Part shown: in pieces, positions 1 to 64,000 of the stretch
Layout of the letters: every line of letters begins with the position of its first letter
Numbering within the stretch: position 1 is the stretch's first letter
NCBI RefSeq assembly: GCF_964204645.1
Contig: NC_134025.1
Coordinates: 21,544,001-21,608,000 of the forward strand
Reading direction: 5' to 3'
Source: Tubulanus polymorphus
Taxonomy: Eukaryota; Nemertea; Palaeonemertea; Tubulaniformes; Tubulanidae
Length of the DNA: 64,000 bases
Program-made: the position numbers and the translations under genes
The notes under the pieces: generated by a model
The model's database searches: none
Seen by the model: the letters and a program-made list of their open reading frames with translations, nothing else
Told to the model about the DNA's origin: nothing

Positions 1-6
1 ACCCAG

Positions 7-390
7 ATTTATCAAATATTGCATTTTGGCATGCTAAAACGACCGTGGTGATTTCCGTTTTTGCCTGCCCCAAAACGGAAGCGTATAATAACGAAAATAA
101 TCCGATTTGGCCTACCAAACGAACAGGAAAATCATCCCATGGCATTTTTAACGTTTTGGTGCCCTCGCCAATAATGAGATAATTACATTTTGGCGCACCA
201 AAAAGGGTTTAAAATTCTATTTGGGCCGTTAAAACGGATGTTTCGGCGTGGTTTTTCTCGTAATGGTACCCACGCCAAACAACCATAAACACTGTAAATT
301 TCTGTTTCAATTTGACGGGTCGCTGAAAGAGACTTCAATACGCTAAACTCCCGTTTTGGTGCGCAAAATGGATTATTTGATAAATTGCGT
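7..390. repeat. Degenerate inverted-repeat element
   Basis: The first ~35 bases (about 7-41) return as an imperfect reverse complement at about 351-388, sharing the core ATTTATCAAATA and a following CATTTTG. The interior repeats short TTTTGGCGC-like and AAAACGG-like words in both orientations. This looks like an old foldback or MITE element. No coding capacity and no clear target-site duplication were seen. Confidence 0.4.
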
Positions 391-466
391 GTGTTTTTTT
401 ACGTATTACCTTCCCATTTCGGCGCCTAAATTACATACCGAAAAATTTCCGTTATACCCAAATCTA

Positions 467-500
467 TGGTGGCTGATTAGGGCTCTTTATACACGAGTAA
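467..500 (+). repeat. Solo terminus of the TGGTGGCTGATT MITE family
   Basis: The bases from 467 (TGGTGGCTGATTAGGG), preceded by TA, match the terminal inverted repeat of the complete element at 23321-23630 and the start of the element at 40044. No partner terminus is visible downstream, so this is probably a truncated copy. I see nothing else recognisable between 500 and 1030. Confidence 0.4.
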
Positions 501-1035
501 CCTTCTATGCCATGAAAGTGTTTTAAATTTGTATGATTTGTTGTTGAATTGTTTCGTAAATGTGTGTAAGATGTCTTTAGTGCGTATGCACTGAGCGTAA
601 TTTGTTGGTGTTCGTTTTGTAAAATTGAGATGATTTACTTATTTTTGGCCGTTGGCTTTGAAAATAAAAGGTGCTTATTACAACAAGTTATTCATGAAGT
701 GTTTGGTCAAATTAATTTCGTATGGCAGCCTTCATTCTCTCGCTAAAAAGGATGCCGGTTAAAAATGAACTATCAAAGGCGAATTCGGCGCAGCACTTTT
801 TTCGAGGCAGTTAGTAGTACATACAGATTATCTGAATGCCCGGTAAATTTTACTTTCTCGAGAATCTTGACTAACTTAGTGCGAAGTCTGTCACCATTTG
901 AGTTTTTGAAATGTCTCCTGTGCCGTAAGGCCTTGAAGGTGGAACCTAATGCGGCTCAAGTATAAAATATGGAAAAGTGGCCTTTTTACCTGACGTATCA
1001 ATACGCACAATGCTGACCAAAGATCTGCCAATCTT

Positions 1036-1525
1036 AACATTCCCGACGATCCGACATACCGGCAGTCCGACATACCGGCACACCCGACATACCGGCACTC
1101 CCGACAAACCGACATACCGGCACTCCCGACATACCGGCAATCCGACACACCGGCACTCCCGACATACCGCCCGACATACCACGATCCCAGCACCTCTGCA
1201 GGGGATTATTAGGAATCAAACGCCTCACGATCCCGGTATTTCTCTACAGGGGATTATCACGAACCGAACGCCCCATGATCCCAGCATCTCTCTACATGGG
1301 ATAATTAGGAACCGAACGCCCCAACCTTACAAATATATTTTCTCAAAACAACTGGCCTTGTTAAATAATGACTGGAATGTCTGTATGTAGGTTTGCAGCA
1401 TTGCCGGAGTGCCGGTTTGTCGGGAGTGTCAGTATGTCGGATTGCCGGTATGTCGGATTTCCGGTATGTCGAGATTGTCGGGTATGTCGGATTGCCGGTA
1501 TGTCGGGAGTGTCGGGATTGCTGAT
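1036..1525. repeat. Foldback minisatellite: CCGACATACCGGCA arrays in inverted orientation
   Basis: At 1048-1190 a unit of roughly 10-20 bases (CCGACATACCGGCA with variants) is tandemly repeated. At about 1399-1525 the same unit recurs as its reverse complement (TGCCGGTATGTCGG). Between them lie three diverged ~48-base direct repeats beginning GATCCCAGCA or GATCCCGGTA and ending GAACGCCCC. The whole can fold into one long stem. Several open frames here are only artefacts of the repeat. Confidence 0.8.
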
Positions 1526-1783
1526 GTTATAATTCAAACACAGAATTATGAACCGAATCACTCATTCATTTTATCTTCAGCTTCCGCAATGAGGGACTAT
1601 ATTACCATATTTTATATTTGATCCCCTAATGCCTTTAACTTCTCGCCGAACCTGGTATTCGAAAGGGTTTCAAATAAAGGTTATGTGGCCTATGCAAGAA
1701 CATGCCTAGGTTGGTCCAATTCATTCTTTGATAAAAAGTATCCTTGACAACATTGGAACAATATCAACGACCATTAATTCAAA

Positions 1784-2419
1784 ATGGTGCCACCAGATAA
1801 GCGTCTCGTGTTGGCAATATTTCTTTTGATTACCACCATCCTTTTATTTGCTGATGGACGGAAGTCGAGTCGAAGGTTTAGTACTAGAAAAATAGCCCAA
1901 CCGCGACGCCGTGATCCAGCTCGCAGAAAGCCAGCAGCACCTGCAACGCATAACTCTGGTGGTAAAACCCGGCCTGCGGCGGGCCCACAAAATAGAAAAG
2001 ACGTCAACAAACCTGGCTCCGCAAACCAACAGAATAAACGTAAAGAAGACACGAAAAACGATGACAAATATTCAAAATCGGATTCGCAGCAGTCGTCTCT
2101 GGACAATTCGGCAAACGAAACACCCCCGGGCGACGACACGGTTTCAACCGACGAATCTTCGGAAAGTATCGTATCTAATATTGGCTCTTTATCCAGGGAA
2201 CTCACTTTCCTGAACGCATCCAACGAAAAGAATATAATACGAATAACCCAAGTTTCCAAGTCGAAGGTTTCCACTGATCTTTACTATGTGCTCAGTGGAA
2301 TGGGAGTTGCAGTTCTGGTAGGAGTGGCCATTTTAATTTGGGAATACGTATCGAAAAAGAAAGATAAAAACAAAGAAAACGAACAAAAGGTGGTTACAAG
2401 TGAAGTTGTTGGCCAATGA
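1784..2419 (+). CDS. Unrecognised intronless type I membrane protein, 211 aa
   Basis: The 211-codon frame starts at ATG 1784 and ends at TGA. Residues 1-25 form a strong signal peptide with the core LAIFLLITTILLFADG. Residues 26-55 are very basic (RKSSRRFSTRK, RRRDPARRK). Residues 75-130 are rich in Asn, Ser, Asp and Glu and look disordered. Sequons for N-glycosylation stand at Asn111 (NET) and Asn144 (NAS). A single membrane segment covers about 167-187, followed by a Lys-rich cytosolic tail (KKKDKNKENE). A poly(A) signal lies 127 bases past the stop. The layout suggests a single-pass surface or secretory-pathway protein. I do not recognise a family and assign no function. It has no visible intron, so a retrocopy or lineage-specific gene is possible. 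Signal peptide, membrane segment and tail together make chance unlikely. Confidence 0.7.
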   Translation: MVPPDKRLVLAIFLLITTILLFADGRKSSRRFSTRKIAQPRRRDPARRKPAAPATHNSGGKTRPAAGPQNRKDVNKPGSANQQNKRKEDTKNDDKYSKSDSQQSSLDNSANETPPGDDTVSTDESSESIVSNIGSLSRELTFLNASNEKNIIRITQVSKSKVSTDLYYVLSGMGVAVLVGVAILIWEYVSKKKDKNKENEQKVVTSEVVGQ

Positions 2420-2545
2420 AGCGCTTCCTCCTCCTGTGTTGGAAAGGTCTTTGGTCTGTTTATTGCATGAAGGCAATTATTAAAGGCCTATATAATCATA
2501 TATTTGTTGCTGTAAAAGATGTACAAACACCATTTTACCATTTCA

Positions 2546-2551
2546 AATAAA
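2546..2551 (+). terminator. AATAAA poly(A) signal of the 1784-2419 gene
   Basis: A canonical AATAAA lies 127 bases after the stop codon of the upstream plus-strand frame, as expected for a short 3' UTR. Confidence 0.6.
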
Positions 2552-2601
2552 AATCGTGCTTTCGCTTAATCTCCTTTTCGGTCAAACCAACGACTATAAA
2601 A

Positions 2602-2800
2602 TGATACCTTGTTTCTCATAATCGGCCGGGTCATTTTGTAAACTGTTATGAAATTTGTAATCCGTTCGTTTCTATAGCTGCCGGGTCTATATGGTTATAG
2701 CTTGATCACGATTTTAAAAAAAGTTATGTACAGGGTAGATAGGCGGTCGGCTGGGTCAACTTCGCTCAGCAGAAATGTAGAAATGAGAAACAAGGTATCA
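2602..2800. mobile_element. MITE-like element with 18-bp perfect terminal inverted repeats
   Basis: TGATACCTTGTTTCTCAT at 2602-2619 is repeated exactly, inverted, at 2783-2800. The 199-bp span has no coding capacity. Subterminal bases are loosely inverted as well. No certain target-site duplication is seen. Confidence 0.6.
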
Positions 2801-2852
2801 ACTTTCTTTTAGCCTAAAACGAATCGTTTTTTAGTCCATGGTTAAACAGTTT

Positions 2853-2940
2853 GGGGCCGGTTGCTCAAAAGTTGGTTAACTCCTAATAATGCGTCGTTGA
2901 ACCACTTATCGTGTCGTTATGTAGCCTACGTCGATCGAAT
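2853..2940 (+). repeat. Degenerate fragment of a GGGGCCGGTT / GCTCAAAAGTTGG MITE family
   Basis: The stretch starting GGGGCCGGTTGCTCAAAAGT resembles the terminus of the element at 45148-45255 (GCTCAAAAGTTAGTTAG) and the GGGGCCGGTT start of 61302-61435. No inverted partner is preserved here. Confidence 0.35.
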
Positions 2941-4190
2941 GTTAGTTACGTATTTATATAATGTGGCGCGTTATGTTCGTCAACGCGGAGAGCGACAGAG
3001 AGCGAGAGACAGATGATGAATGTTGTAACGTCACAAAAGACGCGCCGATGAATCGTTTTCGGGATTAGCAAACTGATTGGAAATCCTCACTTGAAAACAT
3101 TTCTCTGGCAGGATCGACGACACAAAGGTAACCGCGAAAACGCTGTCATTTATTTCCTGTTAATAATTGATATACATATAGGGATTAGAGAATAGTATCA
3201 ATTCCTTTGTTCTGACAAAATAGATAAACAACGCCATATCAATAATTCAAGCATCGAGCGACCCAAATACTTGGAATAGTTTCGTGTAAGCACGTACGTG
3301 CTTATTTTCTAGACTAATTTCATGTGCATTTAGGCAGCTAAGCTGATCGAACTATTACTATTATCATTACGACTATCATGAAAAACGTGACTGGTTGATT
3401 ATGATGCATGAAGTAAAAAGGAATAGGCCTATATACATACGTACGGAAAAATACGTTGATTTTTTATTTCACTTATACGAGAGAAATGCCATAATAAATT
3501 CAGCCAAAGATGAAAAGTTCTTGAATAGAAGTGTACGTATTGGGGCAGCGTTTCGGCTAAGGACTGTTGGCCATCATCGGTCGTACTGATGATGGCTATA
3601 ATAGTCGTTAGCCGATTGCTCAAGTACGTATATACTCTTTTACTATCGAACTTTCCGGCTAATTTATTGTGGGATTTCTTTCGAATATTCATCTTAAACG
3701 GATATTGTATATCCTCAAGACTCATTTTTGATTTCATTGCTAGAGCGTATACTCGTTCTTCGGCAAAACTATTTGTCTACTGCTACAATACAGTGGCGAG
3801 TAGATATTCATTCTTTGGGTTTTAGTTTTTAAGTTATGTTTGGAAATGTAGGTGGATGGCACTAGCACATAATGGATGATTACCCATGAATGATCTTAGA
3901 GTAACGAAGAAAACCAATATGACATTAACAATTGTACTGCAATTTACCATTTTTTCAATATTTTTGTCTAGACATCGAAAACACTTCAGCGACTCGAAAG
4001 ATATCTTTAGAATATGTATTTGTAAGGTTTTTCTTAGACATGAGGCCGATTTATAAACCAGTTATTTTGACTACAGATATTACATTTGCAATTAAGGACT
4101 GCTGTTTGCATATATACATCTTTGATTTGATTGCCTTTCAAATCATGCGAAAAACACGTGCCCGAATCCATGTATACTGATATGATATAC
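2941..4190. other. Intergenic flank left of the palindrome
   Basis: Apart from the hairpin at 3533-3631 I see no supported gene. I looked here on the plus strand for upstream otopetrin exons that would complete the left copy and recognised none. Confidence 0.4.
3533..3631. repeat. Long imperfect hairpin, foldback element or pre-miRNA-like
   Basis: The 5' arm 3533-3578 pairs with the 3' arm 3588-3631 around a 9-base loop. Next to the loop the pairing is perfect for CCATCATC/GATGATGG. Outward it continues through CGGCTAA/TTAGCCG to GTACGTAT/ATACGTAC with a few bulges. Weaker inverted similarity extends to about 3485-3680 (AATAAATTCAGCC against GGCTAATTTATT), which favours a decayed foldback element. 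Confidence 0.5.
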
Positions 4191-4624
4191 TTGTCATCGT
4201 CGTTGTGGTACGTCAGACACTATGGTTCTTGGTAAACCTTGGTGTTATGATATCCGGAGCTCACGACTTGCAGGTCGTAAGACGTTGAGTCTCTAGACTA
4301 TACAGCCTATCTGACTCAACTCCAATTCTCCGACCAATTCGGTTTACTTGATATTTATCGTAGATATGAGTACAGTGTTGTGAGGTGTCTGGTCGTCATT
4401 CAAACTGTGACATGAAAATATGTCATCAGACCGCTAAATTGACAATAAACCATCCTAAAAATGATGACAACAATTAATAGCTGCAAAGCTGTTAATTGCT
4501 AAATACTCAATAATTACTGAATCAATACTGTCTATGACAAACAACCCATCTCGTACTCATGTCGCCTGTCACTCGAATTTAGTAGTTAGGAAATAATTAT
4601 AATATATACATTTTGACGATTAAA

Positions 4625-4930
4625 CCATAGCCGCGATCCCGCAAGCGTTTTTGGCCCGTACCAAATTTGGCCCGGAACAACTGTTCACACGGCTGCCAAA
4701 CGGGCCCGTGCCAATTCGGCCCGACCAAAAACGTCGGACCTGGCCCAAATTTAAACATGGGTCAAGATCATTGCGTGCGAATTACATCTGGTTGCGGAAA
4801 TGACTCGTCTCGCTTTGTTGTTTAGCATCGAGTGAGTGGTTTGCGTGTGAACTTATTAGGCACGGACCCATTTTGACTTGGGTCTGATCCGTCGTGCCAA
4901 TTTGGCCCGGGCCAAATCGTGGCTTATGCA
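4625..4930 (+). repeat. Dispersed TTGGCCCG-rich repeat, left-arm copy
   Basis: The segment begins near AGCCGCGATCCCGCAAGCG and ends near CAAATCGTGGCTTATGC, with repeated TTGGCCCG/CGGGCCAA words inside. A diverged inverted copy is at about 42195-42385, which shares CACACGCAATGAT and TTTTGGTCGGGCC and ends GATCGCGGCTGTAGG. The mirrored copy in the other arm is 12199-12504. It lies in intron 4 of otopetrin. Confidence 0.55.
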
Positions 4931-5076
4931 AAAACCCTATTTCCATTACAGTTTGGAATCAGCCGTCCTACCTAGGGTTTTGTCTTTCTCTGTGATGTAT
5001 TCTTGTCAATAACACGTATGGCAGATTTTATGGTTGTTTTCCCGATCACGTAGATTTTCTTTTTCTTAAACAATAG

Positions 5077-6809
5077 TTAGTTGTGAATCGGTGTAAACCT
5101 TTTGTGCGTTTCTGCATGATGCACCTAGTCGCCACGAATCTGGCCCTGTGGTTGTCGGCCACCACCCACGAAACGGTCGCTGATGTTCGCAAAAAGTTAA
5201 CCGGTAAGTAGGATAATGTCATAGAAAAATACGGACAAAATACGATTTTCAAATTTGCGAGTCAGTTCATCATTACATTTCCTTATGGGTAACTTTGATA
5301 CGAAATAAACTAGCCTAAGATATAAATGAACAAAATGTCAAAGCAAACATTTTAGATCATTAATAAGATCCCAAAAAACCCACTATCTACAGATTAAAAG
5401 AATTTATCACCTGACGATGATCTCCAGGGTGAGATCGAAATGACTGAGATCGTCATGTATTCTATATATTTTAGATTGAATAAATAGATTCTTGTTTTTA
5501 AATTCTTTTAATCTGTAGATAGTGGGTTTTCATCTTATTATCATTCACCACGTTTGAATGTGGTTATCGTTCTATTTTAGATCCTTTTTTGGTTATATTT
5601 ACATATATTCAAAAAATATTGTGGACATGTTTCGGCTAACATGTGTTGCCTTAAGTTATAGACCATACGAGTAATAGATGTAGCATTGAGATGAGAAGAA
5701 TTTGATTGAAAAATTGACAAGATAATCGAGCGTTAAGAAATTGAGAGGGCATTTGATGAGCGGTATATGTAAATATAACAAATAGAGGATCTGAAATGTT
5801 TGCCTTGGCGTTTTGTTTAGTTTTGACACTCAAGACTTTTTTTCATTACAAGACTTAAATATCTAAATATCTGCGTTCCATGTCTGTCTAAAGATGGCGT
5901 ATTCTTTCAGAGGAACGTAATGAAACCGACGTCTGTCACTCGGGCGGAGCGTACTACGACAAAGCGGTTGGATTCATCTATCCGTGCGTCGTCGAATACG
6001 GACTGTTCGGGGCTGGAGCGGCTTACATCATGTACCTGAACGTCGGCAAAGGATTCAGTGAACGAACCGTCGTGGAATCCGACACGGACGAACCATCGGC
6101 GCCGTTCTGCGATAAAACAATTTGGCACAAAAGATGTGGCAGGGCATACGTGGGTTTAATCGTGGGTGTGGTCATTATGATTTTGACTTTAATCGGAGTT
6201 ATCGTTTACCATACCGCCTCCGGTAATATGGAATATACATTTTTGGTCATGGAGATTTTGTTGATTATGATTGCCGCATCTGCCGGCATTTTCGTTTACA
6301 TGTTACTGAGGGATTTGAAATACGTAGGTTTGGAGGAAGATAATTTTGATGGCTCGTTGCTCATTATAACGCAGGCGGGCGTCTACGCGCTGTATCTGTT
6401 CATCATGTTGGGAGCTATAAACGCCATCAGAACTGGCGACGAATTCAATTACGGCGTATTTTTCCTGGTACAATCCATCTTATGCATGGGTCAGAGTACC
6501 TTGCAAACTTATACGGTTCTGGACGGGTTCAGTCGTAGCGCCCATAAAACCGAACACGCCGAAAAGAAACCGGGTCAAAATGTGATCACGTTGCTCATAT
6601 GCGTGAATTTTTCCATGTGGATGTCGGCTACGTTTTTGTTCGCAAACGCCGATGATCAGGATTTGTTCTCAGATTATTTCGGTATAATTCCCTGGAGTAT
6701 GATCACGCGGATGTTCTCGCCTTTAGTCATATTCTACCGGTTTCAGGCCTCGATCTGTTTGTCCGATATCTGGGAAAACGCGTACAAAACCCGCGGTAAA
6801 GCGGAGTGA
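5077..6809 (+). pseudogene. OTOP: Partial otopetrin copy: exons 5 and 6 only
   Basis: Exon 5 is 5077-5203, preceded by a pyrimidine tract and AG and ending at a GTAAGT donor. Exon 6 is 5911-6809, running to TGA. They join in phase and encode the last 341 residues of otopetrin, including HLVATNLALW, FIYPCVVEYG and LQTYTVLDGF. The sequence equals exons 5-6 of the minus-strand gene at 10320-16078. The duplicated block begins inside intron 4 and I find no exons 1-4 to the left, so this copy cannot make a full 12-helix channel by itself. The exons are not broken, which implies a very recent event or an assembly artefact. A product could arise only by transcription from a foreign upstream promoter. 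The copy is tail-to-tail with the complete gene. Confidence 0.85.
5329..5817. repeat. Nested hairpins inside otopetrin intron 5 (left copy)
   Basis: Three inverted-repeat pairs are nested or adjacent. A 32-bp perfect pair lies at 5375-5406/5499-5530 (core CCCACTATCTACAGATTAAA). A pair at 5580-5607/5764-5791 has the core GGTTATATTTACATATA. An outer pair lies at 5329-5358/5788-5817 and contains GCAAACATTT. The 156-bp inner unit looks like a MITE that may have landed in an older foldback element. The mirror copy is at 11312-11800. Confidence 0.65.
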
Positions 6810-7216
6810 AAACTTCGATTATTTATATAGAATTTATATGAAGACCTAAACCACGGACGACACCCTCGTCTTCTCAATAAGACCATTAAACCTTCCTAAT
6901 CTCTCGAATCAAAACTCGGGACATAGTTCCGGATTCTAAGCTTTATGACAATAATTAGCTTTAATTAATCACGATACTATTCTTTCTGATTGATACGTCA
7001 TGGGAAACCAACCTGAAACTGGCTGCGGATTTTACTCATCCATGACCGACTGAAACCGACGCTGCAGCATAGTTAGTGACACATTTTTATGTACATCTTT
7101 TCTAAGCGCGAACGAGGCTGTTGCCTGAATACTCATAAACCTATCAACGGATATTTCATTTTGTATTCAATGCTTTATTGTTTATTAATTATTTGTATAC
7201 GGAACCAGATAAGGTG

Positions 7217-7222
7217 AATAAA
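7217..7222 (+). terminator. AATAAA poly(A) signal of the partial otopetrin copy
   Basis: AATAAA lies about 410 bases downstream of the stop at 6809. Its mirror at 9907-9912 serves the complete gene. Confidence 0.5.
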
Positions 7223-7519
7223 GAAAAAAGATAATTTTGAGTGGTTATTTTTTCATTTGCTCTCCACACATTTATCATCCCCATAATGTGGATCTAAAGG
7301 CATTCCGTGACAGCAAAAATACATCCTCTTTATGTATTTTTGGTGACAGATATATTCCGAAAGGAACCATATAAAGTAGGTTGATATCCCAGCTGCTCTA
7401 TCATGCGCATTGTGCGATGATGACGTCAAAGCTGCCCATGTAGCCCCTTGTAGCTCCTTGTAGCCTCTTGTACCCTGACACAGGAATATTTTAACTGAGA
7501 CGAATAGTAGTTTATAGGG

Positions 7520-7642
7520 TAAACTAATTCATTTGACGCACGAGCTTTCGCTACTAGTGTATAGTGGCTTCATCGCGCTTCCTCGCGTGATGAAGCTTCC
7601 ATACACTGCTAGCGAAGGCTCGTACTTCAAATTAACTAGTAC
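7520..7642. repeat. 123-bp near-perfect hairpin (left arm)
   Basis: Two ~58-base halves are inverted copies around CGCGCTTCCTCGCG: CACGAGCTTTCGCTA pairs with TAGCGAAGGCTCGTA, and GTGTATAGTGGCTTCATC with GATGAAGCTTCCATACAC. It is followed by an open frame (7533-7838) that I treat as non-coding. Just upstream, 7438-7475 has three or four 11-base tandem units of the type TTGTAGCCCC. The mirror hairpin is at 9487-9609. Confidence 0.65.
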
Positions 7643-7869
7643 GTCTCGTTGTACTTATTACACACCAGATAACACGGCACCTCTACGTATCTACCTGATT
7701 GAAGAAAAGCAAGTGCCCAGCGCACCAACCGTATCCCCGGAATGCAAGTTGCGCAACGTTCTCGAATTCCATTGCCTTGCAAGTCAATTCGCGAAAATGC
7801 AGTCGCAAAATAAACAACAGTCTCCGAGTAAACCATAAAAAATGATGTATTCGTAAAACCTCTAAGACA

Positions 7870-7953
7870 TTCGATGCTATCTAAATATGTCATCAGATGA
7901 AAGAAATAAGACAAGTTTAAACATATAGACACTATCTAAATATGTCATCAGAC
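7870..7953. repeat. ~55-bp tandem repeat at the inner junction of the left arm
   Basis: The word ATCTAAATATGTCATCAGA occurs twice, about 60 bases apart, with AAGAAATAAGACAAGTTTAAAC between. The arm's identity to its partner stops inside the second copy, right after CATCAGAC. On the other side the same array continues about 30 bases past the arm boundary, into 9147-9175. Confidence 0.7.
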
Positions 7954-9175
7954 TAGTAAACTGTAAATAAACTGTAAACTGATTAGCGTGTATAGACCTA
8001 TATCTTTGTATATTGTACCAAAAACGTATTCATCAAATCACATCCGCTAATAACCTGTCATGCTATAAAATATACGAGCTGAGTGGCAAGGCGTGTAAGA
8101 CTAGGATCGACGATTTGTCACGCGAATTACTCTGTCACTGTGCGTTGATGATGTATGATATATCCCCGTCGTAATTCATAATTCCTATATTTAGATCGCG
8201 TTAAACGTGGAACATGAAGAATATTGATTGCAGAAATGTTGGACAAAATTGCGAATTCTGCAATCATTACTAAAGTTGATACGTGTAAAACGTGATAAGT
8301 AATAAAATAGACCATAACTGTATGATACGTTGAACACTATGGGGAATCTCAGACGTTACTGTGGCAATCAAGGATCGCTAGTAGTTACTCAGTGGGCGGA
8401 AATTTTGGAAAGTTCCCTTTTTGTAAATATCATTGTAATATCCATAATGGAACTGCCCCTTTTCAGGATCCCTTTTCTCCCCCTCCCCCAAAAAAGGTGT
8501 ACGGCCCTGCCAAGTTAATTGAATGAACTCATTTTGACAGCAAAATATTGTCACGCTATCTGGCGGGATAACTGGTGTCGCAGCTCCATTCCGTATGATA
8601 ATACACCTAACACCAAGGAGATTCTGGAATTGACTTATTATTGCCAATTTAGATCAGCACTACAGAGATCACATAAGTAACGCCAGTCGTAGGAGGAAAT
8701 GACGAGTGAAACATGTTCCCTCATTTCAAATAAACGGTCCTTGGTTTGACGTTTAAACACTTCAACGCTTTTTTTCTACGTGTGGTTTATCATCATAATT
8801 GTAGCCAAATTCATGTTGTATTAAACATGCTTTATTGCCAGTTGTCTGACAGCCGTCTCGATGAGCATGTCTCTACCACGCATAGATAAGTCACCAAAAG
8901 ACATTCAGCTATTTCATATGTCAAGTCTGTTGGAATAATATATTTAAGAATATTAGCGCTAGCGACGGGCTTAGTTGGCGGTCGCAATAAAATTGTGTAA
9001 ACACAATCAAACAAATACAAACGCGTTCTTCAAATAGGTGGTATCAAAATGATGGACCATTCTTTTTTTTCATATCAGAAGGCAGGTTTACTAAAAGAAT
9101 TCCCTCTTAAAAGTCAATTGATTTTCTCTTCGGTAATGAAATGAAAGACCATGTTTAAATTTGTCTTATTTCTTC
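7954..9175. other. Unique spacer of the palindrome
   Basis: These 1,222 bases separate the two arms. I find no convincing exon, splice pair or repeat, only short open frames of about 60-90 codons. Near the left end GTAAACTGTAAATAAACTG resembles sequence next to 4431 inside the arm. Confidence 0.6.
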
Positions 9176-12100
9176 GTCTGATGACATATTTAGATAGTGT
9201 CTATATGTTTAAACTTGTCTTATTTCTTTCATCTGATGACATATTTAGATAGCATCGAATGTCTTAGAGGTTTTACGAATACATCATTTTTTATGGTTTA
9301 CTCGGAGACTGTTGTTTATTTTGCGACTGCATTTTCGCGAATTGACTTGCAAGGCAATGGAATTCGAGAACGTTGCGCAACTTGCATTCCGGGGATACGG
9401 TTGGTGCGCTGGGCACTTGCTTTTCTTCAATCAGGTAGATACGTAGAGGTGCCGTGTTATCTGGTGTGTAATAAGTACAACGAGACGTACTAGTTAATTT
9501 GAAGTACGAGCCTTCGCTAGCAGTGTATGGAAGCTTCATCACGCGAGGAAGCGCGATGAAGCCACTATACACTAGTAGCGAAAGCTCGTGCGTCAAATGA
9601 ATTAGTTTACCCTATAAACTACTATTCGTCTCAGTTAAAATATTCCTGTGTCAGGGTACAAGAGGCTACAAGGAGCTACAAGGGGCTACATGGGCAGCTT
9701 TGACGTCATCATCGCACAATGCGCATGATAGAGCAGCTGGGATATCAACCTACTTTATATGGTTCCTTTCGGAATATATCTGTCACCAAAAATACATAAA
9801 GAGGATGTATTTTTGCTGTCACGGAATGCCTTTAGATCCACATTATGGGGATGATAAATGTGTGGAGAGCAAATGAAAAAATAACCACTCAAAATTATCT
9901 TTTTTCTTTATTCACCTTATCTGGTTCCGTATACAAATAATTAATAAACAATAAAGCATTGAATACAAAATGAAATATCCGTTGATAGGTTTATGAGTAT
10001 TCAGGCAACAGCCTCGTTCGCGCTTAGAAAAGATGTACATAAAAATGTGTCACTAACTATGCTGCAGCGTCGGTTTCAGTCGGTCATGGATGAGTAAAAT
10101 CCGCAGCCAGTTTCAGGTTGGTTTCCCATGACGTATCAATCAGAAAGAATAGTATCGTGATTAATTAAAGCTAATTATTGTCATAAAGCTTAGAATCCGG
10201 AACTATGTCCCGAGTTTTGATTCGAGAGATTAGGAAGGTTTAATGGTCTTATTGAGAAGACGAGGGTGTCGTCCGTGGTTTAGGTCTTCATATAAATTCT
10301 ATATAAATAATCGAAGTTTTCACTCCGCTTTACCGCGGGTTTTGTACGCGTTTTCCCAGATATCGGACAAACAGATCGAGGCCTGAAACCGGTAGAATAT
10401 GACTAAAGGCGAGAACATCCGCGTGATCATACTCCAGGGAATTATACCGAAATAATCTGAGAACAAATCCTGATCATCGGCGTTTGCGAACAAAAACGTA
10501 GCCGACATCCACATGGAAAAATTCACGCATATGAGCAACGTGATCACATTTTGACCCGGTTTCTTTTCGGCGTGTTCGGTTTTATGGGCGCTACGACTGA
10601 ACCCGTCCAGAACCGTATAAGTTTGCAAGGTACTCTGACCCATGCATAAGATGGATTGTACCAGGAAAAATACGCCGTAATTGAATTCGTCGCCAGTTCT
10701 GATGGCGTTTATAGCTCCCAACATGATGAACAGATACAGCGCGTAGACGCCCGCCTGCGTTATAATGAGCAACGAGCCATCAAAATTATCTTCCTCCAAA
10801 CCTACGTATTTCAAATCCCTCAGTAACATGTAAACGAAAATGCCGGCAGATGCGGCAATCATAATCAACAAAATCTCCATGACCAAAAATGTATATTCCA
10901 TATTACCGGAGGCGGTATGGTAAACGATAACTCCGATTAAAGTCAAAATCATAATGACCACACCCACGATTAAACCCACGTATGCCCTGCCACATCTTTT
11001 GTGCCAAATTGTTTTATCGCAGAACGGCGCCGATGGTTCGTCCGTGTCGGATTCCACGACGGTTCGTTCACTGAATCCTTTGCCGACGTTCAGGTACATG
11101 ATGTAAGCCGCTCCAGCCCCGAACAGTCCGTATTCGACGACGCACGGATAGATGAATCCAACCGCTTTGTCGTAGTACGCTCCGCCCGAGTGACAGACGT
11201 CGGTTTCATTACGTTCCTCTGAAAGAATACGCCATCTTTAGACAGACATGGAACGCAGATATTTAGATATTTAAGTCTTGTAATGAAAAAAAGTCTTGAG
11301 TGTCAAAACTAAACAAAACGCCAAGGCAAACATTTCAGATCCTCTATTTGTTATATTTACATATACCGCTCATCAAATGCCCTCTCAATTTCTTAACGCT
11401 CGATTATCTTGTCAATTTTTCAATCAAATTCTTCTCATCTCAATGCTACATCTATTACTCGTATGGTCTATAACTTAAGGCAACACATGTTAGCCGAAAC
11501 ATGTCCACAATATTTTTTGAATATATGTAAATATAACCAAAAAAGGATCTAAAATAGAACGATAACCACATTCAAACGTGGTGAATGATAATAAGATGAA
11601 AACCCACTATCTACAGATTAAAAGAATTTAAAAACAAGAATCTATTTATTCAATCTAAAATATATAGAATACATGACGATCTCAGTCATTTCGATCTCAC
11701 CCTGGAGATCATCGTCAGGTGATAAATTCTTTTAATCTGTAGATAGTGGGTTTTTTGGGATCTTATTAATGATCTAAAATGTTTGCTTTGACATTTTGTT
11801 CATTTATATCTTAGGCTAGTTTATTTCGTATCAAAGTTACCCATAAGGAAATGTAATGATGAACTGACTCGCAAATTTGAAAATCGTATTTTGTCCGTAT
11901 TTTTCTATGACATTATCCTACTTACCGGTTAACTTTTTGCGAACATCAGCGACCGTTTCGTGGGTGGTGGCCGACAACCACAGGGCCAGATTCGTGGCGA
12001 CTAGGTGCATCATGCAGAAACGCACAAAAGGTTTACACCGATTCACAACTAACTATTGTTTAAGAAAAAGAAAATCTACGTGATCGGGAAAACAACCATA

Positions 12101-12938
12101 AAATCTGCCATACGTGTTATTGACAAGAATACATCACAGAGAAAGACAAAACCCTAGGTAGGACGGCTGATTCCAAACTGTAATGGAAATAGGGTTTTTG
12201 CATAAGCCACGATTTGGCCCGGGCCAAATTGGCACGACGGATCAGACCCAAGTCAAAATGGGTCCGTGCCTAATAAGTTCACACGCAAACCACTCACTCG
12301 ATGCTAAACAACAAAGCGAGACGAGTCATTTCCGCAACCAGATGTAATTCGCACGCAATGATCTTGACCCATGTTTAAATTTGGGCCAGGTCCGACGTTT
12401 TTGGTCGGGCCGAATTGGCACGGGCCCGTTTGGCAGCCGTGTGAACAGTTGTTCCGGGCCAAATTTGGTACGGGCCAAAAACGCTTGCGGGATCGCGGCT
12501 ATGGTTTAATCGTCAAAATGTATATATTATAATTATTTCCTAACTACTAAATTCGAGTGACAGGCGACATGAGTACGAGATGGGTTGTTTGTCATAGACA
12601 GTATTGATTCAGTAATTATTGAGTATTTAGCAATTAACAGCTTTGCAGCTATTAATTGTTGTCATCATTTTTAGGATGGTTTATTGTCAATTTAGCGGTC
12701 TGATGACATATTTTCATGTCACAGTTTGAATGACGACCAGACACCTCACAACACTGTACTCATATCTACGATAAATATCAAGTAAACCGAATTGGTCGGA
12801 GAATTGGAGTTGAGTCAGATAGGCTGTATAGTCTAGAGACTCAACGTCTTACGACCTGCAAGTCGTGAGCTCCGGATATCATAACACCAAGGTTTACCAA
12901 GAACCATAGTGTCTGACGTACCACAACGACGATGACAA
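9176..12938 (-). repeat. Right arm of the 3,763-bp inverted repeat
   Basis: This is the reverse complement of 4191-7953. It carries exons 5 and 6 of the complete otopetrin gene, the dispersed TTGGCCCG element (12199-12504), the nested intron hairpins (11312-11800) and the 123-bp hairpin (9487-9609). Its outer end at 12938 is inside otopetrin intron 4; beyond it the gene continues through unique DNA to exon 4 at 13357-13197. Confidence 0.95.
9907..9912 (-). terminator. AATAAA poly(A) signal of the otopetrin gene
   Basis: TTTATT on the plus strand is AATAAA on the minus strand, about 410 bases after the otopetrin stop codon, which predicts a short 3' UTR ending close to the palindrome centre. 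Confidence 0.55.
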
Positions 12939-15900
12939 TGATTGGCATTAAACCTTTTCCAATACCTCCCCGTGAAGCCTATTCATGGCCAGACGAAGAA
13001 AGCGATTATTGTGGAGTAGCAACTTGTGGGGTAATAATCATTTTACTCCAAGGTCGCACGAATAGCAACAACCATACTATTTCGTATAATCGACGATTCC
13101 CCTAGATTCCAAGTGGTTGGGAAACAACCAATTATCTTAATTAGCTTGTTTTTTTATATAATTCAAATCAATATCAGTTATCGTTATCGACAGTACCTGG
13201 TGATACTTAACGAAAAGAACAGTCTGCATTACGACGAAAATCACCATTATGCCGTTAGCTACCTGCTTATACAAAGGGTAACAATCGCGCGGAATAACAC
13301 CTTCATACGGCGCTATCAAACGTAATTCGCAGAATGTGATGCTACCGAGCGCGAATACTACAATGAATCGAAATAAGAACAATTATAAATATTTCTTATG
13401 GTCTATGGAATAGAATGTGATTGTTCGTATAACACCTACCTATACCGCCGATTCGATAGTACAAATTAGACCCTTCGCCGCCTAAACAAACCTCTGGGTA
13501 GACCCATTCGCCTTCGGCAATTCGTTCTCTTTCGCTTAGCTCGATTCCGTCGGACCCTGGTACTCTTTGCAAGCTACTGAATTCTATGTTCCATCCGGGA
13601 TTGGGTTGCACTTGAGTCTGGGGTTCCACAGTCGATGGTTTCGGTTTTGCTCGTCTGACCAAGTCGATGAACACGTAAAGCATAGCGCCGATCGCGCAGA
13701 TGAACAGAACTATTTGATAGGACTTCAATGAAAAATAAAACCGGTTCAGTTTTAAATCAAACTTTAGTACAAAACCTAAATGAAAATAGATAAAACTTTT
13801 TAGAATGATATCAAGGGAAATTTTCAAAACTACGATATTATTTCTTATGCACGTTGCTTGCTAAAAGTCACAGATTGTCCAAGGTGAATATTGTGAAAAA
13901 CATCAAGGAAAATTTGAAATATTCTAAAACTTTTGTTTTTTCAACACAAGAATATTGAAGTATCTTATTGAGTTTTGTTGTTAAAATCAAATTTGGGGGA
14001 TTTTTAACAAGGGGGAATTATTACCTGTTACCACCCTTATCAAGACACAATATCAAAGGTCCCCCGAATATAATTTCGAACTATTCTTTGAAATTATGGC
14101 AAGCAAAGGGTTTCTTTCCATTTAGTATAATAGATATTTCCCTTGCTGGTAAGTTTATTTATGTATGATAGTATATACAGATAATTCAACCACGTGTATC
14201 AATATAGAGTTATAATAACAAACCCTGGCCTGAAAAAACGAGAATGGAACCCAACCCATTACTTCATAATGTGATAACATATACAGAAATTGGACGAATT
14301 TCACCCTGGATTTCAATGGCACTACATGGAGAGGGGGATGTTGTCCGAGGGCTATTAACGTGTAAGATATCAACCAAAGATTAACATCATCATTCACTGC
14401 TTAAATGCTACGTACGCGAAGGCAAATGCAACTACTTAATGATTCCATTTGCTTTTAATGAGTGACCTGGGACCAATGTTTGTTATTGAAATGAGCCGTG
14501 CTTGGAATTACAGTTAGGCACAAAAGGGGCTTATTTACAGACGAAAGGGGTCGGAAATGATTTGTTTATGCAGCACGGTTCTTATTGTATTTTTCTAATG
14601 ACAGCGCAGGAGAGTTCAATCATCACTTTTTGCAACGGAGGGACTATTAGTTATGGTTCCGGAAGCAAAAGCGCCGGTAGTTATTTCGTGAACGACCTAA
14701 GAATATGAAAAGAGTCTGCGCGGTAATCAATAGGTGAACCCTGGTACTGATATTTATATAACTGGGTCGACGAATTCAAAAGCACTTGACTACCATATTT
14801 GCGCGTTCAATGCGACACGTATATGTCGAATTAATGAAGAGATATACGAACAGTCGACACGCGTAAGCCCCGAAGGAAAAACATGCTATGAAACAAGTTT
14901 TGAAAAAAGCATAAGCGTAAGTGGCAAAAACTTAGATAGAACTTATAGACAGTTAATGCATAATGCGTATAGTCCCTTGCGATATATTGTAGTCTACAAC
15001 TTGGGGTCTATAGAATGACAAAGCACGTACCTCGGTGTAATAGCCAGATATATCGATTGAGTTGGTTAAAGCATCGCTAATTGGAAAAACTACCCCGAAA
15101 CTGCACAGTATCAGACAGTAGAGACCACACGTAACTCTTGTAGCCGCCTTTCTGAAATTAAAAGAACACAAGAAAACTACAGACGCAAACAGATAAGAAC
15201 GGTATATTTTGACCATTACCAAACAACACATTCTACTAAATTCGAAGAAATTTTGATTGGCTTCATACTAAAGTAGTAGTTAGTTTCCCGACGAGAGTTC
15301 AGTTAAGTTCAATATACTTGTTTCTAGACAGAAAAGTCTCAAAAACGGAACTCAATAAAGCTTACGCATTGTTTTTCGTATCGTCATAGCAATCTCTATC
15401 GAATATCGTTTTTTACATTCACCGGGCGCATGGAAAAATTCCGCGAATAATTCAGAGAAATTTTCTTATGATATTACTACGAGACCGGGGTAATCAAAAA
15501 CGTATAGGGGCAAAGTTTAGGTGACGTTGATAGAGTTTCGAACCACAAACGTTTCGGCCATGGCCGTCGATGCGTAAGCAAACCTTCGAGATTTTATCTC
15601 AAGAATTTCAAGAGTGAGATTTCTGTATTTATATACGGTTGACGTGCATTTGAGTGTTTCATTTGACTGAAAGTGACGTTCTTCAGTGACACGTTACTCC
15701 CACTCGATGCGGCGTTTACGAAGATTCAAATATCGTGTCGATACATTAAATATTAACACATCACACACACATATGAAGGCAGGCTTAGCAGCGATTTTAT
15801 ATATAGTTCGGTCGAGAGAGGTAAACATATGTATGAGTTATGCACTGTTGTTTTCGCGTAGAAAAAAAAAAGTGCTAAGCAAAGCTTCGGCACGCGAATT

Positions 15901-16078
15901 TATATACGCAAATCTTTGGAAAATGTCTCGAGGCATCATGCATAATCAAATCAAATAACCAAAAATCTACTTACTTTTCACGTCGACTTATTATTTCAGT
16001 TCTCGCTAACTGCAACTTGAATTTTTTTGTGAATTTGCTCAACGGTTGAGCAGCGTTACTACTCACGCTATCTTCCAT
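10320..16078 (-). CDS. OTOP: Otopetrin-like proton channel, six coding exons, 564 aa
   Basis: Otopetrins are proton-selective channels of the plasma membrane with 12 transmembrane helices. Coding exons on the minus strand are 16078-15975, 15151-15031, 13722-13440, 13357-13197, 12052-11926 and 11218-10320. All junctions are GT-AG, the phases agree and the sum is 565 codons including the stop, normal for the family. The start ATG (MEDSVSSNAAQPLSK) opens exon 1. Family signatures are GLYCLILCSFGVVFPISDAL (helix 1), GSNLYYRIGG and VFALGSITF (exon 3/4), HLVATNLALW (exon 5), and FIYPCVVEYGLFGAGAAYIM and QSTLQTYTVL (exon 6). Exon 5 could also start three bases later. Exons 5-6 lie in the right palindrome arm and are duplicated at 5077-6809; exons 1-4 are unique. 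NCKX lies 2 kb upstream on the same strand. Which OTOP paralogue this is cannot be told by eye. Confidence 0.92.
13723..15974 (-). other. Otopetrin introns 1 and 2
   Basis: Intron 1 (15974-15152, donor GTAAGT, acceptor TTTCAG) and intron 2 (15030-13723, donor GTACGT) surround exon 2 (15151-15031). I see no repeat with clear termini in them and no further exon; phases require none. Confidence 0.6.
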
Positions 16079-18082
16079 TCTCAACCCGTTCGCTTTAGTG
16101 CGCGCTTCCTACTACGTGTATTGGGCCTATACTATCGGTACTCTCCCTGTCGCGGCCAAGGCCTCTCAAGGCTCTTTTGTACGCGTTAGCGTTTGATCCC
16201 GCCAGGTTTTTCTACACACGAGCTTTTATAATATCTTTTGAAATAGAATATGTTGCGTGTACATAGACGTGTTGTGTGGCTTTTTGTATGCGGGAGATAG
16301 CTTCGACGCATTGTGGAACAAAATATATATAATCGATACATAGTGAAGTGACAGCTGTGAAATAAGTAAATAATTACTTCTCAAAGTAGTTTTGATAATG
16401 GATTATTTAGTTGAAAATATATTTTATGTGTCTTTTTGAATTAATTTTTTTACTGAGTACACTTGGTGTTTCAATGATTGAGCCACAATACCGTTTTAGA
16501 TTTGATTACGTATTTGGTAGACTTTGGTAGTTTAAAAAGGAGCAGTGAAATAACGCGAAATTGAAATTTAGAATTCATCCATTTTACACGAATTCTGAAG
16601 AAAGTGTTTCTGTAAAGCCAGGAAATGAAACAACTGTTAGACGATAATTTTGCAATGCAGTGGATCTAGCTATCGCTGATCTTCTTCACCACAGGGGCCA
16701 GTTGCTGAGACACGACCGATTCGGAAGCAATTCGACATCTTAATTCCCTCGATAGAGTTTAGACTTATTCAAATATCTCTTCCTCAAGATGATGAACAAT
16801 GCATCGGAACCGTCACGATTTGTGTTGTCCTCGAAATACGGCTTTCGTGACCCGAGCTGATGACGGCTGCCGAACAAAACAAATCCACATACCAACAAAC
16901 GAAACACGGTGAATTATTTAAACTCAAAGAATTTAAAGTTTACTATATCATAATTATACAGATATATATATAATGCCTTGACGATCATATTGGAATATCA
17001 TTATTACATATACATACTATATATTTACACCTAATATGATCCGCTATGATTGGAACTTCACGGTAGTTATATCTATTAATACATATATATTTATAGATGA
17101 TAAAGGTATGCTGTTTTTCAAATCAAATGTCGAACACACACTTGACTATCGATGATATCATTTTTACGCGACATATGACGAATCTCTCAACACGGACATT
17201 TTTAAAATCTAACGATAAACTACAGTTACGGTGGGATTCATATACACATTGTTTTCGTTTTCTATTTGCATTTTCAGTGGTTTTTTCTATCTTCATTCTG
17301 TGATTCGTAAGTCATTTGAATTCGTCATATCATGGACGTATATAAACTCGTTTTACGTCCATGGTCATATGTATACACGTGTGTATTGTGGGTATCTGGA
17401 CTTTATCAAGGGTGCTTCAAAAATTGCCCGGTAGTGTACATCACTACACCGACCAAATCCACGATTTCGACTTTTCTCTTTTTGCTTCAAGCAAAGTAAT
17501 GGCGATATTACAAGCTAAACGTTCATGCTCTACCCCTAGTACGGAATCCATAATTGATAGAGAAATCTACGAATGTATATATATCATTATGCTACCGTCG
17601 TATTATTTTGCCTGGTTCACTGCTTGATTATTATTTATAGCTGGATGGACAGTTCCCAAGCGATAAGTTCTATATTCGCGGTTTACTGTACATGAAATTG
17701 GCTTGCCATGAATATGTGCATAATATCAATCTTTATCCAAATGGACATCGATGTTCCTATCGGAGTACGTCTACTCCGTATCCTGACTATTCTATCGTGT
17801 GGTTAATTGCATTTAGAGAACGGGATTTTCAAAGAATATGAAATGCTGCATTTCGTTCGGCGAATTGAGAGTGTGTCAGGGTGTAGACGCCCGTAAACAT
17901 AACATAACTGGAAGTACTAAATGTTTTTTTCGTATGATAGACCCCGTTACTGGAGACAATGCGTTGATTCAAATATAGTTTTGGATGCGTTCGAACAAAT
18001 GATTCATAAAGCGCCCTGTCTTTTAGCGAATTTTCCGTAGTGTGCGATCATGCGTGTACCAGATATCACGCGGCTCAGGCGT
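16079..18082. other. Intergenic: otopetrin upstream region and NCKX 3' flank
   Basis: No supported coding sequence. The otopetrin promoter and 5' UTR, and the NCKX 3' UTR, should lie here. I did not find a convincing TATA box or a poly(A) signal that I would assign. Open frames at 17097-17627 look like chance in AT-rich DNA. Confidence 0.45.
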
Positions 18083-19750
18083 CTAGAACTCCAGACACAT
18101 CGGGGCGTTGACGTAGCCGAATATGTTGAATTCGATGAGAACGGAAAATATCACGAATATAACGTACACAATTAAAAACAGAACACCGAGCTTCTTGTCG
18201 ATTTTCCAGCCGTAAAAATGTATCGAGCCAAGCTGAAAAACGAAAACAAATAATGCTTAATATACCGAATATTTATATAACGCGCTTAACCATATTTCTC
18301 GACGTGTATTGAAAGGCGCAGAAAAGTTAGCCGTTATTAGAAAGCCAGAAACGAGACACGGATGAATATAATTTGTGTCGCCCTCTAAAGGACGCCATCG
18401 TATATGGATTTTCGATATCATCTATTTATGTCTTTTTATATATGATATATCAAAGATAGACAAAAGACCTAATCAACTATTACTGTATCTGCTAAGTCAT
18501 GTAGCCTACACGTAGCTTTGAATCTACGTCCTTAAATTATTCAGTCGTATTATTATACGTTTTTCCATTTGAATGTGGATTTTGTTTGTAATTTGTATTC
18601 TCTTTTTCCTCTTGTAGTCGTTACTTTTTGTTCGAAATAAAGACTTAAAATTATTCTTAAAGCATTAAAAAAATATCCTTACCGTAAATATTACAGTAAG
18701 GAATAGAAGTACAACGGAAAACACCATTCCATTGCTGTTGATATGAACCTGCGGAGTATTAAAAAAAGATGCGGTGTGCTGCATTAATCCTGGTTGAAAA
18801 TCGTTTTCGTTCGATTTCGGATTACTGAAGGTAATTACGGTTTTTGATACGTACAACACTGCCAGCAGAAGATAAACCAGTTTTGATAAACCACGGAAAG
18901 GCAAGTCCTATAAGTATATCAAAAACGTTGCTTCCTATTGTGTTTGATACTGCCATATCTCCCAGACCTGAAGGAAATAAAATTGAAAATAGAATTATAA
19001 GATTATTATGGATCTTGTGAGTGAATTTGACTAAATCATCGCTTGGGATATATTGCATACCCTGTCTGGCTACAATTACGCTAGCCATAGCGTCTGGTAT
19101 ACTAGTACCCGCAGCTAGAAACGTAATACCCATTATGCTATCGGGTATACCTAATGTAAAACCTATCAAGGTAACCTGAAAGAGAAAAGGTATCAAAGGG
19201 TGATAAAACTGATTGGACATGTTTAAGATAGATAATGCATTTGATTATGTTAAGACTGATTGGACGATACTACGGCAAATACGCGATATAGATGTACCGT
19301 TCCTATACATTATCTTTACTTACCATCCAAACCATAACGTATGAAAAGGTAGCGATCCACACGATTGACATAATAAACGTGCCTATGAACCATTTCTCCC
19401 AACTAAAATAATTCAACCAATCTGTTAAAAATGTTTTCATTTATGTATGGCGAAAAGAAAACACAGAGAAACACAGAAAACACATACGTGCATCTCTTAT
19501 TTATCACCTCAAGAAAAAAAATCTTTATAGAGAAGAATACTTGACAGAAAACTGTGTGTTGATTGTAACAAAAATCTTAGTAGTTTAATTAGTCAACATT
19601 AATTTTCATAATTACAATAGTCAAGTTTAGCAGGCACTTGTCTATTGGGATCACGGTACCTTTGTTTTCTACAGTCTGGCGTGGTAAAATAGAGAACTAT
19701 TCGAATAGGGTAAGATACTGCCCAGGTGAGCACCGAAAATACGCCACTAT
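18083..19750 (-). CDS. SLC24A: NCKX exons 14-19: second helix bundle with alpha-2, C-terminus
   Basis: Exon 14 (19750-19660) encodes [20 protein letters not shown]. Exon 15 (19402-19324) encodes [20 protein letters not shown]. Exon 16 (19175-19061) encodes alpha-2, [20 protein letters not shown]. Exon 17 (18967-18855) encodes [20 protein letters not shown]. Exon 18 (18748-18683) encodes [10 protein letters not shown]. Exon 19 (18232-18083) encodes [20 protein letters not shown] and the terminal MCLEF. Introns 16-17 and 17-18 are only about 93 and 106 bases. Confidence 0.95.
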
Positions 19751-22700
19751 CTGCAAAGATCATTGAAGATGTAATATATTAGAATGTGAGAAATATGTAT
19801 TGAGACTCCTTGATTCGATTTTGAGATGTTGATTTGAATTTGAATTTATGTAATCAATTAAAAGTCTTCAGGTGACTGTATGCATTATGGTTTACGAAAA
19901 TAAATATTATCATTATCATTATAGTGATATCCGAAATCTGGCAGTTTTTTCGAGTTATCGAATTACGGTAATTGATATGATTATCATTTTTCTCTACCTA
20001 AAATATCCGTTTTTTTCTAATGGCTAAAAGGACGGCATGTAAAGTATTATCTGAATGTAGATAGATAGGAAATAGAGCGCGTGAAATTCAAGTGTGAGAT
20101 TAACATACCTAATGAAGGAAGCCTTTTCCACTCATCTAAGTCTGTTTCATCTTCGGCCATCGAAAGACTAAACAATAAGAAAACTTAACTTAACAGTTTA
20201 TTGACGCCTTGAATAAACAACTTATATATTGCTTAATACTGTCGATAAAACATAATATGGTATACGATTATATAATATTAAGGACCAATAAAGTTACTTT
20301 GAATTTCAATATATGGACAATTGAATTGAATTGACCGGCAACCAGCTTAGCCCCGATGACGTAGTGCACATCTCAAAAATAATTATCAAAATTTATCAAA
20401 TACAAAATAAGAATTAAGAAAATTACAAAATAAAGCCACAATTCACAATTGCAATTGTTATTCTGAAATGCCAACACTGAGAACCCCAAATAACATGTAT
20501 TAGTTATTCAATGTGTAAAATGTATAAAGTTTATTGTAACGGTTATTTGGAATATACCGGTAAATGATAACAGTAAACCCATTTATATCAAAATGTATAT
20601 CTTGCTCGGCGAAGAAGAGTGTTTCGTCATGATAGTTAACATTTGTACACATATAGTCAAAATATTACGTATGAAAATGAAAACTTGAACCTCGACTGAT
20701 GATGTGAAATCTTGTCTGCTTGTCCCAGAAATACGTATACGATGAAAATATATTTACCATCTAACAGCTTTAGTATACGAAGCCATGCTACTTTCGAAAC
20801 TATGCGTTTTCCATTTGTGTCGCTTCATAAAAGCGGGATCACGTAGCAGACGCTTCCGCTGTAAAAGCAAAACAAAACAAAAAGGTATCATTACGTCGTT
20901 TATCTGGATAAAGGTCAGGATGATGGTTATAGCAGGTAAATATTTCAACAGCTCGAATCTATAGTCACAGATACATTGATCTTTTGTACACGAACCTCAG
21001 ATATAACTATCATTGCTGCCGCCCTGAAACGAGCCCTAGGCCGAAAGTGTCGCGTCATCATGACTTTAAAGCAAGCCTCTTCGAAACGGATCCTTTAATA
21101 CAAAGACGAATTTAATAAATCAAATCATCGGTATCTCGAAGGATATCGGGCAAAGAAAATAACGACTGTTTGCCGAGCGTACTTTCTGTTGTCTTTTATG
21201 AAATATTCGTCAGCTTTTATGGGCGTTGGAACACCATTCGACATCTGTTGTTTCTCGGCAGGGGCTTCTTCGTTCTCAAAGCGTTCTGCAATAGACAAAA
21301 CCTCACTGGTGGTGATACGGTTTTAAAAAGACCTCCCCACGTCTTCGCAACTGTTGAAGCCTATGACCTCCTATTATTTATATACCTGATCTTGTCTACA
21401 TGTTGATTAATACACAATATATATATTCATATCTACATACCGGTAATAATAATAATAATGATAATAATAATAATACAATTCCACCACCGTACAATAACCA
21501 ACAGTCACCCACAACTCAAACATGCTTCGGGAATGCAAGTCTCTCACAAATATATCTAAATATTTTATTTATTTAGATTAATTAAAAATGCGGGTGCTTA
21601 TATCGGTAAAATTTCTCTGAGTTTTTTTTTCGTTCGGAAACTAATGAGGTTCTAAATCACTACATACACACGTATTTCATTACTTCACTAAAATCGTTTG
21701 TGAGGGTTAGTAGTTATGAAATAAAAACGAAAACCAAACCAAAACGCAGACGAAACTCAATGAAGACAAAATCATGCAGCAGCCAACATTGTTTTTATGA
21801 AAGTGGGTGAGTTGAATAGAAACTTTGCAGGGTGATTTTGACAATATTCATTACAATTTCTTTCGTCATATTATTACGTATCACCTACAGGGTCTGTTGT
21901 TTGTGAAAATCCGGGATGTCATTATCAAGTCTGACACATTACTGTAATCTAATGTATTAGATTTCATTGTTAGCTAACGACATCAGACGCCAATAAATCA
22001 TTTTACGGTTGCTAGCTATTTGGCGATTTATGGATACGTCGGTTAACATAACGAGTCGTCAAAAACTTTCACGATCTGAGAAATAGTTCATCTACCTCCC
22101 GAAGGTAGAAAGATATCAGAATTGATTGCATACGAACACTGTTCGCGGACTGATAGAATATTTAAAGAAAAAACAATTCGATTTGCGTCGACAAGAATCT
22201 CGAATGTTTGCTCTCCACTCACGACCATCGCGATGGCCATACGTGCAAAGATAATGCCTAACTATACCATCACCGCCTCCGACACCTTATGAGATAATTA
22301 TTTGATCGAACCTGGCAAATCTGGCTTTTTTGTAGGCTCTTCGACTGTGGCAAAAGAAACACGTTCAGTACACGCTTATTAAGTACGTTTTAAAAATAAG
22401 TTCAGTATATTTCCTAGTTTATCGAGACTCGTCCGATCCGTACAGAGTTACAGCTTTCAGCCGCCGAACGAGTCATAGTTCATTAGAATTTTATGTTATA
22501 CGAAAATGAAATCAATCAATAGTTCAAATTTTAATCTTTGTGCCTGAGACCTCTCGTAGGCTATAAGTATATGTTATACGTTATACGACATCAGAGTTGA
22601 TCATATTTCTAATTTCGTAATGCTAAATTTAGCGCACAATCGTACCTGTTATTTTCGGGGGGATCTCTGATTTTTTCTCGTCTGAACGGGCAAACAATAA

Positions 22701-25700
22701 AACAATAAAAGAGGATCTCGATAAGTTCTAATGAAATCAACGAAATCGTGCTATTCTTTTTTAACACGTGAAAAATTGCATTATTAGTCTCACACCTTCA
22801 ATCACCCGCCTTTCAATTAAGTACTCATTTCTGTAATACGTTACGTACCTGGTTGGTGTATTGTACCATTTGTTTCACCTAAACACACAAAAACAAACCA
22901 AGAAGCTGAACTCATATGAACGAAATAATTGAGTTTTGAAAAAGACATAAAAATGAATCAAGCATAAAAGTTCACGTAATCTACTCGGTGTGTAAATAAC
23001 AAAATGATGATACATTGAGATTTTACGGCCGCGTTAAGAAGATAGTGTTAGATAAATGTAGATAGATATACGGGTGATTTTAATGAACTTTTCGACCTTG
23101 ATCTCTTCAAAAAGCTCGTACAAGCATTCGTTGCAGTTATAACATTCATACGCGCCAACATCCTACCTCGGCAGGGATTCGAACCTGATTGCATCGCTAG
23201 ACTCAGCCACGACACGAAACCCTGCCACGCTAGACTAGGTGCGCAGGTACATGCGCACGTTTGCCGCGCGGAAACTTGTGTTACCGCTGAGGCAAATTTC
23301 ACGGATAGAATATAGATGTATGGTGGCTGATTCGGGCCATACTAAAAAGTTTTTCTGTACGGCTAAAGCAACGATAAAAAAATTATCACATTGGCCCGTT
23401 TGTTGGTTTTCTCGCGCGAGAATTCAAAATTTTTTGAATTCTCGCGCGAGAAAACCAAACTTTTTGAATTCTCTCACGAGAAAACAAAAAGTATTGAATT
23501 CTCGCGCGAGAAAACCAAAATGTTTTGAATTCTCGCGCGAGAAAACCAAACAGCGGGCCAATGTGAAAATTTTTTATCGTTGCTTTAGCCGTACAGAACA
23601 ACTTTTTAGTATGGCCCGAATCAGCCACCATAATAAATGGAAAACCCGGGTTAAAGCAGGATTTCTGATTGGTTAATAATGAAATCATCTAAGCTGCGCG
23701 TGTACCAGTGCGCCCGAGCTAGTGTGGCAGGGTTTTGCGCCGTAGCGGTCTCGATGCTATCACGTTCAAATCCCTGTTGGGGGAGGATGACGCACCAATA
23801 CCAGAGCATCAAAATCGCTGAATTCAGCCGATGAAAATGCCACCCAGTATTGATTGATACGACTAAGAAAACAATTGATAATGAGAAAGACACTTTCGAT
23901 GAACATGCTGTTAAAATGTATCAAAACATGCTCCGCTGGAAACAAATACGTCAGGCTCAAGTTTGAAAAGAAGTTGAAAATTATACAAGTCGAATTTATT
24001 TCAAAAGAAAAGAATGAAAAACCTCGTCTTCATACAGGAAAAAATTGTGAGAAAGACTATAGTACCGTAATTTCCGTAATACTTCCTGTCACCAACAGGC
24101 GGCAGTATGCTCGTTTCGGTGCCTGCGTCGGCGTCCTTTTCCAGATTGAATTTCTCGTTGAAAAATTTCTGCAGTGTTACGTTGTACCTGTAGAATTGCG
24201 AAAATACACGCATTCAGTATGCGACGCAGAGCTCGATAAGATATTGGCATCCTCACGCGTCCCATATTTTTTCTCCACGAGGCGTGTTGGATGGTCTCTA
24301 TACAGGGGCGGATCTAGTGAAAGTGGAAGGCCGGGGTCCAGAAGAAAGGACTGAGGCATTTTTCAGATGAAGGACGGCGTCATAGGCTGTAAGCGGAGTC
24401 CTGTTAGATTTTTATTGAAGAAATAAATCCGAAAATATGCAATTTCTGAAAGGATGTGCGTCAAATTCACAGGTTTTATTGATCTTTAACTTGGCAGCCT
24501 CAATGGGAAGGCAGGGGTACGGACCCTCGAGGCCACAACCTAAATTCACGCAGCTTCTCGACAATGATAAGCGTTCCTATTTAAAATTCGGACTTCTTTA
24601 ATTAGATATTGTTGCATCAACTTAATATTTGCCATTAATAAATTGGTTTATTCGTTATTTTCGAAATGAAACATGAGATTTACAAGATCGGTTTTTGTTC
24701 ATGCGACAGAACACTGTATAATGAATCAATGTGCCTACCTCATTAGGGCGATGTAACCAGCATATAGGATAAGCATGATTAATGATTCGTACCATGTAAT
24801 CACGGAGTCCATAATGCTCTGAAATTAATAGAGTATTCAATTTCAAATTCACGGAGAACAACGAGGTCTATCGTATATAGATATAGACCTAAACCGGAGA
24901 CCCACGCTATTTTAATCAAGAATGTACACATCAGCGGGAGGTTTTGGCTTAATTAAAACCATCCAGGATCGGGTAGGAAATGACATGTCGTCTGGCGATC
25001 GGCCTTTTCATGCCAGTCACACGTTGAGTTTGCCGTCGGAAATAACAAGCCGTACGGTTGGGTGGACGTTGAGAAAGTTGATAAGGTACACGACGCGCCG
25101 ACACCGCGCAAACAATCGTTAAGGGAAATAACTATGCGTCAACGTAGGCTAAATTGAGGCTAAATTAGCAAAACAACACCTTCCATGATACGTAGCCGTA
25201 AGACAAGCGCAGGACAAGATGATGACGGAAGTAATTCGTACAGCACGGAAACCATTGCCTTTTTACGAAGAAGGTCATCCGCCTTCGTGCACGAATTGGG
25301 CTAATATCGCCATGTATTCGCGGGATAAACTAATTGATCCAACTGACTGTACTCCCGTACGTCCGTCTGCATTGCTCCGCCTCTCTGACTGATTTTGAAC
25401 ATTGACGTAACTATATATCTAAAGTAATGAATCTAGATAATTGGAAGAGTGTGTCCGCCTCTCTCTCCCTCTCTCTCTCTCTTACCAGTATCAGCGCTAT
25501 AACCGTTATACAGTACGCCCCCGAGTCACGCAACAGCGGCCATTTACATAACGGTACCACCTAAAATAGAGAATGACGGTAAATGAATAATTCAACGCCC
25601 GTTTGACCAATATCTGTAAAAGAACCCAAAAGAAAATCCTATAATTAGGAATCAAGAACCCTTAAATACTTTATTGTATAATATAACTTACGGCTCCGGC

Positions 25701-28700
25701 CAGCAGTCCGCATATTCCTATGACAAACAGAATGTTGAACACCGCCGATCCGACGATGGTACCAACACCTACGTCGCCTTTAGCGATGAAAACACCTTGA
25801 TGAAAGAAAAAATGGATATGTCTTGATTGACGAGGAACACACCTTGGTAATTCTAGATATCTATTGAAAGCAGAAATATTCGCTGTTGATTTAATGATGA
25901 TCACGCAATGCGTTTGGGCTTGGTAGAAAATCAAGACTTGACTTAATAGTGGATATATACGTTATCTTATTACTGATTGGTTAAGTTACGTATACATGAC
26001 TGATAATCATTTTATCAGAACAGACCAGTTTCTCAGACCTATAACGGCTAAGTGGGTTTACAACTGACTTAACTGTGCGTTATTTGAACAGTTGTCGCCC
26101 TTGGTATATTTGATCGGAGAAGTCTTGGTATTTGTGCATCAAATTTGAATTATGAACGAACACTGCAAATGAAATCTCGATGCTTGCCCACGTTTTCAGC
26201 CTCGGTGCAAGGAACGCACAATAGAATTCGAGCTTGAAGGTAGAATATTGTCGCCAAGATGTCGGTTCAGAAGATAACCCATCAGGCCCCATTATTTCAG
26301 TGAACTTATTCATTTCGCGATACCGTACAGGTATATTCGCGCTAGATTAGTATTGATACCTATTTCACGCATTCATCCAATCAAACTGTCATTTTTCATA
26401 TGAAAGTAAGGCGGACATGATTACATCGAACAGTGAGCGTTCACCTGTCGTGAGCTTTGCCATCACAAGCGCGGCGCTAACACTTGGCTGCGCGAGGTCA
26501 AAAATTCGCGTGGATTTGCGGATAATGAGACTGAGATCAAAGATGAAATACGACTTCCCCTTGGCATTGCCACGACTGAAAAGGTTCCGTTGTCGCAGCT
26601 TTGAAATTTGGACCGAGTCGTCATTATTGTTTCTTTGTGCGTGCATCGCGTTTGGTCATTCTAACTTACCAATTACTGATGTGAATAGTTCAGGCGCCGA
26701 ACTTCCAGCAGCCATGAAAGTCGCCCCCGCGACGTCTTCCCCAATGTGCAATTTCTAGAAGAAATACAGAAAAAGAAACACTAATTCAGTGAAGTAGAAT
26801 GCAGTAACGATTGACTGATCGGTTCTTGTGGCGGCCGTTTTCTTCGGTATTAACTTTGAGGTAAAATAACAGCTACGGAAAAACTACGGTTATCAACGAT
26901 AAATGCCCCTCCCCAAAAAATAATCACGTTGAAAAATTCAATTTATCCAATAATATTTATCCTTTCCCTGCTCCAGGAATTTGGAAAAAATTGTGTCCCC
27001 AGGATGAATCCGTAATCGTGTTCTACATATCAAGTTTCGCCCGCACGCTTTAACGTATTCATATCAGCCGTTGGCTAAACTTTCCATCATTCGTTACAAT
27101 TCGGAAGATTTCTGATACGTCAAGACAGCTAAATTTAAGATCATTGACACACAGAAGTATCGATCTCCGATACACGCGCACCGTGACAAATCAATGAATT
27201 TTCGAAACGTTTCTCAACTATTGTAGAACGTCGGTGTGTAGAATGCTATAACGTTGCTGTTCGAGTCGATAGCTGCATTCATTCGTAAGTAGATTACGTC
27301 AAGCGCGGTACAAATCAATCGCCGATTCGATCAGCGCATTTTTCTGTAAATGAGATTTCATTGTCTCAGAACGAGTTTACGAAAAATTCGCTATTAACTA
27401 TACCGCACTATCCGACGATATTTTTGTTGCGGTGTATTTTGTTATTTTTGTTATTCAAAACTACAATAAACCTTCGGACTACACGTAGAAAACGACCAAA
27501 AATATAAAAATGGGCAAAATGGTCATCGACCTCGTAATATTTCCTCGGAAAGTTTCGATGTATCAAATGAGGCAGCCAACAAAATCAACCCCAATCAGCA
27601 ACCGAACCGTAACCGAAATTTCCAATAATGTACTCCGATTTAAACGAAAGTTCTGTAAATTCTGAAAATCTACCAAACAAATAAACAACAGGGTCAATCC
27701 CTATTTTGATGAAAAAAGTGTCGTATCAATTTTTTTATCAACTGTTTTTACTAATTTTAATAGGAATTACCATTTCATAAATGCTACACGCCGAAACTTG
27801 TTTTCATTACGCGTGTAAGATTTGCAATAATTCGATTACTACATTTCCCCATCCAAAAGCCCACGAGATGTTTTTCTCTCTACAAGACTGTTAATTTGCA
27901 CTCTTGACGTCTTACTTTGAATTTCATTCAATTTGGCATTTAATCATAAGTCGACTGTTTGATGTGTTAAGGTTTCGTGTTTGGCTGTCTACAGGCGAAT
28001 GCTCGACGCATTCATTCCCATCCGAGTAAGACTAATTAGATTTACTAAACCTTGCAAGTATTGGCTTAGTAAAATCAAGAAGCGAGTGGGAGTGGAACCC
28101 TTCTGTTTCAGATGCTGCAAACTAAAAATAGAATTCTTTTTCTTCCCTAAAAACTATTGTGGTGCGAGTTTTATAATATTCCATCGGTACTTCAATGGAT
28201 TTTGACACCAATACTGTAGCTGCATGATTCTTTAGTTTTCAGATGCTATTATTATTATTCATCATTATCTATTTATAACTTATTATTTATAATTTATTAT
28301 TTATTATTAATTATTTATCATTTATCATTTATCATTTATCATTTATTATTATTCAACTTATTCAAAATGGCGGCGGTGTTGGAGTCGCCTCTCCGTCACT
28401 GATATGGTTTTTTGGATTTTTACCTCAATTCTCAGTTAGCCGCAAGTTTAAACATGGATCTAAAAAGACCTCTCACGGTCGTTTGTTATGGTGGAAGGAT
28501 TACGAAAAGTGATATCCTATCAGCCCTGGGATCTAAATCAGTTCGAGTGCGTGCGATTCAAATCACAAAAACTGGTGAGTGTAGAATTACGTTCAAGGAC
28601 ACGAGTGCAGTTGAGGATTTCATAAAAAATCCACCGAACATAAGAGACCGCACGTTAAAAGTTGATAAAGCTGACGATGTACAAGATGTTACGAACGTTA

Positions 28701-31700
28701 CAATTAAAGATGCACCAGTTGAATTATCAGATGCGTTCATTGCCTCCCAATTATCGACATACGGTGAGGTAATAAATGGGAGTATCAGAAGAGGGAAAAT
28801 AAAAGACACCGATATTTTGAATGGCTCTATTTATGCTAAATTGCTTTAAGTGAAAAGTATAATTCCAGTTAATTCAAAATTTGGAAGATTTGAAGTCCGA
28901 CTTTACTGCGATAATAATAAAACGCAGTGTGTGTATTGCGGTGAAACGGATCACCAGTATTATCGTTGTCTCTTGCGTACTCGCAAACTCTGTTTTAAAT
29001 GTAAATCTCCAGACCATCTAGCAGCCAATTGTCCATCTGGCGTTTTATGTTTCTACTGCCGTAAGGAAGGGCATAAAAAATCAGAATGTCCGATATTACA
29101 GGGGTTGGAAAAAAGACTAAATTTTGACGACGACATAACTGATCATCAATCATGTGAGGACAAATCACATTCCACAGTTAAAACTCCTACTCATACTCAG
29201 TCTACCGTCACTGACATGTCACCTGCAGAGAGCCGCACCGCTAGCTCGACAATTGTGCCCCCGAAACATATTATTATGGGTGACTCGAACTGCTCTCGCC
29301 TGATGTTTACAGATATTCCGGAAAGCGTTCACGTGTGCAGCGTTTCGGGTGCAACGGCCCATGATGTAAATAAACTTCTCCAGAAAGTGGACCCGTCTAT
29401 TGAAAATGCGAAAATAAAATCGATAATCTGCCATCTAGGGATCATGACCAAACAATCCTGGATATGTCAAAATGATAAATATCCTTCGAAATACATTTCC
29501 CAGCGCTCAAATTAATGTATCTAGTATACTACCGCGTAAAGGAAAAAGTAAGACCGCGCTAACCTACAATGACACTTCCTCAAAGATCAATAACTATCTT
29601 CGAAAGCTATGTGACAGTGAAAATCATTTGAACTATATAGACAATGATTTGGTATTCCAACCAAATTTTTCAGTTAACCAGTCGTCATTTGATTCAACTG
29701 ATAGGTCAGGAATCCATATTGGAATCGATGGTGCCAAAGAACTTACACAAGTCTTTCTTCGTGCATTAACACCGGATCAGAATAAAAAACGAACCAGAAG
29801 TCAGACATCATCATCCGATATTAGCCCAACTGTTCACATGGCCAAAAAGGACAGAATTTCAGTCCCGGACGATTTACCGATAACATCAGTCTAATAATGC
29901 TACCTATTAACGAGTATTATCTACCCTATACTTATTCATCATCGACATCTTTAATAATAACAAATGTCAATACTTTGATGTAAACTCTACTGTAGAGTTT
30001 GAAAAGCAACATTTTTCAATCTGTGCTTTAAACATTCGTAGTTGTAACAGAAATTTTGATACATTTTCATATTTATTGAGCAATTTAAAAACTGACTTTT
30101 CTATTTTCGGGTTAACCGAAACCTGGACTAGCGAACTTCATGATAATGGCAGGCTGTATAATCTCCCAGGTATGAAAAGTGTTTTTAAGTGTAGAAAAAA
30201 TTGTCAGGGAGGAGGTTTGGCCCTATTTTTCAAAGAAAGTTTTAATGCGAAACTTAGACCAGATCTATCCCAGGATAGAAATACTTTTGAATGTCTATTT
30301 ATTGAATTGATTCTTGAAAAAGAAAAAAATAAATTAATTGGTCTGATCTATCGACCACCCGGACAAAGCATAAATGGCTTTAATAATGTATTAATTCCAC
30401 TTTTAGTGAAACTTAATAGAGAAGACAAAGTATGCTATCTTATGGGCGATTTCAATATCGATTTACTACAAGTTAACGCCCACAGACCAACTGATAACTA
30501 TTTAGAAAATATGACTTCATTTGGGTTCATTCCATTAGTTGATAAACCTACAAGAATCACTCCCACATCCTCGACGCTTATAGATAATATTTTTTTGTAA
30601 CGATATTCGCCATGTGTTTAGTACGGGTATTATTTGTACCGATATTTCGGATCATTTTCCTATTTTTATTGTCTGTAATCACGTTGAGCCCAAAATTGAC
30701 CAAGAGGTGACTTCGAACAGAAACTATTGTGAACGTAACATTTCAAAATTCAATAGAGCTCTTCTGGCCACTGATTGGTCGGATATCTATAGTAATGCAG
30801 ACCCGCAACTATCATACAGCGCATTTAACACTAAATTCATGGAATTATATAATGAATGTTTTCCTTTTTCAACTCCCCGTAAAATAAACGAAAATAAATT
30901 ACATAAACCGTGGTTATCATCTGGATTATTGAAATGTATTAAACACAAAAATCGCTTGTACAGAAAATCTTTGCGTAATAGATCACATTTGAAAAATTAT
31001 TTGAATTACAAACGTACCTTGTCTCGTACACTCAAATATGCCGAGAAAAAGTATTATGAGACTAAATTACTTGCAGCCAAATCCGATATGAAAAAATCAT
31101 GGAATATCTTAAACAGTCTAATTGGAAAATCTTCCAATGATCGGAGTAGATTACCTTGCTCTTTCAAAAGGAACGGTATCGTTGTAAACGGCTATGAAAA
31201 TATCGCTAATGAATTTAATTCTTTCTTTGTAAATATTGGTAGCAACCTAGCCAATCAAATACCAGATACAGGTGTCCACTTCAGTGAATATCTGACATAT
31301 CCAGTAAATGAAAACTTTTTCTTTTTCCCGACCCACCCTGATGAAATCAGTCAGATTGTAAATGATATCTCACCCAGCAAAGGCGCTGGTGCTGATGGTT
31401 TCTCTGTAAAAGTAGTTAAGAAAATAATTGATTCTGTAAAATACCTGCTAACTCATATATTTAACTGTAGCTTAAATTCCGGTATAGTGCCGGCTGAACT
31501 GAAGGTAGCGCGAATACGTCCACTCTATAAAGCTGGCAATAATGACTATTTTGATAATTACAGACCGATATCCGTACTGCCTTGCTTTTCTAAAATTCTC
31601 GAAAGGATAGTGTATAATCGATTAACCGAATATTGTAACAAGTTTCATATCATTCAACCAAACCAGTTCGGCTTTCGAAAGAACCATTCAACTGCCATGG

Positions 31701-34700
31701 CCTTAACATTGATAACTGATGAAATTTCACAAAATTTAGAAGAAAACAAATCAACTATTGGGGTATTCTTAGATTTATCAAAAGCCTTTGACACCGTTGA
31801 TCACGAAATCTTATTAAGAAAATTATGTTTTTATGGAATAAGAGGCATCTCTAACAACTGGTTTGAAAACTATTTGAAGAATAGGAAACAATTTGTTCAA
31901 ATTCAAAATTATAAATCCTCGTTATGTACCGTTAAAACTGGAGTACCCCAAGGCTCAATTTTAGGTCCCTTGCTTTTTTTATTATATGTAAACGACTGTA
32001 TTAAATTTTCTAATGTGTTAAAACTTATATTGTTTGCCGATGACACAAATGCCATAGTGACATTAATTTAGACAGATTAGTACGTACAGTAAACATTGAA
32101 TTATCAAAATTGTATACCTGGTTTCAAACAAACAAGCTGTCATTAAATGTAAAGAAGACGTCATTTATGGTGTTCGGTAAACTATTGAAACATAACTTGA
32201 GAATATCAATTAACAACATAGAGATCAAACAAGTCAATGTCACATATTTTCTTGGAGTTTTTATTGACAGAAATCTAACCTGGGACGATCAAATAAAATC
32301 AGTTGAAAAAAAAGTTTCTCGAAGCATTGGTATAATAGATAGAGTATGATATAAGCTGCCAGTGAGTTCTCTTCGTACCCTTTATTTGTCGCTTATTGAT
32401 CCTTACCTCCAGTATTGTAACTTAGTTTGGGGACGAAATTTTGAAAATAAACTTCAGCCATTAATTGTATTGCAAAAAAGAGCTATCAGGCTAATTTCTA
32501 ATTCCTATTATTTGGCGCACACTGACCCTATATTCAAAGCTTTTAATATCCTCAAGCTCAAAGATATTAATAAACTTCAGCTAGGTACTTTTATCTACAG
32601 ATCTGTCCACTCCGAATTACCGGAATCATTCGAAAATTATTGGAACCAAAATTTTCAAATCCACAGTCACAATACTCGGCGACGTCAAGATTTACAAACA
32701 CTTTCTTTCAATAGTCTAAGAAGAAAATTTTCAGTAAAAGTATCCGGCCCTTTACTTTGGAATAACATCAGTGAAAATCTAAAAAACATGGAAAATTCTA
32801 AAGATGATAATGTTCCTAAGAAATTATAGAAAGCAACTTTGTGCTTGATTTTATCATACAGTTATTCGAACTAAAATTATTGTTTTTGGAATATTTCAGA
32901 AAATAACTGGCTTATTAAATGATTATATCTTAATCAAGCTGTTATCATAGTTTACTTTGATTACATTTTGTGTGTTAAGGGTTGACTGTGAGCATATTAT
33001 TTTCTTTATTGCATTTCTCTTTTTTTCTTTTCTCTTTTGAGGGACCTGTTTTATACAAACTATTCCTTAGTTTCTACAGGCCCCTCCAGGTCTAATTTAC
33101 TGTATTTTGTATTATGCTTTGTACACTATGCTGTAAATTATATTTGAAAAATAAAGTGTTCAAATCAAATCAAATCAAATTTATCATTTATCATTTATCA
33201 TTTATCATTTGTCATTTATCATTTATCATTTATCATTTATTATTTATTATTTATCATATATTATCTATCATATATTATTTATTATTTATTATTCATTGCT
33301 TATCATCTATCGTTTATCATTTATCAATTATAGCTTATTTACCATCTATTTGCGTGATATTTTACAAAGAGTACCCAGCCCATAACAGGACTTATAAGTT
33401 ACGGTAAATCCATAAAAAAGATAACAAAATGACAGTTTTTTTGTTTTAACATATAAGGTTCACATAAATTATAGAATAACATGCAGGTTATCTTGCCTGA
33501 ATTTCAACATTCTTTCGATGTATTTTCTAACAGGAATACACGTATTGTTACTTCTAATTTCAGTTATGTGGAATTCATTTCACAAATGTTTGATGAAAAA
33601 TTGGCCAGAGTTTTTTTTAAACATTTCTACATCGTTCTTATGTAGGTCAACGGTCCGCAATAGCTCAGAGTAGAAACGGTACATTTTTGCTCGAAGTAGA
33701 AGTCGGTCGTTTTAATGGAATACCTCTGGAACGGATACCTAGCAGACAATGCGATAGAAATGCCACCTTGTGTCAGATACTTCGAACTGAGGAATACGCT
33801 TCTATCTACCATCGGATTAAATATTAAATAATAATATTTATTTCGCCATGTACATATGCAGTATAAATGATATATAGATTATAAACAATTTACATACATA
33901 CGAGGCTGGATGCTTGGAAAGCCAATGGAGGCTGTGTCCCGCAGGGATCCAAGCACCCAGAAAAAAGATCAAAATTTAATGAAATTAGGTAGAATGAGGG
34001 TGAAATAGAAACGCGAAATGGGAGTAATCTGTCCGCTGTAGAAGTTTTAGATACATCAGTTTGATTCATTAACTTCAAAGAATTGTGCTTTAAATGACTT
34101 AAGACCAGAGACATATCTCTAACTGTCTATACAAAATTGAAAAATAAAAAACAATACAAACTTTTGGCTAATTATATCCAAGCAAGTGGAATATATAATG
34201 TGCTCTTATATGCCAAAATTAGCCAGTTGGATCAACTCAGTAACGCATTATCAAATTTTGTAACGAAAATATATTGTACATTCAAATTGCACAATAAAAA
34301 AAACATATATGTCGCACTGTCGCAAATTTGTGAAAAAACTAGCGATTGACACGGTAAGAACGTTGCCAAATTATCTAAATCATACTAAGTACAGGTGAAA
34401 TCACAAAAACCGTTAGCTAAGTGTACGTAGGCCTACGTATAGCTGGCTCGGCGTACCATTGTATAATGAATTAGATAATCGACAATTCTAGGGTGTGTAC
34501 GACGAAAGTCCGTCACGAATCAATCGAAAAAATATATATATACATATAATAAATGCAACATTTATTTCATGGCTCTGATTCGTGGGTCTGTCGTCAGTAG
34601 ACAAATCTCACGCAATCAGTTTATATAAGGCTTTTCATTTAGAAACATTAGATGTCATGTGAGAAACTCGACTTTCCTCCATACGTCGGTTGTAAGCCCG

Positions 34701-37700
34701 TTGTCCGTCATTCTCGCCACCAAGAGAAAAATCTAGATTTCCATTTCAATCTGTACCTATTAATCTATACCTATTATCGCAATTTTGAGGTGGGACTGCC
34801 TCAAAATGGCGCCTCGTAACTGGAAACCTCCCTACTCATGTCTGATTGAAGCTTGCTGTAATAAGTAGTCATTTGGAACTTTAAGGTTCCAGAGTTTCTG
34901 CAAAAATTATGTGATTATCTTTGTAAAAGCAGTACGTAGGCTCCTGTTGTGTCGTTGCCGATAAAAGGAATTTCAAACTGTTAAAGAGTTCGGTGAAATT
35001 TGGACAACTTCACGGGTGGTGGGGAGCGTCAGTTGATGATTTTATGATCTCAAAATAGGGATCAACCCTGTTACTTATTCGTTTGATTTGTTTTGATTTG
35101 GTGTCCCTTACAAACCCACCACACCTGCCGGGAGCGAAACAGGGGGTGTGATTTTGAAATCGGAAATCGAAGCGCAGATGTAGTTGTGCGTGATCGGCGA
35201 TCGAATTTACAGAAATTTTTATTCTTAGTTTATGATTAAGTATGATGGCGGATGAGAAGTCAGCATGATGGCAGTTAGAATGAATACTTTATTCTCTCAA
35301 AACACATACATCGAGTATCCATTCATTCATTCAGAAGTCAATAGATGGGAATCTTACACGGACAGAAAGTGACAAAATAGGAAAGAGAGATAGGGAGATG
35401 TTGGAGATGTATGGATATGTATAATATGTGAACAGATTGGAAATCGGCATATATAAAGTTAGTAGAGTGGACGTTGTAGATGAGGCAGAAAGATTACGGG
35501 AACTGATGGATACAGGGAAGATATATCAAAGGCAGGTACATCTCTTACCTCACATATCTTGTCTAACGAAGATACAAAGTAATCGTCGCAAACCAAAGCT
35601 AATGCGTAGAACATGTAGCACACTACACAAACATGGATGACCAGCGCGCCGTGAGACCTTTGACGATTCGTAAATAGATCTTTCGGAAATTCGTGATATG
35701 CTGCAAATAGAAAGAATTACATACACGTGAAAGTTTGATTTCTATCATTGCATCTATGCAGTTATATCGATATATCCAAGTTGAATGATAAGAGGCGCAT
35801 CCCCTAATAGGGCCCCAATTCAATGGAGGTACCCGCAACGCTACTGTGGCAAGCGAACTTCCACCATTTTCCGCCAGGTTCGCTAGTGTACAGTACGACG
35901 TCAACTACTGGAAACGGCTAAAACACTAAAAAATACGGTGAACCAATAAATTCTGAAGATGAAGTAACAAGATATAAGCTTGTAGAATTTCTGTGAAAAA
36001 TCATTTTATTCAATGTTTGCATTTTTCATTCGCAAAGCATTGTATTTTCCATGCTTTTTGTTGCATCTAACTTTGTTGACGTACATGTTGAAAGCGATCG
36101 AATCTTTTTGGACCTCATTAATACCGTATTTCTCAGTCGGGAGAATAAAGCTATATGAACTAAAAATAATTTCTCAAATTCTATCGAAGATGCACGATGT
36201 ACGAAAATCGTGCCACATATAAACTCTAAAGATTAATCAGTGTTCGGTTCATTTAGACGCGTGTTTTGCCTAATCTTTGGATTGGAAATTCGAAAATTGA
36301 GGTCAAAGTTACTTGAAGAAAATGAACTCATTTTGATCGAGTTCTTCTAAGTGGTACCTTCCGATGAAATGGTGCATCGGTACCCCGTTATGTCCCCGAT
36401 ATTCACCAGACTTAGTCCGTCGCAAATCGTCTCAGCGGGTTCGATTTTTTTTTTATTCATACGTCGCAGTCGGAAAATAAGTGCAATATTTTCCGATAAC
36501 CGCTAACAAATTCATAAACCGCTTATTGCGTGTATATAGCGTATACGTAATATAAACACCACGAGTGACGACGAATATTTTAGCTGAAATAATTTTTTTC
36601 TCCATCTACGCGCTTTATCCAACGGCACCCGTTATAGCGACTATACGATGGATTAGAGAATAATAGCGAAAAAAATGTTATGAAAACAGTCAACGCGCTG
36701 ATTGCGACAAGACCTTACGCGTCAAAAGTGTAGGTCTGAATCAATATCAATCTGCAACTAATCGGCATTTTTGCTCGTGACACGGCGAACACCATAGCGC
36801 GCTGGTTTATTTTCATTAACGATGACACATGTCGGAGTTTTGCTTCAGCTCTCGCGAAAGAGCATGTACGCTGGGTTGCCTTCCAGAACATCTATGTATA
36901 CGCGGCCGGTTTTAAACATGATTCGACGTCGAAATGAATTCATGTCGTCATATGATGTACGAGGGCGGATGCAGGGTCAAAGGAAAGGGGGTGTCCAGAA
37001 ATTTAGGGCCTTTTTCTACGCTTCGCCGCAGTTCACATGTACAATGATTTCTAGATCTTCTAGAATTGGTAAAACAGCTAATTTCCGCTAGAATTTTCGT
37101 ATTTTTTCAGTCGTTCGATCATAACCTCTCTTTTGATCGGAAAATATTTAGTCCAGAATATTTGAAGATGGAAATGGAATTTCTAGGGACCTCAACATTT
37201 ATGGGAAGGTGTCCGGACCCCATGGACATCCCCTGGATCCGGTACTGATGACGTGTGCTCTCATCCTGATATGGGTAAGTATGCATATCTATATATGTGA
37301 AAAGAAATAGGAATCATAAACGGTTTATCCGCCTTCAGTCGCTCTAATTGCTAAATCGTCACGCGTAACGCTGTAATTCGGTAGATTTCAATGAATTGAA
37401 CTGAATGTGAACCTGTGTCAAAATAAGAAACACATTGGGAATTGTTACCATGGTAACTCGACTAAGCAAACGACTACACTAGAGGAGAATTTGAAACACG
37501 AATCCGCGATTCCGACGATAATGCGACATTAATTTCTCCCACACACTCGGTATCGGTATTTCCCAATCAAAATACCAGGCGATAACAATATTTATCACGA
37601 CAAAAAAGAGTGTTATGTCGTTGTCGTTTTACGCGGATGTAATAGATTCAGATTTTCGAGGTGGGACAAATCGGAAATCGAATTCTAGCCTATTTATTTA

Positions 37701-40700
37701 GGAAATTGTAGAATCGAACAAGCCATTGTATTCGAAAGATCCAGCCGCGTAAAATGGGTAACCGCATTTTCTGGCTCCCTCGCGAAAAGGTATACCTGCA
37801 ATCTCGTCGATCGAACATCAATAGCTTTACGGGTCGCGATAAAATCTCTCGGTAACAAAAATATGTGATTAAGATCCGCGCAACGAAAGCGTTAACGCTC
37901 TATACGATGCGTGGGCGATAGCTCAGCATCGCTCTAGCGATCTCTTGAGAAATGAAAAATAACTAGTTTTGCTCGTAGATTTTTTCATGTGACGAAATAA
38001 CGCTTTCCTTTATGAAACATAGATATCTAGCGCAAGAAGTGATCTACTAGGATGAAATTCTAGAGGAATAGCAAAGTACTGTAGAGCAAATTTCATGTAG
38101 TCTTATATATGTTCGGAGTGTTATTAAGATAACAACCTAACATACATGGTTATTCATCGATAAATAGTCTGGATTCCACACAAAATAATACTGCACATAA
38201 TATTTTATGAAATTTTCAAATTGCCCCTTTTTTAAGATGGCCACCATTTTGAAAAATGGTGGTCATCTTGGTGGGCACCCCGATGAGTTGGCACCACCCC
38301 TTCTAAATATTGAAGCCATTTATGTATCCGTCAAACCCTGAAAGTTTTATGAAATCCTCATAATATGCAGTATTATTGTGAAAGTTGGTATCTAGGAGGC
38401 CAGACTTTAAATGTAACCTTACAAAACAGTGTTCTTGAAATGGTATCGTTTGGTGGAATATTTCAATAGATAACACAAGCTTCCCCCTCGAAATTGTGAA
38501 ATATAAGGCAAAAACATTAAAAATTCATATAGTCTCCATATGAATTCTGATTGCAATTATTTCTGAAAGCATAACACGGGTGAAATGACAGGGGACAATC
38601 TATTCATCAAAAATCAATCAATGCTAATCAATTGACGTTATGTCAAAAATCGAATTCAATTAACATCGGCAATCGGTGATTAGTTTGAACTTAGTCACTC
38701 AGCATCGATTGATCCTGTCGCATTGATTTACTGTACCCGGGACTTTCAGTGTGTGTGTGGGTGAGGGAGGGAGGCCGCTACAGAAAACGATCAGAATTTT
38801 ATGCCGAGCAATGCGTTACATCGCAGCAAGCTGCTCTGATTTAACATCGTTGATTCAGACTCGGCACGAAGTTGTTGAAAACCTACCGAATGCGCAGCCA
38901 TTTCGAGCCGCCGAGATTACCACAGAAACTGATTGTAATGTCCCTATAGACGGCGGTCTGTCAGATGCGGTACTGCTTGTGCATTGAGACCCGATGGTAC
39001 TGTCAAATCATATTCAATCATTATATTTCACATTTCCGATCGGCTGGTAGTGAGACGCTGATCAAAATGACATCCATCGATACTCTAGCATATTAGATGG
39101 TATATACGAACTGTTTCATATGCGTCAGGTTATTAAAATCTAAATGGCCAACACGCCGCGGGTCAATCAACTTAGGGAACTTCATCAACATCAACATCTT
39201 CATCAACATCAACATCTACTAGAGATAAAACTACACTAAACTATCGGACTGTTTACACGTGGAAAACTACCAAAGAAATATAAAAATGGACAAAATTATC
39301 TTCAACCTTATAATATGGACCAATATCTCGATGTACTAAATTAGGCAGCCAGCAAGTTTAACCCCAATCAGTCGGTTCAGGCTGGTTGGAAGATCGTTTG
39401 AATGAACCGGAACCGTTATTTCCAATTATGTACTTCAATTCAAACAAAAAATTCTGTAAATTCGACCGCCGATCACACAACCATATCTGTAGGCTACTTC
39501 GATTTCCGATTTCAAAATCGAACCGCCAGTTTCGCTCCCAGCAGGTGTGGTGGGTTTGTAAGGGACACCGGATCAAAACAAATCAAACGAAATTCATACC
39601 AATTAAATGAATAACAGAGCCAATCCCTATCATAAGATTTGAAAAAAATCTAAATTGCCACATTCTTTACTTGTCTGCAAACGATGGCATTAATCTTTAA
39701 GATTGAGACACTGTTTTACATATTTCAGGAGTATACGGGTACCCTTAGAAACACCCGTTCTGCCAATTGACATCCCTGCGCTTGCAAATTTGCATCTGAC
39801 TTCAAACATCATTTCAATAGAATTTTGAACTGGGTCTTAAGTTGATGCTTAACAAGGCACCGTTTCTCGTGTATCCCTGAAATTTCTTCATATTTTCCGC
39901 TTCTCTGCTTCACGCAGAAAAGGAAGTTTAGAAAAATCTATTAACATGGTATAGGAACAAACAATATAGTTACTGTCCTTCGAAGTACAGTCTCATATCG
40001 GTGCTTAGCCGGGGGAAAAGGATTACCCATTCGGCCTCGAGTATGGTGGCTGATAATGGCCAAATGCAATAATTTTTACACGACCTCGATAATAGAAAAT
40101 GCAAAACGAAATTGATAGAGCAAAAACGAACTTTTCGTTTTTGCGCCCTAGTAAAAACGAATTTTACCTCGCAAAAACGAAATATCATAGAGCAAAAACG
40201 AAAATATTTGTTTTTGCTCTATCATTTTTCGTTTTTGCTCCATAATATTCGTTTTTGCGCCCTAGCAACTCGAGCCTCCGAGGACTAGCGTACTCAATAA
40301 ATATATCGTAGATCGTAATAATGAAAATGAATAACCGACCATTAATCAATCAATGTTGACGGTCTAAATACACTGTCTATATATCGTAGTCTAGATCGGG
40401 GATGAAATCAAAGTAGTAGAGTGATATAGAAATTGATCGAGCAGAGATAACGGTCGGTCAACTTCCGCGAGACTGGACGATGATCAGACTACGACCGAAG
40501 ATGGTGGACAGGAAACTACTGAATCAGTGATTGATGAGGCATCTGATGTTTTATGCATCGCAACACGTCCTGCATCTCACACATACCATGTCATTAATAC
40601 CAGTTACCGAGGCGTTTTTTACTGTGTTATTTGCCGTTCTTCGAGTTGAACCCATTAGCGACAAAGCAATAGTGATCCTTCCCCTTGACGTCAATAGCAC

Positions 40701-43700
40701 AATGACGACCAAAGAAAGTTGTCGAGACACGTGTAAGCATCGTTAGCTCGGTTTGTTACATATGTTAGGTTTTTTCGGAACTCTCTGCTGCTACCAGAAT
40801 AACAGATTTATATCATACTGACATTCAGTCTGCATACTATTCTAGGAGTAAGATGGCCGTTCAGGCCGTTCTAGTTTTCTATTCGTATCCTAAATCCACT
40901 GAGCGCCACCAAGGGCATTATTAGCAGGTTCAATGTTTCTTTTTTCAAATTTAGCAGAGATGAGAGAAGAACTCTGATTCGAACCCATGAACCCTGGGAT
41001 GGACGAGACCAATGACCGGCGGCGCTCCTCGCTAGTGGCTTTGAATATATCGAGCATTCTAAATAGAGCATATTCTTCCCGCACTTTATATAAGCCGTTG
41101 ACAAAAAAACATCATGTCTGATGTCGTCGATTGGACGAGAAACGAGTATATTGATAGTCGACCTCTGGCTGGTGCAGATATTACGAGATAAGCTACCGCG
41201 CATAAACCGCCGAGCGAATGCCTGATCCCCCGCACTTCTTTGCAAAGGCAATCGACTGAGTGAAATGCTAGAGAGAGATTACCCGATCTTTGATCCGCCG
41301 TGCTAAGCCCTCTCGATATTAGATATAGCGGCAGTAGCGAGCCGTTTTGATTAATAGAAACTTTCTATTTCCCTCATAAACCATCGCGGTATCTAAAGCG
41401 TGCTTCACGCGATTCCGCAATCACAAAACGTATCCGATGCAAAATGAGGATCTATATCGCGTTTGGCTGAGTGGTTTATCAAACCTGATAAATCGATTTA
41501 CAGTACTGGTCAGTCGAACTTGTAGCGATTGCTCCCAAGTGTAACGAATATCCATATTAGAACTAGAGCGTAATTGCTCCGTCGAGAAATTGAGGTGCCT
41601 TGTCGAGATTGTATGTATGGGCTGTCAAGATCTCAGATAATATGATGATTGCATCATGCATAAAGCTGAGGCATGTCCGTACACATATTGTATTTACACA
41701 ATTTGTGTATTAGGCCTCTAATAAGAACCGCTAGTATGGGCGATAAGTGTGCATATTCTTGATTTACTTTGCTGTTATAGGGATATGTAGTACCATCGTT
41801 CAGTACATTGTCTTTAGGTAGGTATATCGTTAAGAGAAAGATAACGACTTTCCAACATTGCCTCTGTATGTCTCGACTTATCTATATAAAAGTAAAAATA
41901 TACAGTAGACTCCGCCCAAGTCGGATCCGATCTGGATGTTTTTTTTTAAATATTTTTGTGACACTCTATCCGAAATACGTAACATGCAACTCGGATATCA
42001 CTAAAGTCGGAAACATTTTTACATTCCCAAAAGATCCGACTTTGAGCGAAGTCTACTGCATAAACTGGGATAATGCTACTTCGCGTCCTAAAAACAAATA
42101 ATCTTAGATGTTGAATCCCCGTTTGCATCAATAGCTTGCAAAAAGCAGACTCGTTGTTTAAGACGATAAACTTTTAGCTAATCGCTATGTGAAATGTGCA
42201 AGACGACGCAGTGGCAAGCGGGTGAGTTACTTCCAGAGCATTCAATCACACGCAATGATTTGATTCGTGCTAGAATTTGGCATGGTCCTTGTCCGACGTT
42301 TTGGTCGGGCCAAATATGGTGCTCGGAACTTGGCACCAGTGCAAACGATTGGCCAGAAACTCTCCTAGTGATCGCGGCTGTAGGTATTAGAGTTACATTC
42401 AGTAATTATTTCCTTTTCAACGTCATCTTTAATCCTTAATACATGTGAAATATATGTAACAAAATATGACAATGCGACAACAATTCAAATTCTTGGACGA
42501 ATTTCGGTAATAGTATAAATAGTATACATTTAGAATATAAAATATTGAATACAGAATACGTATATGCGTGGTTTTTTATCAAAGAACAGAAAATCAAAGA
42601 ATATTGATAATTAACGACGTGTTAGCAGCAACTGCAGACGCGTCGAATTACTCGTCATATTTTGACGCGTCGAAATACATGTCATCAACGGGAAAATTAG
42701 CATTTGTTGCGTCAAAATAAAGTATCATATGAAGATTTTCGAGGCGGTTTTATATATGCGCATAATAGGATTAAGTGTATCCGTACACGTTCATGTCATG
42801 ACTTTGTGTCCCATAACAAAATACACGTAACGCAATACCAAGACGCGTATTCGGGAGCCTCTGCTGCTGCTGCTGGTGGTTATGGTTAAATTGCAGCGAA
42901 AGGAACCAGCTATTAGATTGCCTTCACAGTAAAACAAGTCGAGTAATTGCATGTGCCGACCATAATGAAATTACACTGGTCGCTGGCAGCTGCCGGCGTT
43001 CCTTATATTAATCGAAAAAAACAGATTCACCGAAAGCCGGCCGAAAGTATAATATTAACCAGGGGCGGATCCATGGGAGGGGGTTAAGGGGTCTCGACCC
43101 CACTGCTCCGTGTTCGAACGTTCGGCATGACACTCAGTGTAGCCTACATGCAGATATGTGAACATGAGAATGAATGTGCATTTTCACTCATTAATCATTC
43201 TTAAAAGTTTGATCGTCAAATTTCAGGACAATGCATTTTTCATTGATAGTGAAACATTTCAAAAAATATCTCGAAAACACTACCCTTGACCCCCATTCCA
43301 CCACCCCCACCCTCGTTGCTCAAATTTCTGGATCCACCCCTGTGTATTTTGGCTTATTCCAAGCTTAGGCATTCTAAGTGTTCAAGAGTGGCAAATGGCG
43401 CCCACCACGACGGCTTTTATATATGGATATAAGCAATTGGTACATCCGGAAGCAGTGTCGATTTAATCATTACCTCCGTGACGTCAGATGCTATAATCGT
43501 TTGTTTTTAACGACCGAGCCATACCGATGGATTATATTTTTTTTTTCAGCGAAGTCATTTTCGAGACATGAGGGGAATTGATAGATTTTTCAATTAGTGG
43601 ATATGAATAAGCTTAGATAACGGCGCTATTAATCCAAAGTTTCTACATCGTTGTGTATCCCGCGGTATGCGCAAGATTACAAGATCCGGTCAATACCAGA

Positions 43701-44340
43701 CGATACTAACTGCACGCAACCCATGTATATAGTCATATCTGCAAACAACATTTTCTTCATAAATTATTCCGGTTGTTGATGCTGTTGGGTCATCTTGGTT
43801 ACAGATAAGAAATGACACGAAAAGCCGTATTCTAAGGAGTTACGGCTACAGGTCCCACCAACGTCAGGCTATCATATCATACCCAGGCTATTGATGTTAT
43901 CCATCAATGGTTGAAAATAATTTGTTACGATATAACCGCTCTCGCCTTGACGTACAGTCAACAGGTCGCGATATGGCGTCACCACCCTATAAAGCATTGA
44001 GATTATTGTAAGATTGTGGGTACTGGTGCACCACCTAGAATCTTTTGTTATGTAGTTCTTTGTCTTCCTTCTTGTACGTAGTGCCCGTCGCTGAATAAAG
44101 CGGTATTGTTCAGTAACGCTGCTCTTTTGTTAAGTTACTTCGTGGGTTCACAGAAATCTTCTGGCCCATTTTTGTCTAACCAAACTGAGGATTGCCCGGA
44201 TCTTTACGATGAATTCATATCGAAAGCGTTCAGAATGTCACGGCTATTGAGATGAAATCCGGGGATGAAATCTCCCATGTAGGTGTACTTGATAAGGCAG
44301 CCAAAAACGACAGTGAGTTTGCTTCGTTGTAACTGCTCGA

Positions 44341-44376
<36 letters not shown>

Positions 44377-47300
44377 CGATGTTTTTTCTCTTAATTACGT
44401 TAGCAGATTAGAGCGCCAGCGAGGCAACAAACTCAATAATTCAAGATAAAGTTTATTTACCGGTCAGAAATTCGTACTGGTGATCGGAAATCAATTCTAT
44501 CGATATATACGGCCCGCGCGTCACCGCGCTGTGCTATGGAAGCTGTACTGAGCCGATTCATCTGTATTACGGTCGGATACGGGAAAATTTGATTATTGTA
44601 GCCGCGCAGAAATAAGTCAATTGTTTTGGGGCGAAGCCGCATATGTCTCTTCAGATCGGGTCAATACAATTTCCGTTTCGAGTAGGCGTATACCGGGAAT
44701 AAAAGAAAAATAAAAATCTCCCTAAGAATGGAAATTGCGGCAAAGAGCGCGGAATTCCATTCAGATATTTCATCTCATGGCGCACGCGGGCCTGGCTATT
44801 TCTGGCGGATTTTCATAAAAGCACTGCCGGCACGTATCGAATAGATTGCTCTCCTTCACATGAACAGAGGCTAATCTGATTAATCGCGATTTCGTGGCCA
44901 CTTAAGAATCTTGTCGTCGTCCATTATACCAACTACGGCGTCTTAGTACTACGTTAGTTCATTATGTTTATCATATTTGTGATGTGATTTGCTTGTGCGT
45001 TTGTGCGTGTGTGCGTGTGGTGTGATTGTTATTCTGGCCGTTCATTCGAGTCTCTGATTTCCACCGTCCAATATTTAGCGGTAAACAAACACGAAGAACG
45101 CCGTCCACCAGCCATCCGCCAGCCTCCTTAGCGATGCGAGGCCACTTGCTCAAAAGTTAGTTAGAGTTAACCAGTGGATAGTTGACATAGTGGCAATCAA
45201 ACGTTTATTGTTAACTGCGGTTTATCCACTGGTTATCTCTAACCAACTTTTGAGCTACTGGTGGAAATTTGTATACAAAAATAGCAGAACTCGGGATCAT
45301 GCGAAGGGGAGAAGGGGTGCTCGCGACCAACGTATACGCCCAACGCGAAACGGGAAAGCCGTCGGTTGGACGGGTAATCAGCTAGTGGTGGATAAATTGG
45401 ATTACTGATTCGACAATGAAATAAACACCCAGTATAAGTTACAACGATAACGACGGAGAGTTCGCCTCAGTTTCACCTATACGACTCGGCAATTTCTTCA
45501 TTTGTACCCTTTATTAGTTGGACTGCAAATGACACGTAGCGCGTTGATATAAATATCGTAACGAGCGTCAAGAAATCGAGCACCTGCTGCTGGCACTAGA
45601 TACGATGATCAGTATACGTTCGACAACGCAATCCAATACGCCTTTGAACGCAATCCAATACGCCTTTGATGATGCGTCCAATTTTCTAAGCGTGCTCGTT
45701 CCTAACCGAAGAAGCCCAGACGAAGTTATAGGAAACGGGGAGAGGATAACGACGGGAAAACATTGTTTACCACGTAATTCGTAATGTCGTTTCAGGGCTT
45801 CCATAGTTAACATCACCGAAGGCAAAATAAATGTGACTATTCGGACGTAAATCTTTCACAAAATGTAGCATTATCATCAATAAGGTCCCGGCGACGCTAC
45901 TGCAGCAGATGAAGATTAGATTTCACTCGAGGCAAGCTGGAATCACCCATGGACGCCAGTGTGCTGTATATATGATGTCAATGTTGGTCAAATGAAAATC
46001 AAATTATCTTGATCGAATGCCGACTGTCATCCCATGGACGAATTGCCGAGAATGGCCATCGTGGGCAATTCCTAAATGTTTCGATTTACCCTATATACGA
46101 TCTTTCTGGTCAATGTATCACGCCCTGCAAGCTAAGAGTAACTTAAAAATTTACAATTGACAGGTTCCCTAACCCTAATTGAAACTATGGGCATACATTC
46201 CTATATTAACATCAATGTCTTGTCGATTGTGTTGAGTTTCGAATTCATTGATTTTTATGGTCCTCAGGAGGCTTTAGATAGCGCAAAAACTTAGAAGAAT
46301 TTCCATATTATATTGGTACATATAGACTCCGTTCGAGGCATTTGGTTATTCCCATAAATATCCATACAGTATATTTTAAGAACAGTGAAATTATTCAGAA
46401 TTATCAAAGACCATTGTTGCATAAGATTAAGTTAAACCTATTCTTTGTTTGATATTTTACAGCACGATCGTTCCGTTGCAATCGAAGCAGCAAGAACATC
46501 AATAACTCATTGAAAAATGGTTGTTCGACATAATACGACAAGACAATGTTTACAATGTCGTTATTGTTTTAACGTTAAAAATCCGTATATAGAACGGCGG
46601 TCCGAGTGCATTATATACCCGGTACGTCAGTCGGTGACATTCTCATGACAATAACCCTGCAGCCTTTACGCGGAACGGATAATGTGATAATCTAAATCAG
46701 ACTCGTTGTTTCTGAAAACGGAATATCCGCCCACAGTGAGTCTAACATTCTACCGCGCACTGTCTCTATCGTTATTATCACTTTGCGAAGAATGTCAGGG
46801 GTTATCTAAATCAGGTACAAAGAAGAACGAAGTTGAGGAGCTTAACTTAACAAAACCGTATTATAAACACTATACACTGTATAGTCTCCTGGCTGTTTTT
46901 GCCATTTTCAGAGACGTAAATTGACAACGGTATAGCGGTAACAGTGAGTCTATAGCATTGTGCCACGTGAAAAAAGGGATACAAACTTCATTTATTATGT
47001 ATTTTCTATAATAAGCTTATACCGATCAAAGAATTGAACGACCTGTTTTTCACGTAGAGAATATTAAGACGCGGAGAATGTGTTCATTAGATTCGCCTTA
47101 TACATTTGGTGCGGAAATATTGGTGATTGATGGTGACTGAGGAAAGAACAACTATTTCCGTCACTTTGCGTGGATGGAAATCTATAGATTACTTATATCT
47201 CGGTGAAACAGTCAATTCAATTATAAAACATTTTGGAAGCATCAAATTTCCATTCTGAAATAATATGATTTTAAAGAATATTTCATTTTACAACATCGTG

Positions 47301-50300
47301 TATTCCTCGTCATATTGTACAAATTGTTGTAATTTATTTCTGAAATGAATATAATGATAACGTAATAAAATGAATATTCTAACACGGTTTAAAATCTATA
47401 GTCATTACACAACTAACGATTGAATATTGAAATAGCTCATTGTAATATTTCATCACCATCAATGTACAATGTTGTTATAGCAAATCTCGAATGTAGCAAG
47501 ATCTGAATATGCAAGTTTGGATTCTGTATTGCCGATTACATAAAATGAATTCAGTGCAAATCTTGAGTAGCATCGCCTGATCTGAAAGTATCTCAGCTTG
47601 TACACCGGTAATAAGCAGATTTATAGGTCTTAGATCGTTAAAACTCGAGTGCTCGAGCGCAAATCCCCGAAAAAAATATGACGTTGCATGAAATAACTAT
47701 GTTTCCAATGCGTAGCAATAACGGATTCAATGTATTCATGGTATATGGGCTCGTATTTTTCCCGGATCCGTTCTCGGCGTTATCCAACGCTTTTACGATC
47801 CTAGTTTAACGCACTGGAAGGGATGTTTATTTCGTGGTTACAGTTCTCGCTGTATTAACGACGTTTTGTTTATGATCGTGACGTTTATTTCGTACCCTCT
47901 TCGCGTGTGTAAGATGACTTCGATGCCGTCAGGTTCGAATCCCTACCGAGGGAGAATGCGGTTGGTTTTCTGGGCATCTTTCAAAGAGAAGCGAAAGCCA
48001 TTTTTGATGGTTTTCGAGAAAGTTGCGCTCTTCTATCAACACTCATTAGACGCTACCATGGCTTTCAAATAATTCCCAAAAGTGAACAAGGGATTAATGT
48101 ATTATATCGATTTAACCCTTCGCGAAATATAATAGTTCACTGTACATCCACGCAAGATCGCGTATTAATCTGTTTGGCAACCTAGTTGAAAGATGGCATT
48201 TCTTGCTGCTTTTCCATATATTGTCCCATCACCCACTAAATATACAATACTTTCATTCTTCTACTCGGATATCGGAATAGTTATCTTGAATAATTGATTC
48301 ATTTCAGAGAAAAGTTCATTTAGATTTAATTTAAATGTAGAAGAAATCGAACGCAGATGACCAACTGTCTATACTAGCGAACCTGGTCGATGTTTGCCTG
48401 CTAAACAAGGAATCCTGGATTGCCACGGTAGCACTGCGGGTAACCCATTGAAAATCAGGTCAAAGGTTCTGAAGGCATTTTTGCCATTCGATTATAAATC
48501 ACTACCATCATTATACGATGGGCTGGTAGGCTCAAAAAATGTGCCCGTGAATCAAAAGATGAAATACTACTATCAACACGAGAATGGCAGTTTTTCTACG
48601 GTAACTGAAAAACCCGACATGGAAATTGACTTCCACGTGTCGAGCTTCTATTTCATCTCACGTATCATTTGCAGATGCCGTGCAAATTATATCCAGTTAC
48701 ATTTTTCTTATCCCCCGAATTTCTTCCGTGGCAAAGTCTCAGACTCAGTTTGTCGGTATAAATAAACGATAAACTAAGCCGTTTGTCTATTTTATGCGTC
48801 CACCCCCGTCGTATTTGTACAGAGTTGATTGCGATGGAATTCCAAGTCACGTTCTATCACTTGTGATAGATTGCTGTTTTAATGGTGCCGGGTCTCTTTC
48901 GTTATTCTATTATACCATCTCATGCCAAATGGTCGATTCGTTTTTGCTCCGTTTGCTTCGCGATTTACACAACTACCGCCAATGCATATGATATACCCTA
49001 TTCATTATTTCTATCAGTTTCCCAGATAAAATTTGATGCATTTACATGGATTCTTACAGTAGCCCGAGATCCAATATGTGTGGGTTTGATGTAGACAAGG
49101 GGTTTATGATCTTTGCAACGTCGATCAGCAATCGAAAGATTAATATAATGATATGATATTTATTTCGCCATGTACATATGCAGTATAAATGATATATAGA
49201 TTATAAACAATTTACATACATACGATTTATGTGAGGGATTGATGTTCAATTTTAGGAACTCGATGGTAACTAATCTGCAACGCGACTTTGGTCAGGGTGG
49301 ACACTTATCGCCCATATACAAAACCCTTGGGACCAGTTTTATAGACTGGTGATACCTATTACCTATTGGGGCTAATTCAATTGAAAATGAATTCAGTTAA
49401 AAAAAGGTTACAAACAACTCATTAATTTTTCGTTGAATCGCGTATTGATAATGCAAATCGTGGTCAATAGCATGATCCGAATTCCCAGGGTTTTCTAGGT
49501 TTTCGGTAGAATTTGTCAAATTTCATGAGTTTTTTGCCTGATTTTCCCTAGATTTTCTGATTCCCTGAGTTAACAAAGTTTTTCAGGTCAGTGGCCAACC
49601 TGTTGGCCTGGATTATTAAAGTGGAGATATCAGGAGCAAGTAGTGTTCGTTCAAGATGAATTATCGCGAATGTTACTGAAGGGTATAGTTTCATCAATGT
49701 TCCCGTTCAACGCAAACTAGCCGTTCTTAGAGTCATCGTGGATCATAATCTGACCTTTGAGCATAGAATGCTTGAAAATAACTTAATCTTAGTCAGAATT
49801 TATTATCCAAACGTGTGTCATTTTTAGTAGTAATGTCGCGAGTATACGTATCGAATAGGAGGAATATTGTGGCCGACGCGTAATGATACTGGCCTGTGTG
49901 GTATAATTGATCGGCGTCCGGGGACAAGAACCGGGGTTTATTTCTGTAAGAAACGCTGAACGACTATAACGACGAAATCCTGCATATTGATGAAGTGAGA
50001 AATCGTTCGGTCAGTTGAACACGCATTACGACTCGATTAGAAAACGCTCAGCGTCGTATAGGCTATTGAGTAATCATCTGTGACGATTCTCATTAGCAGC
50101 CCGGGCTTGTTTTCAACACGTTTCTATATTATCGAGCTTACAACGCCAGCAGAGTTCTGAGAGTTGAGAGAACACTTACAACGCGACGATAAACTATTTT
50201 AAAGTTGCTACAGCCGCCATTTTGTTAGCGTACTTTCGTCCTGAATAATGATGGCTCATTTTCTTGCTTTTTTAAAAACCATTCGTGATGCGTATTTTAT

Positions 50301-53300
50301 CATATTCCACTAGTCCGTAGATGAATTTTGACAGCTTTGGCAACATTCAAACCGTATGAAACTCTGGTTTTCGGTTATGTAAAATTTCAACACAAATCTC
50401 TTGTCAGTTACACTGTTATGAGATTAGCAATTGAAATGGTTCATTTCAAATAGTTTATCACACAATGAACCAATCAAAAATGGAACTGGCTCCATACGTA
50501 CGATAATGACTTGTCGTCAAACAAGTAGCACTGAAATGTATGGGCATCTGGGAAACGAGAATTGTTTTCAAAAACGTTTTTTTTGTTGGTAAAATATTCT
50601 ATCACTTGATATAAACGATTGAAATAGAATTGATATGAAAATTAGGGTTTAGATCTAAACTTATCAACTGACGAATGATCACTTATTCAAACATACCGGG
50701 TGGTGTGCATTTGTCTTTCACCGTAGAATTAGCATCTGTTATATTCACAGACAAACTGGTCAGATTATTTCTTTCGTCCAAAGTCGTTTCATCTCCGTTG
50801 TAAGTTGTTACTTTCGACACGACCAATAGGTGGCGTTTACCGGTATGGATTTCGATCCCATCTCCGGAAGGCTGCAGACCTGGAAAGAATAATGAAACTT
50901 GTTATTCGTATACAGCTCATGCTCGTGACCTACCGGTACTTCATCTGATATCAGACATGCTCGCTCGATTGAGGCAACCTCTCCGCTTAAGAAATATTGG
51001 GCAGTGTAATAGACCAAAGAAGGTTTTGCGCGGCCATGGTCTGTATTGGCTTGAGCTTCGGCGGATGGTAATCAAACCCTGGCAAGCGAGGATGACATCA
51101 GACGGTGGGCATGAACGCAAAAACACCATCTGAAGCAAATTTGTACAGCTGATTTCAAATTACGTAGTTTCAATGGAATAGTCAAATGTTGTTTTAAAAA
51201 AGGTAACATCTCAATACTAATAGAGATGAAGAAGCTACTAGTATGCTATATGAATCACGTATTGTTTCGAAACATAATTTGCATTTCAAGTTCTACATAG
51301 AAAAATTGTATATTCAAAGACTGGTATTTTTCATTCAGTACGCGTTAGATCTTATAGAGAATTTCGGTATTTTTGTAAAATATCCCATCTGTTGTGCGCA
51401 ATTAAGTGTTGAAAATGTAAACAAAAACACGTTCGAATGTATGATACTTTTTTAAGTGAATGCCATTTTAAGTTTATATATATATGAATATTCAATTAGG
51501 CAGCTTAATTCTAAAACAGACACCAATGTTTTTTAAGTAGGATTGGTTGCATAAACACACAATCACTTTCACGAAATAAGCGGCGATTTTAAATTATTCA
51601 GAAAATCAAAGTTAATTCGGGTGAATATTTCATTTCAAGATGTGGGAGTTAAAATGAATATACATGTAAAATCGACATCCCACGTATAGCTATTAACTTA
51701 TACAATGATTCGTGAATGAGAAAATCACGCAATCTCATCATCACAGCCATCAGTCATTCTAAATTTGATTTTGCAATAATCAAATTGCCGAAAACACCCA
51801 GCCGTCAACCGGCTTATCAGAAAGATTATTATCGTTTTGGTTCACTTGGCATAACCTAACCGATTTTAGATTGATATTCCCATCCTCGTCTTGCTATATC
51901 CCCGAGGGACGTCCCACGAGCTGATCGTGTACTGAAAAATTGGAAAAATGGATCCGATACGCGCAAAAAAGGATCCAATACGCGCAAAATTGATCCGAGC
52001 TCTCCAACTGTGGACATTATACGAAATTGGCCCGGTTTTACCTCATTGCTCATATTCAGATATTCAATTTCGATGAGTTATATAACTAAAAGCAAAAACA
52101 GACAAGTAAAGTTGAAATATCTGTTGAAAAGAGATATAGTTGGAATTGATATCATCACCGATAGATCTTTCGTTAAGGAAGACTTAATATAATGATACTA
52201 TGCAGAAACATCATGAACATAGAGTATATTTAGCAATTTATAAATATTTGACGTTTTTGCGCTGTTGCGTGGAATGTGGCAGGCTTAATTGCATTCCTTT
52301 AGTGGGTCTGTAGGCGATATGGGGCTGACAAGGAAGGGGCATTGATCACACATCTCACTTCAATCAATTCAGACCAATAAAAATAGTTTCCATTGATCTC
52401 TTGTACCACGCGCGCACCGATAGGAACCGTTCGATGTATTGCCTCTTTACAGGCAAATCTGTCACGACAATAATGTACGATTTCCAATACGTCCGTATAT
52501 GGGACACGTTTTGAGGAATGATCGATGGAGCGGGCGAAAATATAAAACTACATCCAGTCAATGCGATAGATCGATCGACAAATACTAGAAAATGGCAATT
52601 CATGATAGTGTTCCGGGCTAGTGTAATGGACTGAATGTTTTGGTCAGTTACATAGGCACCTATTAGCAGGCTTAATAAGTTTGAGTTAATTATGTATATA
52701 CATGTATATGTAACAAATAAAGTCTGACTAAAATCTACAATAGATATTTACAATATAGCTTGTGCAGGTAACAGAACAATAGGCACAAGAGTACATTCAA
52801 TACTCTGTTCATGTTGATGTTGAAATGTGGGTGGTCATTACTGTTACGTATTTATTTGTTTGATAGATTTGATTTGTCTCATACTTTATACCATTGGTGC
52901 GACTCTTAGAAATCCACCACAACTGCCCGGAACGAAGCATCGGATTGCTTTTGAAATCGGAAATCTAAGGAGCCTTTTCAATGTACATTTCGTACGTTTG
53001 CATAACTGATCGCGTTATATATGTCTATACGTGATGAAATACGGTCGATTCGGACAAGAAAAACGTTTCGTTTCTCGTTGCCCCGAATTCTGATTGAAGT
53101 ACTCGTACAACATCTGGCCGAAGTCGTATGATTCTCAAACGCAAAACTGGTACTCATTTTTTTTCAATATGCGCAACAAACGACGACACTTTAATCACAT
53201 ATCTTTGCGCATCATCGACAAACTATCCTGTCTACAAATAGTTATTTCATGAGCGAGCAAGATATTCCCTCGATGCAAGATGTATTTTGTCGATAGTTAA

Positions 53301-56300
53301 TTTAAAGTATAAAATCACGACGCAAAAGTTTACTTAGAACTTCCAACCCGAAGCTTTATCACTGAAAATACATATTCACATAGTACATAGCCTTGGTTTA
53401 ATCTAATAAAAATGTATATATGGATTAAACCAAGAACAAATATTTATATCTACACCGTCGTACGTGGTAGAGCTTTGGGCTTGATGTTCTATAAGTTCAC
53501 TCTTGTATTATGATCTCATATTCATTCAATCCAATAATGATAATTTATTTTCGTAAATCATGATGCAATAATGCATGTTTATACATAAAAATGTGGTATT
53601 ATTTTCTTTCAGGTGAATTAAAATTGTTAATTGGATTCACCTAATCTAGTGTGATCGTGATAAATCATGTAGGGGGCCCTGGCTTCCATAGACTACTTAA
53701 AGCTTCCATTAGTATTGCATTATCATTATATGACTACTGACACTTAGTAATCTTCATGATACCTTCTATCAATCATCCCGACACTCGTGTTATAGAACAT
53801 TTTTAAGCGGTCAAAAGCTGTCTCCGTGTCCAAGACAGTGACCTCAGCCTGAATTCTTCGTTTAAAAAAACTAGCCCAATTAAGAGGGCTGGAGTTTCAA
53901 TATCACCGGCTAATTTAATTTACAAATGAATGATAGCTATATTCAGTATAGAAGATGGAATTTATCAAACGAAGGCATCGTCTTTTAATCGATAGCACTA
54001 TACTATTAACCGATCAAAACTGCGATTACCATCATGGAAGGCAGCATGATGCGCTTAATTCCGTGAATAAAATACGACTCGAAACAATTAACCCCCCGTG
54101 ACCGTATCTGTATATACGATGTGTTCAAGTTGGGCTAAAAGTCCGACGATGCAGGGAATCATGGAAACAAAGAAATATGGAAACAAACATGTTTCCCCAG
54201 CGTTTCCCTGTGTTGTGAGCGTTTACGAGAAACGTAGTTTCGGGAACAACGATTCCGGAATCAAACATGCATGTTTCCGTGTTTCTGTATTTCCCTGCAT
54301 CGTACATGCGTTGGGCTTAAGGCCTTTTAATCACTGGCCCTTTTTAATCATCTTTTCGGTTAAGCTTAGATGTAGTAGAAAATTTAATACCAGGCTTTCG
54401 AATTAGAAGCGTTATTAACGCCTACGCTTATCACATGTAAACGGCCTGATGGTGACGTAATTCGACATCGCATATTCATCTATTCATTGGTGATGCGTTG
54501 TTAATGAATCGCCATTATTATTATGTATTATCAGCTTGGGATCTGTAACACCGTTGCCATTGGCATCAGGTTTGCGTCTCCTTGTCTCCTAAGCTGTTCA
54601 TTATAGTTTATATTAATAGAAACAATGGTATAGGTTTCAATCAAAATGAACAAATGTATACGTAATAGATGTATAGATAGAATATGCTTATATCATCTTT
54701 TGTCGATGTAAGAAGTCCGTAAGGCAGAATCGTGCTTTCTAAATGCTGTGCAATTCTAAATTCAGATTCAGATTTTATTTGCTCTGCGTATATATAAACA
54801 TCCAATTCCGATTCAGATTCAGATTTTATTTGCTATATATTTTTCAGCAAATAAAATATATATATATACGTATAATCGTTACTTGCGAGAACTTCTTCGT
54901 GCGTTCGGTCGACTTTTTCGGTCAAAAAGGTCAAGGGCGTGATCCATCGATCAAAAGTGTCGGTACCTATTTATATATATATATTTACATGCACATCTCA
55001 GCACCGATCAGATTTATTAAAAAAAGGTACCGACACTTTTGATCGATGGATCACGCCCTTGACCTTTTTGACCGAAAAAGTCGACCGAACGCACGAAGAA
55101 GTTCTCGCAAGTAACGATTATACGTTTTGTTTTATATATACATGTAGCCGATTCTACCCCCGTCGATAATTAACACGCGAACTGCGATTACGTGAAAATG
55201 GCTTTCTCTTTCTGATCAGCTCTTATCCGTCGTCGGATGTTACGCCCATTCGCCGCGGTCACGATCGTCGAACTAATCCCACTTACGCAAAGAATCGGTT
55301 TAATACGCGCACTGATTATCGTAATACCCCGGTTCATCACGAGACGTGAGGTGATGCGCTACTCGCCATCAATACGAGGTGTGTAATATCTACGACATAA
55401 GACCGCAATTGGGTTATTAGCTTCAAGGTACGCAGGGCAAGACCCCAAAAATAGTACCTAGAATGAAAAAGAGCCCCCCCCCCTTAAATGCTGCCACGAA
55501 AGACAGGTAATGAATTACGGTTGTAAGCATGGGATCCGTGGGTCCTGAGAGACAGATTGGTGATGAAATAGGGGATTCCCAGGACTTTCTTGTCTGGAGC
55601 AAGGGCACCAATTCGGCTCGGATGTACTGATGGCTTACCTGTACTGGGAAACCCCGATCCTTTTTAAAGGTCTGATTATTTACAAAATTCGATCAAGTAT
55701 GTGGGGGTGAAAACCATTTCAACCCGCTTATATACGATCTTAACGCTAGAATTTCTTGTTTTTACTCTAGGATATAGAAGATTTTGGAATAGTGGTCTTG
55801 AGCTTCTATTCAACAATATGATACGGACATAATTTCTCCCTATACCGCATGTATAACATGAATCAGATTGAATTAGTGATTGAATGAAAAATTCGATCCG
55901 AAATCTATCCGCAAGATCATCAGATTTTCGCGTGTATCCCGAGATGTCGTCATTCGTATTGAATTTCACCACGGTAGAAATCAGTCACTCTATAAAAACA
56001 GCCCCCGGAAAGTTGGTTTATTTGACATTCGTTAACTATTAATCGCCTACTCCCATCATTATTTCCATTGGGAGACGTCGGTTTCCGCCTCGTAAAAAGG
56101 AAAGGAAATCATCCACAGAATTCATGAAGCGGTCATTGTGAACCCTCGGGGAATAAAGAGAAGGTTATCGTCATATATGAAGATGGGATATCAGTACATG
56201 GGTCAAAGGGTATTCTTATGTATGCGTATCATGTATGGAAAATATCTAAATTGCGACGATGATATAACAAGGATACAAAAGTTCTTTATAGAATATGGGT

Positions 56301-56907
56301 ACCATTAAATATTAGCAATATAGACCGGAATACTTAAGATAATCAAGGGCCTACAGTTTCATGGGTAAACGATGATTGGTTTCCACCAAGCGCTTCATTA
56401 ATACGATTAACTTGTATTTTTAGGTTTGAAAAATTTTGGTCGTTGGATAGAAATGTACAGGATTTCAAATCAATGCAACTGAACTAACCGAACAATCGAT
56501 TTTAACCAAATCCAGCTGCGGTGCAACTCGGGCACCAGCCAAGTCATGGGCACACTATTTCCAAAGGATAAATACATATTCAAAGGATACGGAATTATTG
56601 AAATCACTGATATTAGTATACATGTATTGGTTTCAATGAAAATAGAATACATCGAAATACACTTGAAATATGATGGATGACGAAAAAATGTCAAATTGCA
56701 GCTACGTTCATCCGTCTTACCTTCGTAATCTTGTTTGCCATGCCAGTGATAAAAAGCTCCACTCGAAACAAACACGAACCAAACGAACACGAACTTGGCA
56801 CGCCAAACCGAAGATCTCCGCTTCCACGGTCGGAAAAGCGGCATCTTCCCAAATATAGTATCCACACGCCGAGCTCGCAAAGCCTTTATCTCCGAAGGAT
56901 TCAGCAT
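18083..56907 (-). CDS. SLC24A: K+-dependent Na+/Ca2+ exchanger (SLC24/NCKX3-4 type), ~19 coding exons, 627 aa
   Basis: The product exports Ca2+ and K+ in exchange for Na+ across the plasma or organelle membrane. Minus-strand exons are 56907-56721, 50879-50697, 35700-35549, 26754-26670, 25795-25692, 25560-25486, 24818-24739, 24187-24093, 22878-22849, 22681-22646, 21078-20996, 20858-20758, 20167-20109, 19750-19660, 19402-19324, 19175-19061, 18967-18855, 18748-18683 and 18232-18083. Every junction is GT-AG and phase-consistent; the sum is 628 codons with stop, within the NCKX3/4 length range. The alpha-1 repeat reads [17 protein letters not shown] and alpha-2 reads [13 protein letters not shown]. 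The [10 protein letters not shown] segment carries the Asp linked to K+ dependence in NCKX2. The C-terminus [14 protein letters not shown] is of the NCKX3/4 type. Exons 8-11 encode the variable cytosolic loop and are the least certain part. Confidence 0.92.
19770..20108. other. NCKX intron 13 remainder
   Basis: AT-rich intron between exons 13 and 14. Nothing beyond simple sequence is recognisable. Confidence 0.4.
20109..21078 (-). CDS. SLC24A: NCKX exons 11-13: end of cytosolic loop
   Basis: Exon 11 ends at 20996 and encodes [20 protein letters not shown] and VISE, matching the family's RIMITSHFRP-like segment. Its start is either 21078, which keeps phase with exon 10, or 21092, which would need a different upstream phase. 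Exon 12 (20858-20758) begins [16 protein letters not shown]. Exon 13 (20167-20109) reads [17 protein letters not shown], an acidic stretch. Confidence 0.75.
21100..22640. other. NCKX intron 10
   Basis: About 1.5 kb of intron. It contains an (AAT)n microsatellite at about 21447-21475. A 33-base open segment near 22300-22335, bounded by CACAG and a weak GTTCGA, could be a further phase-1 cassette but I do not call it. Confidence 0.4.
22646..22878 (-). CDS. SLC24A: NCKX candidate microexons 9 (30 nt) and 10 (36 nt) of the cytosolic loop
   Basis: 22878-22849 is bounded by TTTAG and GTACGT and reads [10 protein letters not shown]. 22681-22646 is bounded by TTCAG and GTACGA and reads [12 protein letters not shown]. 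Both enter and leave in phase 1, so either can be skipped without frameshift. DE followed by PPK resembles the loop of NCKX3/4. The cassettes are supported only by splice sites, phase and weak similarity. Confidence 0.55.
23085..23245 (-). repeat. tRNA-derived SINE-like sequence
   Basis: Read on the minus strand, GTGGCTGAGTCTAG resembles a pol III A box, and the B-box-like GGTTCGAATCC follows about 25 bases later at 23174-23185. It is too degenerate for a tRNA gene and carries a tRNA-unrelated body, as SINEs do. It lies in NCKX intron 8. Confidence 0.45.
23321..23630. mobile_element. 310-bp MITE with ~78-bp TIRs and internal TTCTCGCGCGAGAA palindromes
   Basis: Termini TGGTGGCTGATTCGGGCC and its inverse at 23613-23630 head inverted repeats of about 78 bases that differ at few positions. 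TA stands on both sides (23319-23320, 23631-23632), a Tc1/mariner-like target duplication. The ~150-base core is five copies of a unit holding the self-complementary TTCTCGCGCGAGAA (one mutated) next to GAATTC and AAAACC. No transposase is encoded. It sits in NCKX intron 8. Confidence 0.85.
23705..23850 (+). repeat. tRNA-derived SINE-like sequence
   Basis: GTGTGGCAGGGTTTTG is shared with the minus-strand SINE at 23085-23245, and the B-box-like GTTCAAATCCC lies at 23764-23774. It is probably a second member of the same family in opposite orientation, flanking the MITE at 23321-23630. Confidence 0.4.
24093..26754 (-). CDS. SLC24A: NCKX exons 4-8: alpha-1 repeat, following helices, start of loop
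   Basis: Exon 4 (26754-26670) encodes [20 protein letters not shown] and PELFTSVIG, with the Glu of the ion site. Exon 5 (25795-25692) encodes [20 protein letters not shown]. Exon 6 (25560-25486) encodes [17 protein letters not shown]. Exon 7 (24818-24739) encodes [20 protein letters not shown]. Exon 8 (24187-24093) encodes [18 protein letters not shown], the start of the cytosolic loop. All join in phase. Confidence 0.92.
24303..24360 (+). repeat. Truncated CAGGGGCGGATC-type MITE terminus
   Basis: CAGGGGCGGATCTAGTG matches the terminus of the element at 43060-43342. No matching right end is evident. Confidence 0.4.
25460..25484. repeat. (CT)n microsatellite next to NCKX exon 6 donor
   Basis: A run of about 25 bases of CT repeats directly follows the exon 6 donor on the minus strand (as AG repeats in the intron). 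Confidence 0.7.
26755..28250. other. NCKX intron 3, part before the LINE
   Basis: No exon is recognised. The segment at about 27465-27720 belongs to a dispersed family with copies at 39226-39650 (same orientation) and 35040-35225 and 52835-52990 (inverted). Shared words include AATATAAAAATGG and TCAATCCCTAT. Confidence 0.5.
28255..28365. repeat. (TTTATCA)n-type microsatellite, left of the LINE
   Basis: Repeats of TTATTTATTA and TTTATCATTTATCA end directly at the LINE 5' end. The same TTATCATTTATCA motif restarts at 33181 beyond the LINE tail, so the element appears to have entered this microsatellite. Confidence 0.75.
28412..29894 (+). pseudogene. LINE ORF1: zinc-knuckle and SGNH-esterase-like protein, interrupted
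   Basis: The N-terminal ~145 codons ([19 protein letters not shown]) have no enzyme signature and may be an RNA-binding fold. After an in-frame TAA (28847-28849) the same frame resumes with three CCHC zinc knuckles ([42 protein letters not shown]). Next comes an SGNH-hydrolase start ([10 protein letters not shown]) with [10 protein letters not shown] and ICHLG. A frameshift near 29450 moves the reading to 29472-29894, which contains the closing [15 protein letters not shown] with the expected Asp and His. An esterase in ORF1 is known from CR1-clade elements. Confidence 0.8.
29960..32829 (+). pseudogene. LINE ORF2: AP endonuclease and reverse transcriptase, interrupted
   Basis: Endonuclease motifs in order are CALNIRSC (about 30028), [26 protein letters not shown] and SDHFPI. 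A frameshift in a T run near 30594 splits this domain. Reverse-transcriptase motifs are [57 protein letters not shown] and the catalytic FADDT near 32034. A second frameshift follows FADDT. A TGA at 32347-32349 interrupts the C-terminal part, which continues [20 protein letters not shown]. The domain order and motifs place it in the CR1/L2/jockey assemblage. The exact clade is not decided here. Confidence 0.9.
33181..33330. repeat. (TTATCAT)n microsatellite, right of the LINE
   Basis: About 150 bases of TTATCATTTATCATT repeats grading into TTATTTATTA and TCTATCA variants. An open frame across it is repeat-derived. Confidence 0.85.
33834..33903 (+). repeat. 70-bp dispersed repeat, copy 1
   Basis: From ATATTTATTTCGCCATG to ACATACATACGA it appears identical to 49156-49225, while the flanks differ. 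This could be the conserved 3' end of a SINE or LINE. Confidence 0.75.
35040..35225 (-). repeat. Dispersed repeat family, inverted copy
   Basis: The sequence from AATAGGGATCAACCCTGTTA to GATCGAATTTACAG is the diverged reverse complement of the right half of 39226-39650. It includes GGTGTCCCTTACAAACCCAC and ATTTTGAAATCGGAAATCGA. Confidence 0.6.
35549..35700 (-). CDS. SLC24A: NCKX exon 3: first core helix
   Basis: Acceptor TATTTGCAG, donor GTAAGA. It encodes [17 protein letters not shown] and [14 protein letters not shown], ending SSLDKICE, which is very close to known NCKX3/4 sequences and leads directly into alpha-1 in exon 4. It is isolated between an 8.8-kb and a 15-kb intron. Confidence 0.95.
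36957..37243. mobile_element. MITE of the AGGGGCGGATCC type, diverged
   Basis: It starts GAGGGCGGATGCAGGGTC and ends with the inverse-like CCCCTGGATCCG, about 287 bases apart, close to the 283 bases of the better-kept element at 43060-43342. It is non-coding and lies in NCKX intron 2. Confidence 0.45.
38234..38269. repeat. Short hairpin AAGATGGCCACCATTTT
   Basis: AAGATGGCCACCATTTT is followed after two bases by AAAATGGTGGTCATCTT, a 17-base stem with one mismatch. It is probably a MITE core, in NCKX intron 2. Confidence 0.6.
39183..39216. repeat. (CATCAA)n microsatellite
   Basis: ATCAACATC units are tandemly repeated with a single CTTC interruption. Confidence 0.7.
39226..39650 (+). repeat. 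Dispersed repeat family, longest copy
   Basis: About 425 bases from AACTACACTAAACTATCGG to TCATAAGATTTG align by eye with 27465-27720 (same strand) and with inverted copies at 35040-35225 and 52835-52990. It is non-coding despite short overlapping frames. This might be a MITE or a SINE without a tRNA head. Confidence 0.6.
40044..40275. mobile_element. Element with TGGTGGCTGATAATGGCC end and GCAAAAACGAA palindromic core
   Basis: It starts with the same terminus as the MITE at 23321-23630, also after TA. The interior holds about eight copies of GCAAAAACGAA or its inverse TTCGTTTTTGC in mixed orientation, twice with GCGCCCTAG attached. CTCGAG lies at both sides (40037, 40270). The inverse of the left terminus was not found, so the right end is lost or different. 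Confidence 0.55.
40960..41050 (-). repeat. tRNA-derived SINE-like sequence
   Basis: On the minus strand TAGCGAGGAGCGCCGCCGG is followed by a B-box-like GGGTTCGAATC at 40976-40986. It does not fold into a standard tRNA by eye. It lies in NCKX intron 2. Confidence 0.35.
41903..42058. mobile_element. Pogo-like MITE, 156 bp
   Basis: The terminus CAGTAGACTCCGCCCAAGTC and the inverse GACTTTGAGCGAAGTCTACT(G) define the element. CAGTAGACTC termini are characteristic of pogo/Tigger-type elements. TA precedes the left end, but CA instead of TA follows the right end. A diverged second copy is at 60366-60529. Confidence 0.75.
42195..42385 (-). repeat. Dispersed TTGGCCCG-type repeat, copy in NCKX intron 2
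   Basis: Diverged inverted relative of 4625-4930: it shares CACACGCAATGAT, GTCCGACGTTTTGGTCGGGC and the end GATCGCGGCTGTAGG. Confidence 0.5.
43060..43342. mobile_element. MITE with CAGGGGCGGATCCA termini, 283 bp
   Basis: The left end CAGGGGCGGATCCATGG and right end TGGATCCACCCCTG are inverted. The termini resemble those of hAT-type non-autonomous elements common in marine invertebrates. I could not confirm an 8-bp target duplication. It lies in NCKX intron 2. Confidence 0.7.
44341..44376. repeat. (AT)n microsatellite
   Basis: About 36 bases of uninterrupted AT dinucleotides with one G. Confidence 0.9.
45148..45255. mobile_element. 108-bp foldback MITE with 33-bp TIRs
   Basis: GCTCAAAAGTTAGTTAGAGT, continuing to CAGTGGATA (45148-45180), is inverted at 45223-45255 with two or three differences. 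It is related to the fragment near 2866. It lies in NCKX intron 2. Confidence 0.8.
45605..45672. repeat. 22-bp direct repeat, two copies
   Basis: ACGCAATCCAATACGCCTTT occurs twice head to tail around 45627-45670, which looks like a recent tandem duplication. Confidence 0.7.
47900..48065 (+). repeat. tRNA-derived SINE-like sequence
   Basis: A GATGCCGTCAGGTTCGAATC stretch with a good pol III B box (47931-47943) is followed by a non-tRNA body. No full cloverleaf is present. Confidence 0.4.
49156..49225 (+). repeat. 70-bp dispersed repeat, copy 2
   Basis: Appears identical to 33834-33903 over 70 bases, with unrelated flanks. Confidence 0.75.
50697..50879 (-). CDS. SLC24A: NCKX exon 2: extracellular N-terminal domain
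   Basis: A pyrimidine-rich acceptor (TTCTTTCCAG) precedes 50879 and a GTATGT donor follows 50697. The translated region has three N-glycosylation sequons (NLT, NIT, NST) and ends in KCTPP. This joins exon 3 to read [14 protein letters not shown], the conserved entry into the first membrane helix of SLC24 proteins. Confidence 0.85.
51946..51995. repeat. GGATCCAATACGCGCAAAA direct repeats
   Basis: Two ~21-base units (ATCCGATACGCGCAAAAAAG and ATCCAATACGCGCAAAATTG) are in tandem, with a third partial GATCCGAGC. Confidence 0.6.
52835..52990 (-). repeat. Dispersed repeat family, fourth copy
   Basis: AATCCACCACAACTGCCCGG and TTTTGAAATCGGAAATCTAA match 35040-35225 in the same orientation. It is diverged and lies in NCKX intron 1. 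Confidence 0.5.
54147..54304. repeat. Foldback element with CGATGCAGGGAA ends
   Basis: GACGATGCAGGGAATCATGG near 54147 pairs with CATGTTTCCGTGTTTCTGTA and TTTCCCTGCATCGT ending near 54304. Arms are about 40 imperfect bases. It lies in NCKX intron 1. Confidence 0.55.
54869..55124. repeat. Perfect 100-bp inverted repeat with 56-bp loop
   Basis: 54869-54968 (CGTATAATCGTTACTTGCGA to GTCGGTACCT) is the exact reverse complement of 55025-55124. The 56-base loop is AT-rich and the outer flanks are TATA-rich. Upstream, ATTCAGATTCAGATTTTATT occurs twice (about 54763 and 54807). There is no coding capacity. It is intronic in NCKX intron 1. Confidence 0.95.
56721..56907 (-). CDS. SLC24A: NCKX exon 1: start codon and N-terminal hydrophobic segment
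   Basis: The exon starts at ATG 56907 ([14 protein letters not shown]) and ends at the GTAAGA donor after 56721, one base into a codon. After basic residues ([13 protein letters not shown]) comes the hydrophobic run [14 protein letters not shown], the expected signal or signal-anchor segment of NCKX proteins. The leading base of exon 2 completes the split codon (Gly). Confidence 0.8.
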
Positions 56908-57658
56908 GACTACTGCGTGCGACAACGGTTGTGTGATTGTTGAACGCGATGTGCGCTAAGATGCAGTGCCGCTTACCCGATGCAATGCACAGGTATTGAC
57001 CGTCGCTGTATCACCAGTCAATATTTTCCTCTTTACGATTAGAATAGCTACTCGTGGCTTAAGGCCTTAAAACGATCTAAAACGGAATGAAGCGATTATG
57101 ATAACCGAGCTGAAAAAGCCGCTTTCGCGTGAAAAATAAACCGTAGATAATAATATGGATAATGCGGATATCTATTGTAATGGGTCTTTCTCAAAGTCGA
57201 GACACTGAGTGACGCAGAGTGAGAACTTCGTTTATGATATTCACCTCATTGAATATTCAGCTATACAACGTGCAATTAAAAATACGTTTCACATATTTAT
57301 TCTTAATGGTGGACATTTTTTGAAATGATATTCAACATGTGCGTTGTCACCTGTGCTTCTGTGACTAAGCGACGTCTGCCAAGTAATTCAGAACATAATT
57401 TCGAATACCACCAGAAGGTTGAAACACTTAAAACGCATGTCATTGAATATTTTATTCATGAAAATTTCTGGATATAGATGCAGGCTTATACACACACTTG
57501 TATAAATAATATCTCAGCCAGTTCAAACAAACTGCCATCTTTTGATTCGTGTGCCCACATCCGTACCATGACCAAGATAAACCGCGTTTACAATGAAACG
57601 TCGAAGATGTCAATGATAACCGTGATTTTGGTGAATGGCCACGCGTTAAGGTTGGAAC

Positions 57659-59932
57659 TCATTTCGTCGAGCCGTCTTCGTCTTTTCTCATTTCGTAATC
57701 GAAGTCCGCTTTGATCAATTCGAGAAATTCTGGCTTCTTTATTACGTCCAGCGCGGTCATGGCTAGTGCTTTAGCGGCTCTAAGAGCGAACCATTGAGCT
57801 TCTGGCAAACCTATCGAGAAAGCAGCAAGCAGTACGATAAAAGATGTTAGATGGCGAAAGAAGAAGAAGAATAAATTACCGACATCTATAAATGATTCAT
57901 ACTAAATTTCATTCAGACATAACTCCTACGCCGTATAGAATTACACGTTTAGCGATTCAGATTTTATGTAATATAATTTGAATAACTAAACAATTCGTAA
58001 ATTTCGAGCTTTCGTGTGCGGCGAGAAATTCGATCCTTGGTTCGAAGATTTTTACCGGCTTTTATCATGAAGTCGGTTGAATGAATCGCCGCGTCTGTGT
58101 CGACGGAAAAAGCCGGCTGGATGGTCGGAACAACGTGGCTAACGTTTCCGGTATCTGAAGATCCCATTACGTTCGTCTGATGATAATCGTCAGATCTGAA
58201 CGAGGTCTTCAGCCATTTGCCGTTCGATTCGTACAATCTTGACAACGCCTCGTTTTTCAAAAGGTTATACTTCATTTCGTGATTGGCAAAATCGATGACG
58301 ACCTACGAGAATATTTAACGAGTTTAATTTTTTCTTTCAGATAGATTATTAGAATACGGTCGACTTTTCTGTATACATCTAACTAATCTATGGAATTACT
58401 TTGCATCCAGTTTGGAGCGCAGAACCCTGAAGACACGCTATGACCCGTCTCTTTAATTCGGTTAATTCGTCCATAGTATCGGCCCTCAATTCGACCTGTA
58501 GTGTTGTTTCGTGAGGTATGATATTCAAACGTGTCCCTCCTTTTGTTATTATTGCTGCAATTAATCGATGCATCTAAAATATATGCAGGTTCGATGATAC
58601 CAAATGGAAGCATCCTGGCAAACACTTGTATCTAGAGTATGCCACGATGAATGAATTCATTTCCATTATAAATTTTAAACTCGTATATGATCAACCCACT
58701 CTTTCTATTCAGTTATCTACGTTTTACTTTACCGTGGATCGTGTTCGAAGGTTTTATATGTTGGCGTAGATGTGACAAACTCTGATACGCCATCACGACG
58801 GCGTCTAACGCGTTTATTCCTTGCCAAGGGGCTCCAATAGCATGGCAGCACTTGCCCGTGTAGTTTACTTCGGCCCTGTAATACCAGAAACGACTTTGAA
58901 TTCTAATCAAATTACCATAGATCAGAGACCATTGGAAAACAATAGACATTCATGGCGTTATATATACGTAATGCGTGCTGGAAGATGTGGGCACACGACG
59001 TCGTGAGTGTAAGTATGAGCCATCAGAGCGATGTCGATATCTTTGAAAGCTCCCTTTCTGACCATATCAATTTTACCACCGTATCCTTCTTCAGCTGGGC
59101 AACCAAATACTACAATCTACCAGGGAGAACATAATGGAGGATTATCATCAAGAACCCCTCATAATATTCGGAATGAAATGATTGAGATTTGCCAATCATA
59201 ATCTTGGAATGGTCGATTGCAAGTTATTAAGGGTGCCAAAGTATGAATACCTATCATTACTTTGTGGGCTCCATAATGTTTATTACCAAGGAGTAGGCCG
59301 ACTATTTCATAGTGTATTTTGTATATACATCAGTCAACCCCGATATACCGCTCTCCCATACCCCGCCCCCGCCTGCCGCCAGGTTTTCTCAATGTACATC
59401 TCTATTCAAATACATAGTATATATCAGGGGTATTGAAGTTTTGTTTTTCAATCTTCAAGTTCTTAAGTAAAACGAATTCACCTCAGCCGCCAGTCCAGCC
59501 TCCTTGACGACTACTTGCGTCGCTTTCGCTGCAGCGATTGAGACTTCAGCGACCAGGTTGTGTCCACAGGCGTGACCGATATCTGGCAACGCGTCATACT
59601 CGCATAAAAATCCGATACGCGGCCCACCTTTCAAGTTGCTATATGAAACAAAACTCCATTGATTAACCATGGATCGATATCCAAGCGTAAGAACTAACGA
59701 TTAGACAAATATACCGATTACTATACCTGAAGTCAGCCTTGAAGCCGGTTCTATGTACAAACCCAGGTGCAACAGAGAACCCCTCGTCGAAGAGGAAGTC
59801 AACGAGAATCTTATTCGCGTGGACCTCTTTAAAACCCAATTCGGGCCTTTCCCACAACGAATCGCTGATAGATTTTAAACGTGGTGCTAGACGCTCAATC
59901 TGCTTACAGGCACTTTCCTTCAATCTGTCCAT
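57659..59932 (-). CDS. PM20D2: PM20D2-type M20 metallopeptidase, seven exons, 402 aa
   Basis: Human PM20D2 is a cytosolic dipeptidase that removes wrong products of carnosine synthase such as beta-alanyl-lysine; the role here is inferred from the family. Minus-strand exons are 59932-59727, 59638-59482, 59116-58968, 58875-58733, 58554-58400, 58302-58056 and 57810-57659. All are GT-AG, in phase, and sum to 403 codons with stop, slightly shorter than the human protein. Exon 1 has the ATG (MDRLKESACK) and WERPELGFKE. Exon 2 has FLCEYDALPDIGHACGHN, with the Asp/His metal-site region of M20 enzymes. Exon 3 has FGCPAEEGYGGKID, with the catalytic Glu pair. Exon 4 has HAIGAPWQGINALDAVV, the lid/dimerisation domain. 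Exon 5 has NIIPHETTLQVELRAD. Exon 6 has SDTGNVSHVVPTIQP. Exon 7 encodes AAKALAMTALDVIKKPEFLE. No key motif is missing. Confidence 0.93.
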
Positions 59933-60365
59933 GATTACTTTTCGTTATTCCGTGTCATCTAGCCGTTTATGAGGTCTTGTGCATTTTCTTATACTTGATA
60001 TCAATGCGGAACGCGACCTTATGGATATGTTTGTTGACTATCTTGAATTTTGATAACAGTTCTTTTTTAAATCATATATGTACGCCCGCGTTCGTGGATT
60101 GTCGAGATAAAACTCGTGGGAACGACTAAAATTTTGTTAAATGAATCTGCATTTCAAAATGTACCGCCTAGTGATTCTCTGACGATTTACATCATTTACA
60201 TAGCTGTTTGAACCTCAAGTGTTTTACATACCCCCCCCCCCCCCATAGTTATATCATTGGATATCAACTTTGAAGCTTAAAAGTATGTGGATCCGGCAAA
60301 GGGGAACACCTAACTACTTGAAGCCCCGAACTAATAGTTTAAGTCTAGAGTCGGTCGACCTTGAT

Positions 60366-60529
60366 ACAAAAGACTTCGCTCAAATCTGATCTTTTTGAAC
60401 GATGTGTGATTACAAAATGTGTCCGACTTGAGTAATATCCGAGTTGGATGTTGTATTTCATATGGCGTCATAAAAAAGAGTTGAACGGTCATCAGAGTTG
60501 ATCGGATCAGATTGAGGCGGAGTCTGCTG
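60366..60529. mobile_element. Pogo-like MITE, diverged second copy
   Basis: AAAGACTTCGCTCAAATCTG at the left and CAGATTGAGGCGGAGTCTGC(TG) at the right are inverted and match the termini of 41903-42058. TA follows the right end. Confidence 0.6.
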
Positions 60530-60881
60530 TACTTACCGATAGTAATCTAAAACCGACTACTGTATTTTGTATCTATATCATTCATATTTTGCATCTGTTT
60601 GCTATTCATTGTTGTGTTCGCCTATTTCTCCTTATTTGTTTATGTAGCTGCCGTTATGAATACTGAAAACGAAATTAATGTATTCAATAATGCACGTGAA
60701 GTATATCCGTGTATATATTACGCTTCGTACATGCACGGTCAGGTCTAAAATTATACGTTCTACCACGTAATCACAGAAAAGACAAAGAATAACGTTTCCT
60801 TTGAATCAAAATATTTTATTTAGGAAAAATAGAATAAAAACTGTGTTATTTATAGGGAAAAAGTTAAGAGAATTTACAAGC

Positions 60882-60887
60882 TTTATT
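60882..60887 (-). terminator. AATAAA poly(A) signal of the 60906-63662 gene
   Basis: AATAAA on the minus strand lies about 20 bases after the TAG stop at 60908-60906. This is very close to the stop; a second AATAAA occurs near 60811. Confidence 0.4.
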
Positions 60888-60905
60888 TATAAAATGCTGC
60901 CATTT

Positions 60906-63662
60906 CTACGTAAACGGCATCACTGGAACTGCCGCGAATGCGAACGGTATTTTACTGTAATCAGCTACTATGGTTGGTGCGCTGGGTTGTTCTGGAAATA
61001 GCGTGCTCTTAAGAACTCTTATACTCGACTTGCGAAAGCGGTGAAAACTACGACGAAATTGATTTGCCGAAAACGAAATGTTCTGAAACAAGGAAAGACA
61101 TGCAGCAGGTTACCGTAATCGCTGGGAATAATATTTCATAATTTCAGCATGTTTCTCATACACATCAACAAGTGGTGTGGTGAAGTGCGAGGTTTAGTGA
61201 AAGCAATAGTTGATATGGTTGTTGACAGTGGTGATTTGAGGTAAAAAAAAAGATTTGCTCGAAATGTTCTGCACAGTACATTAAGCGTGGATAGAACCTG
61301 AGGGGCCGGTTCCATAGTCATGGCTTAGACTTAAGACCGGTCTAAGGTTAGCTTAGTTCTATAGTGGATCTAACAACTTAAGACCAATCTTAAGATTTAT
61401 AAAGACGACATTGGCTTGGCTATGGAACTGGCCCCTGAAGATGGGAGATAAGAAGATAGCGCCATTTCCGATTCGGACCAACATCCATGAGGTGGCTTTG
61501 GTATCAACCAATTCATTCATAGTTAATCTTCAATCATTTGTATATACATGGGTTAACACTAATACATGTATATTAGCGTTATTCAATTTAACAGCCACAG
61601 CCCACGAAAACGCATTCAAAATGTTATGTTCTTGTTTCCCACGAACTTCTTCGGTTCCTGCGTAACTCGTCCCCAGTGCGTTTCTTCGGATAAATCGCGT
61701 TACGTACTTTGAGGACAACCTAAGAATGCGCTAAGCTTGCATATATAATGATAGTCAAGAATATACATGTATATATGCCCAAGAATCATGTTTGTACCTT
61801 CTGCGCGTTGCCTCTGCCGGTTGTTGTTATTAATCTCATTGGATGTTTAAAGCTCTTGATAGTTTTCGAAATCGCATGGACGCACTCTGCAAGCAGTGAA
61901 GTAATCACACGTCACATAAACATAAAAGATTCAAAAACCCATTTGATTGATAGAATGATTAATTAAATGCGTCTAATGTTTAGGTAAAAGCCTTTGAAGG
62001 CACCAATGAGAGAAAATTTCAATTTGGCGTGTACAGCATGACCTAAGATTCCGTACATTAATTACAAAATGATATTTTGACGTCAAGCTTTACAAGCGAA
62101 AAAGTGTTAAGATTTCCAAATTTTCTAAAATTTCCGAATAAACATTCCCAGAATCTTTGGTTCAGCTTCACAGAACTAGGATTAGTTACAACTGGCCACA
62201 TCGGTTCGACCTAAGCCAACCTTAGCAGTGCAGGTGGTCCAGTCTCAACACCTGCCTTACGAACTGTAAAACAAATATTTGTTATTAGTAAAAATCTTAT
62301 TAGTAAGAATATTGAATATTAAGTATTACATCAAGTGATCGCTAATAAGATATCTAGGTTAGCAATATGTTAATTATAGGCTTCACACAGTTATCGCTTC
62401 AGTTTGACTCCAAAGATAAAACCAGTTCATTTAGATGTCACTTTTGAGTAAAATCCTCACCGAGAACTGGCACCGGCTCCAGGTATCGATTTGTGCGAGC
62501 GTCATGATTAGAATATTTAATCAGTGCGTTATGATTTTCTACGACTAAACTACTTTATTTCGCGGAACTTCAGCAACTTTCATTTTAATGGTTTTCTGCG
62601 ATTGCAGAAATCGATTGAATTCGCTAAAAAAAATCGTCATAAAAAATGATTGCAGAAATTTGAAAAAAAAATAAATGAAAATATTTTTAATCTGATGATT
62701 AGTACTTCGGCGAAATTAAATTCCATTAGCTGATATGGGTTACTATTGGATACCCAAGCGTCATCTCAAGCATCAATGAAACTATGCTCCGTTCACTACG
62801 CATTACCTATTTCAATTTCATTTATTTCATCATTATCTTCTGATTTTGTCCATGCCAAATATTCCTTCTAGCAAACAAGGTGTGTGAATATTTGCCAAAG
62901 CACTCTAGTGTAGTGGTAATGCTTTAGACACACGAGGAAGGGGTTGAACCAGAGGCAACTTTTGAGGGACTTGTCACACCCTAAAAGGGCACTGGGTGTC
63001 GAAAAGGCAATATTAGGTGTACTCCCACACTGAAATGCACTAATAACCTTCGTTTACAAAATGAAAGAAAGCAGAGGAAAAAATTTGATGGACTTGTACG
63101 AGCCTCAAAAGTCGCCATGGATACGCCCCTAAGACGCGCTTACCCTTTTAAGGTTGCTTTGTCTTAAACTCTTATCAGTCTGTTCATCCTTCGGAAGATT
63201 GAGACTTGACGACGAACCTGTGAACGTGCCCCTTAAACTAGTTTTGAAGTCTATGAAGCCTGGAGTTGCGATCGTCTGCGACAACTTTCGTGGCGTGCCC
63301 AGTCCAAACGCGTCGGAAGGCCCTGCCTGAACGCGAAGGTCCAAATCGTGTTTGCCATATCCGTTATCGATTGTGTAAGCTTGCCCTCTAATACTTTCCC
63401 CTTCGCTGTCTGAATCGGCAAAACTATCAACGTCCCAAGGTCGTAGGTGTTCGTCTTTGTCCAAACGATTGTAGTTGTATTTATCGATGCTGCGCTTAAT
63501 TTCGCTCTTCGCCTCGTTGGCCTTCTTTTTGCCCTTCACGTTCAGTCCCTTCAGTCTATCGAGTACCCTCCGCCATCGACGAGACATCATTTTGTCAGAC
63601 GTCAGTCGGTTCACGAAACGTTCCCAAATATTACCAGCATGTGAATCGGTCAAATGTAGATC
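60906..63662 (-). CDS. Unrecognised protein, last two exons (3' part of a gene)
   Basis: Two exons are proposed. 63662-63144 follows a GTGCGTAG acceptor and ends at a GTAAGC donor; 61082-60906 follows TTGTTTCAG and ends in TAG. Both junction sides are in phase 0, giving 231 codons in total. The first part (NIWERFVNRLTSDKMMSRRW, then VLDRLKGLNVKGKKK) is basic and helical. It is followed by an acidic stretch (DVDSFADSDSEGES) and Ser/Thr-rich sequence. The last exon is Arg/Phe-rich (QFRRSFHRFRKSS) and ends VMPFT. It has no membrane helix. It looks like the cytosolic C-terminal tail of a larger protein whose 5' exons lie beyond 64000. I do not recognise the family. An alternative start is Met-Met at about 63593. 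Confidence 0.55.
61302..61435. mobile_element. 134-bp MITE with GGGGCCGGTTCCATAG termini
   Basis: GGGGCCGGTTCCATAG at 61302-61317 is inverted, with one change, as CTATGGAACTGGCCCC at 61420-61435. TGA flanks both ends (61299-61301, 61436-61438), a possible 3-bp target duplication. The core repeats CTTAAGACC-like words. Confidence 0.8.
62904..63005 (+). repeat. tRNA-derived SINE-like sequence
   Basis: TAGTGTAGTGGTAATGC is a good A box, and GGGGTTGAACCAG about 30 bases later resembles a B box. The 3' part runs into non-tRNA sequence containing CACCCTAAAAGGGCACTGGG. Confidence 0.45.
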
Positions 63663-64000
63663 CTACGCACGACCATATGCTGGCAAATTAATCAACTGTT
63701 GATAATTCCAAGATTATTTATTCAACCAAAATATCGCAATTAAATCATTTCAGTGTCATCCTACGCAAGAAAACATGTCGTCCCTTTTACGTAGTAACGT
63801 ACGTATGTATTATATATAGTACTGTCACTTGTGCTCATTATACGCTACACAGATATATACATTACACCTGTGGCCGCTGAACGATATAACCTACATAAAA
63901 ACTCAACTAATAAATGGCGTGCTTAATTGTACGGAAACGCCGTAGGGACATGATTGGAATTATTGTTTTCAAAACGGTTTATCTGCGACTTTTTCTTGCG
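63663..64000. other. Window end
   Basis: AT-rich sequence upstream of the last exon described. No further exon is recognised. Confidence 0.4.

Follow-up and report, generated by a model that had tools for sequence, protein, structure and literature searches.

Inverted duplications in which a copied segment faces its source across a spacer are already known from human and yeast DNA. Human fold-back inverted duplications (Hermetz et al. 2014, PMC3907307) have a disomic spacer that ranges from 766 to 70,466 bp with a median of 3,428 bp, and short inverted homology is found at the spacer edge. Templated inverted insertions have been reported at yeast double-strand breaks (PMC11724301); one end is formed by fold-back priming and the other by end joining. 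Near-identical arms that carry genes are also a property of the VCY palindromes of sex chromosomes, which gene conversion maintains (PMC6790999). In Drosophila simulans, some of the young hairpin-RNA loci originated from partial duplications adjacent to the gene they target (PMC10317233).

The locus described here lies in a window of 64,000 nt from Tubulanus polymorphus (C1:21544001-21608000), in an assembly of 267.8 Mb and 77 contigs, several of which are chromosome-sized. A whole-arm comparison found the reverse complement of 9176-12938 to be the same as 4191-7953 over all 3,763 bp, without a single mismatch or indel, so that the limits originally given for the mirror-image arms were exact. 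Between the arms lies a spacer of 1,222 bp (7954-9175), a single-copy sequence with one full-length match in the genome. The identity stops abruptly, as mirror identity past the outer edges is 26% over the first 50 bp and inside the inner edges 32% over the first 50 bp, both at chance level. Each arm has roughly 2.7 kb of non-coding sequence, hence constraint does not explain the identity of the arms.

The structure shares with the human cases an inverted copy beside the original and a spacer that is single-copy and at least about 1 kb long, the 1.2 kb found here being within the human range. The short inverted homology at the spacer edge of the human cases may have its counterpart here in a 16-mer and an adjoining 13/19 resemblance, both read from the present allele. 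In contrast, the human events are megabase-scale, terminal and accompanied by deletion or translocation (PMC3907307), while the palindrome in T. polymorphus has arms of 3.8 kb and is interstitial. An interstitial inverted copy is what it has in common with the yeast insertions, together with fold-back and end joining as we propose them below, but the yeast insertions are mostly 5-34 bp (PMC11724301) and the copy here is 3,763 bp with a 1.2-kb loop. The 3.8-kb interstitial event is thus of a size between the human and the yeast cases.

Otopetrins are proton channels, and the right arm is part of a complete otopetrin gene on the minus strand (10320-16078). Splicing by hand gave six coding exons at approximately 16078-15975, 15151-15031, 13761-13440, 13357-13197, 12052-11926 and 11218-10320, where the acceptor of exon 3 (13761-13440) is tentative. 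The resulting 577-aa model has no internal stop and matches the Pfam family Otopetrin (PF03189) with E=8e-70 and 236 bits, above the curated cut-off of 27.8; its match in PDB is Otopetrin-2 (E=6e-19), with OTOP2, OTOP3 and OTOP1 as the best relatives of solved structure. The AATAAA poly(A) signal of the gene (9900-9916, minus strand) is inside the right arm and is mirrored in the left.

As the outer edge at 12938 falls in intron 4, the left arm (4191-7953, plus strand) contains the remainder of intron 4, exon 5, intron 5, exon 6, the 3' UTR and about 0.7 kb of downstream sequence, without exons 1-4. Exon 5 of the partial copy is found at 5077-5203 (plus strand, mirror of 12052-11926, Pfam match at C1:21549056-21549205), and exon 6 at 5911-6809 (plus strand, mirror of 11218-10320), where the frame is open and gives a Pfam match of E=4e-52. 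The original prediction of a right copy within a complete six-exon gene, and of a left copy that ends in intron 4 and holds exons 5-6 only, is borne out by these models. It also spoke of a gene both split and duplicated; duplication holds for the 3' part (exons 5-6), whose copy is inverted, but the gene to the right is intact and has not been split. Apart from this point the palindrome is present in the assembly as first described. The left copy probably lacks the otopetrin promoter, and since exons 1-4 are missing as well we consider it most likely a pseudogene at birth.

A Pfam search of the genome detected other otopetrin loci on C1, C2, C4 and C5, and the genome search returned no nucleotide identity of similar order between the arm and any of these. 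On C5 an otopetrin-like match to the N-terminal half (C5:13100445-13101058) contains in-frame stops, with an otopetrin exon some 26 kb away at C5:13126579; the match could be a pseudogene or intron read-through. In the window, an open frame of 213 aa (1778-2419, plus strand) has hydrophobic segments at its N- and C-termini and matches no Pfam family. It lies upstream of the partial copy, which is likewise on the plus strand, and transcription from it could extend toward the left arm.

The sequence around the right inner edge indicates which copy is the original. An imperfect tandem duplication of 54 bp (9151-9252, plus strand; units 9151-9197 and 9205-9252, 94% identical) spans the inner edge of the right arm at 9176, and the right end of the spacer, 9151-9175, therefore belongs to a repeat that continues into the arm. 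With 94% identity this duplication must be older than the arms, which are 100% identical, and 9151-9175 thus adjoined the right arm before the event. Together with the open six-exon model, this identifies the right copy (9176-12938, minus strand) as the source and the left copy as derived, and it follows that the novel junction is the one between 7953 and 7954.

At this junction the 16-mer AAATATGTCATCAGAC (7938-7953, plus strand) ends exactly at the left inner breakpoint. Across the genome it has four sites, two in each arm (4416-4431 and 7938-7953, and as reverse complement 9176-9191 and 12698-12713); we had considered it as a dispersed repeat, which was ruled out as its sites are confined to the palindrome. 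The left end of the spacer, which begins TAGTAAACTGTAAATAAAC (7954-7972, plus strand), agrees at 13/19 positions in fixed register with 4432-4450, the sequence following the other copy of AAATATGTCATCAGAC at 4416-4431. A score this good or better was obtained at 53 of 127,962 window positions (4e-4), a significance that becomes near 1e-3 as two or three registers were possible. The resemblance is suggestive of the spacer's left end being another local copy of the AAATATGTCATCAGAC repeat. Taken together, the 16-mer at the inner junction and the 13/19 resemblance beyond it point to an inverted repeat that probably flanked the spacer before the event: an inverted, diverged copy of the local repeat would have preceded the spacer on its left side, and the switch would have occurred in the best-conserved part of that copy.

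We suggest that the palindrome probably arose recently, when repair of a DNA break duplicated part of the gene in inverted orientation. The DNA would have broken between the present positions 4190 and 7954, whereupon the resected right-hand end may have folded back so that the short inverted repeat with AAATATGTCATCAGAC paired with its partner at 9176-9191. From there a polymerase would have moved outward for 3,763 bp, copying the 3' end of the otopetrin gene, then exon 6, exon 5 and a portion of intron 4; the newly made end would then have been freed and joined to the left-hand end at 4190. Such a sequence of steps would produce the order left flank, inverted copy, spacer (as the loop), original and right flank. 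Short inverted repeats are also used in MMBIR and ODIRA, and a spacer can be left by these when a secondary rearrangement follows (PMC10766186). A replicative route of this kind, or template switching at a fork, in place of a resected double-strand break would otherwise end in the same final sequence, indistinguishable from that of break repair; ODIRA, however, begins as an inverted triplication, of which the locus bears no trace, and we regard a replicative origin as very improbable.

The absence of any difference over 3,763 bp limits the divergence of the arms to at most 8e-4 (95% upper bound). If rates between 1e-8 and 1e-9 per site and year are assumed, the duplication would have taken place less than about 40-400 kyr ago. 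Arm-to-arm gene conversion, as documented between palindrome arms (PMC6790999), would also yield near-identity, and an older palindrome may have been kept identical in this way as on mammalian sex chromosomes. To mimic youth, conversion could have acted only if it reached both edges without leaving a remnant difference. An old palindrome is expected to keep differences at its edges, but the identity here is flat at 100% up to both of them and then falls to chance. Moreover, the arms are short, and unlike the conversion-kept palindromes of the VCY type on sex chromosomes, the locus shows no sign of age or conversion. Long-term conversion is on this evidence a distinctly unlikely explanation.

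A transposon as the carrier of the arm was rejected, as dispersed repeats occur inside the arm and none was detected at either arm edge. Those inside the arm, both with many copies in the genome and mirrored in the right arm, are at 4629-4920 and 5354-5579, the latter region having 32-bp perfect inverted repeats of terminal type (5375-5406/5499-5530).

Inverted repeats with perfect arms are well known as artefacts, and the left arm might be absent from the animal if template switching during amplification, or a mis-join, had created it. Perfect identity is what such an artefact would give, and short inverted repeats prime chimeras in vitro too. Fold-back artefact reads amount to approximately 0.55-0.6% of nanopore genomic data and are common in some nanopore sets, whereas PacBio HiFi data are practically free of them (PMC12870357). 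A simple fold-back read has one junction, and its arm continues to the end of the read; here unique sequence bounds both sides. Both sharp junctions, 4190/4191 and 7953/7954, would have to be chimeric, and at the outer one a search for homology between the left flank and the donor found none. The arm also sits in the interior of a chromosome-scale contig. Genome-wide, the first 1.8 kb of the arm has two full-length matches, both in the palindrome, and one each was found for the spacer and for either flank, the remaining matches being short dispersed repeats. No alternative haplotig, whether containing or lacking the left arm, turned up in the assembly.

It also counts against an artefact that no second perfect inverted repeat of at least 700 bp was detected in the window and in a 200-kb sample taken from four other contigs. 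The longest of the remaining inverted repeats in these 264 kb measured 500-1,200 bp with 84-99.5% identity and had a transposon pattern. It should be noted that 264 kb is a small sample, which shows only that such palindromes are uncommon. All in all we find an assembly or library artefact unlikely, albeit the least so of the alternatives. The original prediction had left a recent inverted duplication, gene conversion and a library or assembly chimera side by side; the flat 100% identity up to sharp edges, the clear source copy and the repair-type signature at the inner junction favour the first, and each of the other two is less likely.

If the palindrome is real, it represents a very young gene duplication in inverted orientation whose two junctions are preserved in the sequence, and the allele is likely still polymorphic. 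Such cases show how kilobase-scale inverted copies originate in the germ line, and they fill the size gap between the megabase human events and the tiny templated insertions of yeast. Inverted copies of this kind are also raw material for pseudogenes and hairpin-RNA regulators.

The two otopetrin copies are convergent across the spacer, and the arm, holding exons 5-6 of the neighbouring gene, forms an inverted repeat matching a possible target, as hairpin-RNA loci do. Minus-strand otopetrin transcripts reading past the poly(A) signal at about 9.9 kb, through the spacer and into the left arm, would fold into a stem of up to 3.7 kb. With the D. simulans loci (PMC10317233) the palindrome shares an inverted partial duplication beside the parent gene and the potential for long dsRNA against that parent, a likeness at the level of the DNA sequence. 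The genome also contains a match to the Dicer-dimer domain (C1:3371735-3371875). We mention, as a speculation with a slim chance of being right, that the locus may be a newborn hairpin-RNA locus, whose read-through transcript would be cut by Dicer into siRNAs able to silence otopetrin, and perhaps related paralogues as well, making the palindrome a segregating silencing allele.

Some smaller repeats were noticed elsewhere in the window. Two short tandem-repeat clusters with CCGACATACCGGCA-type units occupy 1041-1520, where 1067-1169 is inverted relative to 1413-1515 with 81% identity. Self-complementary hairpin elements of 88-90% identity, probably MITE-like, are present at 23319-23632 and 54868-55125, and the former holds a 30-bp tandem array.
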